A DNA stretch of 33,303 bases, from the NCBI GenBank assembly GCA_016934455.1, contig JAFGSX010000304.1, forward strand, positions 1 through 33,303. Direction: 5' to 3'. Shown here piece after piece: positions 1 through 33,303 of this stretch. The number at the start of each line of letters is the position of its first letter. The first letter of the stretch is position 1. Below the pieces are notes generated by a model. It saw only the letters and a program-made list of their open reading frames with translations, searched no databases and was not told the origin of the DNA. The translations under genes were made by a program, and so were the position numbers. The DNA is from Deltaproteobacteria bacterium (GTDB lineage: Bacteria > Myxococcota > JACRCW01 > JAFGSX01).

Positions 1-558
1 GCCGGCGCGGCCGCCGGGATGAAGAGCGCGGCGCGCCGCGGCCCAAACCCAGGGCAACCAGGCGCCGCCGGCGGGGTAGATGGAGGTGTGCAGCAGCAGG
101 TCGAGGTAGCTGCCCGAGAACGCGGTCGCCAGCCCGGCGGCGAGCGCGGCCGCCGGCCGCAGGCCAAAGGTCCGGCCGAGCCAGGTCGCGCCGGCCGCGG
201 CCAGCGCCAGGTGCAGCACCGCCTCGAGCGAGGCGCCGGCGTCGGGCGGCAGCAGCAGCGCGAGCCAGCGCACGGGGTAGAACAGCGCGGCCTCGGGACG
301 CGTCAGCAGCGGCGCGCCGTTGCCGACGGCGGGCGACAGCCAGAGCGGCGCGTCCTGGGCGAGCAGCCGCTCGATGGCGCACAGCAGGCCGACGTTGGTC
401 TGGGTCTGGTCGAGACCGTAATAGTAGTGGCCAAAGACCAGCGGCAGCCCGAGCAGCGCGAGCGCGATGGCCGCGGCCGCCGCACACGCAGCGGCGGTCG
501 CGCGCGCCGCGTGCCGGCGCCACGATAGGTCTCTGGAGCGCGCGCTCTGCATGCCCAT
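1..558 (-). CDS. YfhO-like polytopic membrane protein, N-terminal part
   Basis: The reading frame is open from ATG 558 (an in-frame alternative ATG is at 552) to the window edge, giving 186 residues; the rest lies outside. A basic N-terminus is followed by a hydrophobic segment (about residues 18-42), the short motif HYYYGLDQTQ, then a stretch containing GNGAPLLTRPEAALFYPVRW and LLLPP. At least two further hydrophobic segments follow. The pattern of a membrane anchor plus a 'GNG.PLL..P..ALFYP' loop is what I know from YfhO-type and related multi-pass glycosyltransferase-like proteins, which use lipid-linked sugars at the outer face of the membrane. It lies 49 bp downstream of the GH5-like gene on the same strand, so it is probably the third gene of that operon. 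The fold assignment is moderately sure; substrate and reaction cannot be told from this fragment. Confidence 0.7.
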   Translation of the reverse strand, partial: MGMQSARSRDLSWRRHAARATAAACAAAAAIALALLGLPLVFGHYYYGLDQTQTNVGLLCAIERLLAQDAPLWLSPAVGNGAPLLTRPEAALFYPVRWLALLLPPDAGASLEAVLHLALAAAGATWLGRTFGLRPAAALAAGLATAFSGSYLDLLLHTSIYPAGGAWLPWVWAAARRALHPGGRAG

Positions 559-607
559 ACCCGGCCCTGGGCAGCGCCTCGTTCCGCTGCTCAGCGCAGT
601 CCCGCCG

Positions 608-1678
608 TCACCTCGCCGCCGCCGGGCTGCCCGCGATCTCCTGCTCGTGCGCCCGCGCCCAGGCGCGCAATTGATCGCGCACGCCGGCGTAGTCGCTGGC
701 GTCGTCGTCGGCGCGGAAGCTCCAGGGCAGGGCGCCGCGGTAACCGAGGGCCAGGGCGGCGTCGAGCATCTCGGTCAGCGAGCGCGGACTGTCGCGCGTG
801 GCGAACTCGCCCAGCAGCAGCGGCCTCTCGATCCCCAGCTCGGTCGGCGGCGTCAGTGGTGCGTCGACGTAGTGGTGAAGCTGCAGCAGGTCGAGGCGGC
901 TGTCGCTCCAGTAGGAGAGCATCCAGTCGAGCGCGGCGCTGCCCAGCGTCAGCGGCCGGTTGTTGGCCGCGTGGATGGCGGCCGCCATCTCGTCGACGAA
1001 GGACTGCATGACCGCCGCCGCCACCGGCTCGCCGACCAGCGGAAATGCGTCCGCGATCGCCCACTCGGGCTCGTTGATGATGTCCCAGGCCAGGATGCGG
1101 CGATGGCTGGCGCAGCGCTCGACCAGCGGCCGCACCGCGTTGTCGATCAGCTTTCGCCGCAGCGCCGGGTCGCTCACCATGCGGCTGTGGCCGCCCAGCT
1201 CGACTCCGTCGACGGTGCGGGCGGCATCGAACCACAGGTAGTCGAACAGCACCGGCAGCAGATGGAGGTCTGCCGCCTCGGCCAGCTCGAGCCAGGCATC
1301 GATGTCGGCGAGGGTATCGGCGTCGAGGCCGGTGGTGTTAAGCGCCGCGTCGTGCTGCGGTGCGGCGCGGCCGTCGCCGAACACGAACCAGCGCACGACG
1401 CGCACCCCGTCGTCGCGAAGCTGCGCCAGGTCGGATGCCACCTCGCTGCGGCTGGCCGCCGTCGACAGGCCGTCGTGCCCCCAGGCCGCGCCGAAGTCGT
1501 GGCCATAGCCGCGCCACGGGTAGTTGACGCCGAGCCAGAAGCCTTCCGGGTCGGGCTCGAGCGGCGGATCGATCGGACAGCCCATGGCGCAGATCGCAGC
1601 GCAGGCCAGCGCGATCAGCCGGCGCTCTCCGGCGGCGCCGCGGGATCGCGCCCCCGGGCGCCGGTCAACGGGCGACAC
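608..1678 (-). CDS. GH5-like glycoside hydrolase, putative lipoprotein
   Basis: 356 residues. The N-terminus has basic residues, a hydrophobic stretch (about 21-33) and a cysteine at 34 (AMGC, a weak lipobox), so export and possibly lipidation are predicted. The rest looks like a TIM-barrel glycosidase of the GH5/cellulase-mannanase type. AWDIINEPEW places the acid/base Glu at about 203, LQLHHY lies near 268, and LLLGEFAT places the nucleophile Glu at about 291. FWLGVNYPW near the start matches the first barrel strand of this clan. Both catalytic Glu appear intact, so it is probably active on a beta-mannan or beta-glucan type polysaccharide; the exact substrate is unknown. The start is a GTG at 1678, because there is no ATG before the signal sequence. 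It overlaps the end of the upstream ATP-grasp gene by 14 bp, which suggests coupled translation. Confidence 0.82.
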   Translation of the reverse strand: MSPVDRRPGARSRGAAGERRLIALACAAICAMGCPIDPPLEPDPEGFWLGVNYPWRGYGHDFGAAWGHDGLSTAASRSEVASDLAQLRDDGVRVVRWFVFGDGRAAPQHDAALNTTGLDADTLADIDAWLELAEAADLHLLPVLFDYLWFDAARTVDGVELGGHSRMVSDPALRRKLIDNAVRPLVERCASHRRILAWDIINEPEWAIADAFPLVGEPVAAAVMQSFVDEMAAAIHAANNRPLTLGSAALDWMLSYWSDSRLDLLQLHHYVDAPLTPPTELGIERPLLLGEFATRDSPRSLTEMLDAALALGYRGALPWSFRADDDASDYAGVRDQLRAWARAHEQEIAGSPAAAR

Positions 1679-3068
1679 CGCGCAGGATCGCGACGATGCC
1701 GCCGCCGCGCGCCACGTTGACGACCGGCGCCTTGCTGGCGCGGCCGAGGACGCCGGTGCAGCCGGGCAGCGCGATCACGCCCCAGTTGGCGAAGCGCCGC
1801 GTCAGCACGGTGCGCCGGCCGCGCGGCTCGGGGTAGGGGATCTCGACCGGCGCGATGTGGGTCTGCACCACCCAGGTGCCGGGCTCGCGCAGGGCCTGGT
1901 TGAGCGTGCGGTCCCAGACCGACTGCGAGACCACCGGGCCGATGGTGACGCCGTCGCCGCCGCAGGCGCGGTTGGGCTTGAGCACCAGGCGGCCGCGGTT
2001 GCGGCGCGTGAACTCGGTCAGGTCGACGCTGCGGCCGTCGGGATCGTCGCTGCGGCCCGCGCGCAGCAGGCGCGTCCACGGCACGCAGGCGCGGTACACC
2101 GTGCGCTCGGAGGCCGACAGCCGGCGCTGCACCTGGGGCAGGGCCATGACGTGGAAGATGCTCTTGTGGTCGAACTCGCCGGCCAGCGACGAGATCACCT
2201 GGTTCTTCCGGAAGGCGAGCCGCATCGCGTCGAGCCGGCCGTGGCGGCGCTCCAGGTCCACCAGGTCGCGCAGCTCGATGTTGCGGTAGAAGGCGTCGAT
2301 CGGCGTGTCTCGGTGCCAGACCTCGCCGCGCACCAGGCGCAGGTCGCGCGGATCGATCAGCCTGGCCTTCACGCCGTGCCGCTCGAAGGCCTGCATGATG
2401 TAGCCGGCCTCGGTGATGCCGGCGGTCCAGGTCTTGTCCTCGAGCCAGCCGAGCGTGCGCAGGCGGCGGCCGATGCGCCGGCAGTGAGCCTGGAAAAAGC
2501 GCACCAGGTGCCGGTGCAGGTTGCCCATCGGCGAGAGCCGGATCGCGCGCTCGCCGGCGTCGCGCAGCACGGTCCGCGCCACGCCGGCGACGATGCGCTC
2601 CGCGGCCGGAGCGTAGTTGAGGCCGCCGATGGCGACGCCGTTGCCCTCGAAAAGCTGGACCCGCGGCCGACCCTGCCGCCTGAGCTCGACGTTCATGTCC
2701 CAGCGGCCGATGACGCGGTGGCTGCGCCGGTGCGCCGGCGGCCAGCAGTCGGCCAGCCATCGCTCCTCGCCCTCCTCGAGTTGCAGCAGCGCGCGCACCT
2801 CGGCGTCCCGGCGGCGCCACTCGGGAAAGCGGCGGGTGATACCCGCCATGACCAGCGCGATCTCGCGCACCGCCGCGATCTCGTCGACCGTCATCACCAC
2901 CGGCGCCAGCACCAGGTTGGTCACCTCGACCGGCTTGCCCTCGGGCTGGTAGGTGATGCCGAGCTCGAGGCTCTCGTCGTGCACGCGCTGCAGCACGGCG
3001 CTCATCGCGTTCATGTCCAGATCCCCCATGTGCTCGGCGACGAGCTCGGCGATGCTCAGACCCTGCAT
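1665..3068 (-). CDS. ATP-grasp-like protein (possibly circularly permuted type)
   Basis: 467 residues from ATG 3068. An upstream in-frame extension to 3326 is rejected because it is arginine/proline-rich and runs through the divergent promoter region. There is no signal peptide. Features that fit an ATP-grasp fold are RLVLKPNRACGGDGVTIG (about residues 356-373; a Lys and a Gly-rich loop for ATP) and WVVQTHIAPVEIPYPEP. Before these lie GWLEDKTWTAGITEAGYIMQ and AFRKNQVISSLAGEFDHKS, resembling the pre-ATP-grasp segment of circularly permuted or glutathionylspermidine-synthase-like members. Such enzymes form amide bonds through an acyl-phosphate. No canonical partner gene (transglutaminase, alpha-E) is nearby; the partners here are a GH5-like glycosidase and a YfhO-like membrane protein. 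The fold call is fairly good, the reaction unknown. Confidence 0.68.
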   Translation of the reverse strand: MQGLSIAELVAEHMGDLDMNAMSAVLQRVHDESLELGITYQPEGKPVEVTNLVLAPVVMTVDEIAAVREIALVMAGITRRFPEWRRRDAEVRALLQLEEGEERWLADCWPPAHRRSHRVIGRWDMNVELRRQGRPRVQLFEGNGVAIGGLNYAPAAERIVAGVARTVLRDAGERAIRLSPMGNLHRHLVRFFQAHCRRIGRRLRTLGWLEDKTWTAGITEAGYIMQAFERHGVKARLIDPRDLRLVRGEVWHRDTPIDAFYRNIELRDLVDLERRHGRLDAMRLAFRKNQVISSLAGEFDHKSIFHVMALPQVQRRLSASERTVYRACVPWTRLLRAGRSDDPDGRSVDLTEFTRRNRGRLVLKPNRACGGDGVTIGPVVSQSVWDRTLNQALREPGTWVVQTHIAPVEIPYPEPRGRRTVLTRRFANWGVIALPGCTGVLGRASKAPVVNVARGGGIVAILRGVAR

Positions 3069-3113
3069 GGCGAGTCGATCCCCGCGGGCGCCCTGACGCG
3101 CCGGAGCCGGTGC

Positions 3114-3141
3114 TTTATCACGTCGCTGTGGCGCCGGGCAA
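3114..3141 (-). promoter_or_regulatory. Candidate sigma-70 promoter for the ATP-grasp operon
   Basis: On the minus strand, TTGCCC (3141-3136) and GATAAA (3119-3114) are separated by 16 bp. The predicted transcript start is about 40 nt before ATG 3068. It is divergent from the candidate plus-strand promoter about 25 bp away. Matches to consensus are only four of six in each box, so this is a plausible prediction only. Confidence 0.4.
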
Positions 3142-3166
3142 AGTGATTTCGGTACCCGGTTCCACT

Positions 3167-3194
3167 TTGAAGTCGGTGCCGGCCTGCGTAAGAT
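3167..3194 (+). promoter_or_regulatory. Candidate sigma-70 promoter for the CsgG-like gene
   Basis: TTGAAG (3167-3172) and TAAGAT (3189-3194) are separated by 16 bp in a relatively AT-richer patch of the 197-bp divergent gap 3069-3265. The predicted transcript start is about 65 nt before ATG 3266, which has a good ribosome-binding site (GGAG at 3256-3259). Confidence 0.45.
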
Positions 3195-3265
3195 GGTGGC
3201 TCCGGATCCGGCGCCGGGTCGCGCGCCCGCGGCGCCGGTGGTCATAGCATGGTGTGGAGTGAAGC

Positions 3266-4033
3266 ATGGAGCGTCCCTGTATAGCCGCGCTCGCGCTGAT
3301 CCTGCTGGCCCAATCCGCGGCCGCATCCGAGAACCAACCGAGCTGGCACGTCGTGGTGCTGCCGTTCACCGTGGCCAAGGGCGTCGACGAGAAGAGCGGG
3401 CGCCTGCTCGACGACGTGCTGCTGACCGAGCTGACGGCCGCGGTGGCGCCCGGCATCCGGGTGGTCGGGGCGTCGGACGTGGCGGCCGTGCTCGGCTTCG
3501 AGCAACAGAAGCAGATGGCGAGCTGCGACCAGACCTCGTGCCTGGTCGAGATCGGCAACGCGCTGGGCGCCAGCCACATCCTGGTGCCCAGCCTGGGCAT
3601 GTTCGGCAAGCAGTTCATCATCTCGGCCAAGTTCATCGATGTGCGCGACGCCAGCGTGCTCTGGCGCAAGGTGATCTACACCGAGGCCACCGAGGAGGCG
3701 CTGCTCGAGGGTGTGCGGCAGAGCGTGCGCGATCTGGTGCGGGACCGGGGTTGGGGCAACGCGGACCCGGCGGCGGCCGCAGGCGCGGGGGGCGGCCCCG
3801 ACCCGCTGCTTCTGGTCGGAGGCGGCGTCGGTGGGCTGGGGCTGCTGGCAGCGATCGGATGCGGCGCGGGCGCGCTCTACTTCGACAGCCAGCTCGGCGC
3901 TGCCGACGAGAGCTGGCAACAGCGCGACCAGGCTGGACAGCTCGAGGCCGGCCTGCTGGTCGGCGTGGGCATCGGAGCGCTGGCGCTGGTGACCGGCGGC
4001 GTGCTGGCCGGAATCGCGCTGGCCGGCGAGTGA
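3266..4033 (+). CDS. Secreted CsgG/TolB-like envelope protein with C-terminal membrane segments
   Basis: 255 residues. The N-terminus is a Sec-type signal peptide (hydrophobic residues about 7-20, then AAASEN). Residues about 27-155 carry the pattern of a CsgG/TolB-N-like alpha/beta domain: VVVLPF, a strand-helix with RVVGASDVAAVLGFEQQKQ, a paired-cysteine segment ASCDQTSCLVEIGNALGASH, then ILVPSL and ISAKFIDVRDASVLWR. This arrangement is common in myxobacterial envelope proteins. The C-terminal third has a Gly-rich hydrophobic stretch (about 175-200) and another near the end (about 228-252), probably membrane helices. The start is ATG 3266 with GGAG six bases upstream. It lies 56 bp before the beta-helix lipoprotein and is probably co-transcribed with it. 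The fold is recognised only by pattern; the biological role is unknown. Confidence 0.7.
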   Translation: MERPCIAALALILLAQSAAASENQPSWHVVVLPFTVAKGVDEKSGRLLDDVLLTELTAAVAPGIRVVGASDVAAVLGFEQQKQMASCDQTSCLVEIGNALGASHILVPSLGMFGKQFIISAKFIDVRDASVLWRKVIYTEATEEALLEGVRQSVRDLVRDRGWGNADPAAAAGAGGGPDPLLLVGGGVGGLGLLAAIGCGAGALYFDSQLGAADESWQQRDQAGQLEAGLLVGVGIGALALVTGGVLAGIALAGE

Positions 4034-4089
4034 GCGCCGAGACAGCACGGACCCGGGGTCGGACAACGGAATCGAGCACGGAGCGCTTC

Positions 4090-7014
4090 ATGCGGCAGAT
4101 GGCGATGCGGATGGTGCTGGCCGGGCTGGTCTGGACGCTGGCCGGCTGCAACTTTTTTGGCTGGGTGGGCGGCGGCAGCGGGCTGCCGTGCCAGAACGAC
4201 CAGAACTGCCCATCGTCCATGTACTGCGCCGACAATCACACCTGCCAGCCCGGCGCGCCGGCCGGCGACGCTGGCGCCAGCGACGCGGCGCGCGCTGATG
4301 CGGCCGGCTCCGACTATGGCGCCCGCGACACCAGCAGCGCGGATCAGAGCGCGGCGGACAGGAGCGGCGTCGACGCCGGAACCGACGCCGCCGGAACCGA
4401 TGCCGCCGGAACCGACGCTGGCGGAACCGATGCCGCAACAAACGACTCCGCCGAAACCGATGCCGCCGGAACCGACGCCGGCGGAACCGATGCCGCAACA
4501 AACGACTCCGCCGAAACCGATGCCGCCGGAACCGACGCTGGCAGCGCCGACAGCGGCTGTCCCGATCTCGACGGCGACGGCTACGGCGCCGGCACCTGCG
4601 CGGGCGGCACCGACTGCGACGACACCGATCCCGACGTCCACCCCGGCGCCATCGATTTTCCGGACGATGGAGTCGACCAGGACTGCGATAACAACTTTGC
4701 CTCGGCGGCCAGCGCGAACGGGATCTTTATCATCAGCAGTGGAGCTGACAACGGCGACTGCACAGCCAACGCGCCGTGTGCCACCCTGGCCTATGGCCTC
4801 TACAGGGCGGGTGCTCTGGGCAAAAGCGACATCTATCTGACCGAAGGCAAGTACACGGGTGTCACCATCACCAACAGCGTCAATCTGTACGGAGGATACA
4901 GAAGCGTGACCTCGCTAGACTGGTCCATGCGCAATCCCGCGATCTACGTCAGCCGGATCGAGGAGGACGCAGTACAAGGTCTGGGCGCCGCTATCAAAGT
5001 CACGGCGACCGCCCAGGTCGTGATCGATGGCTGCACGCTGATCGGACCGCAGAGCGACAACCAGGTCGAGATGAGCGCCGGCGTCACCAACTCGGGCAAC
5101 CTGTGGCTGCGGCGGGTGGACGTACGTGGCGGCCGCGGTGTGGGTAACATGCTTGGTGTTCACAGCACGGGCGTTAGCCTGCGCATCTCACAGAGCCGAA
5201 TCGCGGGCGGTCTGGCGACTGGCGTTCAACGCAGCGGCGGCGTGATCGTCGAGAGCGGCGATCTGACCATCGACCGGAGCGAGATCCACGGCGGCCGCAG
5301 CTCGACCACCACGACAGGGGTGTCATACAGCAGCGGCGCTGTCGCGGTGCTGGTCAACAACGCCATCCACGGCGGCTGGGCCATTGGCACCAACGCGGGC
5401 GATGCGACCGCGGTGCTCCACCGGAGCGGTCAACTGTATGCGGTGCACAACACGATCTTTGGCGGCGATGCCTATCAGTCTGCTGTCGGTGTCGATATCG
5501 GATCCCGGGCGAGCATCGTCGACAACCTGATCGAACCCGGGACAGTGACGTCCGGCCTGCGGTACGGTATACAGGTCGGGGCCACGGTTGAGCAGGCAAG
5601 TATCGGGCTGGTAGGCAACACCTTCAACAGGCCGTCGGGGTCTACCGCGTTCTCCTTGCATGTTGCGAGCGCTCCTTTCAATGTCACTGCAACTACCTGC
5701 CAGGGCTGGACGTCGTGCCAGGAGATCAGAGACAACCAAGAGCGCATCGTCGATCCCGGAGTTGCACCAGCGGTCATGGCCTGGGATGTCGCCGCGGGAC
5801 GGCGCGAGCCGACGCCGTCCATCACTGGAATGGACAGCGCGGTGGACGCGACGGCGTACCTGCCAAGCCAGGCGCGCGGTTTGCGGCTCCGGGACATCGA
5901 CGGCGAGCCGCGGCCGATCAGCGGTGGCGACACGGGCGCGGACGAGGTGACAGGCGTGTTCGTCCGCGCCACGGGTTGCGTCTCCCAAGGTGGAGGCTCG
6001 CCGGCAAACCCGTTTTGCACCATCAGCGCCGCGCTTGCCTCGTTGTCCTTCTCCGCGGAAGGGAGCCATAGGATTTATGTGGCCTGCAGCGCTCCCTCGT
6101 ACGACTCGCCGCTAAGTGTCACGTACGATGCCAGTCTGTTTGGCGGTTACGGCGAAGACTGGACCCGCGTGTTGCCGTCTCTCACCTCTCTTGTCGTGGC
6201 CAACCAACGCGCTCTCTATGTTGGCACTGGCGCGCGGGTCGTGATGCAGGGCTTTGCGCTCTCTTGCACAGGTCAGGACCGCTGCGTGGAGCAGGTGGCC
6301 GGAAGCGAGCTGCTGCTGGCCGACAGCGCGGTGGCTTCGGGGGGCAACGGCAGCAGTTGCCAGACGATCGACTCCACGGGCCGTCTGTTTCTGCAGCGCG
6401 TGGTGGCCAGCGGCAGTGATACCAGTAGCACCAGCTCCGCACTGTGGGTCCGCCCCACAGGATCCGCGGTGGTCGCCAACAGCGCGTTGATCGGGGGTGC
6501 CTCATCGTCGATGTCGGTGGGCGCGGCCAGCCAGGGCACGCTCCTGCTGGTGAACAACTACTTGAGCGGCAACGGCAATAACATCACCGCCCTGATGATC
6601 CAGGGCGGCAGCGCGGTGTTGGTCAACAACATTCTGGCCGCCGGCGATGGCTTGGCGGGCGTCGGCTGCAGGGTGAACCAGGGAACGGTGATGGCAGTGC
6701 ACAACAATTACTTCTGGGCCTGCACGAGCTGTTGCCTCGCCATGACGCCGGAATTTACCTGCATTCAGAACACCGCGAACTTGAACACGACGGACAACTG
6801 GACTACAGGGACCGATGTCGGCGGCAACCTGTCGGGTGCCGCTGACTGCGCCATTCCCAGCGCCGGCTATCACCTGGGGACGTCGCCCAACTCCTGCGGT
6901 GACAACGGCGTCGATCCGGCACCGTGGTACGACGGCGTTCTCGTCGAGCGGGACATCGACGGCCAACCGCGCCCGCAGGGCTTCTGGGACATCGGCCCGG
7001 ACGAGGTACCATAG
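4090..7014 (+). CDS. Lipoprotein with MopE-type metal-binding motif and tandem beta-helix modules
   Basis: 974 residues from ATG 4090, chosen because GGAG (4080-4083) precedes it and a lipoprotein signal follows (TLAGC, lipid Cys20). Residues 34-52 form a small Cys cluster (C-x5-C-x5-C-x5-C). Residues 53-156 are an Asp/Ala/Gly/Thr spacer with a 20-residue repeat. Residues 157-201 match the MopE-type putative metal-binding motif (CPDLDGDGYG, CDDTDPDVHPGA, DDGVDQDCDNN). The rest is rich in Asn/Gly/Val/Ser turns typical of a right-handed parallel beta-helix. Two modules are visible: the first opens at CTANAPCATLAYGL and closes at RDIDGEPRP (about residue 600), the second opens at NPFCTISAALASL and closes at RDIDGQPRPQGFWDIGPDEV at the very end. 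This closing motif is typical of choice-of-anchor-Q beta-helix proteins. It is probably surface-exposed; ligand unknown. Third codon positions look less GC-biased than in neighbouring housekeeping genes. Confidence 0.88.
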   Translation: MRQMAMRMVLAGLVWTLAGCNFFGWVGGGSGLPCQNDQNCPSSMYCADNHTCQPGAPAGDAGASDAARADAAGSDYGARDTSSADQSAADRSGVDAGTDAAGTDAAGTDAGGTDAATNDSAETDAAGTDAGGTDAATNDSAETDAAGTDAGSADSGCPDLDGDGYGAGTCAGGTDCDDTDPDVHPGAIDFPDDGVDQDCDNNFASAASANGIFIISSGADNGDCTANAPCATLAYGLYRAGALGKSDIYLTEGKYTGVTITNSVNLYGGYRSVTSLDWSMRNPAIYVSRIEEDAVQGLGAAIKVTATAQVVIDGCTLIGPQSDNQVEMSAGVTNSGNLWLRRVDVRGGRGVGNMLGVHSTGVSLRISQSRIAGGLATGVQRSGGVIVESGDLTIDRSEIHGGRSSTTTTGVSYSSGAVAVLVNNAIHGGWAIGTNAGDATAVLHRSGQLYAVHNTIFGGDAYQSAVGVDIGSRASIVDNLIEPGTVTSGLRYGIQVGATVEQASIGLVGNTFNRPSGSTAFSLHVASAPFNVTATTCQGWTSCQEIRDNQERIVDPGVAPAVMAWDVAAGRREPTPSITGMDSAVDATAYLPSQARGLRLRDIDGEPRPISGGDTGADEVTGVFVRATGCVSQGGGSPANPFCTISAALASLSFSAEGSHRIYVACSAPSYDSPLSVTYDASLFGGYGEDWTRVLPSLTSLVVANQRALYVGTGARVVMQGFALSCTGQDRCVEQVAGSELLLADSAVASGGNGSSCQTIDSTGRLFLQRVVASGSDTSSTSSALWVRPTGSAVVANSALIGGASSSMSVGAASQGTLLLVNNYLSGNGNNITALMIQGGSAVLVNNILAAGDGLAGVGCRVNQGTVMAVHNNYFWACTSCCLAMTPEFTCIQNTANLNTTDNWTTGTDVGGNLSGAADCAIPSAGYHLGTSPNSCGDNGVDPAPWYDGVLVERDIDGQPRPQGFWDIGPDEVP
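4381..4542 (+). repeat. 60-bp in-frame tandem repeat in the lipoprotein spacer
   Basis: About 2.7 copies of a 60-bp unit beginning at 4381, 4441 and 4501. The copies at 4441 and 4501 are near-identical over about 41 bp (one C/T difference seen); the copy at 4381 differs by three bases in its first 20. Each unit encodes 20 residues ending in GTDAGGTDAAT. Because 60 is divisible by three, gain or loss of a unit would change spacer length without a frameshift. Confidence 0.9.
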
Positions 7015-7106
7015 GTCGTTCTGGCTAATCTTGAGCGGCGGGAGTACATAGCGCCGACTCATATACAGCACGGGAGCGCGCTCGGGGTGGGCGCCGACGC
7101 CAGCCG

Positions 7107-8948
<1,842 letters not shown>

Positions 8949-8956
8949 AGAGCAAA

Positions 8957-10345
8957 ATGAACTTCTCAGAATTTGGTCTTCATCCATCGATCATGGCCGG
9001 CGTCGAGGCGGCGGGCTATCTCACACCGACGCCGATCCAGGCGCAGGCCATCCCGCCCGTGCTGCGCGGCCGCGATGTCATGGGGCTGGCGCAGACCGGC
9101 ACCGGCAAGACCGCGGTCTTTGCATTGCCGATCCTGCAGCGGCTGCTTGACGGTCCGCGGCGCCAGGTGCGGGCGCTGATCGTGGCGCCGACGCGCGAGC
9201 TGGCCGAGCAGATCCATACCGCGTTTGGCGAATACGGCCGGCGCACCGGGCTGCGCAGCATCGCCGTCTACGGTGGCGTCGGCATGAGCCCGCAGATCGA
9301 CAAGCTGCGCCGGGGCGTCGAGATCGTGGTCGCCTGTCCGGGCCGGTTGCTCGACCATGTGGCGCAGCGCACCATCGACCTGTCCCGGGTCGAGGTGCTC
9401 GTGCTCGACGAGGCCGACCGCATGTTCGACATGGGCTTTTTGCCGGACATCCGCAAGATCATCAAGGCGCTGCCGGCCAAGCGGCAGACGCTGCTGTTCT
9501 CGGCCACCATGCCCGACGACATCCGGCTGCTGACGCAGCAGGTGCTGCAGCAGCCGATCACGGTACAGGTGCAGCACACGGCGCCGCTCGCCAGCGTGAC
9601 GCACGCGCTGTTTCCGGTCGAGCAGCATCTCAAGACCGAGCTGCTGCTGGCGCTGCTCGAGCAGACCGACGCCGGGTCAGTGCTGGTGTTCACGCGCACC
9701 AAGCACCGCGCCAAGCGGCTCGGCCAGCGGCTGGAGAAGGCCGGCTATCGCGCCTCGTCGATCCAGGGCAACCTGTCACAGAACCGGCGGCAGGCGGCGC
9801 TCGACGGTTTTCGCGACGGCACCTACCAGGTGCTGGTGGCGACCGACATCGCGGCGCGCGGCATCGACGTCACCGGTATCTCGCACGTCATCAACTACGA
9901 CATGCCGGACACCGCCGACGCCTACACCCACCGCATCGGCCGCACCGGCCGCGCCGCCATGACCGGCGACGCCTTTACCTTCATCACCCGCGACGACGAG
10001 GAAATGGTACGCGCCATCGAGCGCGTGCTGGGCGAAAAGGTCGACCGGCGCTGGCTCAAGGACTTTGACTACAAGCGGCAGGCACCGGCGCGCGACACGG
10101 AATTTGCCCGGCCGCCGCGCGAGCCGCGGCGACCGTCAGGGAGGAGCAAGCCGGCCAGCCAGCGGCTTGCGCCGCAGCGGCCGCAGCGGACGCCGCAACG
10201 GTCCGTCCCGCGGTCGGTCACGCGACCCGCAACCAACGCGCCAGCGCCGCTGGGTGGTGCTCGGTCGGGGCTGCCGTCGTCGTCAGCGCCGGCGCGCGGC
10301 CCATCCCGTCCGCGCTCTTTTGGGCCTGGTCGGCGCGGGCGCTGA
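8957..10345 (+). CDS. rhlE: DEAD-box ATP-dependent RNA helicase, RhlE type
   Basis: 462 residues. The start is ATG 8957, eight bases after the typA stop; longer in-frame readings would run through typA and are rejected. All helicase motifs are visible: the Q motif region (F-x-x-FGLHP...[11 protein letters not shown]), AQTGTGKT (45-52), [19 protein letters not shown] (151-154), SAT (182-184), then in RecA domain 2 [19 protein letters not shown] and HRIGRTGR. From about residue 375 the protein becomes a basic Arg/Pro-rich low-complexity tail, typical of RhlE-like helicases and likely to help RNA binding. The role is unwinding of structured RNA in ribosome assembly or RNA turnover in the cytoplasm. 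The subfamily call RhlE is by overall resemblance and is less certain than the DEAD-box call. Confidence 0.93.
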
Positions 10346-10381
10346 GCCGTCACCCCGATCCTGGGTCGAGGCTGGTCACGA

Positions 10382-11398
10382 CTACAACGCTCCGCGCAGC
10401 CGCTCGGTAAGCAGATCGACCAGGGGCGCCAGTGAACCGACCAGCCTGGCGTCGTCGCCGTAGACGGCGAGGTTGGCGCCCTGGAACATGCCGCCCAGCG
10501 CCTGCGCGATCACCGCCACCTGCTCCTGCGGCAGGATCGCCTGGCGCAGCTCCTGCTCGGCCTTGCGCTGCTGGATGTCGCCCTGCGCCCGCAGCGCCTT
10601 GACCCGGGTCTCCAGCTCGAGCACGGCCAGCTCTTGCTCGAGCAGGGCTCGGTCCTGGTCGAGCTTGAGCTGGCGGATCGGCGCCGCGGTCTCGAGCTGC
10701 TCGCGCTGCAGCGCGCTCTCGAGCTGCAGCTTCTGGCTCGCGATTTCGCTGCGCTGGCGCGCGCTGGCCAGCTCCTGCTGCTCCAGGGCGCGCGCCGACG
10801 CCGCCTGCGCGGTCTTGACCTCATCGTCGCTGCGGATGCGCGACAGCTCGCTGGCGGCCTTGATCTGGTCGCGCACCTCGGCTTCGAGCTGGCCGCGCAG
10901 CTCGTCGTCGATGATGAACACCTGTGCCACCTGCACCACGTCGAGCGCGATGCCCCAGCTCGCCTGGCCATCGCCGCCGGGCTGGCCCTGCACCACCTGG
11001 GCCAGGCTGCGGGCGATGGCCCCGGTCAGGGTGGTCTTGCGCTGCTCGATGCACTCCTGCATGGTCATGCCGGCAACCAGCGCGCGCAGCTCGCCCAGGC
11101 AGACGTGGCAGAGCATGTTCTGGATCTCGCCGTGGCCGCTGCCCGCCACGAAGTCGAACAGCCGCGCTGTCTGCTCCGGCGCCACCACCCGGTAGATGAC
11201 GATGCCTTTGAAGCGCAGCGGGATGCCGTCGCGCGTCTCCTGGGTCATGGCAAAGGCGGCCTCCTGCTTGGTGCTGCCGACGCGCACGCTGCTGCTGCCC
11301 GGCCACATGAAGGCGCGGCCGCCGACGCCGCAGTTGCGCAGCAGGCCCCTGCGCGCGACCACCAGGTACTCGTTGGGTTGAGCCTTGGCGAACCACAT
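10382..11398 (-). CDS. SPFH/band 7 domain protein
   Basis: 338 residues from ATG 11398, supported by a strong ribosome-binding site (GGAGG five bases upstream on the minus strand). A longer frame to 11680 has no signal or conserved content and is rejected. Residues about 5-190 look like an SPFH/band 7 domain (NEYLVVARRGLLRNCG at the start, IPLRFKGIVIYRVVAPE in the middle, and WGIALDVVQVAQVFIIDDEL at its end). Residues about 190-300 form a long Ala/Glu/Gln/Arg coiled coil. The C-terminus is AVYGDDARLVGSLAPLVDLL. No N-terminal membrane helix is evident, unlike QmcA or HflK, so it may be a flotillin-like peripheral scaffold that oligomerises at membranes. It is convergent with the helicase gene (36-bp gap), with no operon partner. 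Function beyond scaffold is unknown. Confidence 0.85.
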   Translation of the reverse strand: MWFAKAQPNEYLVVARRGLLRNCGVGGRAFMWPGSSSVRVGSTKQEAAFAMTQETRDGIPLRFKGIVIYRVVAPEQTARLFDFVAGSGHGEIQNMLCHVCLGELRALVAGMTMQECIEQRKTTLTGAIARSLAQVVQGQPGGDGQASWGIALDVVQVAQVFIIDDELRGQLEAEVRDQIKAASELSRIRSDDEVKTAQAASARALEQQELASARQRSEIASQKLQLESALQREQLETAAPIRQLKLDQDRALLEQELAVLELETRVKALRAQGDIQQRKAEQELRQAILPQEQVAVIAQALGGMFQGANLAVYGDDARLVGSLAPLVDLLTERLRGAL

Positions 11399-11555
11399 GG
11401 CGACCTCCGCGGGTTGTTGATCCCAGCCTAGCCCGGCGTCGACGGCGCTTCTGTGCCGTACGACACACAACAAAACGAAAGCCGGCGCGAGGCCGCTCTG
11501 ATACGGTCGCGATCGGCGTTGAAACGGTGCAGCCTGCCGGCCAAAGGGGGAAGTA

Positions 11556-11664
11556 GGCAGCCTGCTGGCGAGCGCGACCGCCTGCCCGCCTACGACCGGT
11601 GACGACGCTGGCCCGGCCGCCGATGGCGGCGTCGACGCCGCGCTGCCGGACGCCGCGCGGTCAG
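11556..11664 (+). pseudogene. Possible remnant of a lipoprotein N-terminus
   Basis: Read in plus frame from 11556, the sequence gives GSLLASATAC, a lipoprotein-like signal end with Cys at 11583-11585, then PPTTGDDAGPAADGGVDAAL. This is the same Asp/Ala/Gly spacer style as the real lipoproteins in this window. There is no ATG, GTG or TTG in frame between the upstream TGA (11520-11522) and the signal. Downstream the frame runs into unrelated residues and stops at 11734-11754. It is either the eroded 5' end of a lipoprotein gene or a chance product of GC-rich sequence. Confidence 0.25.
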
Positions 11665-11741
11665 AGCGCGCGATCGTCATGGGGCTTGCAGGTCATCGAG
11701 ATAGTTGTCGCGGCCAGGTAGTTGCAGAATCGCACCGATGT

Positions 11742-11747
11742 TAAAAT
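11742..11747 (+). promoter_or_regulatory. Candidate -10 element of a leaderless transcript
   Basis: TAAAAT ends seven bases before ATG 11755, and the immediate upstream sequence has no Shine-Dalgarno-like run. This spacing is what is expected when transcription starts at the A of the start codon. No good -35 box is visible at 16-18 bp. Its AT content stands out sharply in this GC-rich region. Confidence 0.35.
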
Positions 11748-11754
11748 ATTCTCT

Positions 11755-12915
11755 ATGGTGTTTCGAGACCTCCCTTTCTGGATCCTGATCGCGCCCGGCA
11801 CCTGCCTGGCCATCGCGTCGTGCATTTCTTCGGCGACCAGCCAAATTCCCTGCAACTCGAACAGCGAATGTCCCGATTCCATGGTCTGTCGCAGTGGCAT
11901 TTGCCAGACCGGCAGCAGGCCGCTGGAAGACGCTGCCGCGGCGCACCACGATGGCAGCGATCTCGACGCCGAGTTGCCGAGCGATGCCGTGCGATCGGAC
12001 CACGGCCCGGCGGTCGACCGCGGAGTCGCGGACAGCGCCGGATCCGACGGCGCCAGGATCGACGGCGCGCGATCGGATAACGCGGTGCCAGATGGCCGAA
12101 GACCCGACGCGGCAAGGTCCGACGCAGCAGTCCTCTGTCCGCCGGGCTCGGCCTGCGAGGACGACAATCCCTGCACCGACGACTACTGCCTGCCGGACGG
12201 CGGCTGCTTCCGCGTCGACAACACCGACGGCTGCGACGACCACAATCCGTGTACCGAGCAGGATGTCTGCAGCGCGGGCGCGTGCCGCGGCGCGCCGGCC
12301 CACGAGGGGGATTCGTGCTCGGACGTCGACCACTGCAGCGGCAATACCTATTACTCCGGTTATTCCTGCCACGGCGGTGCCTGCACCGGTGACGACGTCG
12401 ACATCGGATGCTGCGCTGGCAGCAAGTGCGGACCTGGCGAGTATTGCGAGGCCACGAACCACACCTGCACGCCATTGCCGACCTGCAAGGCCAAGGTGGA
12501 CGATGGTTGCGGCTACCGCAACATCACCGGTCTCGGCGAGGGCCCCAATTGCACCATCGTCTGCATGGGTTGCGACGACGGTCAGTGCATCGGCATCACC
12601 GGCTACAACAAGGACTCCAACGGGGCCAACCGCTGCGACGGCGCGCACCGCTGCTGTTTTCAGGCCGCGTGCGGCGAGTACACCGAGGACGACATCACTC
12701 TCATTTCGGCCGGCTGCGGCTACTCGGGCACCGGACACGATTACTGCGTCTCGCAGGGCTACGACTGGGAACAAACCACCATGTGGTGCGTCTGCGAAAT
12801 CTACGGCATCGACCGCGATTACGGCGACAACTGCACCCAGTCCTGCGCCTACCACCGCCCCGGAGTGGCCTGCAGCTACAGCCCGGTCACGTGCGGGCGG
12901 TACCTGTGCCAGTGA
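11755..12915 (+). CDS. Cys-rich lipoprotein with CTDC-like repeats
   Basis: 386 residues from ATG 11755; an upstream TTG at 11722 would place the -10-like element inside the gene. The signal peptide ends in IASC (lipid Cys23). Residues about 34-52 form a Cys cluster (C-x5-C-x5-C-x4-C) like that of the beta-helix lipoprotein. An Asp/Ser/Arg/Ala spacer follows to about residue 128. Two units then match the slime-mould/myxobacterial CTDC pattern: DNPCTDDYCLPDGGC and HNPCTEQDVCSAGAC. The remainder (about 230-386) is a dense Cys region: GCCAGSKCGPGEYC, VDDGCGYRNITG, RCCFQAACGEY, CGYSGTGHDYC, MWCVCEIYG. I do not recognise this last domain. Many cysteines in an exported protein imply disulfides. The role is unknown; adhesion or matrix binding is only a guess. 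Confidence 0.82.
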   Translation: MVFRDLPFWILIAPGTCLAIASCISSATSQIPCNSNSECPDSMVCRSGICQTGSRPLEDAAAAHHDGSDLDAELPSDAVRSDHGPAVDRGVADSAGSDGARIDGARSDNAVPDGRRPDAARSDAAVLCPPGSACEDDNPCTDDYCLPDGGCFRVDNTDGCDDHNPCTEQDVCSAGACRGAPAHEGDSCSDVDHCSGNTYYSGYSCHGGACTGDDVDIGCCAGSKCGPGEYCEATNHTCTPLPTCKAKVDDGCGYRNITGLGEGPNCTIVCMGCDDGQCIGITGYNKDSNGANRCDGAHRCCFQAACGEYTEDDITLISAGCGYSGTGHDYCVSQGYDWEQTTMWCVCEIYGIDRDYGDNCTQSCAYHRPGVACSYSPVTCGRYLCQ

Positions 12916-13135
12916 GCGCCCTGCTCGAGCGATGCTGACTTCTCGGCCGCCGATCGGTCTCCGAGAAGGCGCTGGTCAAATGCCCGCTCGCCGTTGCTGA
13001 CGCCGCCTTGCCCACGGCCTGAGAGCACCGCGCAGCCGCTGATCGCGCTTGCGATCGCTTGCCCCTTGGCTACCAGCGGCGACGGTGGCACTAATAAAGG
13101 CGTCACTGGTTGACGGCGGGCGAGCAGCTATCGAC

Positions 13136-14233
13136 ATGCGAGCTTCATACATCCGCGAGCAACGCGAGCGCTTTGGCCGCCGCGCCGTGGCGGTGCTGCC
13201 GGTCCACTACCCCAAGCCGCTGCTCACGGCGGCTGGCCTGCTCGCGGTCGAGCTGTGGGGACCGCCGGGCCCGCCGCGCGGCTCCGACGCCGGTCGGCTT
13301 CAGCCCTATGTCTGCGCGATCGTGCGCAACGCGCTCGCCTTCATGGCCAGCGGCGGGCTCGCCGCCGTCGACGGGGTGCTGTTCCCGCACACCTGCGACT
13401 CGATCCAGGGGCTGGCCACGCTGGCCCCCGACTTCGGCGGGCTCGACAAGCCGGCGCTGCGCTATCAGCACGCGCGCGGCGAGCGGCGGCCGAGCGCGGT
13501 CGCGTTTTTGGTCGACGAGCTGCGGCTGCTGGCCGATGCTCTCGCGGCGCTGAGCGGCCGCGCCCCCGATGGCGCCGCCATCGACGCCGCGATCGAGCTC
13601 CACCTGCGCATCGACGACCGGCGCCGCGCGCTGCTGCGCGAGCGCCGGCGGCTGCCGCATACGGATCGCGAGCTGTACGCGCTGCTGCGGCGCGGCGAGT
13701 ATCTGTGGCCAGCCGACCACCTGGCGGAGCTGGAGGCGGCCGCGGCGCAGCTCCAGCCGGCGCCGGTGCAGCGCGGCACGCCGATCATGATCACGGGCTA
13801 TGTACCGGAGCCGGCGGCGCTGCTCGACGTCCTGGGCGCGGCCGGAGCGCTCGTCGTCGCCGACGACTACGCGGGTATCGGGCGCCGGTTGTTGCCGCGG
13901 CTGGCGGCGCCGCCTTCCGATCCCTTCGCGCACCTGGCCGAGCTGGCGTTCGTGACGCCGCCCTGTCCCACGCGCGGCGACAGTCAGGCCAGGCGGCTGC
14001 GCCATCTCGACGCGCTGTTCGACCAGGGACAGGCGGCGGGGGTGATCATCCACGTCGTCAAGTTCTGCGAGCCCGAGCTGTTCGACGTGCCGGCCATCCA
14101 CCAGCACTTCGCGGCGCGCGGCGCGCCGGTGCTGGTGATCGAGGGCGAGCTGGAGAGCGAGCTCTCCGGCCAGGCCGCGACCCGGCTCGAGGCCTTCGTC
14201 GAGATGGTGCAGCAGGCGCGGGGGACCGCATGA
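13136..14233 (+). CDS. 2-hydroxyacyl-CoA dehydratase / benzoyl-CoA reductase family subunit (HgdB/BcrC-like)
   Basis: 365 residues from ATG 13136 (a TTG at 13049 is in frame but adds nothing conserved). The sequence follows the D-subunit fold: VAVLPVHYPKPLLTAAGLLA at the start, then three conserved cysteines suited to bind a 4Fe-4S cluster: QPYVC (Cys60), FPHTCDS (Cys87) and VVKFCEPE (Cys311). MITGYVPEP introduces the C-terminal half. In this family two related subunits form a heterodimer that takes a high-energy electron from the activator and reduces an acyl-CoA by a radical mechanism (alpha,beta-dehydration or aromatic ring reduction). ATGA overlap couples it to the next gene. The upstream 220-bp gap (12916-13135) has AT-rich ACTAATAAA at 13090-13098 as a possible promoter part. 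The substrate cannot be told; enzymes of this family are oxygen-sensitive. Confidence 0.85.
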   Translation: MRASYIREQRERFGRRAVAVLPVHYPKPLLTAAGLLAVELWGPPGPPRGSDAGRLQPYVCAIVRNALAFMASGGLAAVDGVLFPHTCDSIQGLATLAPDFGGLDKPALRYQHARGERRPSAVAFLVDELRLLADALAALSGRAPDGAAIDAAIELHLRIDDRRRALLRERRRLPHTDRELYALLRRGEYLWPADHLAELEAAAAQLQPAPVQRGTPIMITGYVPEPAALLDVLGAAGALVVADDYAGIGRRLLPRLAAPPSDPFAHLAELAFVTPPCPTRGDSQARRLRHLDALFDQGQAAGVIIHVVKFCEPELFDVPAIHQHFAARGAPVLVIEGELESELSGQAATRLEAFVEMVQQARGTA

Positions 14234-15549
14234 TCGCGCGCCGGCTCAAGTTCGAGGCGGTGCGGCGCCTGGCCTGGCCGGCGCTGCGCGGATTCAAGAG
14301 CGCCCAGCGCGCGCTGCGGCCGCGGCGCCGCGGCAGCCGCGACAAGAGCCCCTTCGGCCCGCCGCTCGAGGCCAATCGCAGGCTCAAGGAGCTGCTGAGC
14401 GAGCACTACCTGGTCGGCCGCTACGCCGACGGTGCGGTGCCGGTGGCCTGGGTGACCAGCGGCTTCCCGGTCGAGCTGCTGCGGCCGCTCGGGTTTCACG
14501 TCGTCTACCCCGAGAATCACGGCGCGCTGTGCAGCGCGCGCCGGCTGGTCCCGGAGCTGGCCGAGGAGGCCGAGCGCGCCGGCTTCTCGCGCGACCTGTG
14601 CGGCTATGCGCGCGGCGACATCGGCGCCGTGCTCAGCGGCCGGACGCCGGTGGGCCGCCTGCCCCGGCCCGACCTGCTGGGCTGCTGTACCAACATCTGC
14701 CAGACCGTTCTCTACTGGTACCGCGCGCTGGCCGCCCACCTCGACGTGCCGCTGGTCGTCGTCGACACGCCCTTTGTCTACGGCGAGAGCGCGCCGCACC
14801 AGCTCGCCTATGTCCGGGCGCAGCTCGAGGAGCTGGTGGCCGCGGCCGAGCGCGTGACCGGGCGCCGCGCCGAGCGCGCGCGGCTCGAGCGCAGCCTCGA
14901 GCTGGGGCGCCAGGGCAGCCTGCTGTGGGGCGAGTGCCTGCAGCGCGGCCAGCACCGGCCGTCGCCGTGGACGGCCTTTGACGGCTTCTTTCACATGGCG
15001 CCGGTGGTGGCGCTGCGCGGCACCGAGGTCTGCAACTCCTACTACCGCCTGCTGCGCGACGAGCTGGACGACCGCATCCGGCGCGGCATCGGCGGCATCG
15101 TCGACGAGCGCCACCGCCTGCTCTGGGACAACCTGCCGATCTGGTATCAGGTGCGGGCGCTGGCGACGTCGTTTGCCGAGGCCGGCTGCAACTTCGTGTG
15201 CGCCACCTACACCAACGCCTGGGCCGAGTCGGCGCACCACCTCGATCCGGCGCGGCCCTTCGAGTCGGCGGCGCGCGCCTACAGCGAGATCATCCTCAAC
15301 CGCGACCTGCCCAACCGGCTGCGCGTGATGAGGGAGCTGGCGCGGGACTACGGCTGCGACGGCGCGGTGCTGCACAGCGACCGCTCGTGCAAGCCCTACT
15401 CGATCGGCCAGATCGATCTCAAGCGCCGGCTCGGCGACGAGCTCGGGATGCCGGTGCTGATCGTCGACGCCGATCACGCCGATCCGCGCGCTTTCAGCGC
15501 CGAGCAGGTCGACACCCGCATCCAGGCCTTCATCGAGGCACTGCCATGA
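14230..15549 (+). CDS. 2-hydroxyacyl-CoA dehydratase / benzoyl-CoA reductase family subunit (HgdA/BcrB-like)
   Basis: 439 residues. ATG 14230 overlaps the previous stop (ATGA). A basic N-terminal extension (about 40 residues, many Arg) precedes the family region. Conserved features are WVTSGFPVELLRPLGFHVVY, PENHGALCSARR (Cys101), RDLCGYARGDIGA (Cys124), LLGCCTNICQT (Cys152, 153, 157) and, near the end, HSDRSCKPYSIGQ (Cys387), a hallmark of the larger subunit of this family. It is the partner of the preceding gene product; together they should form the catalytic Fe-S heterodimer that binds the CoA thioester. Extra cysteines around 152-157 exceed the three usual ligands, so one may be non-ligand. 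The stop overlaps the ATG of the activator gene, so the three products are probably made in balanced amounts. A cytoplasmic enzyme. Confidence 0.87.
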   Translation: MIARRLKFEAVRRLAWPALRGFKSAQRALRPRRRGSRDKSPFGPPLEANRRLKELLSEHYLVGRYADGAVPVAWVTSGFPVELLRPLGFHVVYPENHGALCSARRLVPELAEEAERAGFSRDLCGYARGDIGAVLSGRTPVGRLPRPDLLGCCTNICQTVLYWYRALAAHLDVPLVVVDTPFVYGESAPHQLAYVRAQLEELVAAAERVTGRRAERARLERSLELGRQGSLLWGECLQRGQHRPSPWTAFDGFFHMAPVVALRGTEVCNSYYRLLRDELDDRIRRGIGGIVDERHRLLWDNLPIWYQVRALATSFAEAGCNFVCATYTNAWAESAHHLDPARPFESAARAYSEIILNRDLPNRLRVMRELARDYGCDGAVLHSDRSCKPYSIGQIDLKRRLGDELGMPVLIVDADHADPRAFSAEQVDTRIQAFIEALP

Positions 15550-16319
15550 ACGAGATCGCCGCCATCGGCATCGACGCCGGAAGCACCACCTGGAAGGCGG
15601 TCGCCGTCGACGCCCGCGGCGCCATCGTCGCCAGCTCGCTCGAGCCGACCCATCCCCGCATCGAGGAGCAGACCGGCCGCGGCCTGGCCGCGCTGCGCGA
15701 GCGAACCGGCGCGAGCGCGAGCGTGCCGGTCGGCGCCACCGGCTACGGCCGAAAGCGGGTGGCCGCCGACCGCGTGCTCACCGAGATCACCTGCCACGCC
15801 GCCGGCGCCTTCGCCCGCCTCGGCCAGCCCGGCGTGCTGATCGACATCGGCGGCCAGGACACCAAGGTGATCCGCATCGGCGAGCGCGGGACGGTGCTCG
15901 ACTTCGCCATGAACGACAAGTGCGCGGCCGGCACCGGCCGTTTTCTCGAGGTCATCCTGGCGCGGCTGCAGGTGCCGCTGGAGGGCGTGGCCGAGCTGGT
16001 GGCCAGCGCGGCGCGACCCGTGGCCGTGTCCAGCACCTGCACGGTGTTTGCCGAGAGCGAGGTGGTATCGCTGGTGGCTCAGGGCGAGCCGCTGGCCGGC
16101 ATCGTAAAAGGGCTGCACGCGGCGCTCGCCAGCCGCGTCGCGGCGCTGGCCGGCCGCCTCGGCCACGAGGTGCCGGTCTTCCTCAGCGGCGGCGTGGCCC
16201 GCAACGGCGCCATGGTGCAGGCGCTGGCCGCCAGCCTCGGTCGGGCGCCGCAGGTGGTGCCCGATCCGCAGCTCGTCGGAGCGCTCGGCGCGGCGCTGGC
16301 CTGTCGCGCGGTGCGGTGA
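15546..16319 (+). CDS. ATP-dependent activator of 2-hydroxyacyl-CoA dehydratase (HgdC/BcrA-D family)
   Basis: 257 residues, the typical length of the homodimeric HgdC-type activator. It shows the ASKHA (acetate/sugar kinase, Hsp70, actin) ATPase signature: IDAGSTTWK (phosphate 1, about 9-17), DIGGQDTK (phosphate 2, about 100-107), and GGVARN near residue 220 for adenosine. Cys126 in NDKCAAGTGRFLE and Cys165 in STCTVFAESE are the two ligands per subunit of the single 4Fe-4S cluster that bridges the dimer. ATP hydrolysis in the dimer lowers the redox potential of the cluster and drives an electron into the dehydratase subunits. Only one activator gene is present, while class I benzoyl-CoA reductases commonly have two (BcrA and BcrD). 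This favours a dehydratase-like or YjiM/YjiL-like system over ring reduction. The electron donor is not encoded here. Confidence 0.93.
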   Translation: MNEIAAIGIDAGSTTWKAVAVDARGAIVASSLEPTHPRIEEQTGRGLAALRERTGASASVPVGATGYGRKRVAADRVLTEITCHAAGAFARLGQPGVLIDIGGQDTKVIRIGERGTVLDFAMNDKCAAGTGRFLEVILARLQVPLEGVAELVASAARPVAVSSTCTVFAESEVVSLVAQGEPLAGIVKGLHAALASRVAALAGRLGHEVPVFLSGGVARNGAMVQALAASLGRAPQVVPDPQLVGALGAALACRAVR

Positions 16320-16322
16320 CGG

Positions 16323-16336
16323 CCGGGCTCACCCGG
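16323..16336. terminator. Small hairpin at a convergent gene junction
   Basis: CCGGG, loop CTCA, CCCGG lies between and into the ends of the activator gene (plus) and the ligase gene (minus), whose stops are only about ten bases apart. There is no T-tract on either side. It could slow both polymerases but is weak evidence for a terminator in sequence this GC-rich. Confidence 0.25.
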
Positions 16337-18044
16337 GGCGCTGGCCGGCGCCGCCAGACCGCGCGGCCTCCTCGTCCTCGAGCTGTTTGAACGCCACCTT
16401 GCCGATCATCGTCTTGGGCAGCGCGCTGCGAAACTCGATGTCGCGCGGGCAGCTCCACTTGATCAGCTCTTTCTGGCAGTGGGCGATCAGCTCCTGCGCC
16501 AGCTCGGGCGAGGCCGCGGCCGGCGGCTTGACGACGACGAAGCCCTTGACCCGCTGCCCCTGCGCCGGGTCGGGAACGCCGACCACGCACGCCTCGAGCA
16601 CCGCGGGGTGGCGATACAGGCACTCCTCGACCTGGGCCGGGTAGACGTTCATGCCCGACGACTTGATCATGCGCTTCTGCCGCAGCTTGAAATAGAAGAA
16701 GCCGTCGCCGTCCATGCTGGCGATGTCGCCGGTGTGCAGCCAGACCCGGCCGTCGGCATGGGTGCGCAGCGCGGCCGCGGTCTCGTCGGGGTGATGGAGG
16801 TAACCGAGCATCACCGCCGGGCCGCTCAGGCACAGCTCCCCGTCGCTGCCGACGCTGGCCTCGTCCAGCGTGCCGGGCACGACGACCTTGGCCAGCATGT
16901 CCGGGAAGGGCACGCCGATGCTGCGCTCGCGGTATCTGCCGAGCGGTGTCGCCATGATCGCGGTCACCGCCTCGGTCAGCCCGTAGCCCTCGAGAAGCTG
17001 CACGCGGCCGCCGCCGACCTGCACCACCTGCTCGAAGCGCTTCTTGATCGGCTGCGGCAGCGTGTCGGCGCCGCTGAAGGTGGCGCGCAGGCAGCTCAGG
17101 TCCGATCGCTGGAACTCGTGGTTGCGGCTGAGCGCGTCGAAGAGCGTGGGCACGCCGACCAGCAGGCTGGGGCGCTTGGTCTTGATCAGGCGCGCCACGG
17201 TCTCGGCAGTGAACTGCGGCACCAGGATGCTCTTGCCGCCGCTCATGAAGGCGGCGTTGATGCAGACGCCCAGCCCGAAGCCGTGAAAGATGGGCAGGAT
17301 GGCCAGGATCGAGTCCCGGGCCGTGATCTCGCCCCAGGCCGCGACCTGCATCCCCTCGGCGATGAAGTTCTGGTTGCTGAGCAGGATGCCCTTGGGCACG
17401 CCGGTGGTGCCGCCGCTGAACAGCACCACCGCCGGGTCGTGAGTGCCGGTCTCGGCCCTGGCGACGGCCGTGGTCCGGCGTGCCATCAGCTCTCGCCACC
17501 AGCGCACCATCGGGTCGCGCGGCACCTTCTCGAGGTGGCGGCCCCTGGTCAGCCAGAAGCCGAGCCGCAGCGGCAAGCTCAGGCAGTCGGGGATGCGCGC
17601 CAGGATCAGCGTCGACAGCGCGCTGCGACCGGCCGCCGCCTTGAACTTGCCGTAGCACGCGTCGAGCGTCAGCGCGTAGCGGCTCCCGGTCTCGTCGAGG
17701 TAGAAAGCGATCTCCTTTTCCGTCGCCAGCGGGTGGACCATCGCCGCCACGGCGCCCAGCTTGTTGGCGGCGTAGAAGCAGATCACTCCCTGCGGGCAGG
17801 TCGGCATGGCGATGGTGATGAAGTCACCGCGCTTCAAACCGAGGCTGGCCAGGGCGCTGGCGCAGCGGTCGATCTCCTCGCACAGCCTGCGGTAGCTGAC
17901 GTTGCGGCCCATGAAATCGTATGCGATCGCATCGGGATGGCGGCTGGCGGACTGATGCACGGCCTGGTACAGGGTCTGCTGCGGGTAGTCCAGGTGCGGA
18001 GGTACGCGGCCATAGAAGTTGAGCCACGGCTTCTGCTCGTACAT
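16329..18044 (-). CDS. AMP-forming acyl-CoA ligase (long-chain fatty-acid CoA ligase type)
   Basis: 571 residues from ATG 18044, preceded by a G-run (GGGGGG) about eight bases upstream and a good promoter. Acyl-adenylate/ANL motifs are intact: LFSGGTTGVPKG (P-loop, 208-219), YGLTEA (A5), LHTGDIASMDGDGFFYF (A7), LRQKRMIKSSGMNVYPAQVE (A8 hinge) and KTMIGKV with the catalytic Lys at about 549. It activates a carboxylic acid with ATP to the acyl-AMP and then forms the CoA thioester. The N-terminus (about 1-45, NFYGRVPPHLDYPQQTLY) is typical of fatty-acid or aryl-acid CoA ligases. It points at the dehydratase module from the opposite strand, so it may supply that pathway's CoA ester; this is inference from proximity. 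It is presumably cytoplasmic, as no signal sequence is present. Confidence 0.92.
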   Translation of the reverse strand: MYEQKPWLNFYGRVPPHLDYPQQTLYQAVHQSASRHPDAIAYDFMGRNVSYRRLCEEIDRCASALASLGLKRGDFITIAMPTCPQGVICFYAANKLGAVAAMVHPLATEKEIAFYLDETGSRYALTLDACYGKFKAAAGRSALSTLILARIPDCLSLPLRLGFWLTRGRHLEKVPRDPMVRWWRELMARRTTAVARAETGTHDPAVVLFSGGTTGVPKGILLSNQNFIAEGMQVAAWGEITARDSILAILPIFHGFGLGVCINAAFMSGGKSILVPQFTAETVARLIKTKRPSLLVGVPTLFDALSRNHEFQRSDLSCLRATFSGADTLPQPIKKRFEQVVQVGGGRVQLLEGYGLTEAVTAIMATPLGRYRERSIGVPFPDMLAKVVVPGTLDEASVGSDGELCLSGPAVMLGYLHHPDETAAALRTHADGRVWLHTGDIASMDGDGFFYFKLRQKRMIKSSGMNVYPAQVEECLYRHPAVLEACVVGVPDPAQGQRVKGFVVVKPPAAASPELAQELIAHCQKELIKWSCPRDIEFRSALPKTMIGKVAFKQLEDEEAARSGGAGQRPG

Positions 18045-18070
18045 CGCGGTGATCCCCCCGCCAGCGAGGC

Positions 18071-18099
18071 GGTATACAACGCCGCGTTGCCGGCGGCAA
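18071..18099 (-). promoter_or_regulatory. Candidate sigma-70 promoter of the acyl-CoA ligase gene
   Basis: On the minus strand TTGCCG (18099-18094) and TATACC (18076-18071) are exactly 17 bp apart. The predicted transcript start is about 20 nt before ATG 18044. This is among the best promoter matches in the window. Confidence 0.6.
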
Positions 18100-18145
18100 A
18101 TAGCGTCCGCGCTCCAGAGATGGATGTCGACGTCGCAGCGAGCCG

Positions 18146-19081
18146 TCACCCGCGCGGAGGTTGCCTGCGCTGCGCCAGCAGGAAGTCCCAGACCGCGCCC
18201 AGCCCGTCCAGCTCCTCGCTGGCCACGCCGATCTGTCCCTCGGGCAGGTACTGCGAGCCGCCCGGCCAGGTGTGACCACCGCCCTCCACCACGTAGTAGT
18301 CGACCGCGCTGTCGCCATCGCAGCCGCGGTAGCTCTGGCGGCGGACCAGAGTGCCGTCGTCCTCGTCGTCCCTGGTTGTGACCTCGGGTGTCGGGTCGCA
18401 GCGGTCGTGCGCCACCCAGTGGGCGGCCGACGCGTCCGACGAGAGGACCTCGCCGCCCGCGTCGCCGTTGACGGTGCCGCCGGCAAACGGCACCAGCGGA
18501 TCGTCGGTACCGTTCATGAACAGCGAGCTCAGCGGCCGATCCGGAGCGCAGTTGCCGGCGAGGGCGGCCGGGATGGCGCTGATGATCGAGGCGACGCCGG
18601 CCAGGCGGCTGCCCTCCCGGCAGGCCAGGGTCTGCGCCATGAAGCCGCCGTTGGAGATACCCAGCACGTATAGCCGCTCGCGGTCGAGCGCGATCTCCTC
18701 GGCTGCTGCCTCGATCAGGGCCAGCAAAAAAGCGACGTCGTCGATGCCCTGCTGCGACGCGGGCGAGGCGTTGCGAGCATCGGCCCAACTGCGGTCGATG
18801 CCGTCCGGGTACGCCACCGCGGCGCCGTCGCGGTCGGCCAGCGCGTTGTAGCCGGTGATGCGGCGCATGCCGTCGCCGGTGGACAGCCGCCCGTGCAGCG
18901 CCAGCACCAGCGGCGCCGGCCCGGCGGGCGCGGGATCGGGCTTGTGCAGCAGAAAGCTGCGCGGCTGGCCGCCGACGTCCAGGGAGCGGCGCTCGCACTC
19001 GCAGCCGGCGAGCGCGACGCTGGCGAGCGCGAGCAGCAGCGGTGTCTTCGGGTGACGCGGAACGGAGCTGGTTCGAGCCAT
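18146..19081 (-). CDS. PHB-depolymerase/feruloyl-esterase-like lipoprotein (alpha/beta hydrolase)
   Basis: 311 residues. The signal peptide ends in LAGC (lipid Cys27). The mature protein looks like the LpqC / polyhydroxybutyrate-depolymerase (CE1-related) family: PLVLALHGRLSTGDGMRRITGYNALADRDG, then the nucleophile elbow GISNGG (Ser143), the acid loop GTDDPLVPF (Asp193/194) and GGGHTWPGG (His270). The complete triad suggests an active secreted esterase. Substrates in the family are poly-3-hydroxybutyrate, short polyesters and feruloyl esters, which cannot be separated by eye. Lipid attachment would hold it at the cell envelope. The start ATG 19081 is followed by basic residues and the signal. 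Its 5' side has a minus-strand GATAAT (19116-19111) as possible -10 box. It is transcribed toward the ligase gene, with a 101-bp gap holding the ligase promoter. Confidence 0.86.
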   Translation of the reverse strand: MARTSSVPRHPKTPLLLALASVALAGCECERRSLDVGGQPRSFLLHKPDPAPAGPAPLVLALHGRLSTGDGMRRITGYNALADRDGAAVAYPDGIDRSWADARNASPASQQGIDDVAFLLALIEAAAEEIALDRERLYVLGISNGGFMAQTLACREGSRLAGVASIISAIPAALAGNCAPDRPLSSLFMNGTDDPLVPFAGGTVNGDAGGEVLSSDASAAHWVAHDRCDPTPEVTTRDDEDDGTLVRRQSYRGCDGDSAVDYYVVEGGGHTWPGGSQYLPEGQIGVASEELDGLGAVWDFLLAQRRQPPRG

Positions 19082-19389
19082 GGTGCACCGCCTGCGGGTC
19101 GCGACGCCACATTATCTCCGCTCCGCTGCGCCGCCGCCACCCGGTGCGGGCGCGCCGGCCCGGGGTCGATGATCGGCCGGCGCGGGAACAAACCGCCGGA
19201 GCCGCGGGTTGACGCCTATGACGCGGTCGAGCTGGGTTTCAACGACGACAGGGCACGAGTGCGCGGCTCAGACCGGCAGCCGGCTCCGGGCCGCGTCATT
19301 TCCTCGATAGATGATTGCTGCACTCAGACCTTGCTGGTTAGAGTGGCGGGTCGTCCCGGCGATCGCGATCGCCGCTCGAGGAGCATCCC
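19082..19389. other. 308-bp divergent intergenic region
   Basis: No convincing gene. For the minus-strand esterase, GATAAT (19116-19111) could be a -10 box. For the plus-strand cytochrome gene, TTGCTG (19315-19320) and TAGAGT (19339-19344) with 18 bp between them form a weak promoter pair. A strong ribosome-binding site GAGGAG (19378-19383) precedes ATG 19390. The centre of the region shows nothing I can name. Confidence 0.5.
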
Positions 19390-20538
19390 ATGGTCGTGCA
19401 TCGCCCTGCCGTCTGGATCGGCCTGGCCGCGCTGGGCCTGGCTGTCCTGGTCTCCACCGGCCCGCGTCTCTCCGCCGCGCCCGATCCGGCCAGCCAGCCG
19501 GCGCGCAGCGGCCGCGACATCTTCATCGCGGCCTGCGCCTCTTGCCACGGCTGGGACGGCCGCGGCGCCAGCGCCAGCCAGGTCGGCTTCACCGTGCCGC
19601 TGCCCGACTTCACCGACTGCAGCTTCAGCAGCCGCGAGCCGGACGAGGACTGGCTGGCGGTCGCCCACAGCGGCGGCCCCGAGCGCGTCTTTGACCCGAT
19701 GATGCCGGCTTTCGGCGAGGCGTTGACCGTCGATGAGCTGCAGCGGGCTCTCGACCACGCCCGCAGCTTCTGCCGCGACGATGGCTGGCCGCGCGGCGAC
19801 CTGAACTTCCCGCGAGCCATGTTCACCGAGAAGGCCTTTGTCGAGGACGAGGCAGTGCTGACCGGCGATTTCGGGCTCGGTTCGCCCTACCAGCAGAGCC
19901 ACAAGCTGATCTATGAGCAACGCCTGGGTTCGCGCAGCCAGGTCGAGCTGATCGTGCCGTTCGGGCTGCGCCAGATCGCCGCCGATCCGCTCAGTCCGGC
20001 GGCCTGGCAGGGCGGCCTGGGCGACGTCGGCGTCGGCGCCAAGCACGTGCTGCTGCACGGCCTGGGCAGCGGCTCGATCCTGAGCGTGGCGGGCGAGGTG
20101 GTGTTGCCGACCGGCGACCACGACCGCGGCTTTGGCAAGGGCACCTTCGCTCTCGAGCCATTTTTAGCCTACGGGCAGGCGATCCCGCTGCTCGGTTTTG
20201 TGCAGCTACAGGTCGGCAGCGAGCTGCCGCTCGACCAGCGGCGGGCCGAGATCGAGGTCTTCTGGCGCCTCGCCTGCGGCCGCAGCTTTGGCTGGGGGCA
20301 GTGGGGCCGCAGCTTCACGCCCATGATCGAGGTGCTGGGAGCCAGCACGCTGAGCCGCGAATTCGATCCGGACTGGGACGTGGTGCCGCAGCTACAGGTC
20401 AGCCTGAACAGGCGCCAGAACCTGCTGGCCGGCGCCGGGGTGCGGATCCCGGTCGCGCACCAGGAGCCGCGGCCGGTCGAGCTGACGGTCTACCTGCTGT
20501 GGGACTGGTTCGACGGCGGCCTGCTCGAGGGCTGGTGA
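19390..20538 (+). CDS. Cytochrome c fused to a predicted outer-membrane beta-barrel
   Basis: 382 residues. Signal peptide at about 1-30 (cleavage near LSAAPD). Residues about 40-125 are a monoheme cytochrome c domain: CASCH at 49-53 binds the heme, and Met105 in DPMMPAFG is the likely distal ligand. From about 140 to the end there are alternating polar/hydrophobic strands with Gly/aromatic turns (SQVELIVPFGLRQI, GVGAKHVLLHGL, LSVAGEVVLPTGDHDRG, FVQLQVGSELPL, VQLTV-like ends) and a terminal aromatic residue (EGW). This is the pattern of a transporter-type outer-membrane barrel. A heme domain directly fused to a barrel is unusual and suggests electron passage at the outer membrane. The pentaheme cytochrome gene follows after seven bases. 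The heme part is sure; the barrel is a prediction from strand pattern. Confidence 0.8.
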   Translation: MVVHRPAVWIGLAALGLAVLVSTGPRLSAAPDPASQPARSGRDIFIAACASCHGWDGRGASASQVGFTVPLPDFTDCSFSSREPDEDWLAVAHSGGPERVFDPMMPAFGEALTVDELQRALDHARSFCRDDGWPRGDLNFPRAMFTEKAFVEDEAVLTGDFGLGSPYQQSHKLIYEQRLGSRSQVELIVPFGLRQIAADPLSPAAWQGGLGDVGVGAKHVLLHGLGSGSILSVAGEVVLPTGDHDRGFGKGTFALEPFLAYGQAIPLLGFVQLQVGSELPLDQRRAEIEVFWRLACGRSFGWGQWGRSFTPMIEVLGASTLSREFDPDWDVVPQLQVSLNRRQNLLAGAGVRIPVAHQEPRPVELTVYLLWDWFDGGLLEGW

Positions 20539-20545
20539 GGCGACC

Positions 20546-22162
20546 ATGACGACGGGATGGATGAAGGTGGCGCTGCCCGGCGCGCTGCTCGCGGCGGCGC
20601 TGGCTCTGGCCGACGACGATGCGCCCGAGCTGTTCGCGGTCAGCGACCAGTGCCTGGCTTGCCACAACGGGCTGACCGATCGCGCTGGATACGAGGTCTC
20701 GATCGGCTCCGCCTGGCGGCCGACCATGATGGCGCAGTCGGCGCGCGACCCCTACTGGCAGGCCGGTGTCCGGCGCGAGACGCTGGATCTGCCGGCGCTG
20801 CAGGCTGCGATCGAGAACGAGTGCGCCACCTGCCACATGCCGATGGCGCGCGCCGAGCAGCGCTCGGTCGGGCAGCAGCAGCCGATCTTCGCGGCGCTGG
20901 CCGCCGCCCGGGGCCGAGAGCCGGCGCGGCGCGACGCTCTGGCCGTCGACGGCGTGGCTTGCTCTGCCTGCCATCAGATCGAGAACGCCCGGCTCGGCGA
21001 GCCAGCCAGCTTCAATGGTGGTTTCACCGTGGCCGCGCTGTCGCCGCCCGCCGCCCGGGCCGTCTTCGGGCCATTCGACGTCGACACCGGCCGCCAGCGC
21101 GTCATGCGGTCGGCCACTGGATACCGGCCGACCCGGGCTCCGCACGTCCGGAGCAGCGAGCTGTGCGCAACCTGCCACACCCTGTTCACCCATGCGCTCG
21201 GCACCAAGGGCGAAGTTCTGGGCACACTGCCCGAGCAGGTGCCCTACCTCGAGTGGAAGCACAGCGACTATCGCGAGGCGCAGAGCTGCCAGGACTGCCA
21301 CATGCCGGCCGTGGCCGGGCCGTCGCCGATCAGCAGCGTGCTCGGACAGCCGCGCCAGCCGGTGCTGCAGCATCTATTTCGCGGCGCCAATTTTCTGGTG
21401 CCGGTCCTGCTCAACCAGCAGCGCGGCGATCTCGGAGTGACGGCGCCCGCGGCCGAGCTGACTCTGGCGCAGCGCCACGACGTCGAACATCTGCAGTCGA
21501 GCGCCGCCGCGCTGACCGTCCACTGCGGCCCGATCGCCGACGGGGTCCTCACCGCCACGGTCGGCGTCGAGAACCGGGCTGGCCACAAGCTGCCGAGCGC
21601 CTATCCCTCGCGCCGCGCCTGGCTGCACGTCGTGGTGCGCGACGGGTCGGGTGTCGCGGTCTTCGAGTCGGGCGCGCTGACTGCCGACGGAGCCATCGTG
21701 GGCAACGACAACGACAACGACAACGCCGCCTTCGAGCCGCATCATCGCCGGATCGAGACGCCGGATCAGGTGCAGATCTACGAGACGATCATGGGCCGGC
21801 CGGATGGCAGCGTGACCACGGGCTTGCTCTCGGCCACCCAATACCTCAAGGACAACCGGGTGCTGCCGTCTGGTTTTGACAAGGTCACGGCTCCCTCCGA
21901 CGTGGCGGTGCGCGGCGACGCGGCCAATGACCCCGACTTCGAGGGCGGCCGCGATCTGGTGCGCTACGCGGTCGCCGTGGTCAAGTCCGGCGGCCCGTAC
22001 CAGGTGCAGGCCGAGCTCTGGTACCAGCCGATCGGCTACCGCTGGGCGCACAACCTGGCGGCGTACGACGCGGTCGAGACCCGGCGTTTTGTCGCGGCCT
22101 ACCGGGCGTCGTCAGCGGTCTCGGCCGCTCTGGTGACGCGCGCGGTCGCGGATTGCCGCTAG
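20546..22162 (+). CDS. Pentaheme cytochrome c family protein
   Basis: 538 residues. A signal peptide (LAAALALADDD) exports it. Five CxxCH heme sites are visible: CLACH (36-40), CATCH (93-97), CSACH (139-143), CATCH (207-211) and CQDCH (248-252). Residues from about 290 form a heme-free beta-rich domain containing HKLPSAYPSRRAWLHVVVRD, a motif I associate with the C-terminal part of several multiheme c-type cytochromes. An acidic run of alternating Asn and Asp (about residues 389-396) could bind metal. The start is ATG 20546 with GGTGAGG just upstream, overlapping the end of the cytochrome-barrel gene region, so the two are almost certainly co-expressed. It is probably periplasmic or surface-located, carrying electrons to or from the barrel protein. 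The electron donor and acceptor are unknown. Confidence 0.9.
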   Translation: MTTGWMKVALPGALLAAALALADDDAPELFAVSDQCLACHNGLTDRAGYEVSIGSAWRPTMMAQSARDPYWQAGVRRETLDLPALQAAIENECATCHMPMARAEQRSVGQQQPIFAALAAARGREPARRDALAVDGVACSACHQIENARLGEPASFNGGFTVAALSPPAARAVFGPFDVDTGRQRVMRSATGYRPTRAPHVRSSELCATCHTLFTHALGTKGEVLGTLPEQVPYLEWKHSDYREAQSCQDCHMPAVAGPSPISSVLGQPRQPVLQHLFRGANFLVPVLLNQQRGDLGVTAPAAELTLAQRHDVEHLQSSAAALTVHCGPIADGVLTATVGVENRAGHKLPSAYPSRRAWLHVVVRDGSGVAVFESGALTADGAIVGNDNDNDNAAFEPHHRRIETPDQVQIYETIMGRPDGSVTTGLLSATQYLKDNRVLPSGFDKVTAPSDVAVRGDAANDPDFEGGRDLVRYAVAVVKSGGPYQVQAELWYQPIGYRWAHNLAAYDAVETRRFVAAYRASSAVSAALVTRAVADCR

Positions 22163-22208
22163 CGCGCGGGACGGCTGCTGCGACGGGGCTAACGATTTGG
22201 CTCACGCC

Positions 22209-22237
22209 TTGACCTGCCAGACTGTCAATCCTAGCGT
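22209..22237 (+). promoter_or_regulatory. Candidate sigma-70 promoter of the coiled-coil envelope protein
   Basis: TTGACC (22209-22214, five of six) and TAGCGT (22232-22237, weak) are 17 bp apart in the 96-bp gap after the cytochrome gene. The predicted transcript start is about 15 nt before ATG 22259. Confidence 0.45.
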
Positions 22238-22258
22238 GGATGGATCACGGGGTCGGCC

Positions 22259-23038
22259 ATGAATCGCGCCGTCGTCATCGCCGCACTGCTGCTCTCGGCA
22301 TCGGCTCTGGCCGTGGCTCTGCTGCGGCCTGCGCTGTTCGGAACAAGCGCGCTGGAGAGCGAGCGCCGGGCCGATGACCAGGCCTCGCCGCGGGGCGCCG
22401 CCGTCGGCTACGACGCCGACGACGCCGAGTCGAGGATGGCGGCGCTGGAGCGCACCGTGGCCAGCCTGGCGCGCCGGATGACGGCCCTGGAGAGCGGTCG
22501 GCCGGCGCAGGCCGGGGCCGGCACCAGGCCGGGCGCGGCCGCCGCGGACGACGCGCTGGCCGCCCTGCGCAGCGACGTCGACGCCCTGCTGACCGGCAGC
22601 GCGATCGACACCGAGGCCGGCCAGAAGCGCTTCCAGCAACTGGTGCGGGTGGCGCAGGACGAGCTGTTTGCCGAGCGCATGCAGGAGCACGAGGCCGAGC
22701 GCGCCCGCGAGCGCGCGGACCGGATCACCCGGCTGGCCGAGGAGGCCAACCTGAGCGCGCAGCAGACGCAGGATCTGACGCGGCTGCTCGACGACGAGCG
22801 CGACCAGCGGCGCGCGCTGCGCGACAACGTGCGCGCCGGCGACCGGCCGCGGGCCGAGGTCTTTGCCGAGTTCCAGGCGATCGAGCAGAAGACCGACGAG
22901 GGCGCCCGCAAGCTGCTCGACGACGACCAGTACACCCGGTACCAGGCCATGCGCCAGGAGGAGCGGCCGCGCGGGCCGTGGGGCGGCCCCAGGGGTTCCG
23001 GCGGCGGGCCTTTTGGCCGTGGCCGCGGCCAGCGCTGA
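22259..23038 (+). CDS. Membrane-anchored coiled-coil envelope protein
   Basis: 259 residues. An N-terminal hydrophobic segment (about 5-27, without a clear cleavage site) would anchor the protein with its bulk outside the cytoplasm. Residues about 55-80 and 120-210 are Ala/Glu/Arg-rich heptad-like helices (RMAALERTVASLARRMTALE; EEANLSAQQTQDLTRLLDDE). The tail is Pro/Gly/Arg-rich (about 232-259, RGPWGGPRGSGGGPFGRGRG). Helical periplasmic proteins of this kind recall Spy/CpxP-like proteins, which buffer unfolded proteins or metals, but the LTxxQ signature is not clearly present. I cannot name the family. It has its own candidate promoter and is followed after 84 bp by a lipoprotein gene. Confidence 0.65.
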   Translation: MNRAVVIAALLLSASALAVALLRPALFGTSALESERRADDQASPRGAAVGYDADDAESRMAALERTVASLARRMTALESGRPAQAGAGTRPGAAAADDALAALRSDVDALLTGSAIDTEAGQKRFQQLVRVAQDELFAERMQEHEAERARERADRITRLAEEANLSAQQTQDLTRLLDDERDQRRALRDNVRAGDRPRAEVFAEFQAIEQKTDEGARKLLDDDQYTRYQAMRQEERPRGPWGGPRGSGGGPFGRGRGQR

Positions 23039-23063
23039 GGGTGCATCCCGGCGCGCCGGCGTG

Positions 23064-23069
23064 TACAAT
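23064..23069 (+). promoter_or_regulatory. Candidate -10 element (TACAAT) before the Cys-rich lipoprotein
   Basis: TACAAT preceded by TG lies in the 84-bp gap 23039-23122, about 54 nt before ATG 23123. No clear -35 box is seen. The same octamer TGTACAAT occurs before the lectin-like lipoprotein gene (25946-25953). Confidence 0.3.
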
Positions 23070-23122
23070 CCCGAAGACGGCGGCGGCGGGCGCGGCGCAC
23101 GCTCCAGCCGTGGGGGTGACCC

Positions 23123-23989
23123 ATGGTCGGTCTTCGATCCCGAGCCAGCGGCGGATCGATTTCGGCGTTCGTCGTTGCGCTGCTCTCGGCCTGTCCCGGT
23201 CCGCCGCTGACCGGTGTCGACGCCAGGAGCGGGCCGGTCGCCGATGCCAACGCCGGGAGCGACCGCGCGCCGGCCGCGGACAGCGCGCGGATGGACACGG
23301 CCGCCGTCGACGCGGCGCGCGATGCCGGCGCCGGCGGCGATCGGTCGCCGGGCGACCTCGTTGCGGCCGACCAGGGGGCACGCGACCTCGTCGCGATCGA
23401 CCAGGGTGGGCGCGACCTCGCCGCGGCCGACGCGGACGAGCCGGTCGATGGCGGTCCCCAGGACGGCGCGGGCGCCGATGCCGGCTGCGACGCGCAGTGC
23501 GACGCCGGCCCGGGCAGCGACCGGCAGATCGCCGTCGACGCCTTCTGGCACGTCGACGCGAGTGGCATCGACAGCAGCGGCCTGGCCGGCGTCGGCCAGC
23601 CGTGCGACGACCAGAACTGCGTTTTCGGCACCACCTGTCTCGGTGACTCGGTGGCTGGCTATTTCTGCCGCCAGAACTGCACGCTCGGCGGCAGCGATTG
23701 CGATCCGCAGACCGAGCGCTGTGTCTGGTTCACCTACAACGACGGCGGCGTCGCTCCCTACGGCGGTTGCGAGCCCGGCGTCGGCTACAACGAGCCGTGC
23801 CGGTGGGACGGCGGTTCCGCCTTCTGCGCCGAGGTCTTCCTCTGCGTCTCGCCCTCCGGCAGCTTCGACTACCGGTGCCGCGCGCGCTGCCTGCCCGGTG
23901 CGATCGACGCCGGCTGCCCGGTCGATTCGCCGCAGTGCTGGTCCATCGTCAACATGGACGGCGGCGCCTGCATGCCGCGGCCGGGTTGA
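23123..23989 (+). CDS. Cys-rich lipoprotein with Asp/Ala spacer
   Basis: 288 residues. The signal peptide ends in LSAC (lipid Cys24). Residues about 30-155 are a low-complexity Asp/Ala/Gly spacer with recurring ARDLVA/GRDLAA-like phrases (DLVAADQGARDLVAIDQGGRDLA). The C-terminal domain (about 160-288) has about a dozen cysteines: GQPCDDQNCVFGTTCLG, FCRQNCTLGGSDCDP, ERCVW, GCEPGVGYNEPC, FCAEVFLC, CRARCLPG, CPVDSPQCW. This is a disulfide-rich domain seen in many myxobacterial lipoproteins; its ligand is not known. The start is ATG 23123 with GGGGG upstream. The GIY-YIG gene follows after seven bases. An envelope protein of unknown role. Confidence 0.82.
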   Translation: MVGLRSRASGGSISAFVVALLSACPGPPLTGVDARSGPVADANAGSDRAPAADSARMDTAAVDAARDAGAGGDRSPGDLVAADQGARDLVAIDQGGRDLAAADADEPVDGGPQDGAGADAGCDAQCDAGPGSDRQIAVDAFWHVDASGIDSSGLAGVGQPCDDQNCVFGTTCLGDSVAGYFCRQNCTLGGSDCDPQTERCVWFTYNDGGVAPYGGCEPGVGYNEPCRWDGGSAFCAEVFLCVSPSGSFDYRCRARCLPGAIDAGCPVDSPQCWSIVNMDGGACMPRPG

Positions 23990-23996
23990 GCGGTAG

Positions 23997-24320
23997 GTGG
24001 GGCGGCCGGCGACAGCGCGGCGTCGCTGGAGCGTCTATCTCCTGCGCTGCGGCGACGGATCGCTCTACACCGGCGTGGCCGTCGACGTGGCGGCGCGGCT
24101 CGCCGTGCACCGGGCCGGCCGTGGCGCGGCCTACACCCGCTCCCACAGGCCGCTCGAGCTGGTCCACGTCGAGCCCGGGCTGACCCGCTCGCAGGCGCTG
24201 CAGCGCGAGGCCGCGATCAAGCGGCTATCGCGCGCGGCCAAGGAGCGGCTGGTCGCGAGGCGCCGGTCGCCGGGCCAGCGCTCCGGCGCTAGCCGATGCG
24301 CCACAGAAAATTCGAGATGA
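23997..24320 (+). CDS. GIY-YIG domain protein (YhbQ/UPF0213 type)
   Basis: 107 residues from GTG 23997. The single domain matches the small GIY-YIG proteins: WSVYLLRCGDGSLYTGVAVD holds the two Tyr-containing motifs (VYLL and LYTG), followed by ARLAVHRAGRGAAYTRSHRP with the conserved Arg and Tyr, and the Glu-containing EAAIKRLSRAAKERLV. The family is a minimal nuclease fold, with DNA cleavage reported for some members; in many bacteria it stands alone and its biological role is unclear. The last about 18 residues are unconserved and overlap by 32 bp the end of the convergent membrane protein gene. It has no functional link to the lipoprotein upstream that I can see, though it may share its transcript. 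Confidence 0.88.
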   Translation: MGRPATARRRWSVYLLRCGDGSLYTGVAVDVAARLAVHRAGRGAAYTRSHRPLELVHVEPGLTRSQALQREAAIKRLSRAAKERLVARRRSPGQRSGASRCATENSR

Positions 24321-24714
24321 CCGCCCAGACGCCGAGGCAGATGGCGACGATTCCGAGCACCCCTTGCTTGGGCGCCAGCCTGGCGATGGTCTGGTCCATC
24401 TTCTCGACGGCCTGCGGCGCCTTGATGAACTGTTTGAGCACGCCGACGCCGAGCAACAGGCCCAGGCACAGCAGCAGCACGCCGTCCGCGGCGTAGGTAA
24501 CCCAGTAGATCAAGGCGTGCCTGAGCCAGCGCAGGTTGAGCAGCGCTCCGAGGATGACCAGGGCGCCCCACAGCGCCGAGATGGCGCCGATCCAGCCCTG
24601 GTACGGCGCTATCTTGTCGAGCCACTGCCTGGCCTCGGGTTTTCTTGAGAGCAACAGGTTGGGCGCGGCGAGCACGCCGAGCAACGCGAGCCAGATACCG
24701 CCGATGAATCCCAT
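24289..24714 (-). CDS. Small integral membrane protein, four helices
   Basis: 141 residues from ATG 24714, with AGGAG six bases upstream on the minus strand. Hydrophobic segments lie at about 3-22, 40-60, 65-90 and 115-137, separated by short loops (SRKPEARQWLDKIAPYQ; KQFIKAPQAVEKMDQTIARLAPKQG). There are no recognisable catalytic motifs. I do not recognise the family. It probably spans the inner membrane. Its 3' end overlaps the convergent GIY-YIG gene by 32 bp, so the two transcripts are antisense to each other there. Confidence 0.7.
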   Translation of the reverse strand: MGFIGGIWLALLGVLAAPNLLLSRKPEARQWLDKIAPYQGWIGAISALWGALVILGALLNLRWLRHALIYWVTYAADGVLLLCLGLLLGVGVLKQFIKAPQAVEKMDQTIARLAPKQGVLGIVAICLGVWAVISNFLWRIG

Positions 24715-24900
24715 GGTCGCTCCTGTGCGGTGACTCGATCATGATGCCCTGGCAAGGATCCCGCTGGCAAGGGGCGGCGTGGATCGGGGTCGACCGCAGA
24801 GCAGGCGCGGGCACGACCTCGCGGCCGGTCATTGCGGGCTGTCGATCCGGCCCCCGGGTCGGCTATCATCGCTCTCAGGGGTTGCTCCCCGGGAAACGCC

Positions 24901-25896
24901 ATGGCGATGGATGCGGATCGTGCGCTCGTTTCACGGCAGTGCCGGAGGGCGGTGGCCGGCGCGCTGGTCGTGCTCGGGGTCGGCTGCTCTGCGTCCTGCA
25001 TCTCGCCCAGCCCGCCCGATCCCAACGCCACCCGCGACGCCGCCGTCGACGCCAGCCACCCGCACGACGCCAGCCACCCGCGCGACGCGCAGCCCGGCGT
25101 CGACGCGGGCGCGCGCGACGCGGGCGCGGATAGCGCGGCAGATGCGAGCCCGCAGCGCGATGCGGCCGCTAGCGGCGATGCGGACGCCACCGGCGACGCG
25201 GGCGCCACCGGCGACGCGGGCGCCACCGGCGACGCGGGCGCGGGATGCGACGCCGGAGCTGGTTGTCAGCCCGGAACGCCGCTCCTGCCCGAAGTCCTGC
25301 GCAACGCGCGCGATCTCGGCGGCATCGCGCTCGGCGATGCTGGCGCGGTCGTCTGCGGTGTGCTCTACCGTGCAGCGCAGCCGACCGAGCTGACGGCCCA
25401 GGACTGTGCCGAGTTCGACCGGCTGGGCCTCCGGACCGTCATCGACCTGCGCACCGAGGGCGAGCGGCTCGCCGCGCCGGACTCCGCCTGTGTCACCTGG
25501 CACGCCGACATGACCCTGGCGCCGATGCCGGTCCCGGCCAGCGTCAGCCCCGAGGACTACCTGACCGACCTCAACGAAGCCGCTTCGATCAGGGCCGCCT
25601 TCGATCGATTTGGCGATCCCGCCGCTTACCCGATCCTTTTTCACTGCGTCTATGGCCGCGATCGCACCGGCATTTTGGCCGCCGTCGCGCTGTTGACCCT
25701 GGGCGCCTCGCGCGAGGCGGTGATGGCCGACTACATGCTGTCGGCCGACGCCGGCATGCGCGTCTATCCGGACAGTCTGACGGCGGTTCTCGACGATATC
25801 GAGCGCCGCGGCGGCATCGACGCCTACCTGCAACAGAGCGGCGTGCCGGCCGAGGACGCAGCAGCGCTGCGCGGCCAGGCGAGCTGCCGGCGCTGA
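24901..25896 (+). CDS. Lipoprotein tyrosine-type phosphatase (Y_phosphatase3-like)
   Basis: 331 residues from ATG 24901 (an alternative is ATG 24907). The N-terminus has basic residues and a hydrophobic stretch ending at Cys29 (LGVGC) or Cys33 (CSASC), so lipidation is likely though the lipobox is not classical. Residues about 35-115 are an Asp/Ala/Gly spacer with three perfect ATGDAG units. The catalytic domain (about 128-325) opens with LRNARDLGGIALGDAG and YRAAQPTELT, contains VIDLRTEGER, and has the CX5R active site HCVYGRDRTG (Cys249, Arg255), followed by ADYMLSADAG. This matches the family of tyrosine/dual-specificity phosphatases related to PF13350-type enzymes. Lipid anchoring outside the cytoplasm is the odd point: the substrate may be a phospho-sugar, phytate-like or phosphoprotein target in the envelope or surroundings. 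The upstream gap 24715-24900 holds TATCAT (24859-24864) as a weak -10 candidate. Confidence 0.86.
   Translation: MAMDADRALVSRQCRRAVAGALVVLGVGCSASCISPSPPDPNATRDAAVDASHPHDASHPRDAQPGVDAGARDAGADSAADASPQRDAAASGDADATGDAGATGDAGATGDAGAGCDAGAGCQPGTPLLPEVLRNARDLGGIALGDAGAVVCGVLYRAAQPTELTAQDCAEFDRLGLRTVIDLRTEGERLAAPDSACVTWHADMTLAPMPVPASVSPEDYLTDLNEAASIRAAFDRFGDPAAYPILFHCVYGRDRTGILAAVALLTLGASREAVMADYMLSADAGMRVYPDSLTAVLDDIERRGGIDAYLQQSGVPAEDAAALRGQASCRR
25186..25239 (+). repeat. Three perfect 18-bp tandem repeats in a lipoprotein spacer
   Basis: GCCACCGGCGACGCGGGC occurs three times without a mismatch (25186, 25204, 25222). Each unit codes for ATGDAG. It extends the spacer of the phosphatase lipoprotein and can change in length without a frameshift. 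Confidence 0.95.
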
Positions 25897-25923
25897 CGGA
25901 TCTCGTCTAACAGAGCCGCCGGC

Positions 25924-25953
25924 TCGACTGTCTTAACCCTTGGTATGTACAAT
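25924..25953 (+). promoter_or_regulatory. Candidate promoter of the three-lipoprotein operon
   Basis: TCGACT (25924-25929) and TACAAT (25948-25953) are separated by 18 bp in an AT-richer patch. The predicted transcript start is about 50 nt before the chosen GTG start 26009. The -10 sits in the octamer TGTACAAT, which is shared with the gap before 23123. Confidence 0.4.
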
Positions 25954-26008
25954 GAGATGGTATGGGGTCCTTTCGATTCCGGGTCCGACCGCGGGGCCGA
26001 GGACGGCT

Positions 26009-27046
26009 GTGGTGAACAAGAGCGGGATTGAGCGGGCGTCCCAGCCGCGCCGCGGCCGCGCGCGCCGGCTGCTCGCCGCTGCCCTGGGAGCGGTGCTCGC
26101 TGCGTGTCCGGACATCAATACCAGCGCCATCCGGTACGTCGCTCGCGGGGTTGACGGGTTTGTCCTCCAGGACAGCGGGGGCAGCGACACCCAGGCGCTG
26201 CCGGACACGTCGCTTCCGGATTCGGGTGCGATCGACTCGAACGGCCGGCCCGACCGTCCGATCCTGGTGACCGACAGCGCTGGCTTCGATGGCGCGCGCC
26301 CGGACGCCGCGACCGGCCGCGACAGCGGATCGGCCTGCATCCCCAGCAACTTCAGCTTTTTTGTCGTCAGCCTGCAGAAAATCCAGGAGTGGGGTGGGGA
26401 CGAAGGGCTGGGGGGCAACCTGGGCGGCCTGGCGGGGGCCGACGCCAAGTGCCAGGAGGCGGCCGAGGCGGTGGGCTCGTGCAAGACCTGGCGCGCCTTT
26501 TTGAGCGTCACCGACGACGGAACCGGCAACCCGGTGCACGCCATCGACCGCATCGGCAGCGGTCCCTGGTACGACGTCAACGGCTACCTGGTGGCGGAGA
26601 ACGTCGCCGGTCTGCTGCAGACCCGGCCCGCCGGCGACACCGACGTCATCTGGTACGACGACTGGAACCGGGGCTGGCCCTTCAACCAGTGTCTGACCAC
26701 GGAGCTCGGCAACTGCAACCACAGCTACGGCGACTCGCACGACACGCTGACCGGCTCCAACCGCCAGGGCCGGCTCTATAGCACCGATTCCAGGTACACC
26801 TGCAACGACTGGACGAGCAGCGACGTCAACGTGCAGTTGCCGATCGGCCACTCGTGGCCGCGCCAGCTCAACTCGACCCGCGATGACGACGCCAACTGGA
26901 TCTACGCCCACTCCAACTGCACCAGCGGCCCGGGCGGCGGCGGCACCTGCAACGGCTGCGGCCGCAACATCAACCTGCTGGACACGATGGAACCGGGGGT
27001 CGGCGGCGACGGCGGCTACGGCTCCTGGTACTGCTTTGCACTCTGA
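26009..27046 (+). CDS. Lipoprotein with NC10/C-type-lectin-like (DUF1554-type) domain
   Basis: 345 residues from GTG 26009. This start has GAGG six bases upstream and gives a compact signal peptide (basic RRGRARR, hydrophobic, LAAC with lipid Cys33); the in-frame ATG at 25952 would make the n-region about 19 residues longer and sits on the candidate -10 box. A spacer to about residue 105 follows. The C-terminal domain (about 118-345) begins GNLGGLAGADAKCQEAAEA...WRAFLS and ends CNGCGRNINLLDTMEP...GGYGSWYCFAL, the pattern of collagen-NC10/endostatin-like or DUF1554 domains with a C-type lectin fold. In between, WYDDWNRGWPFNQCLTTE and CNDWTSSDVNVQLPIGHSWP fit the binding face. It probably binds a ligand at the cell surface. 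First gene of a three-gene operon (19 bp to the next). Confidence 0.8.
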   Translation: MVNKSGIERASQPRRGRARRLLAAALGAVLAACPDINTSAIRYVARGVDGFVLQDSGGSDTQALPDTSLPDSGAIDSNGRPDRPILVTDSAGFDGARPDAATGRDSGSACIPSNFSFFVVSLQKIQEWGGDEGLGGNLGGLAGADAKCQEAAEAVGSCKTWRAFLSVTDDGTGNPVHAIDRIGSGPWYDVNGYLVAENVAGLLQTRPAGDTDVIWYDDWNRGWPFNQCLTTELGNCNHSYGDSHDTLTGSNRQGRLYSTDSRYTCNDWTSSDVNVQLPIGHSWPRQLNSTRDDDANWIYAHSNCTSGPGGGGTCNGCGRNINLLDTMEPGVGGDGGYGSWYCFAL

Positions 27047-27065
27047 GCGGGGCGCGGAGAAGGCG

Positions 27066-27875
27066 ATGAAGATCCATCGTGCCTTGGCGTTGTCTGGTCT
27101 CCTGGTCGTCGCTGCGTCGGGCTGCGATCCGGTTTCGGGGGCCGACGCCGGCAGCGCCGACGCCGGCGGCGCTGACGCCGGCGGCAGCCCCGATGCCTAC
27201 TGCCCCGCCGCCTTCGAGTGGTACGTCGAGAACGCGAGCGGCCAGGCCAAGCCGGTGGGCGAGAAGCAGCCCAACCCGTTTGGCCTCTACGACATGCTGG
27301 GCAACGCCGTGGAGTGGGTTTCAGACTGCTACCACGCGAGCTACACCGGCGCCCCCGCCGACGGCAGCTCGTGGGACGAGGCGGTCTGCGACTACCGCAT
27401 CGTGCGCGGCGGCTGCTACGGCTCGACCGCGCGCGGCATCCGGGTCTCGGTGCGCGACGGCGTCACGCCCAGCTTCTACGGCGCCTGTGCGCCGACCATC
27501 CGCTGCGTCCGCACCTCGGCCGGCGGCGGCAACCCGCTGATCACGCCGACCTGGGTGCACGTGCCGGCGGGCACCTTGGACATGGGCTGCTCGGCGGGAG
27601 ACGACCAGTGCGCCGACAACGAGCTGCCGTCGCACCCGGTCAGCGTCGGCGCCTTCGAGATGACCGCCACCGAGCTGACGCAGCAGCAGTACTTCGACCA
27701 GACCGGCGAGGCGCCTCCGTCGACCTACTACTGCCCGGAGTGCGCCGTGACCTACGTGATGTGGGACGCGGCCAAGGCGTTCTGCGAGGCGCTCGGCGGC
27801 CGGTTGCCCACCGAGGCCGAGTGGGAGTACGCGGCGCGGGGCGGCACCACCGGCCGCTACTACTGCGGCGACTAG
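27066..27875 (+). CDS. Lipoprotein with an apparently circularly permuted FGE-sulfatase-like domain
   Basis: 269 residues from ATG 27066 (GGAGAAGG upstream). Signal peptide ending in ASGC (lipid Cys20), then a short ADAGG spacer to about residue 44. Residues 46-149 are the C-terminal half of an FGE/SUMF1-like domain: FEWYVENASGQAKPVGEKQP, NPFGLYDMLGNAVEWVSDCY, YRIVRGGCYG, then TIRCVR, which normally ends the fold. Residues 162-269 are the N-terminal half: WVHVPAGTLDMGC, ELPSHPVSVGAFEM, TELTQQQYF, then FCEALGGRLPTEAEWEYAAR and GGTTGRYYCGD followed by the stop. Normally the second block precedes the first. The cut ends fit together with no evident loss. The catalytic Cys pair of true FGE (after RGGS) is not present, so sulfatase activation is unlikely; a ligand-binding or structural role is more likely. 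Second gene of the lipoprotein operon, 16 bp before cotH. Confidence 0.85.
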   Translation: MKIHRALALSGLLVVAASGCDPVSGADAGSADAGGADAGGSPDAYCPAAFEWYVENASGQAKPVGEKQPNPFGLYDMLGNAVEWVSDCYHASYTGAPADGSSWDEAVCDYRIVRGGCYGSTARGIRVSVRDGVTPSFYGACAPTIRCVRTSAGGGNPLITPTWVHVPAGTLDMGCSAGDDQCADNELPSHPVSVGAFEMTATELTQQQYFDQTGEAPPSTYYCPECAVTYVMWDAAKAFCEALGGRLPTEAEWEYAARGGTTGRYYCGD

Positions 27876-27891
27876 GGCGGAGCCGCAGGCG

Positions 27892-29358
27892 ATGAGGCGG
27901 TCACCGATCCTGTTGGCGTCGACGCTGCTGGCGGCCCTGTCCGCGGTCGCCTGCCCGCCCGCGACGCCGACGACCCCCGACGCGGTGGTCTGCGACGGCG
28001 ACGCGCCCGACCTGGTGCGGCCCGACTTCTGGCAGCGGGAGAGCCACTGCCCGGGCGTCGCGCCCGGCTACTCCAGGTTGTTCGACGATCGGGTGCACCG
28101 GTTCGAGATCGCGATCTCGCGCGCCGATCGCGCGGCCACGCTGGAGGACATGGACGAGAAATACAGCGGCGGCAGCAGCAGCGGCGACCTCGACGATTCG
28201 CCCAAGCCGATGTGGGTGCCCGCCACCGTCCGCCTGGGCGAACGGCAGTGGACCCAGGTCGGCATGCGCTACAAGGGCCACTCGTCTCTCAAGGCGGCCT
28301 GGCAGAGCGGCGTGCGCAAGCTCGCCTTCATCCTCGAGTTCGACCACTACGAGGAAGGCCACGCCGAGCTCGCCGACCAGCGCTGCTACGGCTTCAAGAA
28401 GCTGTCGTTCTCCAATGCCTTCAACGACCCGTCGCTGATCCGCGAGAAGCTGGCGAGCGACATCTTCCGCGTCGGCGGCGTGCCGACCGCGCGCACCGCC
28501 TTCGCCGCGGTCTACGTCGACTGGGGTGACGGCTTGACCTACTTCGGGCTCTACACCGTGATCGAGGACCCGTGCGACAAGATGCTAGACACCCAGATCG
28601 GCGACGGCTCGGGCGCGCTCTACAAGCCCTGGGGCGACGCCGCGCGCTGGCTCGGCCTGGAGGAGATCGATCGGGCCGCGCTCGCGCTCTACTTCGAGAC
28701 CTGCTCCAGCCGCGACGAACCCGCCGGCGACGACGTGGCGACAGCGATCGCGGCGCTGCACTCGGATCGCGACCTGCCCGCGATCTGGCGCACCGACCTC
28801 GAGCGGGTGTTCGACGTCGGGGCCTTTCTCCGCGCGCTGGCCATCAACCAGGTCATCATGAACTGGGACAGCTACGGCTGCATGCACCACAACTACTACG
28901 TCTACGCCAATCCGGAGGACGGCGGCCGCTTCCTGTGGTTGCCGTGGGATCTCAACGAGTCGATGCTGCGGCGGACCCAGGCCCGGTGCCCGGAGCCGGG
29001 CTCGGTCATGCTCGACGAGATCGCGCTCGCCGATCCCGCCGATCCGTCTTTGACCGTCGACCACAACTGGCCCCTGATCCGGTTTCTGCTCGCCGACCCG
29101 GTCTATCGCCAGGACTACCGGAGCGAGCTGCGCCGCGCGCTGGATGGCGCGTTCGCCGCCGACGAGGTGGCGGCGCAGATGCAGCGGTGGCACGATCTGG
29201 TCGCGCCCTACGTGGCGGGGCCGATCGCGACCGAGGTCTTCCCCTATACCAACACCACGGTCGACGGCTTCGACGGCTCGCTCACCGCGGGCGCCAACGC
29301 CCTGATCCCGCACCTGGCGGCACGCCACGCGGCGGTCGAGGCGGCGCTGGCGCAGTAG
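27892..29358 (+). CDS. CotH-kinase-family lipoprotein
   Basis: 488 residues from ATG 27892, with GGAG upstream. The signal ends in AVAC (lipid Cys21). The domain follows the CotH pattern: FEIAISRADRAATLEDM, VGMRYKGHSSLKAAW, KLAFILEFDHY, KKLSFSNAFNDPSLIREKLA, then FGLYTVIEDPCDKML, and the core NWDSYGCMHHNYYVYANPED with GRFLWLPWDLNES (about 324-357), which holds the Asp residues taken as metal/ATP-binding in CotH kinases. In Bacillus, CotH phosphorylates spore-coat proteins; in other bacteria the family is seen on exported proteins of unknown target. Here it is lipid-anchored and sits third in an operon with a lectin-like and an FGE-like lipoprotein, which could be its substrates or partners (inference). 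Length is normal and no motif looks broken. Confidence 0.88.
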   Translation: MRRSPILLASTLLAALSAVACPPATPTTPDAVVCDGDAPDLVRPDFWQRESHCPGVAPGYSRLFDDRVHRFEIAISRADRAATLEDMDEKYSGGSSSGDLDDSPKPMWVPATVRLGERQWTQVGMRYKGHSSLKAAWQSGVRKLAFILEFDHYEEGHAELADQRCYGFKKLSFSNAFNDPSLIREKLASDIFRVGGVPTARTAFAAVYVDWGDGLTYFGLYTVIEDPCDKMLDTQIGDGSGALYKPWGDAARWLGLEEIDRAALALYFETCSSRDEPAGDDVATAIAALHSDRDLPAIWRTDLERVFDVGAFLRALAINQVIMNWDSYGCMHHNYYVYANPEDGGRFLWLPWDLNESMLRRTQARCPEPGSVMLDEIALADPADPSLTVDHNWPLIRFLLADPVYRQDYRSELRRALDGAFAADEVAAQMQRWHDLVAPYVAGPIATEVFPYTNTTVDGFDGSLTAGANALIPHLAARHAAVEAALAQ

Positions 29359-29512
29359 AGCGCTGTCCGGCCGCCCGCCTCGTTGCTAGAAATACCGAAT
29401 CGCTGGTTCGCGAGACCGGTCTTCGCATCGGCGCGCGGTCCGCGGCCGGCGTGGGCATCCGGGACAGCAGCGACCCGCAGCTCGAGGTCGGCGACATTGC
29501 GGACCGCGGCGA
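29359..29512. other. Convergent gap with a 10-bp inverted repeat
   Basis: The 154-bp gap between the CotH gene (plus) and the zinc-ribbon membrane protein gene (minus) has no gene. CGCGGTCCGC (29434-29443) and its exact inverse GCGGACCGCG (29499-29508) could pair across a 55-nt loop. It could act in transcription termination, but the GC-rich background makes chance pairing possible. Confidence 0.3.
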
Positions 29513-30061
29513 TCAACCGTCGCGATCGGTGCTGGCGACGCTCCCTGGTCGCTCGACCACGGCTTCGATCTTGGCGCCGCAGCGGCAGCACCACCCGCTG
29601 TCGCGGTCGTTGGCGGCCAGGCATTGCGGGTTGGAACAGAGATAGACCGCGCGCTGCCGCCCGAGATAGATCGCCAGTCCGATCGCGACCGCGGCCAGCG
29701 CCAGGCTCAGCGGCGGATAGCCGGTGCGCTCGAGCAGCAGGTAGTTGACCGGGGCGGTCAAGGCCGAGGCGACAAAGGCGTACTTCCAGGTCGCGTCGCG
29801 GCGCACCAGGGTCACCGGCAGGCGCTCCAGCGCGGCCAGCAGCTCGCCGGCCGCGGTCTGATGGTCGCGCCGCACCTTGATCCACCAGACCGCCGCGCCC
29901 GGTGCCGGCGCGCTCGTTATCGCGGCGCGGGTGGTGCCGATCACGCAGTCGACCTGCCGCGATTCAAGGCGGCTCTGGCACAGCCGGGCGTCCTCGAGCG
30001 AGAGCCCGCTGCGGGCGATCAGATACTCCTCGGGCGCGATCTCCTCGGCGGCGCTGCTCAT
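29513..30061 (-). CDS. Membrane protein with C-terminal zinc ribbon (DUF2007-like N-terminus)
   Basis: 182 residues from ATG 30061; no clear ribosome-binding site. Residues about 10-90 (EEYLIARSGLSLEDARLCQS, RLESRQVDCVIGTT, VWWIKVRRDHQTAAGELLAA) resemble the small DUF2007-type 'putative signal transducing' fold, by pattern only. Two hydrophobic segments follow (about 100-113 and 118-136), then a tail with four zinc-type cysteines: CSNPQC and CCRC (residues about 145-165). The tail would be cytosolic. It lies 38 bp downstream of the kelch-repeat gene on the same strand and is probably co-transcribed. The function is unknown; a regulatory or scaffolding role would be a guess. Confidence 0.65.
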   Translation of the reverse strand: MSSAAEEIAPEEYLIARSGLSLEDARLCQSRLESRQVDCVIGTTRAAITSAPAPGAAVWWIKVRRDHQTAAGELLAALERLPVTLVRRDATWKYAFVASALTAPVNYLLLERTGYPPLSLALAAVAIGLAIYLGRQRAVYLCSNPQCLAANDRDSGWCCRCGAKIEAVVERPGSVASTDRDG

Positions 30062-30099
30062 GAAGTGAATCGACAACCGGGGCTGGCAAAAAGTTCCGC

Positions 30100-33000
30100 T
30101 CACGGCGCGCGGTAGCGCACCCGCACCTCGATGTAGTCGAGCGCCACCCGGGCGTCGTCGGTGCCAGAAAGACCAGATGGGCGGCACTGAAAGTGCAGCG
30201 AGCGGTCGTGCTCGAACAGGTAGGCCTTCGCCTCGTCGGCCGAGGCCGCGCTCCAGTCGATGAGCGCTCCGGGCGGCGCCGGCAGGTGGGGTTCCGCTGT
30301 CGATGCGAAGGCGGAGTTGGAGGCCAGCTCGCGCCAGCTCCCAGGTGGCAGCCCCAGGCCGCCGATGGACCAACCCAGCAGTGTGGCACCGACGTCGTTT
30401 GCGTCAAAGGGTGCGAAGGTCCCGCCGCAGTGCGCGCGCACGCGCAGACCGGTCAGTTCAGCGGCAGAGAAGCCAGCTACAGCCGCAGCGACGTCAAACT
30501 GGAATGCTGGACGGTGAGCCGCGCCGCCGTCGTATTCCCAGGTTTCTGGACATGCCCCCCCCATGGTGTCTCTGCCACCGAAGACCACGATACGGTCGCG
30601 AGCGATGTCATAGGCCATGGCGTGTCTCCAGCGCCCGGCAGGAATCTCGGCGACCGGTATCCGTTGGGTCCAGTCCTGGCCGTCCCACTCCCAGACGTCA
30701 TTCACGTAGTCGTAGCCGCCGCAGTAACCTCCGAACATCACGACGTGACCACGCGCGCCATAGAAGGCCAGGGTGGGGCTCCAGCGCGGTGACGGAGTGT
30801 TCGAAGCCGACGTCACCTCTGACCAGTCATCGCCGTCCCACTCCCAGGTGTCCTGGAGAAGGGAGACAGAGGAACTTTTTCCGCCAAACAGCACGACGCG
30901 GCCGCGAGCAGCATCGTAGGCCATTGCGTGATACTCGCGGGCCGGTGGCGACGCGGTGGCTGGTATCCGCTGCAACCAGCTCTGGCCATCCCATTCCCAG
31001 GTCTCCTGTCCGCTGTGATTGCCACCGAACACCACGAGACGGCCGCGCGCGCTGTCGTAGGCCATGGCATGTCGCCAGAAATCCGGTGGGCTACCGGAAG
31101 CCGGTGTCCGCACGAGCCAGTCCTGGCCATCCCACTCCCACAGGTCATTCATCGTCCCCAGGCTGCTGTAACCGCCTAACAGCACGACCCGTCCGCGCGC
31201 GCTGTCGTAGGCCATGGCGTGTCCATAGCGTGCAACAGGCGCGCCGGAAGCCGGCTCCACCTCGCTCCAGGCGCGACCGTCCCACTCCCAGGTGTCGTTG
31301 AGTCTCTGGCTATCAGAACGTCCTCCGAAGAGCACGATGCGGCCGCGGCTGCTATCGTAGGCCATCGCCGTTTCGGAGCGGGGCACCGGGCCTTCGTTAT
31401 CCGGTGTCAGCTCGACCCAGTCCTGACCATCCCACTCCCAAGTGTCCGCTACCGACTGCCAGGAGGGGTCGACTCCTGCGACCAGCACGACGCGGCTGCG
31501 AGCGACATCGAAAGCCGCTGCCGTGCCGGTGCGCGGCGGTGGGTTGGCGTCCCCGGGCGTCTGTTCGACCCACGCCTGGCCATCCCACTCCCAGGCGTCC
31601 AGCAAATAGTCATAGTAATCGACTTGTCCTCCAAAGAGCACGACGCGAGCACGCGCGCTGTCGAAGACCGCGACATGCCCCGAGCGTTTGGCGGGAATGT
31701 CGGAGACCGGGATCACCTCGGCCCAGACCTGGCCGTCCCACTCCCACGTGTCTTGCATTGGCCCGGCCGAGTTCCGGCCGCCAAACAGCACGACCCGGAC
31801 GCGCGCGCTGTCAAAGGCCAGGGCGGCTTCGTAGCGCTCCGGAGGATTGTCCGAATCCGGTGTTCGTTCGGTCCAGACTTCACCGTCCCACTCCCAGGTG
31901 TCCTGGAAAATCGCTCCCCTTGAGTCCTGGCCGCCAAACAGCACGACTCGCTGGCGCTGGCTGTCATAAACCATGGCGTGTTGGCCGCGCGCTGGCGGGT
32001 TGTCCTCAAACGGTGTCCGCTCGATCCATGATTGACCGTCCCACTCCCAGGTATCCTGCAGCTCTTCATCGAAGTCTTCTGGGAAATTGTGGTAGCCCCC
32101 GAAGAGCACGACGCATTCGCGCGTGCTGTCGTACGCCATGGCATGGGCGATGCGCACTGGCGGATTGTTGGCGGCTGGCGTTCTTTCAATCCAGTCCTGA
32201 CCGTCCCATTCCCAAGTGTCTCTGAGTAATCCCATTGCTTCGGCATTCATGCCGCCGAACAACACGGTGCGGCCGCGCTTGTTGTCATAGGCTACGGCGT
32301 GATAGGCGCGAGCAGTCACATTGGCCCTGGCTCCCCGTTCCCGCCAGCGCGGCTGTGCGCGCACAAGTTGCGCTGCGCCGTCGAAGCCAAAGGTCTCTGT
32401 CCCGCCGGAGCGGATCACAAGTGGATCCTGCTCCAGCGAATCGGCGACTTGGAGGCTTGCCTGCAGCAGATGCGGGCTGGCCGCGAACGCGGGTGGGTTG
32501 GGCGTGGCCACCCATTCGGCGTTTTCAATTTTTACCAATTCCGACGAGTTGCAGGCGCCATCGAAGCCGTCGACGAACGCGGAGGGCGTGTCGAGGTTGG
32601 CCAGGCGAAGGCGCGGCCAGGTCCCGTCACCGTTGGCCGCGGTCGAGCCCAGCAGCGACCCGCGCGCGGCGTCGGCCCACACCTGCAACAAGATCAGTTC
32701 TTCGTCGACCAGCTCAAAGGTGCTCGCGGCAAGGGCGCTCTGCGGCGCCAGATTGTCGACCGGCGCTAACTCATAATAAGGCCCGGCTGGGATCGCCAAG
32801 CCGCCCAGGTCCTCGGCCGCAGCATTGCCCCACGGCGAGCGCACGTAACGCACGGCGCTTTGGTCGACCAGCAGCGTCGGCGGCATGGTGTCGACGACCA
32901 GCGGCAAGGAGCAGTCGAGGCCGAGCATGGCGCGGTTGCCGACCTGGTCCACGACCTCGGCCTGCAGGTCGTGAAGTCCCTGGTACAGCGCCTCGTCGCC

Positions 33001-33303
33001 AAGAGTTTTTTCAAAGGCAAACGAGGTCACCAAGCCAGATCGGTGCTCGAATGTTATAGTCTCAGGTGTGCTGGTCCGGACCACGGGAAGGGTGGCCACT
33101 GGTTCATCGAGCACGAAGGCCACTCTCGCTGTCGCGCCGCGGGTCCAACGGCTGACCGTGTTGACCGGGCAGCCCGGTGGCGGCTGCAGGACCAGTTGCG
33201 CGGTGTCGGGCACCAACGCGGGCGACGTGAAGTCGAGCCGCACCAGCACGCTGGACACGCTCTCGTTGCCCGCCCCGTCGACCACCCGCACCACCGCGTT
33301 GAC
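30100..33303 (-). CDS. Large kelch-repeat surface protein, 5' end outside the window
   Basis: The frame is open at the right edge, so the true start lies beyond 33303; 1067 residues are visible. The N-terminal part contains Ig-like/cadherin-like strands (VRVVDGAGNES; LQAEVVDQVGNRAMLGLD; VVDTMPPTLLVD), typical of bacterial Ig-like repeats. Then follow about 12 kelch-like units, each near 50 residues, with the pattern R..HAMAYDSARGRVVLFGG ... DTWEWDGQ.W.E.TP. These would fold as beta-propeller blades. After the last WEYDGG there is a beta-rich C-terminal domain (about 930-1067) ending LDYIEVRVRYRAP, of unknown type. No membrane anchor is visible in this part; export signals would be in the missing N-terminus. 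It is probably an extracellular binding protein. It is upstream of the zinc-ribbon membrane protein gene. Confidence 0.9.
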   Translation of the reverse strand, partial: VNAVVRVVDGAGNESVSSVLVRLDFTSPALVPDTAQLVLQPPPGCPVNTVSRWTRGATARVAFVLDEPVATLPVVRTSTPETITFEHRSGLVTSFAFEKTLGDEALYQGLHDLQAEVVDQVGNRAMLGLDCSLPLVVDTMPPTLLVDQSAVRYVRSPWGNAAAEDLGGLAIPAGPYYELAPVDNLAPQSALAASTFELVDEELILLQVWADAARGSLLGSTAANGDGTWPRLRLANLDTPSAFVDGFDGACNSSELVKIENAEWVATPNPPAFAASPHLLQASLQVADSLEQDPLVIRSGGTETFGFDGAAQLVRAQPRWRERGARANVTARAYHAVAYDNKRGRTVLFGGMNAEAMGLLRDTWEWDGQDWIERTPAANNPPVRIAHAMAYDSTRECVVLFGGYHNFPEDFDEELQDTWEWDGQSWIERTPFEDNPPARGQHAMVYDSQRQRVVLFGGQDSRGAIFQDTWEWDGEVWTERTPDSDNPPERYEAALAFDSARVRVVLFGGRNSAGPMQDTWEWDGQVWAEVIPVSDIPAKRSGHVAVFDSARARVVLFGGQVDYYDYLLDAWEWDGQAWVEQTPGDANPPPRTGTAAAFDVARSRVVLVAGVDPSWQSVADTWEWDGQDWVELTPDNEGPVPRSETAMAYDSSRGRIVLFGGRSDSQRLNDTWEWDGRAWSEVEPASGAPVARYGHAMAYDSARGRVVLLGGYSSLGTMNDLWEWDGQDWLVRTPASGSPPDFWRHAMAYDSARGRLVVFGGNHSGQETWEWDGQSWLQRIPATASPPAREYHAMAYDAARGRVVLFGGKSSSVSLLQDTWEWDGDDWSEVTSASNTPSPRWSPTLAFYGARGHVVMFGGYCGGYDYVNDVWEWDGQDWTQRIPVAEIPAGRWRHAMAYDIARDRIVVFGGRDTMGGACPETWEYDGGAAHRPAFQFDVAAAVAGFSAAELTGLRVRAHCGGTFAPFDANDVGATLLGWSIGGLGLPPGSWRELASNSAFASTAEPHLPAPPGALIDWSAASADEAKAYLFEHDRSLHFQCRPSGLSGTDDARVALDYIEVRVRYRAP
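30522..32316 (-). repeat. About 12 kelch-type protein repeats, period near 150 bp
   Basis: The motif coding for DTWEWDGQ recurs about every 145-160 bp on the minus strand (seen from near 32220 down to 30535), together with a second block for HAMAYDSARGRVVLFGG. On the plus strand the recurring string reads roughly CCATCCCACTCCCAGGTGTC. Copies have diverged at third positions and in the variable loops, so the array is old or under selection, not a recent amplification. One unit has lost the FGG motif (VLVAG). Confidence 0.9.

Follow-up and report, generated by a model that had tools for sequence, protein, structure and literature searches.

Two adjacent genes in the window, that is, the whole 33,303-nucleotide stretch of DNA that was analyzed, encode a monoheme cytochrome c domain fused in one polypeptide to a predicted 12-strand outer-membrane barrel, and a pentaheme cytochrome to which the fusion is coupled across genomes. 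Fused cytochrome-porins are already known, but the barrel type and the partner differ here, and the family is set apart from Cyc2. Its recurrence in many bacterial phyla makes an undescribed electron-handling device of the outer membrane probable. We consider it an even call that the pair acts as a two-gene, Cyc2-like redox module of the outer membrane, in which a substrate would meet the heme by way of the barrel and electrons would travel to or from a periplasmic carrier.

Both genes were on the forward strand and, by their open reading frame coordinates, were separated by seven bases. The first (19390–20538) encodes the 382-aa fusion, as recognized by Pfam, alignment, AlphaFold2, and Foldseek, and the second (20546–22162) a 538-aa pentaheme cytochrome, recognized by profiles and model, with a signal-peptide-like N terminus, a C-terminal beta domain, and no lipobox seen. 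GC3 in the coding frame was high in each (0.91 for the fusion and 0.89 for the pentaheme). When the open reading frames were shuffled at constant composition, a CxxCH motif arose in 0.1% of shuffles of the fusion, and five such motifs were reached in 0 of 20,000 shuffles of the pentaheme. Since shuffling almost never yields them, composition does not account for the heme motifs, and chance CxxCH occurrences were ruled out. The window also contained genes in the surroundings of the module. Immediately after the pentaheme gene, 22259–23038 encodes a protein with a signal-like N terminus and no Pfam match that is not conserved beside the module elsewhere. Upstream, 14107–16319 holds a 2-hydroxyacyl-CoA dehydratase/benzoyl-CoA-reductase-type subunit (PF06050, 2e-67) followed by a BadF/BcrA-type ATPase (PF01869, 2.2e-50), which suggests anaerobic chemistry in the source organism. 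Between 16329 and 19081, an AMP-binding acyl-CoA ligase (PF00501, 1e-75) and a PHB-depolymerase-type esterase (PF10503; 18146–19081) were on the minus strand, oriented away from the module, and a CotH-kinase-type protein (PF08757, 2.5e-48) was located at 27892–29358.

The N-terminal part of the fusion begins with a likely Sec signal peptide (residues ~1–29; 19390–19476), assigned by eye in a region of which residues 1–22 had low pLDDT. A class I cytochrome c domain follows at residues 38–128 (19501–19773), delimited by Pfam, alignment, and AlphaFold2, and was matched by Cytochrome_CBB3 at 8.9e-7, above the cut-off. Its heme site, CASCH, occupies residues 49–53 (19534–19548), and the alignment of 81 fusions, assembled as described below, placed a candidate distal ligand at Met105 (19702–19704), within 'MMPAFG'. 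This methionine was invariant (81/81), as were the heme site and many residues of the linker and barrel; every locus encodes exactly one heme per fusion, and the methionine was 51 residues downstream of the heme motif in 69 of the 81 proteins. The conservation pattern points to a cytochrome of the His/Met class I type. Cys77 and Cys128, each conserved in 98% of the aligned fusions, may form a disulfide. Between the cytochrome and the first strand, alignment and model delimit a conserved linker, WPRG-LN-PR--TEKAF-ED-E (19774–19848), that by analogy with the N terminus of COG4313 channels may plug the barrel lumen.

The remainder of the fusion was predicted by AlphaFold2 to form a barrel (model pLDDT 88, pTM 0.85, with pLDDT mostly >90 in the barrel region), helices being confined to residues 41–125 and strands to residues 154–372. 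The barrel domain thus delimited (19849–20505), which AlphaFold2, Foldseek, and PF13557 jointly indicate, runs from the strand at 154–162 to that at 364–372 and is followed by a conserved C-terminal tail with a WFDGG...GW signature and an invariant Trp382 (20506–20535, from the alignment). DSSP returned 13 strand elements, which we read as 12 strands in the model because two neighbors, 205–210 and 214–224, are separated by the invariant Gly211-Asp212 alone and look like a single broken strand. The top Foldseek matches in the PDB were FapF (E 1.4e-9, TM 0.65 by target) and the COG4313 channel Pput2725/4rl8 (8.4e-7, TM 0.60), both types being solved outer-membrane barrels of 12 strands, and it is from these fold matches, rather than from the model coordinates, that closure of the predicted barrel is taken. 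PF13557 matched 45 of the 81 fusions at E<=0.01 (best 2.5e-9), with the window copy scoring 15.2 bits against a Pfam gathering score of 22. A soluble beta-sandwich, named by the first-pass annotation as one example of an outcome that would tell against its proposal, was ruled out by the AlphaFold2 model and the Foldseek matches, and the combination of CASCH, distal methionine, and barrel that it had seen in one polypeptide was borne out. The heme-free, unfused barrels that we found in Myxococcota were distant relatives only.

The five heme sites of the partner, read from the sequence, are CLACH (20651–20665), CATCH (20822–20836), CSACH (20960–20974), CATCH (21164–21178), and CQDCH (21287–21301), and the C-terminal beta domain spans residues 321–537 (21506–22156), with a AGHKLPSAYPSRR signature, according to alignment, profile, and model. 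On this gene too, the sequence and the AlphaFold2 model (pLDDT 92) agreed with what had first been noted. The model matched the Thermochromatium tepidum c552 structure (5ze8; Foldseek E 2.2e-15, TM 0.70 by target, 14% identity over the alignment), which was also the best profile match (1.4e-4), while phmmer against the PDB returned a designed protein as its sole match. The ExtKL equivalog profile NF040886 scored 26.1 bits, far under its curated cut-off of 250. All pentaheme copies uncut by a contig end had five hemes, and in most a lipobox was not seen. Outside the CxxCH motifs, His200, His276, His347, and His399 were conserved and Met62 and Met187 were invariant; with distal ligands assigned from such conserved residues, four histidines and two methionines would suffice for all distal positions, which suggests that no heme site is free. 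More distant pentahemes without a fusion occurred in other Myxococcota, which places the partner in a broader family.

We next considered how widely the pair occurs. Among 146 related genomes there was one other full-length fusion copy (G019, 49% identity), directly downstream of which was a pentaheme gene (55% identity). A scan of GTDB species genomes, using two peptide patterns that divergent or unfused members can escape, recovered 139 stretches encoding a fusion relative, and of these we retained the best 80 loci (42–54% identical and, with few exceptions, full length). Together with the window and the G019 copy, minus one G019 duplicate, these made up the 81-locus set. All of the best 80 of the 139 loci were fused, with one heme each, and came from about ten phyla; the other outcome named against the proposal, homologues in which the two parts are always apart, was thus not observed. 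Record titles and the tree placed the hosts in Acidobacteriota, Aminicenantes, Myxococcota, Gemmatimonadota, Pseudomonadota, Latescibacterota, Rhodothermota, Balneolota, Bacteroidota, Thermodesulfobacteriota, and Planctomycetota, and cultured carriers include Fodinibius sediminis and Rhodohalobacter sulfatireducens. Occurrence of the fused gene in 81 loci of different assemblies rules out an assembly artefact as its source. The fusion tree mixed phyla, which may result from transfer or binning errors. Three copies (L122, L086, and L141) were in bins named Acidimicrobiia and Dehalococcoidia, groups without a Gram-negative outer membrane, and L122 and L141 were on very short branches next to Acidobacteriota and Gammaproteobacteria copies; given these hosts and branches, the bins are probably contaminated.

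The search for the same pair in other genomes, proposed at the outset, found the pentaheme gene in 70 of the 81 loci; in 69 it follows the fusion gene directly on the same strand, and in one (L113) it is divergently oriented. This pairing is not a search artefact, because the scan had queried the fusion only. Furthermore, pairwise divergences of fusion and pentaheme were correlated in a mirror-tree comparison (r 0.81, permutation maximum 0.11), a value that owes something to the common descent of the host genomes. No other neighbor recurred broadly in the 81-locus neighborhoods, and none of the conserved neighbors named a substrate: these comprised just the pair, the replacement described below, and lineage-specific genes.

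The pentaheme was absent from 11 of the 81 loci, nine of which formed one clade (support 97/92). Seven of these nine have an adjacent gene for a secreted cupredoxin-like protein of ~260 aa, which matched the cupredoxin domain of a copper nitrite reductase (profile, 4.9e-5) and in which a CarboxypepD_reg-like domain, below cut-off, followed the cupredoxin-like one. His162, Cys200, and His203 were invariant in all eight aligned proteins and the axial Met position was Thr in two of the eight, so that copper binding, as judged from these residues, is uncertain. The remaining two loci of the clade had a DUF4399-type protein nearby (checked in L123, with a similar sequence in L119). Most simply, the pentaheme would have given way to another soluble electron carrier in a single event, and a swap of carrier for carrier is consistent with a site at which a periplasmic carrier docks. 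In Acidithiobacillus, the cupredoxin rusticyanin is the carrier that acts with Cyc2, a parallel to the replacement seen here.

What follows on the topology of the proposed redox module, on its electron path, and on its substrate and direction is inferred. The predicted COG4313/PF13557-type barrel would hold the putative His/Met class I domain at its periplasmic mouth, where the single heme is expected because it is N-terminal to the barrel and outer-membrane barrels normally have their two termini in the periplasm, as stated for porins (PMC8406198), and the secreted pentaheme of the c552/ExtKL fold would be the periplasmic partner. A small redox-active molecule or ion, for which metal ions, hydrophobic shuttles such as quinones, and oxyanions are candidates, would reach the heme through the barrel; electrons would then pass between this heme and the pentaheme (or, in one clade, the cupredoxin-like protein), and the periplasmic carrier would link to or from the respiratory chain, in either direction. 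Were the linker to plug the lumen as the COG4313 N terminus does, access of the substrate to the heme would be in question. Cytochrome c assembly genes and a cytochrome bd oxidase were present in the source genome, and neither heme-copper oxidase (PF00115) nor MtrB/PioB (PF11854) gave a match in this 82%-complete genome.

The first-pass annotation had instead proposed a compact electron conduit across the outer membrane, from which the fusion of barrel and cytochrome and its coupling to the pentaheme stand. A wire of hemes, however, is unlikely, because one heme lies beside a narrow barrel: in COG4313 channels, which have 12 strands and are plugged by the N terminus, the lumen is ~10–12 Å even when unplugged (PMC4493636). 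The same considerations weigh on a transmembrane conduit of the MtrCAB kind, with the pentaheme outside the cell or in the barrel mouth and electrons crossing the barrel by way of successive hemes. Although the strict pairing with a multiheme cytochrome, the inclusion in the pentaheme fold family of ExtKL, for which a role in extracellular electron transfer has been proposed (PMC11976967), and the ordinary signal peptide of the pentaheme, which leaves further export possible, are all in keeping with such a conduit, the lone heme of the membrane protein, its 12 rather than 26 strands, the general lack of a visible lipobox for surface anchoring, and the ability of a cupredoxin-like protein to stand as partner make it unlikely. 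A conduit of the MtrB/PioB type proper was ruled out by the 12-strand model together with the negative PF11854 search of the source genome.

We assign a similarly low probability to a redox-sensing or redox-gated transporter, in which the barrel would take up a hydrophobic or small substrate and the cytochrome, read by its partner, would gate this uptake or tether that partner at the outer membrane, with no net respiratory flow. The barrel groups with PF13557/COG4313, a family implicated in the uptake of hydrophobic compounds with no redox chemistry involved (PMC4493636), there are the distant unfused, heme-free relatives in the same phylum, and the linker is conserved and may serve as a lumen plug. 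However, a heme site and methionine invariant across the family, alongside a dedicated multiheme or cupredoxin-like partner, suggest electron flow and not a purely structural role, and no catabolic gene was conserved near the fusion loci. Finally, that the pentaheme is itself an enzyme, for instance a reductase of an oxyanion entering via the barrel, with the monoheme as the point of electron entry or exit, would draw on the selenite reduction linked to its weak profile relative ExtKL and the porin ExtI (PMC5877670), but is very improbable given that conserved residues could fill every distal heme position and that the cupredoxin-like protein stands in for the pentaheme in the replacement clade.

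If the redox-module reading is true, many uncultured bacterial groups would bear a small redox-active pore in the outer membrane, of which family models see only the cytochrome c domain. The gene pair would then be a marker for external redox chemistry beyond the known iron bacteria, a second barrel type would be added to the fused cytochrome-porins, and the swap from pentaheme to cupredoxin would be a natural experiment on how such a device couples to the periplasm. The proposal is testable in the cultured carriers. Tentatively, we suggest that the fusions could be a further family of cytochrome-barrels, widespread and independently evolved, whose 12-strand channel trades electrons with a dedicated periplasmic pentaheme from the fold group related to an archaeal cytochrome nanowire (PMC11976967). 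On that reading, the module would open an external redox substrate to many bacteria for which extracellular electron transfer is not known, in Acidobacteriota, Gemmatimonadota, Latescibacterota, and other groups.

We found no description of this fusion in the openly licensed literature, and each known system resembles the module in part. Like MtrAB, MtoAB, and PioAB, it pairs an outer-membrane barrel with a multiheme cytochrome, but those systems use a separate 26-strand barrel with the decaheme inside, as described for MtrAB (PMC8406198). The pentaheme shares five hemes and a C-terminal beta domain with T. tepidum c552, Geobacter ExtKL, and Gsu2801, and its fold group has been connected with ExtKL and, structurally, with a cytochrome nanowire of archaea (PMC11976967). 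In the Geobacter system, unlike here, a heme-free porin, ExtI, is encoded by a gene of its own near ExtKL, the system being associated with the reduction of selenite and tellurite (PMC5877670), and this likeness is offered as a parallel rather than a test. The predicted 12-strand fold and the Pfam matches of part of the family (Phenol_MetA_deg) align the barrel with COG4313/PF13557 channels such as Pput2725, whose described members carry no cytochrome. The initial statement that known conduits use separate barrel and cytochrome proteins was wrong, as both Cyc2 (PMC8406198) and Leptospirillum Cyc572 (PMC10654088) are fusions. Cyc572, with its N-terminal heme motif, is likened to our family by description, not sequence. 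The Fe(II) oxidase Cyc2 likewise has a signal peptide, a single N-terminal CXXCH domain, and a barrel in one polypeptide of ~400 aa; its definition further includes AXPXFAR[Q/K][T/Y] before the heme, PXL downstream of CXXCH, and a predicted 16-strand porin resembling the phosphate porins OprP/OprO (PMC8406198). Neither PxFAR nor PxL was present in any of the 81 fusions, and the absent motif, together with 12 predicted strands of the COG4313/FapF type rather than 16, rules out membership of Cyc2, from which the family also differs in its class I domain with a conserved methionine and in its dedicated, adjacent pentaheme.

Follow-up and report, generated by a model that had tools for sequence, protein, structure and literature searches.

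A circularly permuted FGE/SUMF1-type domain in a predicted bacterial lipoprotein

Introduction

The FGE/SUMF1 domain (Pfam PF03781) is common, and members of its family are exported modules found widely among complex bacterial genomes. The active-site cysteines of human FGE are C336 and C341. Members with other roles are also described, such as PorK, an outer-membrane lipoprotein in which the FGE fold has been repurposed as a structural, ring-forming component (PMC12421860). Circular permutation is a known kind of event; of its two standard models, one is duplication followed by trimming (PMC3320104). For the FGE domain itself, no description of a permuted form was found in the open-access literature. 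Here we analysed a stretch of 33,303 nucleotides (the window) of a genome assigned to Deltaproteobacteria, in which one lipoprotein gene had been predicted, from the letters of the DNA, to carry an FGE-like domain with its C-terminal half placed before its N-terminal half.

Results

Gene and protein architecture

The features of the gene, of its product and of the neighbouring genes are listed in Table 1. The start codon of the 27066-27875 gene is preceded by a GGAG motif about 7 nt upstream of the ATG, and the single signal peptide and single stop codon that had been predicted to bound the whole are both intact in the 269-aa ORF. Judged by eye, the VAASGC motif is a loose lipobox fit, with A instead of L/V/I at position -3. 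D/A-rich linkers similar to that of the window protein also precede its unpermuted paralogues. The neighbours of the permuted gene are exported proteins without a known pathway; the secreted tyrosine-phosphatase-like lipoprotein lies two genes from the CotH kinase-family gene, and the end of the window (30100-33303) is occupied by a large protein with many Kelch repeats, which continues past the window end.

Table 1. Positions of the permuted gene, its parts and its neighbours in the window
Feature	Position	Strand	Basis
Whole gene of the permuted protein, a predicted FGE-fold lipoprotein	27066..27875	+	ORF, 269 aa + TAG stop
Signal peptide, lipobox-like ...VAASGC; C20 the presumed lipidated cysteine	27066..27125	+	Sequence pattern, by eye
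DAG-rich linker GADAGSADAGGADAGG, anchor to domain	27126..27191	+	Sequence
C-terminal half of FGE domain, first in chain, aa 43-149	27192..27512	+	PF03781 159-244
C46, first conserved cysteine beside break loop	27201..27203	+	C4 of alignment A1, invariant 9/9 rows
New linker TSAGGGNPLITP, 12 aa (150-161), old C-terminus to old N-terminus	27513..27548	+	Alignment A1
N-terminal half of FGE domain, second in chain, aa 162-269, end RYYCGD	27549..27872	+	PF03781 3-131
C267, second conserved cysteine beside break loop	27864..27866	+	C225 of alignment A1, invariant 9/9 rows
Probable lipoprotein, tyrosine phosphatase domain after DAG-rich linker	24832-25896		PF13350 E 6.8e-38
Upstream neighbour, probable lipoprotein, weak DUF1554/endostatin-like match	25940..27046	+	Under Pfam cut-off
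Downstream neighbour, CotH kinase-family lipoprotein	27892..29358	+	PF08757 E 2.5e-48

Swapped order of the two halves

PF03781 matched the window protein at 145 bits (E 3.8e-42; Pfam cut-off 23.3 bits) in two stretches, with profile positions 159-244 at aa 55-138 (27228-27479) followed by profile positions 3-131 at aa 162-269 (27546-27863), so that the canonical N-to-C order of the profile is reversed; a score so far over the cut-off together with the reversed order excludes chance. All parts of the domain are present, and both halves are complete in comparison with the paralogues, covering 1-106 of a purpose-built C-half HMM and 1-108 of a purpose-built N-half HMM. The original prediction had begun the C-terminal half at residue 46, which was refined to residue 43, while the extent given for the N-terminal half was kept; the short linker it had proposed between the halves was placed by alignment, where TSAGGGNPLITP joins the old C-terminus (IRCVR) to the old N-terminus (TWVHVPAG).

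Alignment A1 was composed of the window protein, five unpermuted FGE lipoproteins of its own genome (two on contig C170 and one each on C197, C295 and C456) and three related unpermuted sequences, all eight of which were cut at the same loop with their halves swapped. The window protein is 44-51% identical to these eight sequences, retains all eight invariant cysteines of the alignment and loses zero columns at the break (RYYCGD|DAYC). The predicted complementarity of the break points is likewise borne out, as RYYCGD from the end, joined to DAYCPAAFEWY from the start, matches YYCGDDAACLDGIAWY of the paralogues column by column. A profile of the virtually permuted paralogues matched the window gene from end to end (1-215 of 215, 338 bits), whereas the same permuted-order profile gave two separate half-matches, in the opposite order, on the unpermuted paralogues of the genome. 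Halves drawn from different paralogues, which the original prediction had named as a possible objection, were not seen, both halves taken separately being nearest to one clade of paralogues, in half-domain trees with too few columns for resolving forks. The GC3 of both halves (96-98%) is as expected for coding sequence in this genome. The order in the HMM match, the zero-loss alignment and the structure prediction described below support a single complete FGE domain that has been cleanly permuted, in a predicted lipoprotein.

Predicted fold

AlphaFold2 gave a compact model of the permuted protein with a pTM of 0.83 and, in blocks of 10 residues, a pLDDT of about 81-97 across the domain except at its ends, the signal peptide and linker being disordered; this is a confident prediction that the permuted chain adopts a compact fold. 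The alignment supplied, its register verified, comprised 59 rows: 27 C-halves, 27 N-halves, 4 C1-N2 pieces of tandem proteins and the query. Only the 4 tandem pieces spanned both halves besides the query, and the model depends on this alignment, since the single sequence reached a pTM of 0.21. In a Foldseek search against the PDB, which aligns sequentially, one half was superposed on PvdO over 96 columns with an rmsd of 1.6 A, and the whole-chain TM was 0.33 with about one third of the chain aligned; a low whole-chain TM with one half well superposed is the expectation for a permutant in a sequential aligner.

The N- and C-termini of FGE-type folds lie near each other, so a short linker suffices to join them, and we infer the same closeness of the old termini for the window protein. 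The new termini would fall in a loop at the surface that connects the WEYAARGG helix with the AWY segment; with old termini near each other and new termini in a surface loop, the chain would fold back into a normal closed FGE-like fold. The lipid anchor would thereby enter the domain at the break loop instead of at the old N-terminus, and an anchor moved in this way implies that the domain is presented to the membrane in a different orientation. A disulfide between C46 and C267 across the break loop would staple the new termini, and this cysteine pair is conserved in the clade of the window protein.

The halves might instead pair between molecules, giving dimers or chains rather than a closed monomer, which we regard as unlikely, as AlphaFold2 predicts one compact chain and the nearness of the termini in FGE-type folds makes a short linker enough. 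Such an assembly is favoured by the shortness of the linkers in the permutants (11-13 aa), by the ability of FGE-fold lipoproteins to form rings, as in PorK (PMC12421860), and by the segment swapping reported in the C-type lectin-like superfamily (PMC3779223).

Permuted FGE genes in Treponemataceae

About 1,900 genomes were searched in all, with only the best candidates of each being scored. None of these candidates was an ortholog of the window gene, and a search for related loci with the single window-protein sequence gave no match. Permuted FGE genes were likewise not seen among the roughly 9-15 candidates scored per genome in the phylum of the window (195 genomes), Bacteroidota (317), Planctomycetota (314) and the phylum of a 'Myxococcales' record (312), where the long matches lay in long ORFs and those with order examined were tandem proteins. 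Viral loci of IMG/VR contained only normal or tandem orders, no long permuted FGE match was obtained in phage records, and Foldseek on viral models returned one weak FGE-like match.

On the other hand, the permuted FGE domain, which the original prediction would have regarded as new, is not a one-off: the search for homologues in either order that had been proposed yielded permutants in Treponemataceae, though not an ortholog of the window gene. A tblastn match was observed to WP_002701809.1, encoded in C-then-N order on the complete Treponema saccharophilum plasmid NZ_AP025289.1 and annotated as a 'SUMF1/EgtB/PvdO family nonheme iron enzyme', an annotation silent on the permutation. A profile search of 393 Spirochaetota genomes revealed the permuted gene in four genomes (G433, G481, G532 and G627), with G433 encoding the T. 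saccharophilum protein at 100% identity, and a fifth, more distant permutant (L344 in G1699), with its break shifted by several residues, was found among 274 genomes of the same family; thus, five Treponemataceae genomes carry permuted FGE genes, four of which form one clade. Pfam matches on three Treponema representatives were all far over the cut-off, in two stretches each. Lipobox-like signals occur in the permutants L186/L282 and L344, while in the permutant P0002 the signal peptide lacks the cysteine. The Treponema proteins end in ...WEYAARGG(AK) and start with YSGSDDIDSVAWY, their break and that of the window protein lying in one and the same loop. In L344 (G1699:C24), YD/RHS-like repeats are situated N-terminal to the permuted domain (PF05593 E 0.003, under the cut-off).

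The occurrence of these genes indicates that the architecture exists naturally. Moreover, the comparison of L279 with L282 (69% identical) gave a dS of about 1.0 and a dN of about 0.25, and the resulting dN/dS of about 0.24 indicates that the permuted gene of Treponema is under purifying selection. These observations bear on a decaying remnant of a tandem FGE gene, whose C1-N2 middle would be in frame by accident and would lack fold or function. Tandem FGE genes are common, the window protein sits on a long branch (1.4-1.55) and the search reported above found no ortholog of its gene, all of which would suit decay; we nevertheless consider it improbable, given that the gene is intact from the signal peptide through the linker and both halves to the stop, zero residues are lost at the break with the eight invariant cysteines of A1 retained, GC3 is that of coding sequence in both halves, and the Treponema permutants are under purifying selection. 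Similarly, a mis-assembly of a tandem or unpermuted gene, which the fragmentation of the genome into 613 contigs could invite, is very hard to credit, because it would need three in-frame joins, the assembly holds no unpermuted copy of the same gene (the best paralogue half is 58-60% identical), and the architecture is also present in other genomes, including the complete plasmid.

Number of origins

In trees built from halves rejoined in the normal order, the window protein clustered with unpermuted proteins from its genome and phylum, with support of 100/99, and the Treponema permutants were placed among Treponema proteins. One ancient origin, or lateral exchange, could be read from the identical break loop of the two groups. 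This is extremely unlikely, since each permutant groups with unpermuted proteins of its own lineage, and constraining the window permutant to group with those of Treponema lowers the log-likelihood by 84 units, a single origin being rejected in AU tests (p 6e-5 and 2.7e-10). The rejection shows that at least two independent permutations have taken place, both in the same loop; with this swap having arisen separately in Treponema, the window gene seems to be a genuine product of natural rearrangement rather than a damaged gene. For L344 as a possible third event, the AU p was 0.36.

Tandem FGE proteins and a likely route to permutation

The distinct FGE ORFs collected, a biased sample, comprised 224 of NC order, 29 of NCNC order, many longer arrays and 6 of CN order. 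The tandem intermediates (NCNC) occur both in the phylum of the window and in Treponemataceae, and their C1-to-N2 linkers range from 5 aa, mostly 5-40, against 11-13 aa in the permutants. Some Treponemataceae loci (L339-L353) encode tandem arrays that are about 900-1760 aa long and made up of many diverged units, and units of such arrays in Treponema relatives resemble the permutants. The G1272 entries L334 and L337 show one complete FGE domain plus a partial N-half (NCN), an order that resembles a tandem intermediate with one end trimmed away. On contig C216 of the genome of the window (G000; L016, L018), a 575-aa protein contains two FGE-like domains with a D/A-rich spacer.

The FGE domain would have been duplicated into a tandem N1C1-N2C2 protein, from which N1 and C2 were then lost, leaving the C1-linker-N2 unit. 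This route of duplication and trimming is likely for the window permutant, because tandem FGE proteins are common, their C1-N2 unit is the permuted architecture and the linkers are similar. The genome of the window yielded no tandem precursor close to this gene, and direct repeats of the kind that mark a recent duplication were limited to short chance-like families. An adjoining tandem remnant, like a mis-assembly, was rejected as a candidate: tblastn of the flanks gave a single weak match (27% over 60 aa, E 0.047), and no copy lies nearby. A two-domain ancestor from which parts were deleted, which had been listed as an argument against the permutation, is probably the true origin, yet as a standard route to permutation it does not refute the claim.

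Absence of the catalytic cysteines

The window protein and its paralogues lack the active-site cysteine pair that follows RGGSY in 6muj and human FGE, as judged by alignment, and RGGCYGSTARGIRVS of the window protein has no cysteine at the active-site positions of copper-dependent FGE. As the catalytic cysteines are absent, the window protein is probably without FGE activity, a non-catalytic binding or structural lipoprotein, and its domain would act in ligand binding or as a structural element located outside the inner membrane. The nearest solved sequences include PvdO (E 1.7e-17) and PorK (about 2e-14); the NCBIfam equivalogs PvdO, GldK/PorK, EgtB and SenA all scored far under their cut-offs, the best with 83 bits against 500 (PvdO). 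No reverse transcriptase, as would be expected near the variable protein of a diversity-generating retroelement, was found among 12 ORFs of the window searched against Pfam.

Discussion

Taken together, it is quite probable that the window gene encodes a natural permutant that arose by tandem duplication and trimming, with a closed FGE-like fold, no catalytic function and its anchor at the break loop. A broader proposal is tentative: FGE-fold lipoproteins may be repeatedly re-cut from tandem arrays at one permissive loop, with selection keeping the permutants for an anchor on a different face, which would change the displayed surface, and with a pre-existing cysteine pair stapling the ends in the lineage of the window.

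Two independent permutations in one loop provide a natural test of the topologies that the FGE/C-type-lectin fold tolerates, for which unpermuted paralogues, tandem arrays and permutants are all at hand for comparison, and the break loop is a usable site for engineering FGE scaffolds. Permuted PF03781 proteins are easily overlooked, as annotation pipelines call them ordinary SUMF1/EgtB/PvdO enzymes and sequential structure searches, with the low whole-chain TM seen here, hide them.

Comparison with known systems

The window protein shares the whole domain with the FGE/SUMF1 family and differs from it in its swapped halves, its lack of active-site cysteines and its predicted nature as a lipoprotein. 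PvdO, GldK/PorK and the other non-FGE members of the SUMF1 fold are unpermuted, unlike the window protein. WP_002701809.1 is likewise a natural permutant with its break in the same loop, but of independent origin and without a cysteine pair at the break. The best match of the Treponema permutant is TvpA (2y3c; E 1.4e-33), a variable protein of a Treponema denticola diversity-generating retroelement with an FGE-type C-type-lectin fold, which is itself unpermuted and diversified by the retroelement. The tandem FGE proteins of Treponema, Myxococcota, Bacteroidota and Planctomycetota contain the C1-linker-N2 unit that equals the permutant architecture, although, unlike the window protein, they begin with an N-half, end with a C-half and comprise at least two complete domains. 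With saposin/swaposin and other natural circular permutants (PMC3320104), the window protein would share the duplication-and-trimming model, whereas the fold is different.
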